From assembly GCF_023507705.1 (NCBI RefSeq), contig NZ_JALBGD010000004.1, positions 248,001 to 312,000 of the forward strand: DNA of 64,000 nucleotides. Direction: 5' to 3'. Within the stretch, counting starts at the first letter, position 1, and each line of letters opens with the position of its first letter. Of this stretch, positions 1 to 64,000 are shown piece by piece. Origin of the DNA: Stappia sp. WLB 29. GTDB taxonomy: Bacteria > Pseudomonadota > Alphaproteobacteria > Rhizobiales > Stappiaceae. A model generated the notes under the pieces. The model worked only from the letters and a program-made list of their open reading frames with translations, did not search any database and was not told the origin of the DNA. The position numbers and the translations under genes are program-made.

Positions 1-518
1 TTCCGACCAACGTGATCTCGATCACCGACGGCCAGATCTTCCTCGAGACGGATCTGTTCTTCCAGGGCATCCGCCCGGCGGTGAACGTCGGTCTGTCGGT
101 GTCGCGCGTGGGCTCCTCGGCCCAGATCAAGGCGATGAAGCAGGTTGCCGGCAAGATCAAGGGCGAGCTCGCCCAGTATCGCGAGATGGCGGCTTTCGCC
201 CAGTTCGGTTCGGATCTCGATGCCACCACCCAGCGCCTGCTGAACCGTGGTGCGCGCCTGACCGAGCTTCTCAAGCAGGGCCAGTTCCAGCCGCTGAAGA
301 CCCAGGAGCAGGTCGCCGTCATCTATGCCGGCGTCAACGGCTACCTGGACAAGCTGCCGGTCAACAAGGTCAGGGACTTTGAAGAGGGCCTGCTTCTGAA
401 TCTGCGCGGCGAACATGCGGATCTCCTGGACGGCATCTGGGAGAAGAAGGCGCTCGACGCTGACCTTGAGGCTCGCCTCAAGGCGGCCATCGAGGCTTTC
501 GCCAAGAACTTCGCCTGA
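1..518 (+). CDS. atpA: ATP synthase F1 subunit alpha, C-terminal part (5' end outside window)
   Basis: The window opens inside this gene; the reading frame starts at base 3 and gives the last 171 or so residues of a protein normally about 509 long. The visible part holds the end of the nucleotide-binding domain ([14 protein letters not shown], and [18 protein letters not shown], which carries the conserved alpha-subunit arginine region) and the helical C-terminal domain ending in AKNFA. Alpha subunits alternate with beta in the catalytic F1 hexamer on the cytoplasmic face of the membrane. It leads an atpA-atpG-atpD-atpC run with short spacers, as in other alphaproteobacteria, where atpH normally lies upstream. 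Confidence 0.97.
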
Positions 519-551
519 CGCGACTGACGGCATCCAGGACAAGGGGCGGCC

Positions 552-1430
552 ATGCCGAGCCTGAAGGACTTACGAAACCGGATCGCCTCCGTTAAGGCGA
601 CGCAGAAGATCACCAAGGCCATGCAGATGGTGGCCGCGGCGAAGCTGCGCCGCGCCCAGGAGGCGGCCGAGGCCGCGCGGCCCTATGCGGAACGCATGGA
701 GGCCGTCCTCGCCAACCTCGCCAGTGCCTTCGAGGGCCGGGACGATGCTCCGCGCCTCCTCGCCGGCACCGGCAAGGATGACGTGCACCTCCTGCTGGTC
801 GCGACCGCGGAGCGCGGCCTGTGCGGCGGCTTCAACTCGTCGATCGCCAAGCTGGCGCGCGAGCGTGCGAAGTCGCTGCTCGCGCAGGGCAAGACGGTCA
901 AGATCGTCTGCGTCGGCAAGAAGGGCTTCGACTCCCTGAAGCGTGATCTCGGCTCGCACGTCGTCAAGACGATCGAGCTGCGGCATGTCAAGCGCGTCGG
1001 GTTCGAGAATGCCGAGGAGATCGGCACTCTGGTCCGCGAGATGTTCGACGCGGGCGAGTTCGACGTCTGCACCCTGTTCTATGCGCGGTTCCAGTCGGTG
1101 ATCAGCCAGATCCCGACCGCCCAGCAGCTCATTCCGGCGACCTTCGGCGAGGCGGCGAAGGTCGCTCAGACCGACGCGGTCTACGAGTACGAGCCGGACG
1201 AGGGCGAGATCCTGGCGGATCTGCTGCCGCGCAACATTTCGGTGCAGATCTTCCGCGGGCTTCTGGAAAATGCGGCGTCCGAGCAAGGTGCGCGCATGTC
1301 CGCGATGGACAACGCCACGCGCAACGCCGGTGACATGATCAACAAGCTGACGCTCAACTACAACCGTCAGCGGCAGGCTCAGATCACCAAGGAGCTGATC
1401 GAAATCATTTCGGGCGCCGAGGCGCTCTGA
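552..1430 (+). CDS. atpG: ATP synthase F1 subunit gamma
   Basis: This 292-residue protein is the central rotor stalk of F1 that turns inside the alpha/beta hexamer. The N-terminal helix ([20 protein letters not shown], then [16 protein letters not shown]) and the C-terminal helix ([20 protein letters not shown]) are the two conserved coiled-coil segments of the family, and [11 protein letters not shown] is the usual central motif. Length matches the family. It lies 33 bases after atpA and 24 bases before atpD, so it is almost certainly cotranscribed with them. Confidence 0.98.
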
Positions 1431-2894
<1,464 letters not shown>

Positions 2895-2918
2895 GCACGG
2901 GAAGGATCGAGGAACGAC

Positions 2919-3326
2919 ATGGCGGGAGCATTCCAGTTCGAGCTCGTTTCCCCGGAGCGGCTTCTTCTCTCGGAAGAAGTCACGATGGTGGTGGTGCCGG
3001 GCTCCGAGGGCGAGTTCGGCGTCATGGCCGGACATGCCCCGATGATGTCGACCCTGCGTCCGGGCCTTCTGCGCGTGTCGCGTGAGGCCGGTGCGGATCA
3101 GGTCTACTTCGTCCGCGGCGGCTTTGCCGAAGCGGGACCGAAGGGCCTGACGGTGCTGGCCGAGCACGCGACGTCGCTGAACGATCTCAGGGCGGAAGAC
3201 ATCGCCGGCCAGATCAAGAATGCGGAAGAAGACCTTTCGGACGCGTCCGACGACGAGGCACGCGCACGGGCGGCGGCAACGCTTTCTCACCTGCGCGAGG
3301 TCCAGGCCGCCCTCAAGGCGGCGTGA
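2919..3326 (+). CDS. atpC: ATP synthase F1 subunit epsilon
   Basis: This 135-residue protein has the N-terminal beta-sandwich of epsilon subunits ([20 protein letters not shown], then [20 protein letters not shown]) and a short helical tail ([20 protein letters not shown]). It links the gamma stalk to the c-ring and can inhibit ATP hydrolysis. It begins 24 bases after atpD and is followed within 50 bases by a strong terminator hairpin, so it closes the ATP synthase operon. Confidence 0.97.
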
Positions 3327-3373
3327 AGCCCGCGTCCGAACCCGGCTTCGGCCGGCATCATCGCGAAGATTGA

Positions 3374-3399
3374 AAAAGGGCGCTTCCGGGCGCCCTTTT
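3374..3399 (+). terminator. Intrinsic terminator of the atp operon
   Basis: A perfect 10-bp stem, AAAAGGGCGC at 3374-3383 and GCGCCCTTTT at 3390-3399, closes a 6-base loop and ends in four T residues. It lies 47 bases after the atpC stop codon. The A-rich 5' arm means it could also act weakly in the other direction. Confidence 0.85.
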
Positions 3400-3477
3400 G
3401 CGTTTGCGGTTCACAGGGCGATCGACGTGTCCGCTTCCGGGTGGACATAACGGGCCAACAGCGGCGAGACTTCGGGC

Positions 3478-4131
3478 ATGCAGGACGATCAGTCACAGGA
3501 AACCGAATCCAGGTCTGCGGCGGCTGCGATGCCGGCGGGGCTCCGCCTGTTGCCGGGGTGGCTCGACCGCGAGGCGCAGCAGGCGCTGCTCGGCGAGATC
3601 CGCGCGGTCGTCGCGGCCGCGCCCCTCTTCACGCCGGTCATGCCGCGCACCGGTACGCCGTTCTCGGTGCGCATGACCAATTGCGGCCCCCTCGGCTGGG
3701 TCTCGGACAGGGCCGGCTATCGCTATCAGCCGCTGCACCCGGTGACGGGGCAGCCCTGGCCGGCAATGCCGCAGGCGCTGCTGGATCTCTGGCGCGAACT
3801 CGCCCCGGATGCACCGCTGCCGGAGGCGTGTCTCGTGAACTTCTATGGACCGAAGGCGCGCATGGGCCTGCATCAGGACAAGGACGAGGCGACGTTCGAG
3901 GTGCCGGTGGTGTCCGTCTCGCTGGGGGCGACCGCGCTCTTCCGTCTCGGCGGCAGGAGCCGGAAGGATCCGACCCGCTCCTTTCGTCTTGCCTCCGGCG
4001 ATGTACTGGTGCTGGGCGGCGAGGCGCGCCTCGCTCATCACGGGATCGACCGGCTGTTGTCCGGCACCTCGACGCTTGTACGCGACGACGGGCGCATCAA
4101 CCTGACCCTGAGGCGGGTAACGCCAGGCTGA
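3478..4131 (+). CDS. alkB: AlkB-type 2-oxoglutarate/Fe(II) DNA-repair dioxygenase
   Basis: This 217-residue protein matches AlkB, which reverses N1-methyladenine and N3-methylcytosine by oxidative demethylation. The iron ligands appear as His132 and Asp134 in LHQDKDE and a distal His in AHHGID (about 188); the 2-oxoglutarate-binding arginines are in RINLTLRR (206 and 212). Spacing is close to E. coli AlkB. The start at 3478 has only a weak ribosome site; Met18 (3529) is an alternative. No ada-type regulator is adjacent, and the gene converges with ubiB 23 bases away. Confidence 0.93.
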   Translation: MQDDQSQETESRSAAAAMPAGLRLLPGWLDREAQQALLGEIRAVVAAAPLFTPVMPRTGTPFSVRMTNCGPLGWVSDRAGYRYQPLHPVTGQPWPAMPQALLDLWRELAPDAPLPEACLVNFYGPKARMGLHQDKDEATFEVPVVSVSLGATALFRLGGRSRKDPTRSFRLASGDVLVLGGEARLAHHGIDRLLSGTSTLVRDDGRINLTLRRVTPG

Positions 4132-4154
4132 GCTTGCGCCCGGCGAGCTTGAGG

Positions 4155-5723
4155 TCAGGTGAAGACGGCGACGGCGAGCAGCGCGGCGATGACCCAGAGC
4201 GCGATACGGCCCGAGCGGGTGTGCCGGGCCTCCGCGCGGCCGATGGCCTCCGCGGTTGCCGTGTCGAATCGCAGGCCCTTTTCTGCCATCGTCTCCAGTT
4301 CGCCGGACAGCCGGCCGGCGCGCTCGGCGAGAATCGGCAGGTCGGCGGCAAGCCTGCCGAGGGCGGCAAGGCCGCCGGCGGCATCCTGCAGGCGCCCCGC
4401 CGGGCCGAGATTGCGCTCGATCCAGCTGCGCACCACCGGTTCGGCGGTCCGCCACATGTCGAGATGCGGGTCGAGCGTCCGGGCGACACCCTCGACCACG
4501 ACCATGTTCTTCTGCAGCATGATCAGCTGGGTCTGGGTGCGCATGTTGAACAACTCGGTCACCTCCAGCAGCTGCGTCAGCAGCCGGGCCATGGAGATCT
4601 CCGAAGCATCGTGCCCGTGGATCGGCTCGCCGATGGCGCGGATCGCCTGGGCGAACACGTCGACATCCTGGTCCGATGGAACGTAACCGGCTTCGAAATG
4701 CACCTCCGCCACCCGCCGATAGTCGCGGGTGATGAAGCCGAACAGGATTTCTGCGAGAAACCGCCGCTCCGCCTTGCCGAGCCGGCCGGTGATGCCGAAG
4801 TCGACGGCGACCAGGTTGCCGTCCTCGTCGAGGAAGAGGTTGCCCTGGTGCATGTCGGCATGGAAGAAGCCGTCCCGCACCGCATGGCGCAGGAAGGACT
4901 GGATCACCAGCGCGCCGATGGCCGGCAGATCGTGGCCGTCCGCCTCGATGCCGGCGACATCGGACAGCTTGCGCCCGGAGATCCACTCCATGGTAAGCAC
5001 GGCCTTGGCCGTGCGCGTCCAGTTGACCTCCGGCACGCGGAAGCCGGGGTCGTCGCGGGTGTTCTCCGCCATCTCGGACAGAGCGGCCGCCTCCAGGCGG
5101 AAATCCATCTCCAGCTCGACCGAGCGGGCCAGCGTGTCGACCACCGCGACGGGGCGCAGCCGGCGCGAGGGCGGGTGGAACCGCTCCATCAGCCGGGCCA
5201 TCAGGTAGTAGCTCTTGAGGTCGCGGCGGAACCGCTCGGCAACGCCGGGCCGCAGCACCTTCACCGCCACCTTGCGGCGCGTGCCGTCGGCCTCCTCGAT
5301 CTCCGCCGGATGCACCTGCGCGATCGAGGCGGCCGCCACCGGCTCGCCGAAACTGGCGAACAGCTGCTCGACCGGCCGGCCGAAATGGCTCTCGATCACC
5401 CGCTTCGCCTCTTCCATCCCGAAGGAGGGGATCCGGTCCTGCAGCGCGGTGAGGTCGGTGGCGATCTCGCGGCCGACGACGTCGGGCCGGGTCGCCAGGA
5501 ACTGGCCGAGTTTCACATAGGAGGGGCCGAGCCGGGTCAGCGCGTCGGACAGGCGCTTGTCGGCCGCCTTGTCGCGCACCGCGCGCCGCTCCAGCAGGCG
5601 GATCGCACGCAAGGCGAGCCGCTGGGCCGGCGGCAGGTCGGGCAGCTCGACGACGCCGAAGACGCCCTCGCGCGCCATGACGAAACCGGCGCGCGCCAGC
5701 CGGAAGAGGGATGCTATCGGCAT
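4155..5723 (-). CDS. ubiB: UbiB-family atypical kinase/ATPase for ubiquinone biosynthesis
   Basis: At 522 residues this has the usual UbiB/ADCK length. Visible motifs are the KxGQ signature (YVKLGQFLATRPD), the alanine-rich replacement of the P-loop (AAASIAQVH), the catalytic loop HADMHQGNLF and the DFG motif (VDFGITGR). The C-terminus has a hydrophobic membrane segment (IALWVIAALLAVAVF). UbiB supports the hydroxylation steps of ubiquinone synthesis at the inner membrane, probably by moving lipid precursors rather than by hydroxylating them. It starts 7 bases after ubiE ends, so the two form an operon. Confidence 0.96.
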   Translation of the reverse strand: MPIASLFRLARAGFVMAREGVFGVVELPDLPPAQRLALRAIRLLERRAVRDKAADKRLSDALTRLGPSYVKLGQFLATRPDVVGREIATDLTALQDRIPSFGMEEAKRVIESHFGRPVEQLFASFGEPVAAASIAQVHPAEIEEADGTRRKVAVKVLRPGVAERFRRDLKSYYLMARLMERFHPPSRRLRPVAVVDTLARSVELEMDFRLEAAALSEMAENTRDDPGFRVPEVNWTRTAKAVLTMEWISGRKLSDVAGIEADGHDLPAIGALVIQSFLRHAVRDGFFHADMHQGNLFLDEDGNLVAVDFGITGRLGKAERRFLAEILFGFITRDYRRVAEVHFEAGYVPSDQDVDVFAQAIRAIGEPIHGHDASEISMARLLTQLLEVTELFNMRTQTQLIMLQKNMVVVEGVARTLDPHLDMWRTAEPVVRSWIERNLGPAGRLQDAAGGLAALGRLAADLPILAERAGRLSGELETMAEKGLRFDTATAEAIGRAEARHTRSGRIALWVIAALLAVAVFT

Positions 5724-5730
5724 GGATGCC

Positions 5731-6528
5731 TCAGATCGCCCAGCCGGAATGCAGGCAGGCGATGCCGCCCGAATAGTTCCGATAGCTGACGCGGGAGAAC
5801 CCGGCCTCGCGGATCATGTCGGCGAAGCGCTCCTGGTTCGGGAACTTGCGGATCGACTCCACCAGGTAGCGGTAGGGCTCGCCGTCGCCGGTCACCATCC
5901 GCCCCATGACCGGGATCGCATTGAAGGAGAAGAGATCGTAGATCTTGTCCAGGCCGGCGACGTCCACCTGGCTGAATTCGAGGCACAGGAGGCGCCCGCC
6001 GCGCTTGAGCACGCGCCGTGCCTCGCTCAAGGCCTTGTCGATGCGCGGCACATTGCGGATGCCGAAGGCGATCGTATAGGCGTCGAACGAGCGGTCGGGG
6101 AAGGGCAGGTCCTCGGCATTGCCCTCCACGAAGCTCAGCCGGCCGCCGAGCCCCGCCTTGGCGGCGCGCGCCTTGCCGACCTCCAGCATCGAGCCGTTGA
6201 TGTCGCAGACCACGGCGTTGGTCGCCTTGCCGCCGCGCTCGACGATGCGCGTCGCGATGTCGCCCGTGCCGCCTGCCACGTCGAGCACGCGGAAGGCGCG
6301 CCGTTCGGCTCTGGGTGGCGCCAGCGACGACACCATCGCATCCTTCCACAGCCGGTGCAGGCCGCCCGACATCAGGTCGTTCATGAGGTCGTAGCGATCC
6401 GCGACCTGATGGAACACCTCGTTGACGAGGGGCTGCTTCTCGCCGCTGGCGACCTTGCGAAAGCCGAAGCTCGTCGCCATTTCCGGGCCGCTCGTCCGTC
6501 CCCGGTCGCTGTCCATGCTGGCCGCCAT
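5731..6528 (-). CDS. ubiE: Ubiquinone/menaquinone C-methyltransferase UbiE
   Basis: This SAM-dependent enzyme methylates the benzoquinol ring in ubiquinone synthesis. The core [20 protein letters not shown] is the UbiE signature, followed by the SAM motif [15 protein letters not shown] and [14 protein letters not shown] chose the ATG at 6528 (265 residues) because GGAGAG lies 6 bases upstream; the ATGs at 6540 and 6480 are alternatives, the latter giving the most compact form. It is transcribed divergently from mutM and leads the ubiE-ubiB pair. Confidence 0.95.
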
Positions 6529-6748
6529 GAGGCTCTCCATGCGCCTGTGTTTGTGCTGATCGAGGCTTGGCTTACAGCATTTTGGCCAAGAGGTCACGGC
6601 TGCTTGCTGCCGCCATCCGCCGCATGTGCAGGCGGTTGCGCATGCTTGCAGAGGCGCTGCCGCTGGAGCATTGACGGTGTCGCCGTCTTCTTTATGCAGG
6701 AGAGCGCGACCCTGTGCGTCGCGCGCGCTGCCCATTGCGGAGAGATCC

Positions 6749-7654
6749 ATGCCGGAATTGCCCGAAGTCGAGACGGTCCGCCGCGGCCTTTCCCCCGTCT
6801 TCGACGGCGCGATGATCCGCAAGGTCACGCTCAACCGGGGCGACCTGCGGTTCCCCTTGCCGGCCGACTTTTGCGACCGGCTCGGCGGGCGGCGGATGAT
6901 CGCGCTCGGCCGGCGGGCCAAATATCTTCTGGGCGATCTGGAGGACGGCACCGTTCTCGTCATGCACCTGGGCATGTCCGGCTCCTTCCGCATCGAAGAG
7001 GTGGGGGAGGCGTGCGCGCAGCCGGTCGCGGCCGAGGCGTTCCACTATCCGCGCTCGGTCGACCGGGCGCATGACCACGTCATCTTCCATCTCGAGCATG
7101 GCGGGACCCAGCGGCTGCGCATCGTCTACAACGACCCGCGAAGGTTCGGCTTCATGAGCCTTGTCGCCCGCGCTGAGATCGAGCGCCATCCCTGGTTCGC
7201 GGCGCTCGGCCCCGAGCCGACCGGTAATGCTCTGGACGCCGATCATCTGGCAAAGGTTGCGGCCGGCCGGGCAACGCCGCTCAAGGCGTTGCTGCTCGAC
7301 CAGCGCGCCATTGCCGGCCTCGGCAACATTTATGTCTGCGAGGCGCTGCACCGGGCAAAGCTCAGCCCGCTGCGCAGCGCCGGCACGCTCGCCACGGCAG
7401 CGGGTGCGCCGACGGCCGGGGCGAAGCGTCTCGTCGAGGCCATTCGTGAGGTCATCGCCGAGGCCATCGTCGCCGGTGGTTCCACCTTGCGAGACCATCG
7501 CCAGGCCGATGGCGAACTCGGCTATTTCCAGCATTCCTTCGCCGTTTACGGGCGCGAGGGCGAACCATGCCCGCGCCCCACATGCGGCGGCACGGTCGAG
7601 CGTATCGTGCAGTCGGGTCGTTCGACTTTCCATTGCCCCCGCTGTCAGCGGTAG
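6749..7654 (+). CDS. mutM: Formamidopyrimidine-DNA glycosylase (MutM/Fpg)
   Basis: This 301-residue enzyme removes 8-oxoguanine and formamidopyrimidines. The protein begins [12 protein letters not shown], giving the catalytic N-terminal proline and Glu after Met removal; the beta-elimination lysine is in GRRAKYLL. The C-terminal zinc finger is complete, with CPRPTCGG and CPRC as cysteine pairs. The start is fixed by the family N-terminus and by GGAGAG just upstream. It is divergent from ubiE, and the mutM-ech-rpsT-dnaA order downstream is typical of Hyphomicrobiales. Confidence 0.97.
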
Positions 7655-7793
7655 AGAAGGAATGGCGGCCGGGCCTGGTCGGGGCTCGTCTCGCCGGAAA
7701 CTGCAAGGTTGCGGCGACGGGGGCCTTCGGATACCCCTTGAGCCGCGAAGGCGGCGCTGGCTGACGACGCGCCGTCCCATTCCGGGAGGTCCC

Positions 7794-8567
7794 ATGGGAT
7801 ACGAGAATATTCGGGTCGAGAAGCGCGGGCGGGTCGCCCTCGTCACTTTGAACCGTCCGAAGGCGCTGAACGCCCTCAACTCCGAACTGATCGCCGAGCT
7901 CAACGCCGCCCTGGCGCTGTTCGAGAGCGACGACAAGATCGGCTGTGTCGTCCTCACCGGATCGGAAACGGCCTTTGCGGCCGGCGCCGACATCAAGGAG
8001 ATGTCCTCGCTCTCCTTCGTCGAGGCCTACAAGACCGACTTCATCACCTCCTGGGACCAGGTCTCGCGCTTCCGCAAGCCGATCGTCGCTGCGGTGGCGG
8101 GCTATGCGCTCGGCGGCGGCTGCGAGTTGGCGATGATGTGCGACTTCATCCTGGCGGCCGACAATGCCAAGTTCGGCCAGCCCGAGATCACGCTCGGCGT
8201 GATGCCCGGCGCCGGCGGCACCCAGCGCCTGACACGCTTCGTCGGCAAGTCGAAGGCCATGGAAATGTGCCTGACCGGTCGGATGATGGATGCGGCCGAG
8301 GCGGAGCGTTCCGGCCTTGTCAGCCGGGTGGTGCCGCTCGACGAACTGCTCGAGGAGGCGCTGCGCGTGGCCGAGAAGATTGCCGACTTCTCCCTGCCCA
8401 TCGCCATGATGACCAAGGAAAGCGTCAATCGCGCCTACGAGACGACTCTTGCCGAGGGCGTGCGCTTCGAGCGCCGGGTGTTCCACTCGATGTTCGCCAC
8501 CGACGACCAGACGGAAGGCATGAATGCCTTCGTCGAAAAGCGCGCGCCGCAGTTTAAGAACACGTAA
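7794..8567 (+). CDS. Enoyl-CoA hydratase
   Basis: This 257-residue crotonase-fold enzyme has the two glutamates of true hydratases: [11 protein letters not shown] (oxyanion-hole and first Glu region) and [20 protein letters not shown] (second Glu). It should hydrate 2-enoyl-CoA to 3-hydroxyacyl-CoA in fatty acid beta-oxidation. GGGAGGT lies 4 bases before the ATG at 7794. It sits between mutM and rpsT in the same orientation, 139 bases after mutM, so it may have its own promoter. Homologs at this locus are often called fadB1 or ech; I do not assign a symbol. Confidence 0.93.
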
Positions 8568-8623
8568 AGAGGCCCTTGTCGGTCGCCAGCACGTGAGTTT
8601 TGCGAGTTTTCGTGACTTTCGCG

Positions 8624-8652
8624 TTGACGACGGGCAGGTGGCCGCCTATAAC
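8624..8652 (+). promoter_or_regulatory. Sigma-70 type promoter for rpsT
   Basis: TTGACG at 8624-8629 and TATAAC at 8647-8652 are separated by exactly 17 bases, close to the housekeeping consensus. A transcript starting near 8659 would have a leader of about 100 bases before rpsT. A second TTGACA at 8693 has no good -10 partner. Confidence 0.72.
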
Positions 8653-8762
8653 GCGGTCGACCGGTGGCGGCCCGTTCCGCCGCCGCTTTCGTTTGACACA
8701 GGTGGCTTTGACGCCTTGGTTTGAACGAGTCGGATTGTTCACGTAACGCATCAGGACAGAAC

Positions 8763-9029
8763 ATGGCCAACACCCCTTCGGCCAAGAAGGCGGCGCGCAA
8801 GATCGAGCGTCGCACGGCCATCAACAAGGCCCGCCGCAGCCGGGTGCGCACTCAGCTGCGCAAGGTTGAGGAGGCGATCGCCTCCGGCGACAAGGCGGCA
8901 GCGACGGACGCCCTCAAGGCGGCCCAGCCCGAGCTCATGCGGGCGGTCACCAAGGGTGTCTACCACCGCAACACGGCGTCGCGGAAGATCTCCCGCCTGA
9001 GCTCCCGCATCAAGGTGCTGGGCGCCTGA
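8763..9029 (+). CDS. rpsT: 30S ribosomal protein S20
   Basis: This 88-residue, very basic protein begins [20 protein letters not shown] and matches S20 along its whole length; S20 binds 16S rRNA early in 30S assembly. The ATG at 8763 is supported by the family N-terminus. It has its own promoter about 110 bases upstream and an intrinsic terminator 27 bases after the stop, so it is a single-gene unit ahead of dnaA. Confidence 0.98.
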
Positions 9030-9056
9030 GCGTTGCGATCATCGCTAAAGACTTCG

Positions 9057-9086
9057 AACCCGGCCTTTTGGTCGGGTTTTTCTTTT
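9057..9086 (+). terminator. Intrinsic terminator of rpsT
   Basis: AACCCGGCC at 9057-9065 pairs with GGTCGGGTT at 9070-9078 (one G-U pair) around a TTTT loop and runs into TTTCTTTT. It lies 27 bases after the rpsT stop. Confidence 0.88.
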
Positions 9087-10191
9087 GCCGGCATCGCGGT
9101 ACAGAGCCGCTAACCGCCTAAACAAGACAGCCGATTCGGAGGCTTCCGAAGGCTTCCGGCTTGGCAGGAAAACTATTTGTTAATCAATATGTTAAGATCA
9201 TGTTGAGGAATGCCCCGGTCGGCTCTCGCCGTTTCCGGCCTGTCAAGATTGAGGCTGAGATTTTTTTTTTAGTGCACAGCAAAATGGGGTCAGGCGGGGC
9301 TTTTGCGTCGAAAACGCATTGAGTCAAAACGCATTCCAAATGACATCCGCCGCCTCTCCCCTCAGGCATCGCTGACCCCCCGCGCACTGCGCTATCGAAA
9401 TGGCTGGCGAGTCTGTTGCAGCCCTTGTGGGGGCTGTGTATGGTCTTGGTTATCGGGCGCTCGCCCGGGCAAAATCGCAAAACTAAGAAGACAGAGGCCT
9501 CCAGGAGAGCAATGTTATATTTGTGCGAAAAATATACATTGAATGGTAGTCGCGCGTTCTCCTGGCGGCATTTCAGTAGTGTACCGGATCGGCGGCTGGC
9601 GTATCTGAAGTCGTAGGTCGGAAAGACTATCTCTCCCTGCAAGAGCTGGATGTTTTTGACTTGCCGTGTCCTTCGGCAGGCCGGGATTTCTGCGTCTTGT
9701 GCGGTGCCGTTTGCGGAAACGGCAAGAGGCCGGCGCCTGCCGTGAGCACCCAGTGTGGTCTGCCTGCGACGGTTGCACCCAGGGAAGTCGAAGACTGGAA
9801 AGAGGGGCTTGACGATGACTGCACAATCTACTTTCTGTGCCGCTCCGGCGTGGCTGCCATCGAACGGCGTCACGCCCTGATCCATCCCTGCGGGCCGTCG
9901 AGCGCGTAAGCGCCGAACGGCCACATCGCATCTAGCGACCCGCCCGTATCCGGGCCGATCAATCGCCCGCGCGACTTGCAGGAGGTTGAGGCAACGGGAA
10001 GCCCCAAGGGGAAGAAGAGATTTCAAGCCGGGCGGGCAGCGCTCATCCGGTGAGGATACCTGTCGCTCTTGCGACACCTGTCGGGCCGATGATGGCCCGC
10101 GACAAGACCGCGCCGAAACGGCGAAAACACAACAGGTGCAACGGGTTCTGCGGCGGCGGAGCATCTCGTTGACCATTTGGAGGCGATCACG
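9087..10191 (+). other. Non-coding stretch upstream of dnaA with AT-rich and hairpin elements
   Basis: About 1.1 kb without a convincing gene. It contains an AT-rich patch near 9170-9200 (TTAATCAATATGTTAAG), a run of ten T at 9261-9270, and a nested hairpin at 9501-9565: outer arms CCAGGAGA/TCTCCTGG enclose an AT-rich stem, AATGTTATATTT (9511-9522) with AAATATACATT (9530-9540). The open frames here (up to about 80 residues) have no recognisable family or ribosome site. GANTC sites at about 9133, 9318 and 9409 could be CcrM targets. I see no cluster of DnaA boxes, so I do not call an origin. Confidence 0.6.
10061..10104 (+). other. Twin hairpins in the dnaA leader region
   Basis: TGTCGC/GCGACA (10061-10066 with 10071-10076, loop TCTT) is followed at once by a second hairpin, TGTC plus GGGCC (10079-10087) with GGCCC and GACA (10094-10104). 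Both reuse the TGTC(G)/(C)GACA arms, so the outer arms could also pair with each other. They lie 88-131 bases before the dnaA ATG. A role in dnaA mRNA control is inference. Confidence 0.4.
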
Positions 10192-11670
10192 ATGAACTTG
10201 CAGGAACTGCCGGCATCCGAGACCGCAGGAATGGATCATTGGACGCGCGTCAAAAAGCGCCTGCGGGCCGAGCTTGGCGAAGACGTCTTCACCAGCTGGT
10301 TTGCGCGTGTCGATCTGGAGGACCACTCCGACGGCACCGTGCGACTTTCGGTGCCGACCCGGTTCCTCAAGCAGTGGATCCAGTCCCACTACCGCGAGCG
10401 CCTGATGGGTCTTTGGAAGCATGAGTGCGACGACGTGCATCGCATCGAGTTGACCGTGCGCGGCGCGGTGCGTGCCCGCCCCGTCGTCGGCGGCGTGGCG
10501 CGTCCCGTACCGGCGGCCCCGCGGTCTGCCCAGCAGATCAAGCTCGTCGAAAACTCCCCCTCGGCCAGGGCCGAGACAGTCTCGTCCGGCGTGGCGCGGC
10601 CTGCGGCTGCGACCCCGCGCGAGGGCTCCGACGGTCTGGAGGGGGCTTCTCTCGACCCGAAATACACATTCGACTCCTTCGTGGAGGGGGAGTCCAACGC
10701 GTTGGCGCTGGCCGCCGCGCGTCAGGTCGCGACCGCTGCGGCAGTGACCTTCAACCCGCTCTACATCCATGCCCCGGTCGGTCTCGGAAAGACGCATCTG
10801 ATGCAGGCCGTCGCCTCGGCGGCGCAGGCCTCGGGCCGCCGCGTGCTCTACCTCACGGCCGAGCATTTCATGTACCGCTTCGTCGCGGCGCTGAAGGCCC
10901 AGTCCGCCCTTGCCTTCAAGGACACGCTGCGCACCATCGACCTGCTGCTGATCGACGACATGCAGTTCCTGCACGGCAAGCAGGTCCAGCAGGAATTCTG
11001 CCACACGCTCAACGCGCTGATCGACGGTGCCCGCCAAGTGGTGGTCGCTGCCGATCGTCCGCCGGCAGACCTCGAGACGCTCGACGACCGCATGCGCTCG
11101 CGTCTGGCCGGTGGCCTCGTCGTGGCGATTTCCGAGCCCGATTTCGGCCTGCGCCGCGCCATTTTGACCAACCGCATCGATTGCGTGCGCCGTTCGCATG
11201 CCACCTTCGCCGTGCCGGAGGCCGTGCTCGACTACGTCGCTCGCCATGTCGGCAATTCGGGCCGCGACCTCGAGGGCGCGCTCAACCGCCTGATCGCCCA
11301 CAACCAGCTCACCAACCAGCCGGTGACGCAGGAGATGGCCGAGGCGACCTTGCGCGACCTGGTGCGCAATACCGAGCCGCGGCGGGTCAAGATCGAGGAC
11401 ATCCAGCGCATCGTCTCCAAGCACTACAACGTGTCCAAGGCCGATCTCCTGTCGGCCCGCCGCACCCGCACCATCGTGCGTCCCCGGCAGATCGCCATGT
11501 ATCTGGCCAAGGCCCTGACCCCGCGCTCGCTGCCCGAGATCGGCCGCCGCTTCGGCAACCGCGACCACACAACCGTGCTCCACGCGGTTCGCAAGATCGA
11601 GGACCTCGCGCGATCCGACACCACGCTCGCGCAGGAGCTCGACCTCCTGAAGCGGATGCTGGACGCCTGA
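10192..11670 (+). CDS. dnaA: Chromosomal replication initiator DnaA
   Basis: This 492-residue AAA+ protein opens the origin and loads helicase. Domain I is at the N-terminus ([17 protein letters not shown]), domain II is a variable linker to about residue 160, and domain III has Walker A ([11 protein letters not shown]) and Walker B ([10 protein letters not shown]). Domain IV ends with the DnaA-box recognition signature [18 protein letters not shown]. The first Walker A residues are AP rather than the more common GG. GGAGG lies 8 bases before the ATG at 10192; an in-frame TTG at 10177 is unlikely. It is followed by dnaN 178 bases on. Confidence 0.98.
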
Positions 11671-11725
11671 TCCCTTATCCGGCAGGCATCGCGGGTGGCA
11701 TCCCCTTGGCGGGGAAGGCCGCCCG

Positions 11726-11742
11726 CTTGCGGTTTCCGCAAG
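11726..11742 (+). terminator. Small hairpin between dnaA and dnaN
   Basis: CTTGCGG (11726-11732) and CCGCAAG (11736-11742) form a perfect 7-bp stem with a TTT loop, 55 bases after the dnaA stop. It is followed by GCTTTGG, not a T-run, so it may be a weak terminator, an RNA-end stabiliser or an operator. Confidence 0.3.
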
Positions 11743-11848
11743 GCTTTGGCCAAGGATCGCCGGCACTTGCTTTTCGCAGCGCAAAAGGGCAGTGTCTTCG
11801 CCCATTTGACCGTCGCGGTTCCCACGATTTTCGACAATGGACGATACC

Positions 11849-12967
11849 ATGAAAGTGACCCTCGAGCGGACCGATCTTCTGAAGTCCCTGACCCATGTTC
11901 ATCGTGTCGTCGAGCGCCGAAACACCATCCCGATCCTGTCGAACGTGTTGCTGCGCGCCGACGGCGGCCAGCTGCTGCTGAAGGCGACCGACCTCGATCT
12001 GGAAATCTCGGAAAAGGTCGCGGCGCTGGTCGAACAGCCCGGCGCGACCACCGTGCCGGCGCACATGATCTACGACATCGTTCGCAAGCTGCCCGAGGGC
12101 GCGCAGGTGGCGCTGGAGACCTCCTCGGACAATGCGACGCTGGAGATCCGGGCCGGCCGCTCGCGCTTCGCGCTGCAGATGCTGCCCGAGACCGACTTCC
12201 CGGATATCACCGCCGGCGAGTTCACCCATCGCTTCACGCTGGCTTCGCGCGACCTGCGTTCGCTGATCGACGCCACCCAGTTCGCGATCTCCACCGAGGA
12301 GACCCGCTACTACCTGAACGGCATCTACATGCATTCGGTGGCAAGCGACGGCGGCGACCGGCTGCGCGCGGTGGCGACCGACGGCCACCGGCTGGCGCGC
12401 GCCGAGATCCCGGCGCCGAACGGCAGCGTGGGCATGCCGGGCATCATCGTGCCGCGCAAGACGGTCGGCGAGATCCAGAAGCTGCTGGAAGCGCCGGACG
12501 CGGAAGCCGCCATCGAGATCTCCGAGACCAAGATCCGCATCATGACCGGCGATGTGATCCTGACCTCGAAGCTGATCGACGGCACCTTCCCGGACTACGG
12601 CCGGGTAATTCCGCAGAACAACGACAAGGAAATGCTGGTCGAGCGCGACGAGTTCAAGGCCGCCGTCGACCGTGTGTCCACCATCTCCTCCGAGCGCGGC
12701 CGCGCCGTGAAGCTGGCGATCTCCGAAGGCCGCATGATCCTGACGGTGGTCAACCCGGACAGCGGGTCGGCGACCGAGGAGCTGGCCATCGATTACGACA
12801 GCGATCCGCTGGAGATCGGCTTCAACTCCCGCTACCTGCTGGAGATCACCGGCCAGCTGCGCGGCGACACCGCCTGCTTCCGCCTGGCCGATGCCGGCGC
12901 GCCGACGCTGATCCAGGACAAGGGCGTGGAAGATGCGCTCTATGTCCTGATGCCGATGCGCGTCTAG
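11849..12967 (+). CDS. dnaN: DNA polymerase III beta sliding clamp
   Basis: At 372 residues this is the standard clamp: three repeated domains forming a dimeric ring that tethers polymerase to DNA. It begins MKVTLERTDLLKSLTHVHRV and ends with YVLMPMRV, the conserved C-terminus near the partner-binding pocket. An in-frame ATG four codons upstream (11837) is possible, but MKVTLER is the family start; neither has a strong ribosome site. It lies in the dnaA-dnaN-recF order. Confidence 0.98.
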   Translation: MKVTLERTDLLKSLTHVHRVVERRNTIPILSNVLLRADGGQLLLKATDLDLEISEKVAALVEQPGATTVPAHMIYDIVRKLPEGAQVALETSSDNATLEIRAGRSRFALQMLPETDFPDITAGEFTHRFTLASRDLRSLIDATQFAISTEETRYYLNGIYMHSVASDGGDRLRAVATDGHRLARAEIPAPNGSVGMPGIIVPRKTVGEIQKLLEAPDAEAAIEISETKIRIMTGDVILTSKLIDGTFPDYGRVIPQNNDKEMLVERDEFKAAVDRVSTISSERGRAVKLAISEGRMILTVVNPDSGSATEELAIDYDSDPLEIGFNSRYLLEITGQLRGDTACFRLADAGAPTLIQDKGVEDALYVLMPMRV

Positions 12968-13055
12968 CAGTAGCCGGGCTTTTGCCCGCAGGCGCGGCGC
13001 GCCGCGACGGGGCCGGCAGGCGAAGCGCAGGCAAGCGAGCCGTAATGGAGGCCGG

Positions 13056-14195
13056 ATGGGCGAGCCGGTCCAGGTTGCCATCGGCAGCCTGACACTCACC
13101 GATTTCAGGAACTACGAGCAGGCGAGCGTCGCATTCGGCGCCCGTCTTGTGGCGTTGGTCGGCGACAACGGCTCCGGCAAGACCAACCTGCTGGAGGCGG
13201 TCTCGCTGCTGACCGCAGGGCGCGGGTTGCGCCGGGCCCAGCTCGACGACATCCGCCGGCAGGGGGCTCCCGCCGGCTGGAGCGTTGCCGCCCGTGTCGA
13301 GGGCGTGGCCGGGGAGACCCGCATCGGCGTCGGCCATGCGCCGGGCGAGACCGGCCGGCGCGTGCGCATCGACGGCACGGATGCCCGCTCGTCCGAACAG
13401 TTGCTCGACTATCTGCGCGTGCTCTGGCTGCTGCCGGCGATGGACGGGCTGTTTACCGGCCCGGCCGGCGACCGCCGCCGCTTCCTCGACCGCCTGGTGC
13501 TGGCGATCGACCCCGGCCATGGCCGCCGCGTCGCCGATCTGGAAAAGACCCTGCGGTCCCGCAACCGCCTGCTGGAAGAGGGCGGCTCTGCCGCCTTTCT
13601 CGACGCGGTGGAGGCGCAGCTCGCCCCGCTTGCCGTCGCGGTCGGCTTCGCCCGGCGCGAGACCGTCGCCCTGTTGCAGGCTCGGATCCGCCAGCAGGGC
13701 GACCTCGGCCTTCCCTTTCCGCTCGCCGGGGTGGAGCTTGCCGGCGAGTTCGAACGCGACTGCGAGGGCGTGGCGGCCTACGACATCGAAGATCGCTACC
13801 GCGAGCAGCTCGCCGCGACCCGCATGCGCGACCGCGCCGCCGGGCGGACCCTTTACGGGCCGCATCGCAGCGATCTGGCGGTGCGCCATCTGGCCAAGGA
13901 CATGCCGGCGGCGCTCGCGTCTACGGGCGAGCAGAAGGCGCTGCTGATCGGCCTCGTCCTCGCCCATGCCGAAGTGACCTCGCAGACCGCCGGCATGACG
14001 CCGGTGCTGCTGCTGGACGAGGTCGCCGCCCATCTCGATCCGGGCCGACGCAGGGCGCTGTTCTCGCGTCTCTCGGAGCTGGGGCTGCAGGTGCTGATGA
14101 CCGGCACGGACAGCCAGCTTTTCGTCGATCTTCCCGAAGGCAGCCAGATACTGAAGGTCGCACAATCGACCATTTCGTCCTATATGAAGGACTGA
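13056..14195 (+). CDS. recF: DNA replication and repair protein RecF
   Basis: This 379-residue SMC-like ATPase helps load RecA at single-strand gaps. It has Walker A GDNGSGKTNLLEA near residue 35, the RRRFLDRLV segment typical of RecF, the signature STGEQKALLIGLVLAHA and Walker B PVLLLDEVAAHLD near the C-terminus. GGAGG lies immediately upstream of the start (AATGGAGGCCGGATG). It follows dnaN by 88 bases. Confidence 0.96.
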   Translation: MGEPVQVAIGSLTLTDFRNYEQASVAFGARLVALVGDNGSGKTNLLEAVSLLTAGRGLRRAQLDDIRRQGAPAGWSVAARVEGVAGETRIGVGHAPGETGRRVRIDGTDARSSEQLLDYLRVLWLLPAMDGLFTGPAGDRRRFLDRLVLAIDPGHGRRVADLEKTLRSRNRLLEEGGSAAFLDAVEAQLAPLAVAVGFARRETVALLQARIRQQGDLGLPFPLAGVELAGEFERDCEGVAAYDIEDRYREQLAATRMRDRAAGRTLYGPHRSDLAVRHLAKDMPAALASTGEQKALLIGLVLAHAEVTSQTAGMTPVLLLDEVAAHLDPGRRRALFSRLSELGLQVLMTGTDSQLFVDLPEGSQILKVAQSTISSYMKD

Positions 14196-14257
14196 CCCGC
14201 CGCGTGCGGGCGCCCTTGGCCGGCGCCCCTTCGGCCCCTTGCAGGATCACGCTTTCC

Positions 14258-14875
14258 ATGGATGTTTCCGCGCTGCTCGTCTTCGCTGCGGCCCTGTTCG
14301 TCGCGGCCGTCATTCCCGGACCCGGCATCGCCGCCATCGTTGCGCGCGTGCTGGCGCGCGGGCGCGAGGGGGCCTTCGCCTTCTGCTTCGGCATCGCCCT
14401 CGGCGACGTGATCTGGCTGGGCTTTGCGGTCGCCGGCCTTGCCGTGCTGGCCAAGACCTTCGGCACGGTGTTCCTGGTGCTGAAATATGCCGGCGCGCTC
14501 TATCTCGCCTATCTGGCCTACAAGATGTGGACCGCACCGGCCGATGGCGGCCTGGCAGCGCTCGGCCCCGTGCGCAAGGAGAGCCCCTTCGCCCTGGCCA
14601 TGGGCGGGCTGGCCGTCACCATGGGAAACCCCAAGGTGATGGTCTTCTATCTGGCGCTCCTGCCCAACATCATCGCGCTGGAGACGGTGACCGTGCTCGG
14701 CTATGCCGAGCTGTCGCTGATCACCTTTGCGGTGCTGGCAGTGGTTCTGGGCGGCTATTGCCTGCTTGCCGAGCGGGCGCGGAAGATGCTCGCCAGCCCA
14801 AGGGCCGTGCGACTTCTCAACAGGGTCGCGGGCTCGGTCATGGCGGGGGCCGCGGTCGCGGTTGCGACGCGGTGA
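14258..14875 (+). CDS. LysE/RhtB-family amino acid exporter
   Basis: This 205-residue membrane protein has the family opening: hydrophobic segment, then VIPGPGIAAIVARVLARGREGAF with the PGP motif, then GIALGDVIW. Five or six membrane helices are visible, including LGLAVLAK-type and ITFAVLAVVLGGYCLL stretches, plus the conserved GNPKVMVFYLALLP. The family exports amino acids or related metabolites; the substrate cannot be read here. I start at MDVSALLVF (14258), since residues encoded upstream are not membrane-like. It stands between recF and gyrB, an insertion into the usual cluster. Confidence 0.85.
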   Translation: MDVSALLVFAAALFVAAVIPGPGIAAIVARVLARGREGAFAFCFGIALGDVIWLGFAVAGLAVLAKTFGTVFLVLKYAGALYLAYLAYKMWTAPADGGLAALGPVRKESPFALAMGGLAVTMGNPKVMVFYLALLPNIIALETVTVLGYAELSLITFAVLAVVLGGYCLLAERARKMLASPRAVRLLNRVAGSVMAGAAVAVATR

Positions 14876-15017
14876 TCGGCAGAGATCGGAATGCGCCGGT
14901 AACGCATTGACTTGAAACGGGAAAACCAACGCGCATCCGGCATGCCCCGAAACAGGGCGGCGCCTCCCGTGTCGGGACGGTGCGCAAGGGGCCGAAACCG
15001 GCCGGAAAGCTTGGTGA

Positions 15018-17543
<2,526 letters not shown>

Positions 17544-17587
17544 CGCTCTCCGGCCGGCGGAAAACGCCGGGAAGCGGGATTCTTCCT

Positions 17588-17616
17588 TTGACAAAGCGGG
17601 CCGCCCCCCCTATACG
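17588..17616 (+). promoter_or_regulatory. Strong sigma-70 type promoter for rpsL
   Basis: A perfect -35 TTGACA (17588-17593) and -10 TATACG (17611-17616) are 17 bases apart. The predicted transcript starts near 17623, 36 bases before the rpsL start. It lies 44 bases after gyrB, so rpsL need not depend on gyrB transcription. Confidence 0.78.
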
Positions 17617-17658
17617 AGGCGGCCAAGACATTCCTCAAAAACAAGCTGCAAGCAACCT

Positions 17659-18030
17659 ATGCCGACAATCAACCAGTTGGTTCGCCTGAACCGTAAGCCG
17701 ACCGTCAAGAAGTCCAAGACCCCCGCGCTGGGCGGTAACCCGCAGAAGCGCGCGGTTTGCACCCGCGTCTACACCACGACGCCGCGCAAGCCGAACTCGG
17801 CTCTTCGTAAGGTCGCGCGTGTTCGCATGACCAACGGCAATGAAGTCACCGCCTACATTCCGGGCGAGGGCCACAACCTGCAGGAGCACTCCGTGGTGCT
17901 GGTGCGCGGCGGCGGCCCGAACGACCTTCCGGGCGTGCGCTACCGCGTGATCCGCGGCGTGCTCGACACCCAGGGCGTCAAGGACCGTAAGAAGCGCCGT
18001 TCGCTCTACGGCTCCAAGCGTCCGAAGTAA
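17659..18030 (+). CDS. rpsL: 30S ribosomal protein S12, divergent at both streptomycin-resistance positions
   Basis: This 123-residue protein is S12 throughout, including [23 protein letters not shown] and [10 protein letters not shown]. Two near-universal lysines are changed: position 43 is Arg ([10 protein letters not shown], codon CGC) and position 88 is Asn ([10 protein letters not shown], codon AAC). These are the E. coli K42/K87 sites (mature numbering) where streptomycin-resistance substitutions arise. Asp89, the RimO methylthiolation site, is kept. Residues 8-33 also diverge from the usual alphaproteobacterial form. The gene stands alone with its own promoter and terminator, without rpsG, fusA or tuf. 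No clear Shine-Dalgarno sequence precedes the ATG. It may be the only S12 or a second copy. Confidence 0.95.
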
Positions 18031-18072
18031 GCTTCCAGCCGGGTCCCGCCCGGCAGGGAATTGTCTTGTCGA

Positions 18073-18111
18073 GGCCTTCCGGACACCCGTCCGGGAGGCC
18101 TTGATGTTTTT
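18073..18111 (+). terminator. Intrinsic terminator of rpsL
   Basis: GGCCTTCCGGA (18073-18083) pairs with TCCGGGAGGCC (18090-18100), with one G-U pair and a 6-base loop, followed by TTGATGTTTTT. It lies 42 bases after the rpsL stop and separates it from the convergent photolyase gene. Confidence 0.85.
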
Positions 18112-18137
18112 GGGCGAGGGGCTTGCGAGGCGAGCGC

Positions 18138-19679
18138 CTAGAGCGTGCCGGCCTCGAGCCGCTTCAGGCTGCGCGCGGCGGCGGCGAGGTAGTCCTTGCG
18201 GGTCTCTGCCGACATGCGGTCCCAGGTCCGATAGGGCTGGGCAAGGCGCGGGTTGGCGCCGAGCTTCTCCCGGTTGCGGATCAGGAAATCCCAGTACAAG
18301 GCATTGAAGGGACAGGCATTTTCGCCGGTGCGGTCCTTCACGTCGTACCGGCAGTTGCGGCAGTGGTCCGACATCTTGTTGATGTAGTTGCCGCTCGCCG
18401 CATAGGGCTTGGAGGCGAGCAGCCCGCCATCGGCGAACTGGCTCATGCCGACCGTGTTCGGCAGTTCCACCCATTCGAATGCGTCCGCATAGACCGCGAG
18501 ATACCACTCGTGCACCTGGTGCGGGTCGATGCCGGCGATCAGCGCGAAATTGCCGGTCACCATCAGCCGCTGGATGTGATGCGCGTAGGCCTCGTCCCGG
18601 GTCTGGCCGACGACCTCGCGCAGGCAGGCCATCCTGGTCTCTGCGCTCCAGTAGAACTCCGGCAGGGGCCGGCTCGCGCCGAGATGGTTGGCGCCGGCAT
18701 AGTCCGGCATCTTCAGCCAGTAGATGCCGCGCACATATTCCCGCCAGCCGATGATCTGGCGGATGAAGCCCTCGGCCGAGTTGAGCGGCACGGCACCGTC
18801 CACAAACGCTTGCTCCGCCTTGCGGCAGACCTGCAAGGGGTCGAGCAGGCCGGCATTGAGGTAGGGCGACAGGACCGAGTGGTAGAGGTACTTTTCCCCG
18901 GTCAGCATGGCGTCCTGGTAGTCGCCGAAACGGGGCAGGGCCTCGTCGATGAAGCGGTCCAGCGCCGCCTCGGCGTCCTCGGTGGTGACGGCGAAGCGGA
19001 ACGGGGTGAGCCTGCCGAACCCGTCCGGAAACTGCGCCTCGACCAGGTCCAGCACCGCCCGCGTCGTCTCGTCCGGCTCGAAGGCCAGCGGGCGCGGCAT
19101 GAAGAGGTCGGTGTCCGCCGGCTTGCGGTTCTCGGCGTCGAAGTTCCACCTGCCGCCGACGGGCTCGTCGCCTTGCATCAGCAGTCCGGTCTTGCGCCGC
19201 ATCAGGCGGTAGAAATACTCCATCCGCAGCTGCTTGCGGCCCTCCGCCCAGGCGCCGAACTCCTTGGCACTGCAGAGGAAACGGCTGTCGGGCAGGATGT
19301 CGACCGGCAGGTTATGCGCGCTCTCTAGCCCGCGCAGGATCTCCATCACCCGCCACTCGCCCGGCTCCGTCACCCGGATGCGCAAGGCATCGTGCCGCGC
19401 CACCGCCCGGCCGATCTCGCCCGCAAAGCTGCCGGTGTTGTCCGGATCGTCGAGCTCGACATAGTCGACCTGCCAGCCGGCCCGGCGCAGGGCGGCGGCG
19501 TGATGGCGCATGGCGGCCAGGATGAAGGCGATCTTCTTGCGGTGATGCGGGACGTAGGTCGTCTCCTCGGCGACCTCCATCATCAGCAGTCGTGCATCGC
19601 TCTTGTCGACGTCCCGGAGCGCCGAGAGGCCGAAGGAGAGCTGGTCGCCGAGGACCGGAATGAGGACAGGTCTGGTCAT
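18138..19679 (-). CDS. Iron-sulfur bacterial cryptochrome/photolyase (PhrB-like, (6-4) type)
   Basis: This 513-residue protein matches the FeS-BCP photolyases of Agrobacterium and Rhodobacter. The N-terminal domain begins LIPVLGDQLSFGLSAL, and the FAD domain includes FIRQIIGWREYVRGIYWLK. The four [4Fe-4S] cysteines are present: one in MACLREVV and three in HCRNCRYDVKDRTGENACPF. Such enzymes repair UV (6-4) photoproducts with FAD and visible light, and some act as light sensors. The start MTRPVL is chosen by family length; its ribosome site is weak. It lies downstream of the GcrA-like gene on the same strand but beyond a hairpin. Confidence 0.92.
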   Translation of the reverse strand: MTRPVLIPVLGDQLSFGLSALRDVDKSDARLLMMEVAEETTYVPHHRKKIAFILAAMRHHAAALRRAGWQVDYVELDDPDNTGSFAGEIGRAVARHDALRIRVTEPGEWRVMEILRGLESAHNLPVDILPDSRFLCSAKEFGAWAEGRKQLRMEYFYRLMRRKTGLLMQGDEPVGGRWNFDAENRKPADTDLFMPRPLAFEPDETTRAVLDLVEAQFPDGFGRLTPFRFAVTTEDAEAALDRFIDEALPRFGDYQDAMLTGEKYLYHSVLSPYLNAGLLDPLQVCRKAEQAFVDGAVPLNSAEGFIRQIIGWREYVRGIYWLKMPDYAGANHLGASRPLPEFYWSAETRMACLREVVGQTRDEAYAHHIQRLMVTGNFALIAGIDPHQVHEWYLAVYADAFEWVELPNTVGMSQFADGGLLASKPYAASGNYINKMSDHCRNCRYDVKDRTGENACPFNALYWDFLIRNREKLGANPRLAQPYRTWDRMSAETRKDYLAAAARSLKRLEAGTL

Positions 19680-19819
19680 GCCTTGCGGGGATGCGCTGGA
19701 CGAAAAGATGGTCTTTTCGGTTACGCAGCCCGGCTTTGTGCGGATCTCGGCCCGGCGCGCGCAAGGGCGGGACGGGAACAGTCTGCCGCGTCCCCCATCC
19801 CGCCCGCGGGGACAAACGA

Positions 19820-19852
19820 AAGACGCCCGGTCGGTATCCCGCCGGGCGTCTT
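19820..19852 (-). terminator. Inverted repeat after the GcrA-like gene
   Basis: AAGACGCCCGG (19820-19830) and CCGGGCGTCTT (19842-19852) form a perfect 11-bp stem with an 11-base loop. Read on the minus strand it lies 125 bases past the miniprotein gene and ends in TCTTTCGTTTG, a modest T-rich tail. Confidence 0.6.
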
Positions 19853-19976
19853 CATCAAACTGGCTTTGCGAATTTCGAGACGGATTTTGCAAAATCCCGT
19901 CTCAATTTTCGCTGATTTTGCGACGGCTCGCGCAATCTCGCTCCGCGCGAAGCGGGGACAAGTGCCGGCGTCGGTA

Positions 19977-20189
19977 TCAGGCGGCGATGCGGCGCTGCGC
20001 CTTGAAGGCGACCGGAGTGTTCTCGCGGTTGCGGCGACGCTCCTCGGCGGAGATATACACCAGCGCGTGATGCTCGCTGCAGTAGGAAATCCCCGCCTCG
20101 ACGCGGTTGCGGCACGGGAAGGTGTAGTTGCCGCCGGTGCCTTCGGCCCACTTGCACTGGCCGGCACGCGGCAAACGGAGTTCGGTCAT
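19977..20189 (-). CDS. Free-standing GcrA C-terminal-domain miniprotein
   Basis: This 70-residue protein resembles only the C-terminal part of GcrA, the alphaproteobacterial cell-cycle regulator: QCKWAEGTGGNYTFPCRNRV, then YCSEHHALVYIS, with the Cys-Lys-Trp, Cys and YC..H pattern of the domain that in Caulobacter binds sigma-70. The N-terminal helix-turn-helix that reads GANTC sites is absent, and the 190 bases upstream encode nothing like it. The start at 20189 has AAGGACAGGAC upstream. The tail is basic (ERRRNREN, KAQRRIAA). It could modulate sigma-70 or compete with full GcrA; this is inference. Confidence 0.72.
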   Translation of the reverse strand: MTELRLPRAGQCKWAEGTGGNYTFPCRNRVEAGISYCSEHHALVYISAEERRRNRENTPVAFKAQRRIAA

Positions 20190-20290
20190 CGTCCTGTCCT
20201 TCAGTCTGGTGACGCCTTGCACTCCGAAGCGCGATCCGCGGGGCTTGCCGCGGCATCGGTGTCAGGAGCGCCTGCCAGCGGCTGCGCGTC

Positions 20291-20314
20291 AAAAAAGCCG
20301 GGCCAAGGCCCGGC
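20291..20314 (-). terminator. Intrinsic terminator between the OmpA-like gene and the GcrA-like gene
   Basis: GCCGGGCC (20297-20304) and GGCCCGGC (20307-20314) form a tight 8-bp GC stem; on the minus strand it is followed by six T residues (AAAAAA at 20291-20296). It lies downstream of the OmpA-like lipoprotein gene. It also lies only about 10 bases downstream of a promoter-like element that would drive the GcrA-like gene. Confidence 0.85.
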
Positions 20315-20331
20315 GTCGATCCGATGACCGT

Positions 20332-20360
20332 AATATAGGTGTCACGTTGTAAAAGGCCAA
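20332..20360 (-). promoter_or_regulatory. Promoter-like element upstream of the GcrA-like gene
   Basis: On the minus strand TTGGCC (20360-20355) and TATATT (20337-20332) are 17 bases apart. A transcript from about 20325 would enter the terminator hairpin at 20314-20291 almost immediately, with the miniprotein start at 20189 further on. Confidence 0.5.
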
Positions 20361-20437
20361 ACGCATCTCCGGCATGGGAGCCATGCCTATATTGCAGTGC
20401 AGCGATGTGGCTGACGCCGAGCGGTTGCAGTCTTGCT

Positions 20438-20971
20438 TCAACGCTCGCGTTCTTCGCGAAGGTTGGTGATCACCCGGCGGTTCTGCGCCTTGCACTCTTC
20501 TTGGGCGCAGTCGCGCACCTTGCGCTCCGTTCCGTAGCCTTTGGCCCACAGCCGGTTCGGCGCGACGCCCTTGCCGACCAGATAGGCCATGACCGCGTTC
20601 GCCCGGCGCGTCGAAAGCGCCGTGTTGTCGCCGGCGCTGCCCGGATCGTCCGCAAAGCCCTGGATCTTGGCGTACCAGGTCCGGTGGGACATCAGCCACT
20701 CGGCCTGCTTGTCGAGCGTCATGCGGGCGGTCTCGTCGATCTCCGCCGAGTCGGGCGTGAAATAGGTCCGCCGGCCGACATTGAGCATGAAGGCTTCTTC
20801 GCTGCCCGGCTCCATGTTGGCGAAGCCGATCACCGGCGCGTTGGTGACGTCCGGCGAGGCGACATTCTCGACCGTGTTGCAGCCGGCGAGAAGCGCGGCC
20901 AGAAGCAGAGGCGAAAGCGGGAGGCGCGGCCGCGAGGTGCGGCCGGTTGCGGGCGTCGAAAAGGCGGTCAC
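20438..20971 (-). CDS. OmpA-like peptidoglycan-binding lipoprotein
   Basis: This 177-residue protein begins with a lipoprotein signal ending LLLAALLAGC (Cys31 as the lipidated residue, followed by Asn), so it is probably outer-membrane anchored. The rest is an OmpA C-terminal domain: RTYFTPDSAEID, then TALSTRRANAVMAYLV and AQNRRVITNL, carrying the usual peptidoglycan-binding residues. I start at the GTG at 20971 because it overlaps the upstream stop in a GTGA arrangement, indicating translational coupling to the L,D-transpeptidase. It resembles Pal but is not in a tol-pal cluster. Confidence 0.82.
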   Translation of the reverse strand: MTAFSTPATGRTSRPRLPLSPLLLAALLAGCNTVENVASPDVTNAPVIGFANMEPGSEEAFMLNVGRRTYFTPDSAEIDETARMTLDKQAEWLMSHRTWYAKIQGFADDPGSAGDNTALSTRRANAVMAYLVGKGVAPNRLWAKGYGTERKVRDCAQEECKAQNRRVITNLREERER

Positions 20972-21630
20972 GTGCGCTCCTGATCCTGCGGTTTGCCGGC
21001 GCCCAGATGCTCCAGAACCGACACGCGGGTTCCGACAGGGCAGCGCTGGTAGAGGTCGATGATGTCTTCGGGGAACATGCGGATGCAGCCCGACGAGACG
21101 TCGCTGCCGATACTCCAGGGCTCCAGCGTGCCGTGCAGCCGGTAGCCGGTGTCGGCGCCGCTGTCGTGGTGCAGGTAGAGCGCGCGCGGACCGAGCGGGT
21201 TGTTCGGCGCGCCGCCCTCGACCATCGGCGGCAGGTCGGGCTGGCGCTTGCGCATCTCCGGAGGCGGCACCCAGCGCGGCCACAGCGCCTTGCGGCGAAC
21301 CTGCGCGCGGCCGAACCACTGGAAGCCTTCGCGCCCGACGCCGACGCCGTAACGCAGGGCGGTGTTGTTCTCCCAGATCCAGTAGAGGAAGTGGTTGCGC
21401 GTATCGACGACCACCGTGCCCGGCGATTCTTGCGAGAAATACTTGACCATCTGTCGGCGCCAATGCGGCTTGATCACCGAGAAATTGGTGCGCCGATACT
21501 GGAAGCCGTTGTCGGCGGCGGCCCCGTCGAACCATTTCGAGGACGCGAATGCAGGCATGGGCAGCGAGATGTTCGCCGCCATCGCGCCGGCGCCGATCAG
21601 CAGCGCGCGTCGTGTCATGGATGCCGTCAT
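20968..21630 (-). CDS. L,D-transpeptidase (YkuD/ErfK family), Tat-type signal
   Basis: This 220-residue protein has the YkuD catalytic motif, HGT at 166-168 and SSGCIRM with the nucleophile Cys182. Such enzymes make 3-3 peptidoglycan crosslinks or attach outer-membrane proteins to the cell wall. The N-terminus MTRRALLIGAG followed by LPMPAFA looks like a twin-arginine signal with an AxA cleavage site near residue 29. GGAGGAG lies upstream of the ATG at 21630. Its stop overlaps the start of the OmpA-like lipoprotein gene, so the two are made together and may act together at the envelope. Confidence 0.9.
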   Translation of the reverse strand: MTASMTRRALLIGAGAMAANISLPMPAFASSKWFDGAAADNGFQYRRTNFSVIKPHWRRQMVKYFSQESPGTVVVDTRNHFLYWIWENNTALRYGVGVGREGFQWFGRAQVRRKALWPRWVPPPEMRKRQPDLPPMVEGGAPNNPLGPRALYLHHDSGADTGYRLHGTLEPWSIGSDVSSGCIRMFPEDIIDLYQRCPVGTRVSVLEHLGAGKPQDQERT

Positions 21631-21746
21631 GCCGTCTCCTCCTCTTGACGGGCAGCCGCTCCCGCCCCGCGCCCGGCAGTATCTGCGAGCGCGGAACGGC
21701 CCTATTACTGTCCATCGAGGAGAAAACGTCAATCCTTCGAAGTTTT

Positions 21747-23432
21747 TCAGTTCGATGACGGTGGCGGCGACGGCGATGGCGACGGGGCCTCGCCGAAGTC
21801 CGCCCCGGCCGCCGACAGCGCCTCGCGCGTGTCGAGATCGAGGCGCGCGGCCTCGCCGATCTCCACCTCCCGCATGGCCGAGGCGTTCTGCCCGATCAGG
21901 TGACGGGCGCCCGTGTCGCCCTCCAGCCGCGCCAGCGCGTCGAAATGGCTGCGGTCCCACAGGACCGGATTGCCGCGCTTGCCGTGGGTGGTGGCGAGCA
22001 CCAGGGTGATGCCCTCGTCCGGCCGGTAGGCCTCGATGAGCCGATCGACAACGGCCGCCGTGATGCCGGGCATGTCGGCGAGCAGGATCATCGCGGCATC
22101 CGCGTCCGCCCCGAGCGCCTTGACGCCGGTGCGGATCGATCCGGCCATGCCGTCCGCATAGTCCGGATTGTGCACCAGCACGACGTCGAGCCCGGCAAGT
22201 GCGGCAGCGACCTCCTTTGCCATGTGGCCGGTCACCACGGTGAGGCGGGACAGCCCGCTGGCGAGCGCGGCTTTGGCCGCGATGCGCACCAGGGGCTCGC
22301 CGCCGATCCGGGCCAGCAGCTTGTTGACGCCGCCCGCCCGCCGCGACTGGCCGGCGGCGAGCAGGATGCCCTCGATCCGCCGCTGGCGCGAAGCCGCCTG
22401 CGGCGCGGCCTGCACCGCCTCGCGCGCGGTTTCGCGCGCTGCCTCGCGCGGCTGCGGCCGCGTGCCGATCTCCATCAACAGGCCCCCGACGCCCATGCCG
22501 GTGATCTCGTGGGGAGTGACGGGCAAGTCCGCCATCAGCCGGTCGAGCACCCAGTCGAAGCCGTTTTCCTTGGGGCTGCGGGCGCAGCCCGGCGCGCCGA
22601 GGACCGGCACCCCGCCGACCTCGCCGACGAGCAGCAGGTTGCCCGGATCGACCGGCATGCCGAAATGGGTGACCGCGCCGCCGGCCTGACGGATGGCGGA
22701 CGGGATGACGTCGTCCCGGTCGACGATGGCCGAGGCGCCGAAGACCAGAACCAGCTCCGCCCCGTCCGCGATCAGCGCGGCGATGGCCCTCGCCGTCTCG
22801 CCCGTCTCGTGGGCGACGCGAAGCTCGCGGATGAGCTGCGATCCGTAGACGGCAAGGCGGCTTTCGGTGATCCGCCGGGTCTTGTCGAGGGTGGCGGGCT
22901 TGAGATGCGCAAGCTGCGTCGCGACCAGCCCGACGGGGCGGGCGCGGAACGGGGCGACGCGCACGGCCCCGCGCACCGCCTCGCAGGCGGCCTCCACATC
23001 GGCGCGCGGCGCGGCGAAGGGAATGATCTTGGCGGTGGCCACCATGCGGCCGCGGGTGATGCGGGCGAAGGCGGGAAGGGTCGCCAGCGTGATCGCCGGA
23101 TCGATGCGGTTGGTCCGGTCGATGGCGTCCTTGTCGACCACCAGAAGGCCGTCGGCGTCGGCATGGAAGTTGACCCGGCCGGTGAAGGGCGGCTCCAAGG
23201 TCATGCCGCCGCCGGAGGCGGCCTGCGCGATGCGGCTCGCCGCCTCGTCCTCGTGGCAATCGTCCGGGCCGAGCCGGGCGGCAACGACCTGCTCGATCCC
23301 GGCCTCCACGATCCTCGCGATGTCGCCGGCGGTGAGCCGGTGACCCTTCTTCAGCGCGCCGTCGGCAAGCCGCAGCGTATGGGCGAGCAGGGCGCCTTCC
23401 GCGTCTTTCGTGGCGAGCGGGCCGAACTTCAC
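21747..23432 (-). CDS. Molybdopterin-binding / MobA-like nucleotidyltransferase fusion
   Basis: This 561-residue protein has two parts. Residues 1 to about 340 resemble the molybdopterin-binding (MoeA/MogA-like) fold, including AELVLVFGASAIVDRDDVIP and VGGVPVLGAPGCARS. Residues from about 355 on are a MobA/MocA-type nucleotidyltransferase, with the signature GILLAAGQSRRAGGVNKLL and LLADMPGIT. MocA adds CMP to molybdenum cofactor for xanthine-dehydrogenase-family enzymes. The tail is a low-complexity Pro-Ser run. The start overlaps the stop of the XdhC-like gene by 4 bases, so they are translationally coupled. Confidence 0.85.
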   Translation of the reverse strand: MKFGPLATKDAEGALLAHTLRLADGALKKGHRLTAGDIARIVEAGIEQVVAARLGPDDCHEDEAASRIAQAASGGGMTLEPPFTGRVNFHADADGLLVVDKDAIDRTNRIDPAITLATLPAFARITRGRMVATAKIIPFAAPRADVEAACEAVRGAVRVAPFRARPVGLVATQLAHLKPATLDKTRRITESRLAVYGSQLIRELRVAHETGETARAIAALIADGAELVLVFGASAIVDRDDVIPSAIRQAGGAVTHFGMPVDPGNLLLVGEVGGVPVLGAPGCARSPKENGFDWVLDRLMADLPVTPHEITGMGVGGLLMEIGTRPQPREAARETAREAVQAAPQAASRQRRIEGILLAAGQSRRAGGVNKLLARIGGEPLVRIAAKAALASGLSRLTVVTGHMAKEVAAALAGLDVVLVHNPDYADGMAGSIRTGVKALGADADAAMILLADMPGITAAVVDRLIEAYRPDEGITLVLATTHGKRGNPVLWDRSHFDALARLEGDTGARHLIGQNASAMREVEIGEAARLDLDTREALSAAGADFGEAPSPSPSPPPSSN

Positions 23433-24142
23433 GGCCGGCCTCCCTCTCCCTTAAGTTCGGGGCTCTTGCGCAGGGCGGCGATGATGTTGGCGAGCACGGC
23501 AACCGCGATCTCGGCCGGCGAGGCGGCGCCGATATCGGCGCCGATCGGCGCGTCGATGCTGTCGAAGGCGTCCGGCGTCACGCCGGCCTCCAGCAGCCGC
23601 TCGCGGCGCTTGCCGTGGGTCTTGCGGCTGCCGAGCGCGCCGACATAGAAGCACCCGACCGACAGCGCGGCGGCAAGCGGCACGTCGTCGATCTTCGGGT
23701 CGTGGGTGAGCGCGGCGAGCGCGGTGTAGGGATCGAGCGCCAGCTGTTCCAGCACGTCGGCCGGCCATTCGGCGAGCAGCGTGCCGTCCGGAAACCGCTC
23801 GGGCGTCGCAAAGGCGGTGCGCGGATCGACGACGGTCACGTCGAAGCCGGCGATCTGCGCCATCGGCACCAAGGCCTGGCTGATATGGACGGCGCCGATC
23901 AGCACGATGCGCGGCGGCGGCACGCTGACGGTGAGGAAGGCCTGGCCGCCGCCTGCAAGCTCCACCAGCCCGGACTTGCCGGACCTGAGCCTTGCGCGCA
24001 GCTCCGCCGCCAGCGGATCGGCGTCCGCGATGTCGCCTGGGGCGACGAGGCGCTGGGCGCCGCTGCCGATCTCGGTGACGAGGATCGCGGGCTTGCGGCC
24101 GCTGCGGGCGGCGTTGAAGCGGGCGAGGAGCTGAAGGTCCAT
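23429..24142 (-). CDS. XdhC-family molybdenum-hydroxylase maturation protein (C-terminal Rossmann type)
   Basis: This 237-residue protein has the XdhC Rossmann domain: RIVLIGAVHISQALVPMAQI as nucleotide-binding strand and loop, VTVVDPRTAFATPERFP, LTHDPKIDDVPLAAAL and YVGALGSRKTHGKRRERL. XdhC proteins bind molybdenum cofactor, promote its sulfuration and hand it to molybdenum hydroxylases. The separate short gene upstream carries the XdhC/CoxI N-terminal domain, so the family architecture is split into two genes. The coding end overlaps the fused MobA gene by 4 bases. Confidence 0.88.
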   Translation of the reverse strand: MDLQLLARFNAARSGRKPAILVTEIGSGAQRLVAPGDIADADPLAAELRARLRSGKSGLVELAGGGQAFLTVSVPPPRIVLIGAVHISQALVPMAQIAGFDVTVVDPRTAFATPERFPDGTLLAEWPADVLEQLALDPYTALAALTHDPKIDDVPLAAALSVGCFYVGALGSRKTHGKRRERLLEAGVTPDAFDSIDAPIGADIGAASPAEIAVAVLANIIAALRKSPELKGEGGRP

Positions 24143-24226
24143 GGGAAGCGGTCCTGAAAAGGGGCAGCGCCGGCAGGCGGCGGCGTGAGGCGGGCGAAGG
24201 GCGCGGGCCGGCCCGGCCGCGCAGGA

Positions 24227-24571
24227 TCAGGCGGAGCGGGCCACCGGCTCCACATAGACGCGGATGCGCCCGCCGCAGGACAGGCCGACGCGCCAGGCGG
24301 TCTCGTCGGCGACGCCGAATTCCAGCATGGCCGGCTTGCCGGTCTCGATCACCTCGGCGGCTTCGGCGACGACCGCGCCCTCGACGCAGCCGCCCGACAC
24401 CGAGCCCTCGAAGTTTCCCTCCGCATCGATGACGAGATGCGCGCCGACCGGGCGCGGCGCCGAGCCCCAGGTCTCGACCACGGTGGCAAGGGCGACACGG
24501 CGCCCGTCGCGGCTCCAGCTTTCGGCCAGAACCAGCGGATCGATCTCCGTCCGGATTGCATCCTGTTGCAT
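24227..24571 (-). CDS. XdhC/CoxI N-terminal-domain protein
   Basis: This 114-residue protein is the XdhC_CoxI domain alone: VALATVVETWGSAPRPVGAH, GSVSGGCVEGAVVAEA and GLSCGGRIRVYVEP, with conserved cysteines in SGGCVEG and LSCGG. It normally precedes the Rossmann part in one chain. GGAG lies 7 bases before the ATG at 24571. It is first of a three-gene minus-strand set, 84 bases before the Rossmann partner. No molybdenum hydroxylase structural genes lie in the window, so the client enzyme is elsewhere. Confidence 0.88.
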   Translation of the reverse strand: MQQDAIRTEIDPLVLAESWSRDGRRVALATVVETWGSAPRPVGAHLVIDAEGNFEGSVSGGCVEGAVVAEAAEVIETGKPAMLEFGVADETAWRVGLSCGGRIRVYVEPVARSA

Positions 24572-24734
24572 GTCCGTCTCCTTCGTTGCCCCGAATATAG
24601 GCTCACCCCGGCGCCCTGCACAGGCGTCCCGTCGCTGGCCTTTGGTCGGAAGGGGAGCGGAAGAGAGGAAGGGCGGCAGGTTGGGCGGGAGGAGCGGCGG
24701 AAACGACCCGCCGATGCGCCCCTCTCGCTCGGCT

Positions 24735-24979
24735 GTCGTCCCGGTTTCGGCAAAGCCGAAGACCGGGAACCAGTAACCACGGCGGTCGCGACCCTTGCCG
24801 TCGCGCGCCACCGGAAGGCCGGGGGCTGCTGCCGTCGCATACCCACCCGCCCCGGCGGATACTGGATACCTGCCTTCGCAGGTATGACAGCCGTGGAGGC
24901 GGCGAAGCGCTTCCGTCCCACAGCTGCCGAGGATGCCAATGGTTCCCGGTTCTGCGCTGCGCTGGACCGGAATGACGGG
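24735..24979. repeat. Composite palindromic repeat, copy A
   Basis: About 245 bases in the gap between the XdhC N-terminal gene and pckA. It shares three modules, in the same order but reversed orientation, with 33018-33259: a GTCGTCCCGGTTTCGG hairpin module, a CCCCGGCGGATACTGGA module followed by a CCTGCCTTCGCAGG hairpin, and a GCCGAGGATGCCAATGG module ending in a CCGG-rich hairpin. The DNA between modules differs. The rest of the gap (24572-25030) shows nothing else recognisable. Confidence 0.75.
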
Positions 24980-25030
24980 AGCCTGTCGCTCCCCGCACAC
25001 AGCGCTGCAACGAAAAAGGGCCCCCCAACG

Positions 25031-25059
25031 AAAAAGGGCGCCGCAGTCTGCGGCGCCCT
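25031..25059 (-). terminator. Intrinsic terminator of pckA
   Basis: AGGGCGCCGCA (25035-25045) and TGCGGCGCCCT (25049-25059) form a perfect 11-bp stem with a 3-base loop; on the minus strand it ends in TTTTT. It lies 27 bases after the pckA stop. Confidence 0.9.
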
Positions 25060-25086
25060 CCGACGTGTCTGCAGTCCGCTGCGGCG

Positions 25087-26700
<1,614 letters not shown>

Positions 26701-27269
26701 GTTTCCGAGATCCCTGTATCGTGTTGGTTCGCCGGTCCTTGCTGGACCGCTGAGACTGCCGGCTGCCGCGATGTGCGTCCTGTCGCGATTTCGCAATATG
26801 AGTCCGGTAGCGTGTGAACTGCCGGCGGCCCTGGTGCCGGCGCACGGAACGGCCGTCGACCCCCTTGTCGGGTCCGGCCCTGCTGTCTTTTTCGCTTTTG
26901 GCAGAGCGAACCTAGTGGATGGCCCCCAAATCAACAAGCGCAACGAAGGTGGCAACCCTAAGGCTAAATCGATTTAATTCACCGTTTCTGCAGTTATAAT
27001 TATTTTTTAACGAAAAATAATACGTGTTCCGGCGCGCCGTCTCGTGGAATACTCGTTTCATATCAGTTCATTCGTGGATCATCCGTTCGGAACAGCACGA
27101 AGCCTCCGCGAAAACCGGTTCCGAACCGGCCCGCGGCACGGAACGGGGCTGCCGGATTCGCTGCGGCTGACCGGCCTGCCGGTTTCGGCTATGGTCGGGC
27201 TCCATTGCCCGGTGCGATGCGCTGCCCGCGTCCGCCGCCCGCCCCGTTTCCTTCATCCGTCAGGCCGAG
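26701..27269. other. Divergent intergenic region, pckA / MATE exporter
   Basis: A 569-base region between divergent genes with an AT-rich island at about 26960-27030 (TTATAATTATTTTTTAACG) inside otherwise GC-rich DNA. On the minus strand TTGTTG (26937-26932) and TAGGTT (26914-26909), 17 bases apart, could be the pckA promoter, giving a leader of about 200 bases; this is weak. A short inverted repeat CCGGTT/AACCGG lies near 27117. I see no gene here. Confidence 0.4.
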
Positions 27270-28673
27270 ATGTCGACACTTCGCAGTTCCGGTCCCGCTT
27301 CCGCGGGACATCATTTTCGCGCCACCGTGGCGCTGGCGCTGCCGATCATCGTCTCGCGCGCGGCGCTGGTGATCATGTTCACCGTCGACACGGTGATGGT
27401 GGGGCGGGCGAGCGCCGCCGACCTTGCCTATTTCGGCCTCGGGGTGGCGCCGCAGCTGACCTTGATGATGGTCGCCGTCGGCGCGCTGCAGGCGACCGCC
27501 GTACTGGCCTCGCAGGCGCTGGGCGCGGGCGATGCCCCGCGCGCCGGCGCGGTGCTGCGCGCCTCGCTCGCCCATGCGCTGGCGCTCGGCCTCATCTGTC
27601 TGTTCCTGTCGCTGCTGGCCGAGCCGTTCTTCCTGGCGATCGGGCAGGATCCGGACCTTGCCGCAGGCGCTGCCCGCGTGTCGCACGCCTTCGGCTTCGG
27701 CATGCCGGGCATCCTGCTCTTCGTCGCCTGCAACCTGTTCATGGAGGCGACGGGCCGGCCGAAGACCGGCATGGCGATCATGCTCGCCGCCAATCTCGTC
27801 AACGTGCCGCTGAACGCCGTGTTCGGCTACGGCTGGGGCGGCCTGGTGGAGGCCGGCGGGGCGGAAGGCATCATGCTGGCGAGCACCATCGCCCGCACGC
27901 TGGCCGGTCTGGCCATCCTGACCATCCTGGCGCTGCAGGCCCGGCGCGACGACACGTTCCGCATCCTGCCGCGCCGCACGGCAGGGGCGGCCGCGCTCGG
28001 CCTGTGGGCGGATCCGGACGCGCGCCTGCTGCGCCGGCTCGGCCTGCCGATGGGCCTTGCCCAGGGTGTGGAAAGCGCCGCCTTCGCGACCGTGGTGATG
28101 ATGGCCGGCTGGCTCGGCACGGCGCAGCTCGCCGCCTACCAGACGACGATGAGCCTCGTGACGCTGACCTTCATGATGGCCATCGGCACCGGCGGGGCGA
28201 CGGCGATCCGGGTGGGCCGGGCCTTCGGCGAGGGCGACATGGTCAATGTCGGGCGGGCCGGCTGGACGGGCATCGCGCTCGGCGCGGTGTGGCCGCTGCC
28301 CGTGGCGCTGCTGTTTCTGGTCTCGCCGGAAACCGCGGCGCGGGCCGTGACCTCCGACCCGCGCACGGTCGAGGCGGCGGCGCAGGCGCTGTTCGTCGCC
28401 GGCTTCATGCTGTCCATCGACGCGGCGATGGCGGTGACCATCGGCGCCCTGCGCGGCCTCGGCGACGTGTGGTGGCCGACCCTGTGGCAGATCGGGGCGT
28501 TCTGGCTGATCGCCATTCCGGTCGCCTATCTGATGGCCATCGTGCTGGCGGTCGGCGCGGGCGGGCTGATCGGCGGACTGATCGCCGGCATCCTCGTCTC
28601 CTTCGCCGGCCTGTCCTGGCGCTTCGCGCGTCAAAGCGCGATGCGGCGCCTGTCGCCGGTGGTTCCGCTGTAG
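27270..28673 (+). CDS. MATE-family multidrug/toxin efflux transporter
   Basis: This 467-residue protein has about 12 membrane helices in two related halves, as in MATE (NorM/DinF) exporters. Family features include LALPIIVSRAALVIMFTVDT with the D/VMVGR-type turn, the first-half segment MEATGRPKTGMAIMLAANLV and NVPLNAVFGYG. MATE proteins export cationic drugs or metabolites using H+ or Na+ gradients. The ATG at 27270 has AGGCCGAG close upstream. It interrupts the usual pckA-chvI neighbourhood; substrate unknown. Confidence 0.9.
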   Translation: MSTLRSSGPASAGHHFRATVALALPIIVSRAALVIMFTVDTVMVGRASAADLAYFGLGVAPQLTLMMVAVGALQATAVLASQALGAGDAPRAGAVLRASLAHALALGLICLFLSLLAEPFFLAIGQDPDLAAGAARVSHAFGFGMPGILLFVACNLFMEATGRPKTGMAIMLAANLVNVPLNAVFGYGWGGLVEAGGAEGIMLASTIARTLAGLAILTILALQARRDDTFRILPRRTAGAAALGLWADPDARLLRRLGLPMGLAQGVESAAFATVVMMAGWLGTAQLAAYQTTMSLVTLTFMMAIGTGGATAIRVGRAFGEGDMVNVGRAGWTGIALGAVWPLPVALLFLVSPETAARAVTSDPRTVEAAAQALFVAGFMLSIDAAMAVTIGALRGLGDVWWPTLWQIGAFWLIAIPVAYLMAIVLAVGAGGLIGGLIAGILVSFAGLSWRFARQSAMRRLSPVVPL

Positions 28674-28781
28674 CGGCTGGCGACCGGCTCCGGCCATCGC
28701 CATAATTTATGCGCATTTGCACCCGCAAGGCTGATAAACCAAGACGAGCGAACAAGAAGAACGGGTTCAGGGCTTTCGACC

Positions 28782-29480
28782 ATGCCGACGATCGCACTCG
28801 TAGACGACGACCGCAACATCCTGACCTCGGTCTCCATTGCACTGGAGAGCGAAGGATACAGGGTCCATACCTATACGGATGGCTCCTCGGCCCTCGACCG
28901 GCTGATCACCGATCCGCCGGATCTTGCCATCTTCGATATCAAGATGCCGCGGATGGACGGCATGGAGCTGCTGCGCCGGCTGCGCCAGAAGTCGGACCTG
29001 CCGGTCATTTTCCTGACCAGCAAGGACGACGAGATCGACGAGCTGTTCGGTCTCAAGATGGGCGCCGACGACTTCATCCGCAAACCGTTCTCCCAGCGCC
29101 TGCTGGTGGAGCGCGTCAAGGCGGTGCTGCGCCGCGTGCAGCCCCGCGATCCCTCGACGAGCAAGCAGGAAAGCGACAAGCTGCTGGAGCGCGGCGACCT
29201 GATCATGGACCAGGAGCGCCACACCTCCATGTGGAAGGGCCAGCCGGTGACGCTGACGGTCACCGAATTCCTGATCCTCTACGCGCTCGCCCATCGCCCG
29301 GGCGTCGTCAAGAGCCGCAACGCCCTGATGGATGCGGCCTATGACGATCAGGTCTATGTGGACGACCGCACCATCGATAGCCATATCAAGCGGCTGCGGA
29401 AGAAGTTCAAGCTGGTCGACGACAGCTTCGACATGATCGAGACGCTGTACGGCGTCGGCTACCGCTTCCGCGAGGGCTGA
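28782..29480 (+). CDS. chvI: Two-component response regulator ChvI
   Basis: This 232-residue OmpR-type regulator has the receiver acidic pocket VDDDRNIL, phosphoacceptor Asp52 in [11 protein letters not shown], and Lys in TSKDDE. The C-terminal winged helix has [16 protein letters not shown] and [17 protein letters not shown]. With ChvG it controls acid and envelope-stress responses and carbon metabolism in Rhizobiales and is often essential. chvG follows 92 bases on, then hprK and the PTS genes, the order known from Agrobacterium and Sinorhizobium. Confidence 0.95.
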
Positions 29481-29572
29481 CGGCAGCGCCGCGCCCGCCC
29501 GGTCCATGCGCGATCCAGGCGGGAGCGGCCGGCCGGCAAGGCGTGGTCGGAAACTCCGGCCGGGAAAGATGG

Positions 29573-31414
29573 ATGGCGATTGAGGTGGACACGAGCGGGC
29601 GGCCCGAACGCGAGGCCGACCGGCGGACGTCTCCTCCGGCCGAGGCCGGGGGCGCGCCGGCGGCTGCCCGCGGACCGTCCGGCCAACGCCGGTTCCGCCG
29701 GCGCATCCTGTCGCGCATCGCCGGTTCGATCTCGCCCTATCTCACCTCCTCGCTGACCCGCCGCATCCTGGTGCTGAACCTTGCCGGGCTGTGCGCGCTG
29801 GTCGGCGGCATTCTCTATCTCAACCAGTTCCGCGCCGGGCTGATCGACGCCCGCGTCCAGAGCCTTTTGACCCAGGGCGAGATCATCGCCGGCGCCATCG
29901 CCGCCTCGGCGACGGTGGAGACGGACGGGCTGATGGTCGATCCCGAGCAGCTGCTGCAGCTGCAGGCGGGGGAAAGCGTCTCGCCGACCGACGGCTCGCG
30001 GCTGACCGACTTTCCGATCAACCCGGAGCGCGTCGCCCCGGTGCTGCGCCGGCTGATCTCGCCGACCCGCACGAGGGCGCGGATCTACGATCCCGAAGGC
30101 ATCCTGATCCTCGATTCCCGGCATCTTTATGCGCGCGGCCAGATCCTGCGCTTCGACTTGCCGCCGCCGACCGCCGAGGAGCCCGGCCTGTGGGACCAGA
30201 TCTGGGCCGATGTGAAACTGTGGTTCCGCCGCGGCGACCTGCCGCTCTACGAGGAGATCGGCGCGGGCAACGGGCGCGCCTATCCGGAAGTGGAGGCGGC
30301 GCTCGCCGGCTCGCCCGCCAGCGTCGTGCGCGTGTCCTCGCGCGGCGAGCTGATCGTCTCGGTGGCGGTGCCGGTGCAGCGCTTCCGCGCCGTGCTGGGT
30401 TCGCTGCTGCTGTCGACGCAAGGCGGCGACATCGACGCCATCGTGCGGGCCGAGCGCATCGGCATCGTGCGCGTGTTCCTGGTCGCCGCGACGGTGACCA
30501 TGGTGCTGTCGATCCTGCTGGCCGGCACCATCGCCGGCCCGGTGCGGCGGCTGGCGGCGGCGGCCGAGCGGGTGCGCCGGGGCATCAAGTCGCGCGAGGA
30601 GATCCCGCAATTCTCCGAGCGGCGCGACGAGATCGGCCATCTGGCGAGCGCCCTGCGCGACATGACCAACGCGCTCTACAACCGCATGGACGCGATCGAG
30701 ACCTTCGCCGCGGACGTGGCGCACGAGCTGAAGAACCCGCTGACCTCGCTGCGCAGCGCGGTCGAGACGCTGCCGCTGGCCAAGCAGCCGCAGGCGCGCG
30801 AGCGGCTGATGGAGGTGATCCAGCACGACGTGCGCCGGCTGGACCGGCTGATCACCGACATTTCCGACGCCTCGCGGCTGGATGCGGAACTCGCCCGCGC
30901 CGATGCCGAGCCCATCGACATCTCGACGCTGCTGCTGGGCGTGTGCGATCTGGCCAACGAGCGGGCGGCGGCGGGCGAGGCGCGCGTCGAGGTGCACATC
31001 AATTCCTCGCGCCGCGACCATCCCTACCGGGTGCTCGGCCACGACAGCCGCCTCGGCCAGGTGGTCAACAACCTGATCGACAATGCCCGCTCCTTCTCGC
31101 CCCCCGGCGGCACGGTGCGGGTGACGGCGAACCGCACCGCCGACATGGTCGAGATCATTGTGGACGACGACGGGCCGGGCGTCCGCCCCGAGCTGCGCGA
31201 GCGCATCTTCGAGCGCTTCTACACCGACCGGCCGGAATCCGAAGGCTTCGGCAACAATTCCGGCCTCGGCCTGTCGATCTCGCGCCAGATCGTCGAGGCC
31301 CATCGCGGCACCATCTCGGTCGCCAACCGCGAGACGACGGACGCCAAGACCGGCGAGACCCGCATCGAGGGCGCCCGCTTCACCGTTCGCCTGCCGGCCG
31401 AGAGCCGGGGATGA
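29573..31414 (+). CDS. chvG: Sensor histidine kinase ChvG
   Basis: This 613-residue membrane kinase has a Pro/Arg-rich cytoplasmic N-terminus, TM1 at about 65-83 (ILVLNLAGLCALVGGILYL), a periplasmic sensor region, TM2 at about 298-320, a HAMP linker, the H-box with His384 in AHELKNPLTS, and the ATPase boxes NNLIDNARSF, DDDGPGV and SGLGLSISRQI. I start at the ATG at 29573, preceded by GGGAAAG; a GTG at 29543 is possible. In relatives ExoR in the periplasm restrains ChvG. Its end overlaps hprK by 4 bases, coupling sensor and HPr kinase translation. Confidence 0.94.
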   Translation: MAIEVDTSGRPEREADRRTSPPAEAGGAPAAARGPSGQRRFRRRILSRIAGSISPYLTSSLTRRILVLNLAGLCALVGGILYLNQFRAGLIDARVQSLLTQGEIIAGAIAASATVETDGLMVDPEQLLQLQAGESVSPTDGSRLTDFPINPERVAPVLRRLISPTRTRARIYDPEGILILDSRHLYARGQILRFDLPPPTAEEPGLWDQIWADVKLWFRRGDLPLYEEIGAGNGRAYPEVEAALAGSPASVVRVSSRGELIVSVAVPVQRFRAVLGSLLLSTQGGDIDAIVRAERIGIVRVFLVAATVTMVLSILLAGTIAGPVRRLAAAAERVRRGIKSREEIPQFSERRDEIGHLASALRDMTNALYNRMDAIETFAADVAHELKNPLTSLRSAVETLPLAKQPQARERLMEVIQHDVRRLDRLITDISDASRLDAELARADAEPIDISTLLLGVCDLANERAAAGEARVEVHINSSRRDHPYRVLGHDSRLGQVVNNLIDNARSFSPPGGTVRVTANRTADMVEIIVDDDGPGVRPELRERIFERFYTDRPESEGFGNNSGLGLSISRQIVEAHRGTISVANRETTDAKTGETRIEGARFTVRLPAESRG

Positions 31415-31872
31415 GCGGCGGCGAAACGGTCCATGCCTCCTGCATCCTGGTCGGCAGCGCCGGCATCCTGATCCGCGGCCGCTCGGGCGCAGGCAAGTCG
31501 CGCCTCGGCGAGCGGATCCTCAGCGAGGCGCGCCTGCGCGGCCTGCTGGCGCTGGCGGTGGCCGACGACCGGGTGGCGCTTGCCGCCCGCTCGGGCCGGC
31601 TGGTCGCAAGCTGCCCGCCGCAGCTTTCCGGACTGTGGGAGCGCCGCGGCGAGGGGATCGCACGGGTTGCGGTCGAGCCGCGCGCGGTGGTGCGGCTGGT
31701 GGTCGACCTGGTGCCGGACAGCGAGCTGGAGCGGATGCCCGAGCCCGGCGCCATGCGGGTTGAGCTGTGCGGGGTCGAGCTTGCGCGCCTTGCCGTGCCG
31801 TGCGGGCGCGAGGACGCCACGGCGCTGGACGTGCTGGCGGTCCTGGCGGACAGGGCGTCCGGCGGGGCCTGA
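31411..31872 (+). CDS. hprK: Short-form HPr kinase/phosphorylase
   Basis: This 153-residue protein corresponds to the C-terminal catalytic domain of HprK (about 310 residues in Firmicutes); the N-terminal domain is missing, as usual in alphaproteobacteria. The P-loop is GRSGAGKS at 23-30, followed by VADDRVAL and VEPRAVVRLVVDLV. It would phosphorylate and dephosphorylate a serine on HPr, linking metabolic state to PTS signalling. It overlaps chvG in an ATGA junction and is followed 307 bases on by the EIIA and HPr genes. Confidence 0.9.
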   Translation: MSGGETVHASCILVGSAGILIRGRSGAGKSRLGERILSEARLRGLLALAVADDRVALAARSGRLVASCPPQLSGLWERRGEGIARVAVEPRAVVRLVVDLVPDSELERMPEPGAMRVELCGVELARLAVPCGREDATALDVLAVLADRASGGA

Positions 31873-32179
31873 TCGGCGTCGGTGCACCGCGCCTGCTGCC
31901 GGATGTCGCAGGCGGCCTTGCGAAAAAGCCGGGGGCGGGTCCGATTTTTCTTGCGCTGCAGCGTCACCTTGCCGACATTGGGCGCCCGGCATCGAACGAC
32001 CGGGGGCGGGGAGCGTTCCGTCGCGTGCGGCCCTCGGGCCGCAGCGGTGCAAGACCGCAAGGGGCTAAGGTATCTCCACCGGTCGTCGGGCCGGCTGATA
32101 TCCGGAAGCGCCCGTTGCGGCATGCGCCATGCCGGCCGCCGAAGGCGGACCGGACGGACGGACAAACGACGGACAGGGC
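31873..32179 (+). other. Gap between hprK and PTS EIIA
   Basis: 307 bases without a recognisable gene. It is GC-rich, with several GGGGGCGGG-type tracts near 31930 and 32010. I found no clear promoter or terminator, although the distance suggests the PTS genes have their own start site. Confidence 0.35.
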
Positions 32180-32584
32180 ATGATCGGTCTCGTACTTGTT
32201 ACGCACGGACGATTGGCGGAAGAATTCAAGTCGGCGCTGGAGCATGTCGTCGGCCCGCAGGAGCGGGTCGAGACGATCTGCATCGGCCCGGACGACGACA
32301 TGGAGCAGCGCCGGCAGGACATCCTGGCGGCGGTCGAGAGCGTCAACGACGGCTCGGGCGTGGTGCTGCTGACGGACATGTTCGGCGGGACCCCGTCGAA
32401 CCTCGCCATTTCGGTGATGGACGGCACCAGCATCGAGGTGATCGCCGGCGTCAACCTGCCCATGCTGATCAAGCTGGCCAGCGTGCGCGGCGAAAGCGCC
32501 ATCGCCGAGGCGGTGGACGAGGCCCGCAAGGCCGGCCAGAAATACATCTCCGTCGCCAGCCAGGTGCTGTCGGGCCAGGGATGA
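32180..32584 (+). CDS. manX: PTS EIIA component, mannose family (regulatory)
   Basis: This 134-residue protein is an EIIA(Man) domain: MIGLVLVTHGRLAEEF with phospho-acceptor His9, LLTDMFGGTPSNLA, and GVNLPMLIKLA. No EIIB/EIIC permease genes are present, so it is probably a regulatory phosphorelay member. In Sinorhizobium the equivalent manX works with HPr and HprK to tune carbon catabolite control. The ATG at 32180 follows GGACAGGGC. HPr begins 24 bases after the stop, so the pair forms an operon. Confidence 0.92.
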   Translation: MIGLVLVTHGRLAEEFKSALEHVVGPQERVETICIGPDDDMEQRRQDILAAVESVNDGSGVVLLTDMFGGTPSNLAISVMDGTSIEVIAGVNLPMLIKLASVRGESAIAEAVDEARKAGQKYISVASQVLSGQG

Positions 32585-32608
32585 GGGGCCAAGTGTGACG
32601 GGGAAGGG

Positions 32609-32902
32609 ATGATGGACCGGATGCAAGCGTCGGGGCTCACCCGCGACCTGAAGATCGTCAACCGTCGCGGACTGCATGCCCGGGCCTCGGCCAAGCTGGT
32701 GAAGCTGGTCGAGACCTTCGACGCCGAGATCGTGGTGATGAAGGACGGCCAGTCGGTCGGCGGCAACTCCATCATGGGCCTGATGATGCTGGCGGCCAGC
32801 CCCGGCTGCTCGATCCGCGTCTCCGCCACCGGCGCGGAAGCGGAAAGCGCGCTGGCCGCCATCGCGGAACTGGTGGAAAGCGGCTTCGGCGAGACCGACT
32901 GA
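32609..32902 (+). CDS. ptsH: PTS phosphocarrier HPr
   Basis: This 97-residue HPr has the active-site motif RRGLHARASAKLVK with His23 and the regulatory Ser54 in GGNSIMGLMML, matching presence of HprK. N-terminal residues 1-9 are longer than in E. coli HPr; a second ATG at 32612 would shorten it by one residue. It should receive phosphate from an EI enzyme (not in the window) and pass it to EIIA. No terminator is visible before the repeat-filled region that follows. Confidence 0.95.
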   Translation: MMDRMQASGLTRDLKIVNRRGLHARASAKLVKLVETFDAEIVVMKDGQSVGGNSIMGLMMLAASPGCSIRVSATGAEAESALAAIAELVESGFGETD

Positions 32903-32946
32903 GGCTTCGGCCGCGCATCTTCGCTGCCGCTCTGGCAACCAATGGG

Positions 32947-32974
32947 CCCCGGATCTCGCGATGCTCGTCCGGGG
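32947..32974. repeat. Small palindromic repeat module
   Basis: CCCCGGA (32947-32953) and TCCGGGG (32968-32974) flank 14 bases. The layout (CCGG arms around a CGCGATGCTCG-like loop) is like the end module of the composite repeat that follows at 33018. A further related segment, GTCGTCTTGCCCGGAACGAC, lies near 33319. The gap 32903-33387 holds only such repeats. Confidence 0.5.
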
Positions 32975-33017
32975 TGACGGCCGTAGTTGTGGCAGCGGCC
33001 TTTCCTCCCTCTCAAGT

Positions 33018-33259
33018 CGTCGTCCCGGGCAAGCGAAGCGCGACCCGGGATCCATTGGCGACCTCGGCGAGATTGAGGCGGAAGACGCTCCCCCCATTCT
33101 CGGCTGTCACGCCTGCGCAGGCAGGCGTCCAGTATCCGCCGGGGCAGAGGGCGCGCGCAGGTAGCGGCCACCGGCGTTTCGGTGGCAGCGCTGGGGACTC
33201 GCTCGAACCGTTCGGGGTTACTGGTTCCCGGTCTTCGGCTGCGCCGAAACCGGGACGAC
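33018..33259. repeat. Composite palindromic repeat, copy B
   Basis: About 242 bases, the reversed counterpart of 24735-24979. In order it has a CCCGGG hairpin module with CCATTGGCGACCTCGGC, the hairpin CGCCTGCGCAGGCAGGCG followed by TCCAGTATCCGCCGGGG, and GGTTACTGGTTCCCGGTCTT with a CGGTTTCGGC/GCCGAAACCG type hairpin. Shared modules are well conserved while spacers differ. Confidence 0.75.
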
Positions 33260-33387
33260 ACCCAGAGAAAGTGTCGCTGCCTCGCCTCCACCTGCCGACG
33301 CTGCTCTTCCCTCTCAGGTCGTCTTGCCCGGAACGACGCCGGGAGAAGGTGGAGCCCCGAAGTACCGGCAGGTCGAATGAATGGGAC

Positions 33388-33403
33388 ATAAAGAAATCTT
33401 TAT
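33388..33403 (+). promoter_or_regulatory. Putative SahR-type operator upstream of ahcY
   Basis: ATAAAGA (33388-33394) and TCTTTAT (33397-33403) are perfect inverted arms around AA, in GC-rich surroundings. The site ends 7 bases before the -35 box of ahcY. It resembles the ATAAAGATATCTTTAT-like sites linked to ArsR-family methionine-cycle regulators (SahR) in alphaproteobacteria; that assignment is from memory of the family and is inference. Confidence 0.55.
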
Positions 33404-33410
33404 ATCCTTA

Positions 33411-33439
33411 TTGCTTTGTATCGGTTTCCGGCCTATAAA
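33411..33439 (+). promoter_or_regulatory. Sigma-70 type promoter for ahcY
   Basis: TTGCTT (33411-33416) and TATAAA (33434-33439) are exactly 17 bases apart. The transcript would start near 33446 and carry a leader of about 230 bases. Confidence 0.65.
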
Positions 33440-33460
33440 CCGGGCATTCGCCGGGTGCCT

Positions 33461-33494
33461 GCATCCGGCGCAAGCCGTTTTCCGCGCCGGATGC
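33461..33494 (+). other. Hairpin and tandem repeat in the ahcY leader
   Basis: GCATCCGGCGC (33461-33471) pairs perfectly with GCGCCGGATGC (33484-33494) around a 12-base loop, directly after the predicted transcription start. A 13-base tandem repeat, CCGTAGAGGCGAC, follows at 33528-33540 and 33542-33554. I could not fit this leader to the SAH riboswitch core. Confidence 0.45.
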
Positions 33495-33675
33495 GGGCCG
33501 CAAGGGCCGACCCGGCGCCAGACACGACCGTAGAGGCGACACCGTAGAGGCGACCCTGTCGAGGGCGATGCCGGAAGGGCCGGCCGCCCGTCGGGAAATG
33601 TCGGAAAATTCCTGTCCCGGACCCGTTCCGGGCGGGCGAGTGCTGTTCCAAACGAAAAGCGAGCGGACGATACGC

Positions 33676-35073
33676 ATGACCACCGCAACCGATTACTACG
33701 TCAAGGACATCTCCCTGGCCGACTACGGCCGCAAGGAGATCGACATCGCCGAGACCGAGATGCCGGGCCTGATGGCCTGCCGCGAAGAGTTCGGCGAGAA
33801 GAAGCCGCTCAAGGGCGCCCGCATCGCCGGCTCGCTGCACATGACCATCCAGACCGCCGTGCTGATCGAGACGCTGGTCGCGCTCGGCGCCGAGGTCCGT
33901 TGGGCGTCCTGCAACATCTTCTCGACCCAGGACCATGCCGCCGCCGCCATCGCCGCCGCCGGCATCCCGGTCTTCGCCGAGAAGGGCGAGACGCTGGAAG
34001 AGTACTGGGACTATTGCGACCGCATCTTCTTCTTCCCGGAAGGCACGGCCAACATGATCCTCGATGATGGCGGCGACGCCACCATGTACATCCTGCTCGG
34101 CGCCCGCGCCGAGGCCGGCGAGGACGTGCTCTCCAACCCGGGTTCGGAGGAGGAGAAGATCCTCTTCGCCCAGATCCGCAAGCGCATGGCGGCGAGCCCG
34201 GGCTGGTTCACCAAGCAGCGCGACGCGATCCGCGGCGTCTCCGAGGAGACGACGACGGGCGTCAACCGCCTGTATCAGCTGAAGGCCAAGGGCCTGCTGC
34301 CGTTCCCGGCGATCAACGTCAACGACAGCGTCACCAAGTCGAAGTTCGACAACAAGTACGGCTGCAAGGAGAGCCTCGTCGACGGCATCCGTCGCGGCAC
34401 CGACGTGATGATGGCCGGCAAGACCGCCGTCGTCTGCGGCTACGGCGACGTCGGCAAGGGCTCGGCCGCCAGCCTTCGCGGCGCCGGCGCCCGCGTCAAG
34501 GTGACCGAGATCGACCCGATCTGCGCCCTGCAGGCCGCCATGGACGGCTTCGAGGTCGTCACCCTGGAGAAGGCCGCCCCGACCGCCGACATCGTGATCA
34601 CCACCACCGGCAACAAGGACGTGGTGACCCTCGACCACATGCGGTCGCTGAAGGACATGGCGATCGTCGGCAATATCGGCCACTTCGACAACGAGATCCA
34701 GGTCGAGGCGCTGCGCAACTACAAGTGGACCAACATCAAGCCGCAGGTCGACATGATCGAATTCCCGGACGGGAAGCGCATGATCCTCCTGTCGGAAGGC
34801 CGGCTGCTGAACCTCGGCAACGCCACCGGCCACCCGAGCTTCGTGATGTCGGCCAGCTTCACCAACCAGGTGCTGGCGCAGATCGAGCTGTGGACCCGTC
34901 CGGACGCCTACGACAAGGACGTCTATGTCCTGCCGAAGCATCTCGACGAGCGCGTCGCCCGCCTGCACCTGGCCAAGCTCGGCGTCGAACTGACCGAGCT
35001 GTCGACGGCGCAGGCCGACTATATCGGCGTGAAGACCACCGGTCCGTACAAGCCGGAACACTACCGCTACTGA
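33676..35073 (+). CDS. ahcY: S-adenosylhomocysteine hydrolase
   Basis: This 465-residue enzyme splits S-adenosylhomocysteine to adenosine and homocysteine, completing the methyl cycle. It contains the substrate-domain motifs [30 protein letters not shown] and [16 protein letters not shown], and the NAD-binding loop [17 protein letters not shown]. The C-terminus ends YKPEHYRY, as in the family. The ATG at 33676 gives full length without extension. It is preceded by a promoter with an adjacent palindrome and followed by a terminator, so it is a single-gene unit in front of divL. Confidence 0.98.
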
Positions 35074-35178
35074 TCGCTCCCGCCGGGTCCCGGCGCATCC
35101 GGCAGGCACGGGTCCTGCCGGGCGCGCGGCGGAACCGGCGCCGGAACGATCTGCGGACGATCCCTGGAACGATTGCCG

Positions 35179-35216
35179 AACGGGGGCTGTGGATGACACG
35201 GCCCCCGTTTACTTTT
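35179..35216 (+). terminator. Intrinsic terminator of ahcY
   Basis: AACGGGGGC (35179-35187) pairs with GCCCCCGTT (35201-35209) around a 13-base loop, followed by TACTTTT. It lies about 105 bases after the ahcY stop. The remaining bases to 35389 hold nothing I can name beyond the divL ribosome site. Confidence 0.75.
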
Positions 35217-35389
35217 CGGTAACCGACACTTCTTCGCGATTCGCGTTTGCGTTATGGTCTTTGCGAATCAGGCGGGTCGTGAGGCAGAACTGCCTTGAGG
35301 TCCGCACATTGCGGGCGGGCCCGATGCGGCAGCCTGATGCGGGGTGCCCCGGTGCGGGTGCTTCGACAGGGCGACAGGGGAACGAGCGG

Positions 35390-37912
35390 ATGCCGGCGGA
35401 CGGCTGGGAACATGGGCGCGGGCGCGCCGCATGGCGGAGAATGAGTCGTAAGGCTCGGCTGGGCCTGTCGACCGCGCCACTGGCCTGGGCCGCCTCCACC
35501 GGCCTGTGCCTCGCCAGCGATGTCGCCGGAGCCACCCACCCGCTGTTTTCCGGATCCTTCACGCCCGAAAAGGTCGTCTGGATCGCCGCCGTCGGCGGCG
35601 CCGTGACCTTCGCGGTGACCGCCGCCGTCACCCTCATCCGCAACATGCGCGCCAGCTCCGGCACGCTGAACACCGCGACCGAGACCAGCGCCCGGCTGGC
35701 CGCGCGGCTCGACCGGCTGGAGAGCCTCGTCGCCTCCGACGACCAGCGCATCGTCATGTGGCAGCCCGGCGAGGACGAGCCCTTCGTCGCCGGCATGCTG
35801 GAGGAAAGCTCGGGCGTGCCGCGCTCGCCCGCCCGGTTGCTGGCCTTCGGCACCTGGCTGGAGGCGCGCGCGGCGGGCGCGCTGGAGCAGGCGGTCGACC
35901 GGCTGCGCCAGCACGGCGAGGCCTTCCGCATGACGCTGCCGACCCGCACCGGCGGCATGGTCGAGATCTGCGGCCGGGTGACCGCCAGCGCGCCGGTGCT
36001 GCGCCTGCGCGACCTCACCGGCGAGCGCAAGTCGCAGGCCCTCACCGCCGAGCGCAACAGCGCCATGACCCGCGAGCTGCAGACCCTGCGCGCGCTGCTC
36101 GACGGCGTGCCTTCGCCCGCCTGGCTGCGCGACGAGAGCGGCGCGCTGGTCTGGGTCAACGCGGCCTATGCGCGGGCGGTGGAAACCGACAGCGGCAAGG
36201 CGGCGATCGAGGCCGGGGTCGAGTTCCTGGATGCCAAGGGCCGCGGCCAGATGGAGCGCGGCCGCGACGAGGCCGGCCAGTCGCGCGCCCGCCTGCCGGC
36301 AGTGGCGGCCGGCGCCCGGCGCATCTTCGACGTCACCCAGATCTCCGTGGAGTCCGGTTCCGGCGGCATCGCCATCGATGTCAGCGAGCTGGAAAACGTG
36401 CGCCAGGAGCTCGGCCGCACCATCGATTTCCACGCCCGCACGCTCGACCAGCTGGCGACCGCCGTCGCGATCTTCGGCGCCGACCGGCGGCTGCAGTTCT
36501 ACAACGCCGCCTTCCGCTCCCTGTGGGACCTCGACGCGAGCTTCCTGGAAAGCAATCCGACGGATGCGGCCCTGCTGGATGCCCTGCGCGCCGCGCGCAA
36601 GCTGCCCGAGCAGGCCGACTATCGCGGCTGGCGCAACAAGCTGCTGGAAACCTACACCTCGCTGGATGCGCGCGAATTCTGGTGGCACCTGCCGGACGGG
36701 CGGACGTTGCGCGTCATCGCCAACCCGCACCCGCAGGGCGGCGTCACCTATATCTACGAGAACGTCACCGAGCGGCTGGACCTGGAGAGCCGCTACAACT
36801 CGCTGATCCGCGTCCAGGGCGAGACGCTGGACAATCTGTCCGAGGCGGTGGCGGTGTTCGGCTCCGACGGGCGGCTGCGCCTGTGGAACCCGGCGTTCGA
36901 GAACATGTGGGACCTGTCCGACGACCGGCTCGGCGACAGCCCGCACATCACCCGCGTCGTCGACATGGAGATGCTGGAGCCGGAAGAGACGGCGATCTGG
37001 CGCCAGCTGGTGACGGCGGTGACCAGCTTGGCCGACAACCGCGAGCCGGTGTCCGGGCGGCTGGAGCGCGAAAGCGGCGAGGCGATCGACTACGCCACCG
37101 TGCCGCTGCCCGACGGCGGCACGCTGGTCACCTTCGTCAACGTGACGGATTCGGTGAATGTCGAGCGCGCGCTGCTCGACAAGAACGAGGCGCTGGAACA
37201 GGCCGACCAGCTGAAGAACGCCTTCATCCAGCACGTGTCCTACGAGCTGCGCTCGCCGCTGACCAACATCATCGGCTTCGCCCAGCTGCTGTCCGACCCG
37301 AAATTCGGGCCGCTGACCGACAAGCAGGGGGAGTATGTCGACTACATCCTCTCCTCCTCCTCGGCGCTGCTGGCGATCATCAACGACATTCTCGACCTCG
37401 CCACCATCGATGCCGGCATCATGGAGCTCGACATTTCCTCCGTGGACGTGGCGAGGACCGTGCAGGCGGCGGTGGAAGGGCTGAAGGACCGGCTCTCCGA
37501 CAGCGGCATCGCGCTGAAGCTGACCGTCGCCGACGATGTCGGCGTGATCCAGGCCGACGAGCGGCGCCTGCGCCAGGTGCTGTTCAACCTGATCTCCAAC
37601 GCGCTGCGCTTCTCCGATGTCGGCGGCACCATCGACGTCGGCTGCCTGCGCACCTCGGATGCCATCGAGTTCCACGTGCGCGACCACGGCTGCGGCATCC
37701 CCGAGGACATGCTCGACCAGGTCTTCGCCCGCTTCGTCGGGCGCGATGCCGGCCAGCGCCGCCGCGGCGCCGGGCTCGGCCTGTCCATCGTCAAGAGCTT
37801 CGTCGAGCTGCACGGCGGCACGGTCTCCATCGAGTCGGAAGAGGGGGTCGGCACATATGTCGTCTGCCGATTTCCCTTCGCACCCGACGCCCTCCGGCAC
37901 GCCGCCGAGTGA
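35390..37912 (+). CDS. divL: DivL-type tyrosine histidine-kinase homolog, PAS-domain cell-cycle regulator
   Basis: This protein of about 840 residues has one N-terminal membrane segment (62-83, VVWIAAVGGAVTFAVTAAV), several PAS-like repeats, a dimerisation domain and an intact HATPase (NLISNALRF, DHGCGIPED, GAGLGLSIVKSF). In the H-box the phosphohistidine is replaced by Tyr618 (HVSYELRSPLTNIIGF), the hallmark of DivL. In Caulobacter DivL binds DivK-phosphate and controls CckA, hence CtrA. I start at the ATG at 35390 because AGGGGA lies 8 bases upstream; 35441 is an alternative. tsaE begins 12 bases after its stop, so they are probably one operon. Confidence 0.88.
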   Translation: MPADGWEHGRGRAAWRRMSRKARLGLSTAPLAWAASTGLCLASDVAGATHPLFSGSFTPEKVVWIAAVGGAVTFAVTAAVTLIRNMRASSGTLNTATETSARLAARLDRLESLVASDDQRIVMWQPGEDEPFVAGMLEESSGVPRSPARLLAFGTWLEARAAGALEQAVDRLRQHGEAFRMTLPTRTGGMVEICGRVTASAPVLRLRDLTGERKSQALTAERNSAMTRELQTLRALLDGVPSPAWLRDESGALVWVNAAYARAVETDSGKAAIEAGVEFLDAKGRGQMERGRDEAGQSRARLPAVAAGARRIFDVTQISVESGSGGIAIDVSELENVRQELGRTIDFHARTLDQLATAVAIFGADRRLQFYNAAFRSLWDLDASFLESNPTDAALLDALRAARKLPEQADYRGWRNKLLETYTSLDAREFWWHLPDGRTLRVIANPHPQGGVTYIYENVTERLDLESRYNSLIRVQGETLDNLSEAVAVFGSDGRLRLWNPAFENMWDLSDDRLGDSPHITRVVDMEMLEPEETAIWRQLVTAVTSLADNREPVSGRLERESGEAIDYATVPLPDGGTLVTFVNVTDSVNVERALLDKNEALEQADQLKNAFIQHVSYELRSPLTNIIGFAQLLSDPKFGPLTDKQGEYVDYILSSSSALLAIINDILDLATIDAGIMELDISSVDVARTVQAAVEGLKDRLSDSGIALKLTVADDVGVIQADERRLRQVLFNLISNALRFSDVGGTIDVGCLRTSDAIEFHVRDHGCGIPEDMLDQVFARFVGRDAGQRRRGAGLGLSIVKSFVELHGGTVSIESEEGVGTYVVCRFPFAPDALRHAAE

Positions 37913-37924
37913 TCGGCACCTCCC

Positions 37925-39487
37925 ATGAGCGACACCCGTCCTGCATCGCCGTTCCGCGATGATGCGGAGCCCTTTGCCGGCGCGATTTCCCTCGCCTGTC
38001 CCGATGAGGCGGCGACCGTCCGCCTCGCCGAGGACATCGCCGTGATGCTCCGGCCCGGCGACTGCCTCTGCCTCGTAGGGGACCTGGGCGCCGGCAAGTC
38101 GACCTTCGCACGGGCCCTGCTGCGCGCGCTCGCCGACGATCCCGAGCTCGAGGTGCCGAGCCCGACCTTCACCCTCGTCCAGTCCTATCCCCTCGAGCCG
38201 CTGCCGGTCGCCCATTTCGACCTCTACCGGCTGGAGGACGAGGAGGAGCTCGACGAGCTCGGCCTCGACGAGATCCTGGAGACCGGCGCGGCGCTGATCG
38301 AATGGCCGGAACGCGGTGCCTCGCGGCTGCCGGAAAACCGCCTCGTCCTGCGCATCGCCGCCGGCGACACGCCGCAGGCGCGCAAGATCGCCCTGCTGCC
38401 GCCGGACGAGGACTGGCGCACCCGCCTTGAGCGTACGCTGGCGATCCGCCGGTTGATCGAGGGAACGGCACTTGCCGGTGCGCTCCGTCGCCGCTTCCAG
38501 GGCGATGCTTCGGCCCGCCGGTTCGAGACCGTGCGCGCATCGGGCGCGGATGCGATCCTGATCGATTCCACCCCGCCGCCGCAGCAGCAGCCGGTGCTGC
38601 GCGACGGGCTGACCTATCGCCAGCTGGTGCATCTGGCCGACGGGGTGGATGCGGTGGTCGCCGTCACCGAGGCCCTGCGCGCGCGCGAGATCTGCGCGCC
38701 GCGCACCTATGGCGCCGATATCGCCGGGGGGCTGGTGCTGCAGGAGGACCTCGGGCGCGGCAAGGTGCTGGAGGCCGGCCGGCCGGTGGCCGAGCGCTAC
38801 CTGGCAGCGGCCGGCGTGCTGGCGCGGCTGCACGGCGCCCCGCCGCAGGCGGACCTGCCGATCCCGGATGCTTGCGGCGGCGGCAGCTACCGGCTGTCGC
38901 GCTTCGACCCGCGAGCGATGCTGGTCGAGGCCGAACTGTTCCTCCACTGGTATCTGCCGCGCATGGGCGGGGAGGTGCCGGACGGACTGGCGGAGACCTT
39001 CGCCGGGTGGTGGCGGCCGCTGTTCGAGCGCGCCGCGCAGGATCGCAACTGGGTGCTGCGCGACTACCATTCGCCGAACCTGATCTGGCGCGAGGGCGAG
39101 AGCGGCGATGATCGCATCGCCCTGGTCGACACCCAGGACGCGATGATCGGTCCGGCCGCCTACGACCTTGCCTCGCTGGCGATGGATGCGCGCGTGGATG
39201 TGCCGCAGGAGCTGGAGCGGCAGCTGGTCGAGCACTACATCGCCCGGCGGCACGCGGTCTCGCCCGGCTTCGACGCGGCCGCGTTCCGCCGCGACTACGC
39301 CATCATGGGCGCGCAGCGGGCGACCAAGATCCTCGGCATCTTCACCCGGCTCGCCGTGCGGGATCGAAAGCCCGGCTACCTTGTGCATCTGCCGCGCGTG
39401 CGCGAGTATCTGGCCCGCTGCCTGCGCCATCCGGAGCTGGCCGACCTGGCCGGCTGGTTCGACGGCCGCCTCGGCGAGACCGGATAA
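37925..39487 (+). CDS. tsaE: Bifunctional TsaE ATPase / aminoglycoside-phosphotransferase-family sugar kinase (AmgK-like)
   Basis: This 520-residue fusion has TsaE at residues 1 to about 165: P-loop GDLGAGKSTFARALL, VPSPTFTLVQSY, and HFDLYRLEDEEELDELGLDE. TsaE is the ATPase needed for the universal tRNA t6A37 modification. From about 180 on it is an APH-type kinase (RRFQGDASARRFETV, catalytic VLRDYHSPNLIW, then LVDTQDAMIGPAAYDLASL) matching AmgK, which phosphorylates MurNAc and GlcNAc at C1. The next gene is murU, which uses that product, so the kinase half fits peptidoglycan recycling. The fusion is common in Hyphomicrobiales. Confidence 0.92.
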   Translation: MSDTRPASPFRDDAEPFAGAISLACPDEAATVRLAEDIAVMLRPGDCLCLVGDLGAGKSTFARALLRALADDPELEVPSPTFTLVQSYPLEPLPVAHFDLYRLEDEEELDELGLDEILETGAALIEWPERGASRLPENRLVLRIAAGDTPQARKIALLPPDEDWRTRLERTLAIRRLIEGTALAGALRRRFQGDASARRFETVRASGADAILIDSTPPPQQQPVLRDGLTYRQLVHLADGVDAVVAVTEALRAREICAPRTYGADIAGGLVLQEDLGRGKVLEAGRPVAERYLAAAGVLARLHGAPPQADLPIPDACGGGSYRLSRFDPRAMLVEAELFLHWYLPRMGGEVPDGLAETFAGWWRPLFERAAQDRNWVLRDYHSPNLIWREGESGDDRIALVDTQDAMIGPAAYDLASLAMDARVDVPQELERQLVEHYIARRHAVSPGFDAAAFRRDYAIMGAQRATKILGIFTRLAVRDRKPGYLVHLPRVREYLARCLRHPELADLAGWFDGRLGETG

Positions 39488-39552
39488 ACGGCGCGGGCCC
39501 CAACGCGGGGCAGGCATCCAATCCAACGGCCAATCAACGGAAAGAGGCGGAC

Positions 39553-40323
39553 TTGCAGGCAGGAACGGAAACGCAAGCGGGGGCGAGGGAACAGGCGGGC
39601 GTGCGGGGACCGAAGACGGCCATCGTGCTGTCGGCCGGCATGGGCAAGCGCATGCGCCCGATCACCGCGACGACGCCGAAGCCGCTGGTCTCCGTCGCCG
39701 GGCGGGCGCTGCTCGACCGGGCCTTCGACAAGCTGGTGGTCGCCGGCGTCGAGACCGTCGTCGTCAACGTGCATTATCTCGCCGATCTGGTGGAGGTGCA
39801 TGCCCTGCGCTGGCCGGCGCCGCCCAGGGTGCTGATCTCGGACGAACGCGCGGAGCTGCTGGAAACCGGCGGCGGCATCGTCAAGGCGCTGCCGCTGCTG
39901 GGCGAGGAGCCGTTCTATCTGCTCAATTCCGACAGCACCTGGATCGAGGGCGTGCGGCCCAATCTGGAGCATCTGGCGAGAACCTTCGACCCGCAGAAGA
40001 TGGACGCCCTGCTGCTGCTCTCCGGCCTCGTCACCGCCGTCGGCTATGACGGCAAGGGCGATTTCGTGATGGATGGGGACGGGCGCCTTGCGCGGCGGGC
40101 GGAGCGCGAGGTCTCGCCCTTCGCCTATGTCGGCGGCGCGATCCTGCATCCGCGGCTGTTCGACGGCGCGCCTGCCGGGGCCTTCTCGCTCAACCGCCTG
40201 TTCGACGCGGCGATCGAGCGCGGCACCCTGTTCGGGGTGCTGATGGAAGGGATCTGGCTGCATGTCGGCACGCCCGAGGCCATCGATGCGGCCGAGCGCG
40301 CCATCCGCGACAGCGCCGCCTGA
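39553..40323 (+). CDS. murU: N-acetylmuramate alpha-1-phosphate uridylyltransferase (MurU)
   Basis: This 256-residue nucleotidyltransferase has the signature AIVLSAGMGKRMRPITATTPKPL, cut here as GKRMRPITATTPKPL, and the metal-binding LNSDSTWIEG. MurU makes UDP-MurNAc from MurNAc-1-phosphate and so bypasses de novo, fosfomycin-sensitive synthesis. It follows the AmgK-like kinase by 65 bases, which supports MurU over a general sugar transferase. I use the TTG start at 39553 because AGAGG lies 5 bases before it; a GTG at 39601 would remove the low-complexity N-terminus. Confidence 0.88.
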   Translation: MQAGTETQAGAREQAGVRGPKTAIVLSAGMGKRMRPITATTPKPLVSVAGRALLDRAFDKLVVAGVETVVVNVHYLADLVEVHALRWPAPPRVLISDERAELLETGGGIVKALPLLGEEPFYLLNSDSTWIEGVRPNLEHLARTFDPQKMDALLLLSGLVTAVGYDGKGDFVMDGDGRLARRAEREVSPFAYVGGAILHPRLFDGAPAGAFSLNRLFDAAIERGTLFGVLMEGIWLHVGTPEAIDAAERAIRDSAA

Positions 40324-40347
40324 GGGCGGAAGGGGAGGCGGAGACCG

Positions 40348-43300
40348 ATGACGGGCAAGGCCAAGACGGGCGGGGCAAAGCCGCGTGTCCATACGATCCC
40401 GCCATCCGCGCCTTTCCTGCGGACGCTGGTCGATGCCCTGTTCGACGGGCGGCTGGTGCCGGGCTTCGACCCGGCCGCCGATCCGCTGGCGCTGGCCGAT
40501 CTCACGCTCTACCTGCCGACCCGCCGTGCCGCCCGCTCCATCGCGCCGCTGATCCGCGAAAAGCTGGGCGGGGCGCCCGTGCTGCTGCCCTCGATCCGCC
40601 CGCTCGGCGATGTCGAGGAGGACCTGCAGCTGCTGCAGGTCGAGGCCTGGGCGGAAGGCCTGCCGCCGGCCCTGCCGGAGATGGAGCGGCGCTTCGCCAT
40701 GACCCGCCTGGTGCAGGCCTGGGAGGGCGCGCTGCGCCGCGAGGTGCTGGGCCTGCCGGCCGGTGCGGTGCTGCGCTCGCCGGCGTCTGCCGCCGATGCC
40801 GCGTGGCTGGCCGGCGACCTGCTGGCGCTGATGGACGAGATGGCGACGGAGGAGATCCCCTGGACGGGCCTTGCCGGCCTCGTGCCGGAGGACCATGCCC
40901 GCTACTGGCAGATCACGCTGGACTTCCTGAAGATCGCCATGGAGCACTGGCCGGCCTATCTGGCAAGCCGCGAGGCGAGCGACCCGAAGGCGCGGCGCGC
41001 CGCGCTGCTGCGGCGCGAGGCGGAGCGGCTGCGCAAGAGCCCGCCGCGCGGCCCGGTGATCGCGGCCGGCGCCACCGGCTCCATTCCCGCCATTGCCGAG
41101 CTGCTGGCGGTGATCGCCGGGCTGGAGCGCGGCGCGGTGGTGCTGCCGGGCTTCGATGCCGGGATGGACGAGCGCAGCTGGCAGGCGATCCTTGGCGGCG
41201 AGGGCGTTTCGGGGAGCCCCAGCCATCCGCAATACGGCATGGCCCGGCTCGCCGGCGCGCTGAAGATCTCGCGCGACGAGGTGATGCCGCTGGCGATAGG
41301 CGCGAGTGAGACCCTGCGGCTCCGCGACAGGCTGGTCGCGGAGGCCCTGCGCCCGGCCGAGACGACGGATGTCTGGCCAAGGATCGTTGGCGAGATCCCG
41401 CAGGAGGCAAGGGCTGACGCTTTCGCCGATGTGGCGATGATGGTCGCGCGCAACGAGGCGGAGGAGGCGCTGACTGTGGCCACCGCTCTGCGCGCGGCTA
41501 TCGAGGAGGGCAAGACAGCGGCACTGGTGACGCCGGACAGGACGCTCGCCCGCCGTGTCGCCGTCGAGCTGTCGCGCTGGGGCCTGCAATCGGACGACAG
41601 TGCGGGGCGCCCGCTCGACCAGACCGCGCCCGGCGTGCTGGCTCGCCTTTCCGCCCGGCTGGCGCTGGACGGTCTGGAGCCGGTGGCGCTGCTGGCGCTG
41701 CTGAAACACCCGCTGACGCGGCTTGGTTTGCCGTCTAACAAGGTGCGCGCCGCCGCCCGCGCGCTGGAGCGCGCCGTGCTGCGTGGACCGCGCGCCAGGG
41801 CCGGGACGCAGGGCCTGCGCGAGGCGGTCGCCGCCGCGCGGCGCCTTGCGACCGAAGGCGAGACCCCGCCGCGCCTGCCGCGCTGGCAGAAGCTCCACGA
41901 GGACGATTGGGACGATGTCGCCGACCTCGTCGACAGGTTGGCGCAGGCGCTGGCGCCGCTGGAGCGGCATGCGGAGACCCGCGAGCCGGTGGATGTGGTG
42001 CAGCTCGTCGCCGATCATGAGGCGGTGCTGCTGAACCTGGCGCGGGACGAGGAGGGACGCTCCGACGAGCTCTATGCCGGCGAGGCCGGCGAGGGGCTGG
42101 CCGCCGCCTTTGCCGAGATGATCGCCGCAGGTCCCTCCGGCCTGCAAGCGCCGCCCGCCGACTGGCCGGACATGTTCATCGCGCTGGTGTCCGGCATCAA
42201 TGTCCGCCGCCGCCTGCCGGGCGATCCGCGCATCGCGATCTTCGGTCCGATGGAGGCGCGGCTGCAGGATTTCGACATCCTGGTGCTCGGCGCGCTGAAC
42301 GAGGGCAACTGGCCGCAGGCGACGCGTAACGACCCCTGGCTCAACCGGCCGATGAAGAGCGGGCTCGGCCTAGATCCACCGGAGCGGCGCATCGGCGCGG
42401 CCGCCCACGATTTCTCGCAGGCGCTCGGCGCGGGCCGGGTGATCCTGTCGCGGGCCGAGCGCTCGGGCGGCGCGCCGGCGGTCGCCTCGCGCTGGCTGCT
42501 GCGGCTGACGACGCTGCTGGGCGAAGGCGTCACCGCCGCAATGCAGGCGCGGGGGCAGGCCCTGCTGGCGCTGGCCGCCCATCTCGACCGGGTCGAGACG
42601 GGGGCTGCGCCCGTTGCAAGGCCGGAACCGGCGCCGCCCGTTGCCGCCCGCCCGCGGCGGATCTCGGTGACCGAGGTGGAGCTGCTGATCCGCGACCCTT
42701 ATGCGCTTTATGCCCGCAAGGTGCTGGTGCTGGACCCGGTCGAGCCGATCGGCGGCGATCCGGGCGCGGCGGAAAAGGGCACGCTGATCCACGATTGCCT
42801 CGCCGACTTCCTGAAGAGCTGGAGCGGCCCGTTCGACGAGGCGGCGCTGGCGCATCTCATCGCCATCGGCCGGGCGCGGTTCGCCCCGCTCGATGCCTTC
42901 CCGGCGATCCGCGCCGTGTGGTGGCTGCGCTTCGAGCGGATCGCCGCCGCCTTCGTCCGCCACGAGGCGGCGCGCGCCGATCTGATCGCCGGTCGCCATC
43001 TGGAGATCCCCGGCGCGCTGGAGCTCGATCTTGCCCCCGGCGGGCGCGTCACCCTGTCGGCACGGGCCGACCGCATCGACCAGATGGCCGACGGCAGCCT
43101 CGCGGTGATCGACTACAAGACCGGACAGGCGCCGAGCGACAAGGAGGTCGCCGCGCTGCTGGCCCCGCAGCTGCCGCTGGAAGCGGCGATGATCGGCCGC
43201 GGCGCCTTCGGCGAGGTCGACCGGGCGGCGCCCGTCGCGACGCTCGCCTATATGCGCCTGACCGGTGGGCGAACGCCGCTGGAATGGCAGGATCGGACGC

Positions 43301-43494
43301 CGAAGAATACCAGCGTCGACGAACTCGCCGACGAGGCGCTGGCCCGCACGGTCAAACTCTTTGCCGGCTATGAAAACCCGCAAAAGGGCTATCTGTCGCG
43401 CGCCAGGGTGCGCAAGGAGGCGGAGATGTCCGGCCCTTACGACCATCTGGCGCGGGTGCGCGAATGGGCGCTGAGCGGAGGCGAGGAGGAATGA
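40348..43494 (+). CDS. addB: Double-strand break repair protein AddB (alphaproteobacterial type)
   Basis: This 1048-residue protein pairs with AddA as the RecBCD-like helicase-nuclease that processes broken DNA ends for RecA. The N-terminal two thirds are a UvrD-like fold without an obvious Walker A. The region EARLQDFDILVLGALNEGNWP matches the alphaproteobacterial AddB family. The C-terminal nuclease domain has the catalytic motif LAVIDYKTGQAPSD. It begins 24 bases after murU and its stop overlaps the addA start by 4 bases. Confidence 0.94.
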   Translation: MTGKAKTGGAKPRVHTIPPSAPFLRTLVDALFDGRLVPGFDPAADPLALADLTLYLPTRRAARSIAPLIREKLGGAPVLLPSIRPLGDVEEDLQLLQVEAWAEGLPPALPEMERRFAMTRLVQAWEGALRREVLGLPAGAVLRSPASAADAAWLAGDLLALMDEMATEEIPWTGLAGLVPEDHARYWQITLDFLKIAMEHWPAYLASREASDPKARRAALLRREAERLRKSPPRGPVIAAGATGSIPAIAELLAVIAGLERGAVVLPGFDAGMDERSWQAILGGEGVSGSPSHPQYGMARLAGALKISRDEVMPLAIGASETLRLRDRLVAEALRPAETTDVWPRIVGEIPQEARADAFADVAMMVARNEAEEALTVATALRAAIEEGKTAALVTPDRTLARRVAVELSRWGLQSDDSAGRPLDQTAPGVLARLSARLALDGLEPVALLALLKHPLTRLGLPSNKVRAAARALERAVLRGPRARAGTQGLREAVAAARRLATEGETPPRLPRWQKLHEDDWDDVADLVDRLAQALAPLERHAETREPVDVVQLVADHEAVLLNLARDEEGRSDELYAGEAGEGLAAAFAEMIAAGPSGLQAPPADWPDMFIALVSGINVRRRLPGDPRIAIFGPMEARLQDFDILVLGALNEGNWPQATRNDPWLNRPMKSGLGLDPPERRIGAAAHDFSQALGAGRVILSRAERSGGAPAVASRWLLRLTTLLGEGVTAAMQARGQALLALAAHLDRVETGAAPVARPEPAPPVAARPRRISVTEVELLIRDPYALYARKVLVLDPVEPIGGDPGAAEKGTLIHDCLADFLKSWSGPFDEAALAHLIAIGRARFAPLDAFPAIRAVWWLRFERIAAAFVRHEAARADLIAGRHLEIPGALELDLAPGGRVTLSARADRIDQMADGSLAVIDYKTGQAPSDKEVAALLAPQLPLEAAMIGRGAFGEVDRAAPVATLAYMRLTGGRTPLEWQDRTPKNTSVDELADEALARTVKLFAGYENPQKGYLSRARVRKEAEMSGPYDHLARVREWALSGGEEE

Positions 43495-46400
43495 GCACCT
43501 TCGAGATCCCGCTGGCGACGCGCCAGAAGCAGGCGCTGGCCGCCGATCCGCGCCGCTCGGCCTGGGTCAGCGCCAATGCCGGCTCGGGCAAGACCTTCGT
43601 GCTGGCGCGTCGGGTGATCCGCCTGCTGCTCGCCGGCACCGCGCCCTCGCGCATCCTCTGCCTGACCTTCACCAAGGCGGCGGCCTCCGAAATGGCGACC
43701 CGCGTCTTCGAGACGCTGGGCTCGTGGATCGCGCTGACCGACGAGGCGCTGGCACGCCAGCTGGAAGCGATCGAGGGGCGGCGGCCGGACGCGCGCGGAC
43801 TGGCGCGGGCGCGCCACCTCTTCGCCGTGGCGCTGGAAACGCCGGGCGGGCTGAAGATCCAGACGATCCACGCCTTCTGCGAGGCGATCCTGCACCAGTT
43901 TCCGCTGGAGGCGAATGTCGCCGGCCATTTCCAGGTGCTGGACGACCGGCAGGCGGCGGACCTGCTCGCCGGTGCGCGCTCGCGGGTGCTGGCGCTGGCC
44001 GAGCAGGATCCCGAGGCCCCGCTGGGCCGGGCGCTGGTGCATCTGGTCTCCGAACTGCCCGACAAGACGGTGGAGGCGGCGCTTGCCGACCTGATCGCCC
44101 GCCGCGACACGCTGCGCCGCTGGCTGCAGGATGCCGGCTCGCTGGATGCGGCGCTGGTCCAGCTCAGCGATGCCTTCGGTTTGGCGGAAGGCGAGACGCT
44201 CGCCCGTCTCGATGCGGCCCTGCGCGAGGAGGTCTCGATCTCGCCGCAGGAGGCGCTGGCCTATGCCGAGGCGCTGGCGAGCGGGGGCGCGCGCGACAAC
44301 GAGCGGGCCGAACGGCTGCGCATGGCGGCCCGGCTCGCCGACAGCAACAGGCCGGACGAGTGGTGGGAGGTCTGGCACCGGGTCTTCCTCAACAAGGACC
44401 TGGCGCCGACCAAGGCGCTGGCGACCAAGAAGGTGGAAGAGACTTTCCCGCAGGTGGTCGAGCGGCTTTATGCCGAGCAGGATCGGCTCTTGGGCCTGCT
44501 CGAGCGGCGGCGGATCGCCTATGCGCTGGCGGGCACGGAGGCAGCGCTGCGGCTCGCCGATGCCATGCTCGATATCTACGAGCGCGAGAAGACCCGGCGC
44601 GGGCTGATGGACTTCGAGGACCTGATCGTGCGCACGGCGACCCTGCTGTCGCGCGCGGACGCGGCCTTGTGGGTGCAGTACAAGCTCGACCAGGGCCTCG
44701 ACCACATCCTCGTCGACGAGGCGCAGGACACCAGCCCGCACCAGTGGCGGGTGGTGCAGGCGCTGGCCGAGGAGTTCTTCGCCGGCGCCTCGGCGAACGA
44801 GCGCATCCGCACGCTGTTTGCCGTCGGCGACGAGAAGCAGTCGATCTATTCGTTCCAGGGCGCGGTGCCGGCCTATTTCGCCGACATGCGCCGCTACTTC
44901 GAGCGGCGCGCCAACGAGGCCGCGGTGGACTTCTCGCGGGTCGAGCTGACGCTTTCTTTCCGCTCGCGGCCCGATGTGCTCTCCGCTGTCGATACCGTGT
45001 TCGCGGCAGCCGACATGCATGCGGGCCTGTCGCAGGAAGCGGGGGCGCCCTCCCATGAGGCGGTGCGGCGCAACGACCCCGGCATGGTGGAGATCTGGCC
45101 GCCGGAGGAACCGGTGGAGCAGGAGGTGCCGGACGACTGGACAGCGCCCGTCGACCGCATCGGCGCGGGCAGCCCGATGCTGCGGCTGGCCGACCGGCTG
45201 GCGCGCTCGGTGCGCAGCTGGTGGAAGAGCGGCGAGGCGGCGCCCGGCGACGTCCTGGTGCTGGTGCGCAAGCGCGGGCCCTTCGTCGATGCGCTGACGC
45301 GGGCCCTGAAGCGCGAGGGCGTGCCGGTGGCCGGCAGCGACCGGCTGGTGCTCAACCAGCATATCGCGGTAGAGGACCTGCTGGCGCTCGGCCGCTTCCT
45401 GCTGCTGCCCGAGGACGACCTGTCGCTCGCCTGCCTGCTGAAGAGCCCGCTGATCGGCCTCGACGACGACGCGCTGTTCCGCCTCGCCCGGCCGGACGGG
45501 GCTTCCTTGCGCTCCGGCACGCTGTGGCAGTCGCTGCGCCGGCAGGCGGAGGGCGATCCGGCATTCGAGCGGGCGCGCGAGCGGATCGAGACCTGGCGCG
45601 CGCGCGCCGACTTCATGCCGCCCTTCGAGTTCTTCTCGCGGCTTCTGGGTGCCGACGGGGGACGCCGCGCCTTCCGCGCGCGCCTCGGCTCGGAAGTCGA
45701 CGATGTGCTCGACGAGTTCCTGGCGGTGACGCTGGCCTTCGAGCAGACCGGCGTGCCGGGGCTGGAGGGCTTCCTCGCCTGGTTCGCGGCTGCGCCGACG
45801 GAAGTGAAGCGCGAGCTCAACGCCGCGCGCGGCGTGGTGCGGATCATGACCGTGCACGGGGCGAAGGGGCTGGAAGCCCCGCTCGTCGTGCTGGTCGACG
45901 GCGGCGCGGCGCCGGTCAGCGCCCATCACGACCCGGTCTTCATCGAGCGGGCGATGCCGGGCAATCTCGGCGAGGTCACGGGCCTTGTGTGGAACCCGGT
46001 CAAGGCCGAGCGCAGCCCCTGGCACGGCGAGCGGCTGGATGCCCTGCGCCAGGCGGCGGCCGACGAGTATCGCCGCCTGCTCTATGTGGCGATGACGCGC
46101 GCCCGCGACCGGCTGATCGTCTGCGGCTGGATGCCGGCGCGCGGCCAGTCGGACGAGTGCTGGCACGCGATGGTGGCACGGGCGCTGGATCCGGGCGCCC
46201 GCGACGGCGAGGCGGGAGACGGGGGTCCCTGCCGCATCTGGCAGCGCCCCGGCACGACGGCGCCGGCGCCACGCCTTGCCCGGACCGGGGACGAGGCGGC
46301 CGAGGAGGTGGGCGCGCCCGCCCCCGCCTGGCTGTTCGCGCCGGTGGCGGCAATCGAGCGCCCGCGCCGCCTGCGCCCGTCCGAGGCCTTCGACGAGATG

Positions 46401-46994
46401 GAGGCGAAGGAGGGGACCGAACCGGTGCCGGCGGCCGACCGGCTGGCCGAAGTGCGGGCCGCGCCCGACTTCGCTCTGGAGCGCGGGCGCCATCTGCACC
46501 GGCTGCTGCAGCTGCTGCCCGAACTGCCGCAGGCCGAGCGCCGCGCTGCCGGCGCGCGCTATCTCGCCCATGCCCTGAGCCCGGTCTTCGCGACACGGGC
46601 GGAGCAGCTCTTGAGCGAGGCGCTCGGCGTGCTGGAGCATCCGGGCTTCGTCGCCGTCTTCTCGGCCGAAGCGCGCGCCGAGGTGCCGCTGGCCGGCACG
46701 CTGCGCCTTGCCGACGGCTCGGCCTACGAGGTGTCGGGCCAGATCGACCGGCTGCGCGTCGACGAGGACGCGGTGTGGATCCTCGACTTCAAGACCGACC
46801 GCCGGGTGCCGGAGGGGCCGCAGGAGATCGGCGAGGCCTATGTGGTGCAGCTTGCGGTCTATCGCCGGCTGCTCGCCGATATCTGGCCGGGCCGGGCCGT
46901 GCGGGCCGCGCTGGTCTATACGGCCGGGCCGAAGCTGGTCGAACTGCCGGGCGAGACGATGGACGCGGCGGTGGCGGCGCTCGCGCCCGCCTGA
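43491..46994 (+). CDS. addA: Double-strand break repair helicase-nuclease AddA
   Basis: This 1167-residue UvrD-type helicase has Walker [17 protein letters not shown] near residue 30, motif Ia [12 protein letters not shown], motif [14 protein letters not shown], motif [19 protein letters not shown], motif [17 protein letters not shown] and motif [17 protein letters not shown]. The C-terminal RecB-type nuclease has [14 protein letters not shown] and [22 protein letters not shown] precedes the ATG at 43491, and it overlaps addB in an ATGA junction, so the two subunits are translationally coupled. Confidence 0.97.
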
Positions 46995-47032
46995 GACCGC
47001 CGCGCGACACACGGGTGCGACCCAACGCTTGC

Positions 47033-47061
47033 TTGACGCGGGCGGGTCGCCTTCCTACGTT
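47033..47061 (+). promoter_or_regulatory. Sigma-70 type promoter for trxA
   Basis: TTGACG (47033-47038) and TACGTT (47056-47061) are 17 bases apart. Transcription from about 47068 leaves a leader of about 45 bases before trxA. Confidence 0.65.
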
Positions 47062-47113
47062 CGGGGCAACGAAAGGATGCGTCGCATCCGCGAGCTTTTG
47101 GAAAGGGCATCGA

Positions 47114-47434
47114 ATGGCCACTTCAGTCGTGACCGATGAGAGCTTCGAAACCGACGTCCTGAAGGCGTCCGGCACCGTCGTGGTGGACTTCTGGGCCGAG
47201 TGGTGCGGTCCGTGCAAGATGATCGCACCGGCTCTGGAGGAAATCTCCGAAGAGATGGGCGGGCAGGTGAAGATCGCCAAGCTCAACATCGACGAGAACC
47301 AGAACATGGCGATGAAGTACGGGGTGCGTTCCATCCCCACGCTCATCCTGTTCAAGGACGGCCAGCCGGTCTCCACGCAGATCGGCGCGGCACCCAAGAA
47401 CAAGCTGGCCGCCTGGATCCAGACCGCGATCTGA
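47114..47434 (+). CDS. trxA: Thioredoxin 1
   Basis: This 106-residue protein is a classical thioredoxin with the active site [15 protein letters not shown] (Cys31 and Cys34) and the cis-proline loop [12 protein letters not shown]. It reduces protein disulfides using thioredoxin reductase. The ATG at 47114 gives the usual short N-terminus. It has its own promoter downstream of addA; addA-trxA adjacency is common in Hyphomicrobiales. Confidence 0.98.
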
Positions 47435-47472
47435 CGCAGTCCGGTCTCGGGCGAACCCTGAACCGAATCACG

Positions 47473-47508
47473 CCGGTCCGGCTTGCCTCTCAAGGCTTGC
47501 CGGACCGG
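47473..47508 (+). terminator. Inverted repeat after trxA
   Basis: CCGGTCCGGC (47473-47482) and GCCGGACCGG (47499-47508) are perfect 10-bp arms around a 16-base loop, 39 bases after trxA. There is no T-run (TGCGTCTTGCG follows), so termination may be inefficient. Confidence 0.5.
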
Positions 47509-47657
47509 TGCGTCTTGCGTGCGATGCCGGGTGGACGACAGGCCGGCCGGCAGATGCGCGCATCGGCGAAATCCCGGGCCGCCCTTGCAAGGGGACGGAC
47601 GGGTCCGCCGGTCGGACCAGACCCTTTCTGAAGACGCCGAGCATTGCCGGGAAGACC

Positions 47658-48290
47658 ATGAACGACAGCAACGACAAGACCAATATCAACCCCGAGGATG
47701 CCGTTTCCGGTCACGAGGCCGAGAACGGCGGCGAGGCGCAGGCCGCGCTCGATCCGACCGAGGCGCTGCTGGCGGAGAACGCCGAGCTGAAGGACCGCAT
47801 GCTCCGCACCATGGCGGAGATGGAGAACCTGCGCCGGCGCACCGAGAAGGAAATCCGCGACAGCAAGCAGTATGCGGCGGCCAGCTTCGCGCGCGACATG
47901 CTGGGCGTCGGCGACAACCTGCGCCGGGCGCTGGAGGCGATCTCCGCCGAGGCGCGCGATGCGGCCAACGAGAGCATGCGCGCGCTGATCGAGGGCGTCG
48001 AGATGACCGAGCGCGAGATGCTCAACCAGCTCGAGAAGCACGGCGTGCGCCGCATCGACCCGGCCGGCGAGAAGTTCGACCCGAATTTCCACCAGGCGAT
48101 GTTCGAAGTGCCGAACACCGAAGTGCCGAACAACACCGTCGTGCAGGTGATGCAGGCCGGCTACGTGATCGGCGATCGCGTGCTGCGCCCGGCTCTCGTC
48201 GGCGTGTCGAAGGGCGGGCCGAAGGAGCGCAAGCCGGAGGGCGAGATCCCGGCGGCCGAGCCCGGCTCCACGGTCGACCGCACCGCCTGA
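47658..48290 (+). CDS. grpE: Nucleotide exchange factor GrpE
   Basis: This 210-residue protein is GrpE, which releases ADP from DnaK. A charged N-terminus leads into the long dimerising coiled coil ([20 protein letters not shown], then [17 protein letters not shown]), followed by the beta domain with [14 protein letters not shown] and [20 protein letters not shown]. The start MNDSNDK is at 47658. hrcA, which often precedes grpE in this group, is not here, and I see no CIRCE element. A strong terminator follows. Confidence 0.97.
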
Positions 48291-48336
48291 GGACGTCTTT
48301 CCGGGCCTCGGACGAGATCCGGTCACGCTTTACGAG

Positions 48337-48366
48337 AAAGGCGCGCCCCAGAGCGCGCCTTTTTTG
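48337..48366 (+). terminator. Intrinsic terminator of grpE
   Basis: AAAGGCGCGC (48337-48346) and GCGCGCCTTT (48353-48362) form a perfect 10-bp stem with a 6-base loop, then TTTT. It separates grpE from the convergent ketosynthase gene. Confidence 0.9.
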
Positions 48367-48392
48367 CTGTGCGCCGGCATCGGCAGCCGGCG

Positions 48393-49661
48393 TCAGTCGA
48401 AGCGGCTGAAGACCAGCGCGGCATTCACCCCGCCGAAGCCGAAAGCGTTGGACAGGACATGGTCGACCGGTGCCGGGCGGGCGCCTTGCGAGATCAGGTC
48501 GAAGCCTTCGGCCTCCGCCATCGGGCGGGCGATGTTCAGGCTGGGCGGCAAGGTCCCGTCACGGATGGCCAGAACCGAGAACACCGCCTCGATGGCCCCG
48601 GCCGCCCCCAGCATGTGACCGGTCGCCGACTTGGTGGAACTGATCGGCACCCGGCCGCGCGCCGCGCCGAGGACGCGTTCCAGCGCCGCCAGTTCCGCCG
48701 CATCGCCGACGGGCGTCGAGGTGGCATGGGCGTTGACATAGCCGATATCCGCGGCCTCGATCCCGGCCATCGCGATGGCGATCTCCATCGCCCGCGCCGC
48801 CTCGCGCCCGTCCGGCCAGCCGGCCGTGACATGGTGGGCGTCCGTGGTGGTGCCGTAGCCCGACAGGACCGCCAGGGGCCGGGCGCCGCGGCGCTCGGCA
48901 TGGTCGAGCCGCTCGATGACCAGCATCGCCGCGCCTTCGGACAGGACGAAGCCGTCGTGATCCGCATCGAACGGGCGGGAGGCGCGCTGCGGGTCGTCGT
49001 TGTAGCCGAAGGACAGCGCCTTGGCCGCGGTGAAGCCGCCGATGGCGACCGGATCGACGCAGCCTTCCGCACCGCCGCACAGCGCGATATCGGCCTCGCC
49101 CGAGCGGATCAGGCGCATGGCATCGCCGATGGCCTGGGCCGAGGCGGCGCAGGCCGTGGTGGGAGAGCCGGCCGGCCCGTTGAAGCCGAAGCGAATCGAC
49201 ACCTGGCCCGCCGCAAGATTGGGAAGGAAGGAGGGAACGACGAAGGGAGACAGCCGCCGAGGTCCTTCCGCGCGGACCAGTTCGCTCGCTGCGGTGATCG
49301 CCGGGACGCCGCCGACGCCGGTGCCGATCAGCGTCGCCGTGCGCGCCCGCTGCTCGGGATCCTCCGGGTGCCAGCCGGCCTGGTCCAGCGCCTCGACGGC
49401 CGCGGCCATGGCGTATTGGATGAACAGGTCGTTCCGGCGCCGGTCGCGGGCATCCATGCAGCGCTCGGGGTCGAATCCTTCGGCGTCCTCCGCTATGGAG
49501 GGCACCAGCCCGGCGATGCCGCATTTCCAGCCGGTCGTGTCGAAGCGGGTATTGGCGACGATGCCGCTTTGTCCCGCGATCAGCCGGCGCCAGTTCGCCT
49601 CGATGCCGGCGCCCAGCGGGGACACGGCGCCCAAACCCGTGACGACAATCGGAACGGACAT
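48393..49661 (-). CDS. Beta-ketoacyl-ACP synthase (FabF/KAS II-like)
   Basis: This 422-residue condensing enzyme has the Cys-His-His triad: Cys171 in SPTTACAASAQAIG, His in YVNAHATSTPVGD and His in STKSATGHMLGAAGA. It elongates acyl-ACP chains with malonyl-ACP. It is not in the usual fabD-fabG-acpP-fabF cluster, so it is probably an accessory KAS. GAGGAGG lies 6 bases before the ATG at 49661. A MarR regulator gene lies 73 bases upstream on the same strand, with a small palindrome between them, suggesting joint control. Confidence 0.9.
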   Translation of the reverse strand: MSVPIVVTGLGAVSPLGAGIEANWRRLIAGQSGIVANTRFDTTGWKCGIAGLVPSIAEDAEGFDPERCMDARDRRRNDLFIQYAMAAAVEALDQAGWHPEDPEQRARTATLIGTGVGGVPAITAASELVRAEGPRRLSPFVVPSFLPNLAAGQVSIRFGFNGPAGSPTTACAASAQAIGDAMRLIRSGEADIALCGGAEGCVDPVAIGGFTAAKALSFGYNDDPQRASRPFDADHDGFVLSEGAAMLVIERLDHAERRGARPLAVLSGYGTTTDAHHVTAGWPDGREAARAMEIAIAMAGIEAADIGYVNAHATSTPVGDAAELAALERVLGAARGRVPISSTKSATGHMLGAAGAIEAVFSVLAIRDGTLPPSLNIARPMAEAEGFDLISQGARPAPVDHVLSNAFGFGGVNAALVFSRFD

Positions 49662-49687
49662 GCAAGCCTCCTCGGTAAGGTCTGGAC

Positions 49688-49701
49688 TGTGCATATACAC
49701 A
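49688..49701. promoter_or_regulatory. Possible operator between MarR and ketosynthase genes
   Basis: TGTGCATATACACA is a 14-base near-palindrome (mismatched only at positions 5 and 10) in the 73-base gap before the ketosynthase start. It could bind the adjacent MarR protein; no second copy was found before the marR gene. Confidence 0.35.
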
Positions 49702-49734
49702 TAATGGAGCGAGCACAACAGGCCCGATGGCCCG

Positions 49735-50157
49735 TCACTGCGCCGCCAGCCGCCGGGCGACGCGGAGATAGATTGCCGCTTCCTCCTCCGTGATGTCCTT
49801 CATCACCGAGGCATAGGCCTCAGGCCAGGCCTCCAGAAGCGGGCCGAGAACGGCGTCTCCTTCCGGCGTCAGCTCGCAGACGCGCTGATTTCCGGGCAGT
49901 CCGGCAACGCGCCGGATCAATCCCTTCTTCACAAGGAGGTCGAGATTGCGCGTGAGGCTGGTCCGGTCGAGGGCGATACGCTCGGCAAGCGCCATGACCG
50001 GCTGCCCGGGCAGGTAGCGGATCGCCGACAGAAGAAAGAACTGCTGGACCGTGACGCCGTGCGGCTTGAGCCTGGCGTCCCAGCGCTTGAGCAGCGCCCG
50101 CGAGGTCGCCACGGTGTTCATGATCAGGCAGTCGGCAAGGGCTTTGGGCAGGGTCAT
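49735..50157 (-). CDS. MarR-family transcriptional regulator
   Basis: This 140-residue winged-helix protein has MarR helices and wing: VTVQQFFLLSAIRYL, MALAERIALDRTSLTRNLDL (recognition helix), LVKKGLIRRV and the wing GNQRVCELTPEGDAVL. MarR dimers usually repress nearby genes and release DNA on binding small acids or fatty-acid-like ligands. It is upstream of the ketosynthase on the same strand and divergent from the TRIC channel gene. The ligand is unknown. Confidence 0.9.
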   Translation of the reverse strand: MTLPKALADCLIMNTVATSRALLKRWDARLKPHGVTVQQFFLLSAIRYLPGQPVMALAERIALDRTSLTRNLDLLVKKGLIRRVAGLPGNQRVCELTPEGDAVLGPLLEAWPEAYASVMKDITEEEAAIYLRVARRLAAQ

Positions 50158-50303
50158 GCCGTCATTGGAAAGCTGCGCCTTGCGAAGTCAAGACATTGGC
50201 GTGCGCCCGGCCAATCGATCGGCTCGTCGCAATACGGGGACAGCGGGCGCGCGCGCCACTTCGTCCGTTGCGGACGCGCGGGATTACGGCCTAGCATCGC
50301 CGC

Positions 50304-50924
50304 ATGGCGACCATGCTCCAGATCCTCGATTTTCTCGGCGTTGCCGTCTTCGCGGTGACAGGGGCCATCGTCGCCTCGCGGCTGCGGCTCGATTGCCTCG
50401 CCTTCGTCTTCTTCGCCGCGTTCACCGGCGTCGGCGGCGGCACGCTGCGCGACCTGCTGCTCGATGCGCCGGTCTTCTGGGTCGAGAACGAGATCTATAT
50501 CGTCGTCTGCATCGCCATCGGCGCGCTGATGTGGTTCGTCATTCCGCCCGTGGAGCGGCTGAGCAAGCCGCTGCGCTGGGTCGATGCCATGGGCCTTGCG
50601 GCCTATTCGGTGATGGGGGCGGCGAAGACGCTGTCGCTCGGCCACCCGCCGACGGTGGCCGTGCTGATGGGGGTGGCGACCGCGACCTTCGGCGGCATCA
50701 TCCGCGACACCATCGCCGGGCAGCCTTCGGCGCTGCTCAAGCCGGAGCTCTATCTCACCCCGGCCTTTGTCGGCGCGGGCGTCTATGTCGGCCTGTTTTC
50801 CTTCGGAGCCGAAGCCTGGCCGGCGGCGATTGCCGGTGTGGCGGTCGCGTTTTTCCTGCGCGGCGGGGCGATCCTCAAGGGCTGGCATCTGCCCGGCTAC
50901 ACGCCGCCGCGGGACGAATCCTGA
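50304..50924 (+). CDS. TRIC-family (UPF0126) cation channel protein
   Basis: This 206-residue membrane protein is made of two repeated units of three helices plus one, each unit with the glycine-rich GTLRD/GIIRD signature: FTGVGGGTLRDLLLDAPVFW and ATFGGIIRDTIAGQPSAL. Prokaryotic TRIC proteins form trimeric monovalent cation (K+) channels; some members were earlier thought to transport glycine (YadS/UPF0126). The ATG at 50304 follows a weak ribosome site. It converges with lapA 46 bases away. Confidence 0.88.
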   Translation: MATMLQILDFLGVAVFAVTGAIVASRLRLDCLAFVFFAAFTGVGGGTLRDLLLDAPVFWVENEIYIVVCIAIGALMWFVIPPVERLSKPLRWVDAMGLAAYSVMGAAKTLSLGHPPTVAVLMGVATATFGGIIRDTIAGQPSALLKPELYLTPAFVGAGVYVGLFSFGAEAWPAAIAGVAVAFFLRGGAILKGWHLPGYTPPRDES

Positions 50925-50970
50925 ACGACACGGGCCAGCATCATCGCCGAAACGTCGGATGGACGGACGA

Positions 50971-51324
50971 TCAGGCGGCGCTACGCGAGGCGAGCGCCTT
51001 GCCGCCGCCCTGTTGCTGCCCCTGCTGCTGCACGGCCTTCAGCCTGTCGGCTTCCGAGTGCCAGCGGTCGGCCTCGCGCCGCTTGACGCGGGCTTCCTTG
51101 CGCCACTTGCCCTGGGCTGCCCAGGAGGCGACGCCGCCGATGAAGACGCCGAAGGCGACGGCTGCGAACAGGATCCAGAACAGCGGCGCGTTGACGCTGA
51201 GCGCCGGGTCGGCCCGGTTGAACGGGTCGAGCGACAGCGTCACGACATGCCGGTTGGCGACCGCCAGTGCGATCAGCACGACGGCGATCGGCACCAGCAC
51301 GAGGTTCTTCAGAAAGCGCGTCAA
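50971..51324 (-). CDS. lapA: LapA-domain (DUF1049) inner-membrane protein
   Basis: This 117-residue protein has two membrane helices (LVLVPIAVVLIALAVANR and APLFWILFAAVAFGVFIGGV) separated by VTLSLDPFNRADP, the LapA/YciS pattern, then a basic coiled tail (RKEARVKRREADRWHSEADR) ending Gln/Gly-rich. In E. coli LapA acts with LapB in LPS synthesis control, but no lapB is here. I use TTG at 51324 because AGGAG lies 7 bases upstream; this gives LTRFLKN, like related proteins starting MKRFL. It follows ihfB by about 100 bases. Confidence 0.8.
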   Translation of the reverse strand: MTRFLKNLVLVPIAVVLIALAVANRHVVTLSLDPFNRADPALSVNAPLFWILFAAVAFGVFIGGVASWAAQGKWRKEARVKRREADRWHSEADRLKAVQQQGQQQGGGKALASRSAA

Positions 51325-51427
51325 TTCCTGTCTCCTGTACGCGATCTCCCGCGCGGCCGGTCGCATGCGGTCCCGGAGCCCGGCCCGCAGTCGGGCCGCC
51401 TTCGGCCCCGGCTCCGCTCAGGGCCGC

Positions 51428-51736
51428 TCAATCGTCGTCGGGGTCTTCCGAACCGTCCCCGTCGTTGAGACGCTCGCGCATCTCCTTGCCGGTCTTGAAG
51501 AAGGGAACGAACTTCTCCTCCACGTCGACCTTTTGCCCCGTCCGCGGATTGCGTCCGGTGCGGGCCGGCCGGTTCTTCACCGAAAAGGCGCCGAAGCCCC
51601 GAAGCTCGACCCGGTTGCCGGTGCGCAGGGCATCGGTGATCTCGTCGAGGATCGCGTTGACGATGTTCTCCACGTCCCGCTGGTAAAGATGCGGATTCTG
51701 TTCGGCGATCCGTTGCACCAGTTCCGACTTGATCAT
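51428..51736 (-). CDS. ihfB: Integration host factor subunit beta
   Basis: This 102-residue HU/IHF-family protein begins [20 protein letters not shown] and carries the DNA-binding arm [19 protein letters not shown] with the intercalating proline in RNPRTG. With IhfA it bends DNA sharply for replication, transcription and recombination. The C-terminus has an acidic extension ([12 protein letters not shown]). Its ATG overlaps the sppA stop (ATGA), so it is translationally coupled to sppA; the sppA-ihfB-lapA order is conserved in the group. Confidence 0.96.
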
Positions 51737-52740
51737 TCGCGTCCCCCTGTTCGGTCGAGACTTTCCGCCGCGTTGCGAGCGTGCCAAACGGACACAAGAC
51801 CGTCAAGCGCAAGCCCTTCCGGGATGATGGCGCCGGCACCTGCCACCGCCTCGAGGGCACCGCTGGCGACCCCGGAGCCGAACCAGTGCGCCATGCGGCC
51901 GACGAAGGGCAGTCCGCCCTCCCTCTCGCGCGCGACCCGCCAGGTGACGACCGGCAGGTCGGCGGCGATGCCGCGTTCCGTTTCCAGCCATTTCAGGCTG
52001 GCTTCCTCGCCGCCGAGATCGTCGATCAGCCCGAGATCGCGCGCCGCCTCGCCGGAATAGACGCCGCCCTGCGCGACCGCGCGCACGGCGTCCGTGTCCA
52101 GCCCGCGGCGCTCGGCCACCCGGGCGACGAACCATTCGTAGCTGTCGTTGATCAGGGCCTGAAGATTGTCGCGCACGGCCGGAGGCGTATCGGAATGGAA
52201 GTTCGGCTCCGCCTTGAGCGGGCCGGAGCGCACCACGTCGAACTTGACGCCCAGCGTGTCGAGCAGGCCGCCGAAATTGCCGTACTGGATGTAGACGCCG
52301 ATGGAGCCGGTGATCGAGGTGTGCCGCGCGACGATATGGTCGGAGGCGATGGCGGTCATGTAGCCGGCCGAGGCGGCGAGCGTGCCGACCTGCGCGACCA
52401 CGGGCTTTTTCTCCGCCAGTTCGCGCAGCGCCATGTAGAGCGTCTCGCCGCCGACGGTGGTGCCGCCGGGCGAGTTCAGGTCGACGATCACCGCCTTCAC
52501 CCGCTCGTTCTCGGCGAGCTCCTCGATCAGCTTGACCCTGTCCCGGTCGTCGACGATCAGTCCGCCGACCGGAAGCCGTGCGATGTGGGCTCCGCGCCGG
52601 TCGAGCGAGCCGAAGGCGCCGCTCCAGGCGAGCATTCCGCCGATCGCCGCAATCGCGAGCAGGAAGGCAAATGCCCTCCAGAACACCACTTTCCGGCGCA
52701 GTCGCCGCCGGTCGACCAGCGCATCCGCATCAAGGGCCAT
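51733..52740 (-). CDS. sppA: Signal peptide peptidase SppA (short form)
   Basis: This 335-residue membrane serine protease degrades cleaved signal peptides. It has a single N-terminal membrane helix ([20 protein letters not shown]), then [20 protein letters not shown], the lysine region [18 protein letters not shown] and the serine nucleophile in [16 protein letters not shown]. It is the single-domain form, about half the length of E. coli SppA. The ATG at 52740 directly precedes the membrane segment. It is divergent from panB and coupled to ihfB. Confidence 0.93.
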
Positions 52741-52940
52741 GGGCCAAACCTTTCGCTCTTCCCGCTTGCAGGGAGGCCTATCGCTACATGGCCGAGCTCC
52801 GGTTGAAAAGCCCGAACTGGAAGAAACGGCCCGCAGGCGCGCAGCGGCATGCTTGCCGGACGCCGCGTCCTCTGGCACTCAGACGCTCGCCACGTTTTGT
52901 TGCGGTGCAGGATAGCAGGTCGGGGAGGAGCTTACGAACC

Positions 52941-53747
52941 ATGGCGCAAATCACCCTTAATACGCTGGACGCGCGCAAGGCGGACGGCCGCCGTTTCGCG
53001 ATGGTCACCGCCTATGACGCCGGTTTTGCCCTGGCCGCCGCCGGCGCCGGCATCGAGACCCTGCTCGTCGGCGACAGTCTCGGCATGGTGGTGCAGGGAC
53101 GCGGGTCGACCGTTCCGGTGACCATGGACGACATGGCCTATCACACGGCCTGCGTCCGCCGCGGCGTGGAGGCGGGCGAGCTCCGTCCGCTGATCCTCGC
53201 CGACATGCCGTTCGGCGCGGCCAACACGCCGGGTCAGGCCGCCGCCAATGCCGCCCGTCTGATGCAGGCCGGCGCCAATGCGGTGAAGATCGAGGGCGGT
53301 GCCTGGGTCGCCGAGACGGTCCGCCATCTCACCGAGCGCGGCATGCCGGTCTGCGCCCATCTTGGCCTGACGCCGCAAACGGCCGACATGCTGGGCGGCT
53401 TCCGCCTGCAGGGCCGCGACGAGGCGGCCGCCGCGCGTATCCGCGAGGAGGCCCGCGTGCTGGAGGAGGCCGGCGCCCGCCTGCTGCTGCTGGAATGCGT
53501 GCCCGACGCGCTCGGGCGGGCGGTGAGCGAGGCGGCAAAGGCGCCGGTGGTCGGCATCGGCGCAGGGCCCTCGACCGATGCGCAGGTGCTGGTCCTGCAC
53601 GACATGCTGGGGCTGGGCGAGGGGCGCAAGGCGCGCTTCGTGAAGGACTACCTTGCCGGGCGCGGCAGCATCACTGAGGCGCTGCGCGCCTTCGGCGAGG
53701 AGGTGCGCTCCGGCGCCTATCCCGCGCCCGAGCACTGCTACGGCTGA
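52941..53747 (+). CDS. panB: 3-methyl-2-oxobutanoate hydroxymethyltransferase
   Basis: This 268-residue enzyme makes ketopantoate from ketoisovalerate and methylene-tetrahydrofolate, the first step to pantothenate and CoA. Family motifs are MVTAYDAGFALAAAGAGIE, VGDSLGMVVQG, ADMPFGAANTPGQAAANAAR, NAVKIEGG, and HLGLTPQTADMLGGFRLQG. GGGGAGGA lies ahead of the ATG at 52941. panC is not adjacent. It is transcribed opposite to the surrounding rpsA and sppA genes. Confidence 0.96.
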   Translation: MAQITLNTLDARKADGRRFAMVTAYDAGFALAAAGAGIETLLVGDSLGMVVQGRGSTVPVTMDDMAYHTACVRRGVEAGELRPLILADMPFGAANTPGQAAANAARLMQAGANAVKIEGGAWVAETVRHLTERGMPVCAHLGLTPQTADMLGGFRLQGRDEAAAARIREEARVLEEAGARLLLLECVPDALGRAVSEAAKAPVVGIGAGPSTDAQVLVLHDMLGLGEGRKARFVKDYLAGRGSITEALRAFGEEVRSGAYPAPEHCYG

Positions 53748-53841
53748 TCTCCTCCGGAGCCGCCGGAAAGCGTCTTTTCGACCTTCCGGGGGCGGGGCCG
53801 GACGTGTCATCCTCGCGCAGGTCACGGCAAGGGAGCGAAAG

Positions 53842-54228
53842 ATGAGCGTTCGGATCGTGCGGCTCGGAACACCACGCAGCGAGGGCGAAGGGCCCCGGCT
53901 CGGCACGGTGCGCCGGCCGCCGCGCGGGGTGCGCAAGGAGGACTATGCCTCGGGCGACTGGTACGACACCTGGCTGCCGGAGCTTTCGCCGAGCGCGGAG
54001 CTGGTGGCGAGCGCGCGGGCGGCAGAGTCGGACGCGGACTGGGCGGCCTTCGTCAAGGCCTTCCGCAAGGAGATGGCCGCGCCCGGCCCCGCGCACCTGC
54101 TCGACACGCTGGCGGTGCTGTCGCATTCGGGCGCCTTCTCGCTCGGCTGCTACTGCGAGGACGAGGCCCGCTGCCATCGCTCGGTCCTGCGGGAACTGCT
54201 GGCCGAGCGCGGTGCCGACATCGCCTGA
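53842..54228 (+). CDS. DUF488 family protein
   Basis: This 128-residue protein matches DUF488 (YeaO-like): basic, with RPPRGVRKEDYASGDWYDTW, a helical middle, and the C-terminal SLGCYCEDEARCHRSVLREL, whose Cys pair and His are the most conserved part of the family. Its function is unknown. GGGAGCG precedes the ATG at 53842. It follows panB by 94 bases in the same direction and ends at a shared terminator with convergent rpsA. Confidence 0.8.
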   Translation: MSVRIVRLGTPRSEGEGPRLGTVRRPPRGVRKEDYASGDWYDTWLPELSPSAELVASARAAESDADWAAFVKAFRKEMAAPGPAHLLDTLAVLSHSGAFSLGCYCEDEARCHRSVLRELLAERGADIA

Positions 54229-54289
54229 CGCGTGCTGCCAATCCGGCCTGAGACGAAAGCAGCCCGGCCTTTCGGCCCCCCGAAACGAA

Positions 54290-54324
54290 AGAACCCCGGC
54301 CTTGCGGCCGGGGTTCTGTTTTTT
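54290..54324 (+). terminator. Bidirectional terminator between DUF488 gene and rpsA
   Basis: AGAACCCCGGCC (54290-54301) and GGCCGGGGTTCT (54306-54317) form a perfect 12-bp stem with a 4-base loop, followed on the plus strand by GTTTTTT. On the minus strand the tail is TTTCGTTTCG, so it can serve rpsA too. Confidence 0.9.
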
Positions 54325-54344
54325 CGTAAGGTCGCGTGTTGCGA

Positions 54345-56054
54345 TCAGTCGTCGGTCTCGCGGGCCTTGAGGGCCGCGCCGAGAATGTCGCCGAGCGAAG
54401 CGCCCGAGTCCGACGAACCGTACTGCGCGACGGCTTCCTTCTCCTCGGCGATTTCCAGCGCCTTGATGGAGACCGACACGCGGCGGGTCTTCTTGTCGAA
54501 CTGGGTGACGCGGGCGTCGAACTTCTCGCCGACCGAGAAACGCTCGGGGCGCTGCTCGGCGCGGTCGCGGGACAGGTCGGCGCGACGCACGAAGGTGGTG
54601 AGGTCGGTGTCGACGATCTTGGCCTCGAGGCCGCCGTCCTTCACTTCGACCACTTCGCAGGTGATGATCGCACCCTTGCGCAGCTCGCCGGCCGCAGCAG
54701 TGTCGAACGGATCGCCGCCGAGCTGCTTGATGCCGAGCGAGATACGCTCCTTCTCCATGTCGACGTCGAGCACGACGGCGCGAACCATGTCGCCCTTCTT
54801 GTACTCTTCGATGACCTGCTCGCCCGGACGGTTCCAGTCGAGGTCGGAGAGGTGGACCATGCCGTCGACGTCGCCGTCGAGACCGATGAACAGGCCGAAC
54901 TCGGTCTTGTTCTTGACCTCGCCCTCGACCTCGGTACCGGTCGGGAACTTCTCGGCGAAGGCCTCCCACGGGTTCTGCAGGGTCTGCTTGAGACCGAGCG
55001 AGATGCGACGCTTGACCGGATCGACCTCCAGGATCATCACCTCAACCTCCTGCGAGGTGGAGACGATCTTGCCCGGATGGACGTTCTTCTTGGTCCAGGA
55101 CATCTCGGACACGTGAATCAGGCCTTCGATGCCCGGCTCCAGCTCGACGAACGCACCGTAGTCGGTGATGTTGGTCACGCGGCCCGTGAACTTGGCATCG
55201 ACCGGGTACTTGGCCTCGATGCCGTCCCACGGATCGGCCTCGAGCTGCTTCATGCCCAGCGAGATGCGGTGCGTGTCCTGGTTGACGCGGATGATCTGGA
55301 CCTTGACGGTCTGACCGATCGACAGGACCTCGCTCGGGTGGTTGATGCGGCGCCACGCAATGTCGGTGACGTGCAGCAGGCCATCGATGCCGCCGAGGTC
55401 GACGAACGCACCGTAGTCGGTGATGTTCTTGACCACGCCTTCCATGACCTGGCCTTCCTCGAGGCTCTGGACCAGCTCCGAGCGCTGCTCGGCACGGGTC
55501 TCCTCGAGGACGACACGGCGCGACACGACGATGTTACCGCGACGCTTGTCCATCTTCAGGATCTGGAACGGCTGCGGGGTGTGCATCAACGGGGCGACGT
55601 CGCGCACCGGACGGATGTCCACCTGCGACCGCGGCAGGAAGGCCACGGCGCCGTCGAGGTCGACGGTGAAGCCGCCCTTGACCTGGTTGAAGATCTGACC
55701 CGTGACCTTCTCGTTCGCCTCGAAGGCGACCTCGAGACGGACCCAGCTCTCTTCGCGGCGAGCCTTGTCGCGCGACAGGACGGCCTCGCCGAGCGCGTTC
55801 TCGACGCGCTCCAGATAGACCTCGACCTTGTCGCCGACCGAGACGCCGGCATCTTCGCCGTCACGTCCCTTGACGCCGAATTCCTTCAGCGCGATGCGGC
55901 CTTCGACCTTCAGGCCGACGTCGATCACCGCGAGATCCTTCTCGATGGCGATCACGGTGCCGGTGACGACGGAACCTTCGTACAGCTCCTGCTGCTCGAA
56001 GCTTTCCTCGAGAAGGGCGGCAAATTCATCGCGGGTAGGGTTCAAACTGCTCAT
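54345..56054 (-). CDS. rpsA: 30S ribosomal protein S1
   Basis: This 569-residue protein has six S1 RNA-binding repeats, recognisable by repeated GxVxxITDYGAFVDL-type strands (VVKNITDYGAFVDLGGIDGL, RVTNITDYGAFVELEPGIEG, EVKNKTEFGLFIGLDGDVDG). S1 helps mRNA dock on the 30S subunit. AGGAG lies 7 bases before the ATG at 56054. It follows cmk on the minus strand after a 356-base leader, the normal aroA-cmk-rpsA order. Confidence 0.98.
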   Translation of the reverse strand: MSSLNPTRDEFAALLEESFEQQELYEGSVVTGTVIAIEKDLAVIDVGLKVEGRIALKEFGVKGRDGEDAGVSVGDKVEVYLERVENALGEAVLSRDKARREESWVRLEVAFEANEKVTGQIFNQVKGGFTVDLDGAVAFLPRSQVDIRPVRDVAPLMHTPQPFQILKMDKRRGNIVVSRRVVLEETRAEQRSELVQSLEEGQVMEGVVKNITDYGAFVDLGGIDGLLHVTDIAWRRINHPSEVLSIGQTVKVQIIRVNQDTHRISLGMKQLEADPWDGIEAKYPVDAKFTGRVTNITDYGAFVELEPGIEGLIHVSEMSWTKKNVHPGKIVSTSQEVEVMILEVDPVKRRISLGLKQTLQNPWEAFAEKFPTGTEVEGEVKNKTEFGLFIGLDGDVDGMVHLSDLDWNRPGEQVIEEYKKGDMVRAVVLDVDMEKERISLGIKQLGGDPFDTAAAGELRKGAIITCEVVEVKDGGLEAKIVDTDLTTFVRRADLSRDRAEQRPERFSVGEKFDARVTQFDKKTRRVSVSIKALEIAEEKEAVAQYGSSDSGASLGDILGAALKARETDD

Positions 56055-56410
56055 CGAAACTCCTGGCAGCCAAGTCTGGCTCGTCGCCGGCGGGTTTGTG
56101 TTGTTCCAGGCGGTTCCCCCGTCCGGCAGCGCCCGTTTCGGGTGCTGCTTCCGCGCCGTCCCCGCCATGTGGCAACGGGACCGCGCAGGCCGGCGAGGCG
56201 GAAGGTGAAACCGCACGCTCAGTCATGTCTTGCGGGAAATGCGTGGCCGTTCTTCACCGAAAGGAGAACAACATGTCCGCGATCCGCCAGTCTTCGCCCG
56301 GCCGGTCGCGGACGAGCCGGACCATGAGGCCGATGGGCGCGGAAACCTGCGCGCAACGGCAGGCAATCCGGCTCGGGGCAGGAAGCGAAAAAGCGCCGAT
56401 CCCGTGACCG
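56055..56410 (-). other. Leader region between cmk and rpsA
   Basis: 356 bases without a recognisable gene. It ends in a good ribosome site for rpsA. I could not pick a convincing promoter. S1 autoregulates through its mRNA leader in other bacteria, so this length could matter, but no specific structure is claimed. Confidence 0.35.
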
Positions 56411-58560
<2,150 letters not shown>

Positions 58561-58567
58561 TTAGGCT

Positions 58568-58596
58568 TTGACAGGAAGCCGGGTAGCCTTTAAGCG
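58568..58596 (+). promoter_or_regulatory. Promoter-like element for the FYDLN_acid gene
   Basis: A perfect -35 TTGACA (58568-58573) is followed after 17 bases by TAAGCG (58591-58596), a partial -10. It gives a leader of about 30 bases before the GTG start at 58631. Confidence 0.5.
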
Positions 58597-58630
58597 AACG
58601 CCCGATTATCTGCAGACAAGGGTTGGAAAC

Positions 58631-59026
58631 GTGGCAAAACCCGATCTTGGCACCAAGCGGCTGTGCGGCGGTTGCGGCACGAAATATTACGACCTCAATC
58701 GCGATCCGATCACCTGCCCCAAGTGCGGCACGGTGTTCATCGTGGCCCAGGCGATGCGGGCGAAGACCGCTGCCAAGGCTGCGGCCGTGGTCGAGGAGGA
58801 CGAGGACGACGTCGAGCTGGAAGACGAGGGCGCCGAGCTGGTAAGCCTCGAGGAAGCCGACGCGGAGACCGAGGGCGATACCGCCGTCGCCATCGACGAT
58901 GACGAGGTGGACGAGGACATCGCCGACGACGATGCCGACGACGTCTTCATCGACGACGAGGACGAGGAAGACGACGACGTGCCGGGCATCGTGCTCGAGC
59001 GCGACGACGAGGACACCGACCGCTGA
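58631..59026 (+). CDS. FYDLN_acid (TIGR02300) family protein
   Basis: This 131-residue protein has the TIGR02300 layout: an N-terminal four-cysteine zinc ribbon with the signature tyrosine-rich patch (LCGGCGTKYYDLNRDPITCP, then KCG), a short basic helix, and a very acidic tail of Asp/Glu runs (DEDEEDDDVPGIVLERDDED). The family is restricted to alphaproteobacteria and its function is unknown. I use GTG at 58631 because the family begins close to AKPDLGTKR; GGAAAC lies just upstream. It is divergent from aroA and precedes tRNA-Ala, a typical arrangement. Confidence 0.88.
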   Translation: MAKPDLGTKRLCGGCGTKYYDLNRDPITCPKCGTVFIVAQAMRAKTAAKAAAVVEEDEDDVELEDEGAELVSLEEADAETEGDTAVAIDDDEVDEDIADDDADDVFIDDEDEEDDDVPGIVLERDDEDTDR

Positions 59027-59040
59027 CATCGGCGTTGTCC

Positions 59041-59071
59041 ACAGGCCCTGAAAGTTTTCCTCAGGGCCTGT
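59041..59071 (+). terminator. Hairpin after the FYDLN_acid gene
   Basis: ACAGGCCCTGA (59041-59051) and TCAGGGCCTGT (59061-59071) form a perfect 11-bp stem with a 9-base loop, 14 bases after the stop. No T-run follows, so efficiency is uncertain. Confidence 0.55.
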
Positions 59072-59093
59072 TCGGGAAAGCGGATTATTCCGC

Positions 59094-59121
59094 TTGACTT
59101 GAGGGGCGGAAGACGTATTTT
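59094..59121 (+). promoter_or_regulatory. Promoter of tRNA-Ala with overlapping palindrome
   Basis: TTGACT (59094-59099) and TATTTT (59116-59121) are 16 bases apart. The inverted repeat GGGCGGA (59104-59110) / TCCGCCC (59121-59127) spans the spacer, the -10 box and the expected start point. Confidence 0.6.
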
Positions 59122-59223
59122 CCGCCCGCACCGGCAAGGCGAACCCAAGCGTCGCCGGACGGTCCGAAGCAGGAGGGTCCCGGAGGTTTCCGGCCAAGGG
59201 CTTCGGACAAGACACTGGAAGAC

Positions 59224-59299
<76 letters not shown>

Positions 59300-59474
59300 G
59301 TCTTCCCCTTCGATCTGAAAATCCCATAAAAACACCGGATGAGAGCAGGCGCCCGTTCGCCTGCTTGCGCCGTTTGCGTAGCCGGAACTCGCGGAACCCG
59401 ACCGGATCCCGCGGAATTCGTCCGGCAGCCGCCGGCGTCGGGGGGCGCGTCACGGCACGCGCCCGGACCGCTGT

Positions 59475-60470
59475 TCAGCCGAGCCACTCCTGCGGCGTGG
59501 CGGCGGAATAGTCGATGGGATCGCCCATCGTGCCCTCCTCGCGCAGCGTCCAGTAGGCGGCGTGCAGCCGCGTGGTGAAGCTGCCCGGCGCCCCATTGGC
59601 GACCGCCTTGCCGTCCACCGACGTGACCGGAACGACGCCGCCGGCGGTCGTCGTCAGGAACACTTCCGAGGCGCCGCGCACCATCTCGGGCGACAATGGT
59701 GCCTCCTCGACGGGAAGGCCGAGCTTGCGGGCCAGTTCCAGCACGGTGCGACGGGTCATGCCGTCCAGCATGTTGCGGGCCGGGGTGACGAGCGTGCCGT
59801 CGACGGCCGCGAAGATGTTGAAACCGGGGCCTTCCACCACATTGCCGTCGCCATCGACCAGGACGACGGTCTCGCATCCCGCGTCATAGGCGTCGAGCAG
59901 GCCCATCTCGAAATCGAGCCAGTGATAGTGCTTCACCATCGGGTCGGCGGAGGCGGGGGGAACGCGCAGGCGCGAGGAAATGTGCAGGCTCATGCCCAGC
60001 GACTGCAGCTCCGGCGGCTTCAGCCACATGTAGGGCATGCAGAACGCCTGGAAGCGGCTTTCGCACAGCCGCAGGTCGCGGCTGCCGATGGGCGGGCGCC
60101 CGCGCGTGTTGATGATCTGCACATAGGCCTTGTCGTAGCCGCACACCCGCACCAGCGCGTGGATGATCTCGCGGATCTGCGCGGGCTCGTAGCGGATCGG
60201 CATGCGCAGGCGCTCGCCCGACCGGCTGAAGCGGGCAAGGTGATCCTCGATGCGGAACACCCGGCCGTTCCAGGCCGAAACGGTCTCCTGGAACGCATCG
60301 GAGCGCAGGAAGCCCCAGTCGAGCAGGGGGATCCGCGCCTCCTCGATGGGAACGATGCGCCCGTCGATGAAGGCAGAGCCCTTTTCGAAGCCGGGAAGCG
60401 GCGCGCACGGGGCGGCGCTTTCCGTCGGTTCGGGCCAGTTCAGCGACGGCCTCGTGTCCTGCAAGCTCAT
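59475..60470 (-). CDS. Fold-type IV aminotransferase, (R)-amine transaminase-like
   Basis: This 331-residue PLP enzyme belongs to class IV (BCAT/D-amino acid transaminase fold). The catalytic lysine is Lys180 in ADPMVKHYHWLDFEMG. Further motifs are WGFLRSDAFQETVSAWNGR, VVEGPGFNIFAAVDG, and VFLTTTAGGVVPVTSVDGK. The VPPxxxDPxVK segment, TTAGGxxPxT loop and C-terminal IDY resemble (R)-selective amine transaminases of the ATA-117 type more than branched-chain enzymes; this is by eye only. GGAAGGAA precedes the ATG at 60470. It is divergent from the lyase gene. Confidence 0.82.
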   Translation of the reverse strand: MSLQDTRPSLNWPEPTESAAPCAPLPGFEKGSAFIDGRIVPIEEARIPLLDWGFLRSDAFQETVSAWNGRVFRIEDHLARFSRSGERLRMPIRYEPAQIREIIHALVRVCGYDKAYVQIINTRGRPPIGSRDLRLCESRFQAFCMPYMWLKPPELQSLGMSLHISSRLRVPPASADPMVKHYHWLDFEMGLLDAYDAGCETVVLVDGDGNVVEGPGFNIFAAVDGTLVTPARNMLDGMTRRTVLELARKLGLPVEEAPLSPEMVRGASEVFLTTTAGGVVPVTSVDGKAVANGAPGSFTTRLHAAYWTLREEGTMGDPIDYSAATPQEWLG

Positions 60471-60638
60471 GTCGGTTTCCTTCCCTTCGATCTGCGTCTT
60501 CGTCGCGTGTGGCGGGGCTCCCTCCAGAAGATGGCAGGCCGCGGCGCCTTTCTCCAGTTCGCTTGGGATTTCTGAAATGCCCGGCTGCACCGGCCTGCGA
60601 GCCGTGCCACCATGCCGGCCGGAAAACGGAGCGATACC

Positions 60639-61544
60639 ATGACATACCTGACTGCTGCCGAATTGCCGCTCGAAAGCGCCGGCGAGCGTTTCCGCGCGCT
60701 GGTGGAGCAGGGCGGCATCGCCCGGTTGCCGGGCGCGCATAACGGCATGGCGGCGCTGCAGGCAAAGGCCGCCGGCTTCAAGGGGCTGTATCTGTCCGGC
60801 GCGGCGATGACCGCCTCGATGGGCATCCCCGATCTCGGCATCATCACGGTGGACGAGGTCGCCGTCTTCATCCGCCAGATCGTGCGCGCGGCCGGGCTTC
60901 CTCTGCTCGTCGACGGCGATACCGGCTATGGCGAGGCGCTCAACGTCATGCACATGGTGCGCACGTTCGAAGATGCCGGCGCCGGGGCCGTGCATCTGGA
61001 GGACCAGCTGCTGCCGAAGAAGTGCGGGCATCTCAACGACAAGAAGCTCGCCGATGCGAGAGACATGGCGGCGAAGGTCGCGGCGGCCGCAACGGCACGG
61101 CGCCATCTCTACATCGTCGCGCGCACGGATGCGGCCGCAAGCGAGGGCCTCGACGGTGCGGTGGCACGGGCCAGGCTCTACATGGAGGCCGGCGCCGATG
61201 CGATCTTCCCCGAGGCGCTGACCACGGCCGAGATGTTCCGCGAGTTCGCGGCGCGCATGCCCGGCGTGCCGCTGCTCGCCAACATGACCGAATTCGGCCG
61301 CACGCCTTTCTTCACGGCGAGCGAGTTCGAGGACATGGGCTACCGGATGGTGATCTGGCCGGTGTCCTCGCTGCGCGTCGCCAACAAGGCGCAGGAGAAG
61401 CTCTACGCGGCGCTGGCGCGCGACGGCTCGACGCAGGCGATGCTCGCCGAGATGCAGACCCGGGCCGAGCTCTACCGGACCATCGGCCTTGACCAGTACG
61501 AGGCGCTCGATGCGTCCATCGTCGCAACGGTGCTGCCGAAGTGA
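60639..61544 (+). CDS. Isocitrate lyase/PEP-mutase family enzyme, methylisocitrate lyase-like
   Basis: This 301-residue TIM-barrel protein has the lyase motif KKCGHLNDKKL with the catalytic cysteine, plus LVDGDTGYGEALNVMHMVRT, VHLEDQLLPKK and YIVARTDAAASEGLDGAVAR. The length and the motif fit PrpB (2-methylisocitrate lyase) or a related C-C lyase such as oxaloacetate decarboxylase-type members. prpC and prpD are not adjacent, so a role in the propionate methylcitrate cycle is not proven. CGGAG lies 8 bases before the ATG at 60639. Confidence 0.82.
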   Translation: MTYLTAAELPLESAGERFRALVEQGGIARLPGAHNGMAALQAKAAGFKGLYLSGAAMTASMGIPDLGIITVDEVAVFIRQIVRAAGLPLLVDGDTGYGEALNVMHMVRTFEDAGAGAVHLEDQLLPKKCGHLNDKKLADARDMAAKVAAAATARRHLYIVARTDAAASEGLDGAVARARLYMEAGADAIFPEALTTAEMFREFAARMPGVPLLANMTEFGRTPFFTASEFEDMGYRMVIWPVSSLRVANKAQEKLYAALARDGSTQAMLAEMQTRAELYRTIGLDQYEALDASIVATVLPK

Positions 61545-61642
61545 GCTTGCCGGAAACGGCAGACGCAGGGAAGCAGCCAGGCTGATTGCTCCGGCGCGCC
61601 GCGTGCGATGAGGCCTTGCCGCGGGCCCGAGCGGAAGCGGGC

Positions 61643-62380
61643 TCAGTAGTCGGCCCGCCCCCCCGACATGTCGAACACCGCGCCGGTGGAGAAGGAGGCC
61701 TTGCGGGAGGCGACGAAGGCGACGATCTCCGCCAGCTCCTCCGGCGTGCCGAAGCGGTTCATCGGGATCTTGGCGAGAAGCTCCTGGACGTAGCTTTCCG
61801 GCCAGCCGTCGAAGATGCGGGTGCGGATGGCGCCGGGCGCAACGCAGTTGACCGTGACGCCGGTGGTGGCGAGTTCACGCCCCAGCGTCTTGGTCAGCGA
61901 GATCACCGCCGCCTTGCTCGCCGCATAGGCGGCGATGCGCGGGCCCGGTTCCTTGCCGGCGACCGAGCCGATGGTGACGATGCGGCCGTAGCCGCGCGCC
62001 ACCATGTCCGGGATCACCGCCTGGCAGCACAGCAGCGTGCCGGTGACGTTGACCTCCATCACCCGTGCCCAGTCGGTGGCGGCCAGTTCCGCCGCCGGCA
62101 CGTTGGGGCCGGGAATGGCCGCGTTGCACACGAGGATCGAGATCTCGCCGAGCATCTTGCGGGTGGCGGTCAGCGCGGTCGCCACCTCCTCCGGAGAGGT
62201 GATGTCGACGGCGCAGGAATGGGCCGGGCCGATATCGGAAAGCTGCTCGGCGCAGTCCTGTGCCGCCTCGCCGTCCTGGTCCCAGATCGCCACGCGCGCC
62301 CCTTCCTCCAGCAGCTTGCGGGCGATGGCCTGGCCGAGCCCGCGGGCCGCGCCCGTGACGATTGCGGAACGCCCCTTCAT
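61643..62380 (-). CDS. SDR-family oxidoreductase
   Basis: This 245-residue short-chain dehydrogenase has the cofactor loop VTGAARGLGQAIARKLL, NAAIPGP in place of NNAG, catalytic Ser in IGSVAG and YxxxK in AAYAASKAAVISL. It resembles 3-oxoacyl-ACP/hydroxyacid reductases; substrate unknown. An acidic residue after the second strand (IWDQDGEAA) suggests NAD. Its ATG overlaps the livM stop by 4 bases, so it is coupled to the branched-chain amino acid-type transporter and probably oxidises or reduces a compound that transporter brings in. Confidence 0.9.
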   Translation of the reverse strand: MKGRSAIVTGAARGLGQAIARKLLEEGARVAIWDQDGEAAQDCAEQLSDIGPAHSCAVDITSPEEVATALTATRKMLGEISILVCNAAIPGPNVPAAELAATDWARVMEVNVTGTLLCCQAVIPDMVARGYGRIVTIGSVAGKEPGPRIAAYAASKAAVISLTKTLGRELATTGVTVNCVAPGAIRTRIFDGWPESYVQELLAKIPMNRFGTPEELAEIVAFVASRKASFSTGAVFDMSGGRADY

Positions 62381-63348
62381 CGGTTGCCCTCCCGTCCGGC
62401 TTCGGCGGCGGATTCCTTGCGGGCGCGCATCTTCTCGATCCAGGCGCCGATCTCGCCGACGAAGCCCTTGCGGAAGGCGAGGATGCAGGTGAGGAACACG
62501 ACGCCGATGATCACCGACAGCCATTCGCCCACCTTGTCGGCGAGGAAGTTCTGCAGAAGGATCACGAAGAAGGCGCCGGCCACCGGCCCGCCCAGCGTGC
62601 CGAGGCCGCCGAGGATGCACATCATCACCACCTCGCCGCTCAGCGCCCAGTGCAGGTCGTTGAGCGACTCGTAGGACAGCGCCAGCGCCTTCAGCGCGCC
62701 GGCAAGGCCGGACAGCGCCCCCGACAGGGTGAAGGCCAGCACCTTGTAGCGGTCGACGTCGTAGCCGAGCGAGATGGCGCGCGGTTCGTTCTCGCGGATC
62801 GCGGTCAGCACCTGGCCGAAGGGCGAGGTGACGATGCGGTGGATCGCGAACAGCGCCAGCAGGAAGCAGGCGGCGACCAGGCCGTACAGAGCCATGTCGT
62901 CCTGCAGGTCGATGACGCCGAACAGCGTGCCGCGCGGGATGCCGTGGAAGCCGTCGTCGCGCCCCGTCCACTCCATCTGCATGGCGACGAAGTAGATCAG
63001 CTGCGAGATCGCCAGCGTGATCATGGCGAAGTAGATGCCCTGGCGGCGGATCGCCACCGATCCGGCGAGGAAGCCGATCAGGGCCGCTACTGCGACGCCG
63101 GCGAGGATGCCGAGTTCCGGAGGCCAGCCGAGATGCTTCATCGTCAGGCCGAGCGCATAGCCGGCCGAGCCGAAGAACATCGCATGACCGAAGGACAGCA
63201 GCCCCGTATAGCCGAGCATCAGGTTGAAGGCCGAGGCGAAGATGGCGAAGCACAGGAGCTTCACGATCAGCATCGGGTAGATGAGGGCCGGGGCGACGGC
63301 GAGCGCCGCGACGGCCAGCACGATCATGAGGGTGCGGGTGTTGAGCAT
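62377..63348 (-). CDS. livM: Branched-chain amino acid-type ABC transporter permease LivM
   Basis: This 323-residue protein has about nine or ten membrane helices and the LivM motif FNLMLGYTGLLSFGHAMFFGSAGYA, here cut as GYTGLLSFGHAMFFGSAGYA, plus the ATPase-contact loop TAIRENEPRAISLGYDVDRY. The C-terminus is basic and cytoplasmic. LivM/LivH permeases import branched-chain amino acids but also many other carboxylates, amides and aromatics. It lies 9 bases after livH and overlaps the SDR gene. Confidence 0.92.
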   Translation of the reverse strand: MLNTRTLMIVLAVAALAVAPALIYPMLIVKLLCFAIFASAFNLMLGYTGLLSFGHAMFFGSAGYALGLTMKHLGWPPELGILAGVAVAALIGFLAGSVAIRRQGIYFAMITLAISQLIYFVAMQMEWTGRDDGFHGIPRGTLFGVIDLQDDMALYGLVAACFLLALFAIHRIVTSPFGQVLTAIRENEPRAISLGYDVDRYKVLAFTLSGALSGLAGALKALALSYESLNDLHWALSGEVVMMCILGGLGTLGGPVAGAFFVILLQNFLADKVGEWLSVIIGVVFLTCILAFRKGFVGEIGAWIEKMRARKESAAEAGREGNR

Positions 63349-63357
63349 GGCCTGTCC

Positions 63358-64000
63358 TCACTGCTTTCCGAACAGGCCGTGCGGGCGAACCAGCAGGACC
63401 AGGATCATCAGGACGAAGATCGCGGTGGACGAGGCCTCCGGGTAATAGACCTTCGCCAGCCCCTCGATCAGGCCGAGGCCGAGACCGGTGACGATGGAGC
63501 CGAGGATCGAGCCCATGCCGCCGATCACCACCACGCCGAAGACGGTGATGATGATGGAGTGGCCGATCTGCGGGGTGAGCTGCATCAGGGGCGCGGCGAG
63601 CACGCCGGCGAAGGCGGCAAGTCCGACGCCCCAGCCGAACACCAGCGTGACCAGCAGCGGCACGTTGACGCCGAAGGCCTGCACCAGGCTCGGGTTCTCC
63701 GTGCCGGCGCGCAAGGTGGCGCCGAGGCGGGTCCGCTCGATCACCAGCCAGGTGACGAGGCACAGGCCGAGGGCCGCGACGATCACCCAGATGCGGTAGA
63801 TCGGCAGCCGCATGAAGCCGAGATCGACCATGCCCTGCAGCGACGGCGGCACCGCGTAGCGCAGGCCCGACACGCCGAAATACACCCGCACGAAGCCCTC
63901 GATCACCATGGTCAGGCCGAAGGTGACGAGCAGGCCGTAGATGTGGTCGAGCTTGTAGATGCGCTTGAGGATCGTCCGCTCGATGACGATGCCGAGACCG
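63358..64000 (-). CDS. livH: Branched-chain amino acid-type ABC transporter permease LivH (5' end outside window)
   Basis: The frame runs off the right edge; about 213 C-terminal residues are visible. They include KLDHIYGLLVTFGLTMVIEG, GATLRAGTENPSLVQAFGVN (the permease EAA-like loop facing the ATPase), LAGVLAAPLMQLTPQIGHSI and the final LVRPHGLFGKQ, all typical of LivH. The ATPases and periplasmic binding protein would be expected upstream beyond 64000. It is cotranscribed with livM and the SDR. Confidence 0.93.
   Translation of the reverse strand, partial: GLGIVIERTILKRIYKLDHIYGLLVTFGLTMVIEGFVRVYFGVSGLRYAVPPSLQGMVDLGFMRLPIYRIWVIVAALGLCLVTWLVIERTRLGATLRAGTENPSLVQAFGVNVPLLVTLVFGWGVGLAAFAGVLAAPLMQLTPQIGHSIIITVFGVVVIGGMGSILGSIVTGLGLGLIEGLAKVYYPEASSTAIFVLMILVLLVRPHGLFGKQ

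Follow-up and report, generated by a model that had tools for sequence, protein, structure and literature searches.

Marine bacteria of the genus Stappia very probably depend on a single, essential and relocated uS12 gene, rpsL, whose product has a remodelled decoding-centre face and would render the ribosome insensitive to streptomycin. Few proteins are as conserved as S12, and few gene orders as conserved as rpsL–rpsG–fusA–tuf. The gene lies in a 64,000-nucleotide stretch of Stappia sp. WLB 29 DNA (the window), belonging to a 4.75-Mb genome in 37 contigs, 99.91% complete. According to the explanation proposed here, the ancestral rpsL situated between rpoC and rpsG would have been lost in Stappia, and the S12 in use would come from a stand-alone gene behind gyrB with a promoter-like site of its own. 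The decoding-centre face would have been remodelled as a set, with Arg43 accompanied by Gly86–Pro87–Asn88, Met57, and Arg96. Being the sole S12, the protein would be built into every 30S subunit; it still has the PNSA loop and Asp89 and still matches the S12 family. Both streptomycin-linked lysines being absent, the ribosome would be intrinsically insensitive to the drug, and decoding accuracy presumably has been rebalanced by the linked changes.

The reading frame comprises 123 amino acid codons and a stop codon (Table 1). Its product scores 202.6 bits against the bacterial S12 equivalog TIGR00981 (cut-off 112.95) over residues 1–123 and matches the Pfam S12/S23 family. Translation and the printed DNA confirm the full-length bacterial S12 with Arg43 (CGC) and Asn88 (AAC) reported in the preliminary description, substitution of Lys43 and/or Lys88 being a mark of streptomycin-resistant S12, and both Ala32 and the divergent N-terminal stretch mentioned there proved real. 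Beyond these, residues 86–87 (Gly-Pro), 57 (Met), and 96 (Arg) are altered, the loop reading GG-GPN-D versus the usual GG-RVK-D; Asn11, too, occurs in none of the 90 full-length S12 of other genera used for comparison. The PNSA loop (P45, N46, S47, A48) and D89 are invariant in a 10-row alignment. All of 95 non-Stappia loci, which are those most similar to the query and not a random sample, have K43 and RV(K/R) at positions 86–88; the earlier statement that nearly all bacteria carry lysine at both sites holds at 43 and is weaker at 88 (85 Lys, 10 Arg).

Table 1. Features of the rpsL locus in the window and S12 genes in other records (coordinates refer to the window unless a record is named; the 95 non-Stappia loci are the most query-like ones)
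Feature	Record	Coordinates	Strand	Basis or remark
rpsL, sole uS12 gene found in the genome	window	17659..18030	+	translation, TIGR00981, Pfam, genome search
Codon 32, Ala	window	17752..17754	+	Gly in 90/90 full-length non-Stappia S12
Codon 43, CGC, Arg	window	17785..17787	+	Lys in 95/95 non-Stappia loci
Codon 57, Met	window	17827..17829	+	Leu in 90/90; Met also in g39 and G334
Codons 86–88, GGC CCG AAC, Gly-Pro-Asn	window	17914..17922	+	Arg-Val-Lys or Arg-Val-Arg in 95 non-Stappia loci
Codon 88, AAC, Asn	window	17920..17922	+	read from DNA
Codon 96, Arg	window	17944..17946	+	in 90 full-length non-Stappia S12: 76 His, 13 Lys, 1 Thr; g39 has Arg as well
gyrB, immediately upstream of rpsL	window	15090..17543	+	
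Promoter-like TTGACA-17-TATACG in the gyrB–rpsL spacer	window	17588..17616	+	sequence pattern
Hairpin resembling a terminator, with T tail, downstream of rpsL	window	18067..18106	+	1 found, shuffles mean 1.1; weak alone
Gene of a photolyase-related protein (DPRP family), convergent with rpsL	window	18138..19892	-	family match
Phage S12, R43, loop of the SVP/NRP type ending in Pro88	L220 (IMGVR_UViG_3300045141_000199)	787..1173		
Phage S12, R43, loop of the SVP/NRP type ending in Pro88	L222 (IMGVR_UViG_3300032954_000003)	10001..10390		
S12 of G334	L204	9408..9776		highly divergent, 68% best identity
S12 of G256, R43, otherwise canonical with normal loop, in the str operon	L161	1275..1643	-	0.9-Mb alphaproteobacterial genome

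R43, A32, and GGGPND are found in all 14 Stappia genomes, which excludes sequencing error, and chance, as the source of the unusual codons. The 14 proteins are at least 96.7% identical to one another, and the record of Stappia indica SN13-18 contains an S12 of the same type. Their genes evolve under purifying selection, with a median pairwise dN/dS of 0.027 (91 pairs), the level expected for an essential gene, as rpsL would be here. A protein search gave one S12 match in the source genome and one per genome in 14/14, three of these being single contigs, and the PF00164 profile likewise one in each of the 14 (control positive in 13/14). The preliminary description had left two branches open, and the one in which this is the only S12 holds for the source genome and all 14 Stappia genomes searched. 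The other, a specialised or acquired second S12 acting beside a canonical one, could appeal to the odd location and residues of the gene, but is refuted, no other S12 having been found in the 14 genomes and none at the str operon in 12/12 loci; we leave it practically no chance of being right.

The remaining genera of the family keep the canonical protein. An S12 match was obtained in 72 of their 73 genomes, at 73–76% identity to the Stappia S12, and all 16 sequences read have K43 and GGRVKD, so that in the alignment across the family, which had been suggested for positions 43 and 88, R43/N88 in 14/14 Stappia genomes stand against K43/K88 in these 16. The latter are 96–100% identical among themselves, while Stappia averages 74.5% to them. 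Length, PNSA loop, Asp89, C-terminus, and protein family are common to both kinds of S12. Neighbouring core proteins are not anomalous, identity between Stappia and four genomes of other genera being 83–92% for S7, 85–93% for EF-G, and 84–87% for RpoC. The one family member with no S12 match (G071, listed as 100% complete, about 200 contigs) probably has an assembly gap there.

In Stappia rpsL is situated directly downstream of gyrB, from which it is separated by a 115-bp spacer. From recognition of the translations we take this neighbour to be gyrB, and the genes preceding it to be dnaA, dnaN, and recF. TTGACA-(16 to 18)-TATA(C/G)G occurs upstream of rpsL in 14/14 Stappia genomes; a consensus promoter scan of the spacer, which accepts only T as the final base of the second hexamer, gave 0 promoters. 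The str operon itself is found as rpoC, rpsG, and fusA together, without an S12 match in the 3.5 kb read, at all 12 Stappia rpsG loci, rpsG not having been found in two of the 14 genomes (85% and 89% complete). Its promoter-leader region is recognisable by eye when compared with a relative keeping rpsL. No remnant of rpsL was detected there by tblastn with a canonical S12 at E 1e-3 in the 12 loci, and in the gap, looked at in three genomes, as well as over the whole G010 stretch, the matches obtained were at chance level (best E 0.063).

Intrinsic streptomycin insensitivity, as had been predicted for the case of a single S12, is the best reading of these data by analogy with known rpsL alleles. 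The Stappia S12 is altered at the same two positions as the K43R and K88R alleles (K42R and K87R in E. coli), Arg43 being the classic low-cost streptomycin resistance residue, as stated in the accessible parts of two reports (PMC4182516, PMC10521367). Passages of the same sources describe extremely high streptomycin resistance conferred by K43R in Agrobacterium fabrum, a carrier of strB (PMC10521367), and, for K42R in Klebsiella, a streptomycin MIC exceeding 1,024 micrograms/ml at little cost to growth (PMC4182516). Unlike these alleles, the Stappia variant is natural, present in 14/14 genomes, combined with N88, G86, P87, M57, and R96, and located outside the str operon. Decoding may be unusual too, as the preliminary description predicted; the effects seen in published work are those of single changes in an otherwise canonical S12, and the Stappia protein differs at several neighbouring residues together.

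Besides the published K43/K88 alleles, the prediction is backed by one Stappia isolate, another strain than the source of the window. S. stellulata Ss-F1 from Nematostella shows resistance to nalidixic acid and, at 100 mg/L, to streptomycin, with kanamycin, chloramphenicol, and ampicillin being absent from the resistances listed in the accessible part of the report (PMC4557100). Such a profile would fit an S12-based, streptomycin-specific trait, though a modifying enzyme instead of S12 could account for it; it contradicts the refuting case considered earlier, of relatives with this single S12 yet sensitive to streptomycin. Insensitivity is thereby predicted across the whole genus. It seems doubtful to us, on balance, that what the residues are adapted to is decoding or another ligand of the decoding centre, streptomycin resistance being incidental or due to another gene; in favour of this, the six linked changes exceed the needs of resistance, for which K43R alone is enough elsewhere. 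The literature searched contained no streptomycin MIC series for Stappia, and that combining Stappia with ribosomal protein S12 or rpsL no published account of its S12.

Natural S12-based streptomycin resistance as such is already known. In Sphingopyxis, Sphingomonadaceae, and Erythrobacteraceae, RpsL with Arg87 (E. coli numbering) has been proposed to confer it, according to the accessible text of the report (PMC4741004), and Arg88 occurs in 10 of the loci compared here. Like the Stappia S12, this is a natural alphaproteobacterial substitution at a streptomycin position; unlike the Stappia S12, the protein is canonical but for one conservative change.

The same residue set was found in a second alphaproteobacterial genus, g39, which is new. 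A DNA pattern for T-P-x-K-P-N-x-A with codon 43 not starting in A, and thus blind to Asn, Thr, and AGR-coded Arg at 43, was run on 385 alphaproteobacterial genomes and gave 14 places in 13 genomes, of which four are S12 genes: those of the source genome, G114, G334, and G256. G114, a member of g39, has an S12 with R43, M57, GGGPND, and R96, and each of the three g39 genomes carries one S12, all of this type; of nine genomes from the remaining genera of that family, seven gave an S12, canonical in all seven. In both g39 surroundings read (G114 and G829) the gene is located away from rpsG, and in the G829 str operon rpoC is followed by rpsG without rpsL. The S12 of G334, a 0.6-Mb alphaproteobacterial genome, has R43, M57, and GGGPKDLSG and lies inside the str operon. 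A pattern for GGGP(N/K)D, run on 398 genomes of the phylum, G334 being outside the draw, detected only the source genome and G114.

Every K43 S12 whose loop was read has RV(K/R) at 86–88; of the six R43 lineages, five have a different loop (Stappia, g39, G334, and two phages) and one, G256, does not. Given the biased sampling, this association should be taken as a pattern without statistical weight. Nor is the coupling absolute, G256 having R43 without the loop change. Loss of the str-operon rpsL together with a coupled residue set in two genera would surprise specialists. A genus with changed S12 and gene order, and with lysine at neither classical streptomycin position, offers a natural experiment on which decoding-centre changes are jointly tolerated, and since g39 shares the residue set, epistasis of residue 43 with loop 86–88 can be tested. 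For Stappia and g39, these data also suggest that counter-selection based on rpsL, and genotyping at K43/K88, could be misleading.

The modification of Asp89 was considered as well. No RimO match above the TIGR01125 cut-off was obtained in 14/14 family genomes (4 Stappia and 10 others; the control passed in 6/14), and methylthiolation of Asp89 may be absent in the family. Lower-scoring matches to the RimO profile may be MiaB-like. Genera with canonical S12 being equally without an above-cut-off match, loss of RimO was rejected as a companion trait specific to Stappia. With a view to compensating 16S rRNA changes, RF00177 matches were obtained in 2/14 genomes and matches to a 16S DNA query in 1/12, no Stappia among them, a result that is uninformative on the organisms with the control positive in only 9/14.

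Two origins of the relocated gene have to be weighed. An S12 of the R43/GGGPND type may have been acquired from outside the family and have displaced the native gene, the same type replacing rpsL in g39, which is a serious possibility although it falls short of an even chance. Alternatively, to which we would give very nearly an even chance, rpsL may have undergone duplication or relocation inside the Stappia lineage, followed by loss of the str copy and fast evolution of the relocated one, the likeness to g39 being convergence on a compatible residue set. Capture is favoured by the sharing of R43/M57/GGGPND/R96 between S12 genes that lie away from the str operon in two alphaproteobacterial genera belonging to different families, by the 88% identity of Stappia and g39 over residues 42–123 versus 79% to an own-family S12, and by an integrase-core transposase about 300 bp from the S12 gene in G114. 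Convergence would require both lineages to have left the str operon and to have arrived at the same six residues (43, 57, 86, 87, 88, 96), each changing by about 25% a protein whose 16 sequences from other genera are 96–100% identical. On the other side, over residues 1–41 Stappia and g39 are only 54% identical versus 66% for Stappia and its own family, the C-terminal stretch of the Stappia S12 resembles that of its own family, and the operon copy of G256 has R43 alone. Moreover, a donor was not found in the searches made: judged by identity alone, the best matches reach 77.2% in plasmid records and 71.5% in phage records, and among named genome contigs the closest S12 from another genus, a K43 protein of an alphaproteobacterium, reaches 79%.

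Trees of S12 comprise 76 to 123 columns, which are too few, and their outcome shifts with the choice of columns and rows. When every column is kept, one side of a branch (97/98) holds Stappia, g39, and G334, and grouping with the own family is rejected both for Stappia (p 0.0017) and for g39 (p 0.020), which argues for capture; but Stappia and g39 alone form no clade there (not rejected, p 0.14), and the program warns that long branches, those of G334 and g39, meet in this tree. With the trait columns removed, Stappia and g39 are left apart, a point in favour of a vertical origin, their union being neither recovered nor rejected in three sets (p 0.36, 0.26, and 0.19). Whether Stappia grouped with its own family is rejected then varies among these sets (p 0.0084, 0.17, and 0.22), and g39 with its own family is not rejected (p 0.32, 0.20, and 0.11). 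The values 0.26, 0.17, and 0.20 come from 53 rows, without L154 and without L072, L090, L097, and L103, which are not of length 123. Because the outcome varies with columns, rows, and long branches, capture and convergence both appear to stand, and the trees do not tell them apart.

Two IMG/VR contigs, of 89.8 kb (L220) and 82.8 kb (L222), encode S12 with R43 and the loops SVP and NRP; they are the only S12 among 12 stretches of viral contigs detected with two R43 patterns, the other 10 not being S12. The 11 kb read of L220 comprise 16 tRNA genes, a release-factor-like protein with an RF-1 domain, and a tail-fibre-like protein, and the 18 kb read of L222 an endolysin and a tail-like protein, rpsG being absent from both stretches. 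The L220 protein, the one of the two scanned, has no PHROG match, and the DNA pattern for GGGPND gave 0 matches in viral contigs. The phage proteins resemble the Stappia S12 in having R43 and a changed loop, any relation between the genes being conjectural. A mobile alternative S12 with R43 and a remodelled 86–88 loop, perhaps phage-carried, might replace the native gene, the str-operon rpsL being lost afterwards and Stappia and g39 representing independent captures; we consider this an unlikely scenario. Virus-encoded ribosomal proteins, to which these two phage genes would add an R43 S12 with a changed loop, have been described, S12 not being mentioned in the accessible main text (PMC6375957); neither is it in that of another report on phage ribosomal proteins (PMC13157829), and the available passage on phage translation in a further one names S4, S1, S21, and L7/L12 (PMC7162821). 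A literature search combining uS12 with phages encoding ribosomal proteins found nothing relevant. A K43 pattern detected four stretches in viral contigs, all four S12, of which one lies beside rpsG and fusA and one is cut off at 39 residues. Two further viral contigs, of 95.7 kb (L237, 11123–11515) and 193 kb (L238, 4788–5186), encode S12 of the K43 type; both proteins carry an insertion close to the C-terminus, and the stretches read gave no match to rpsG.
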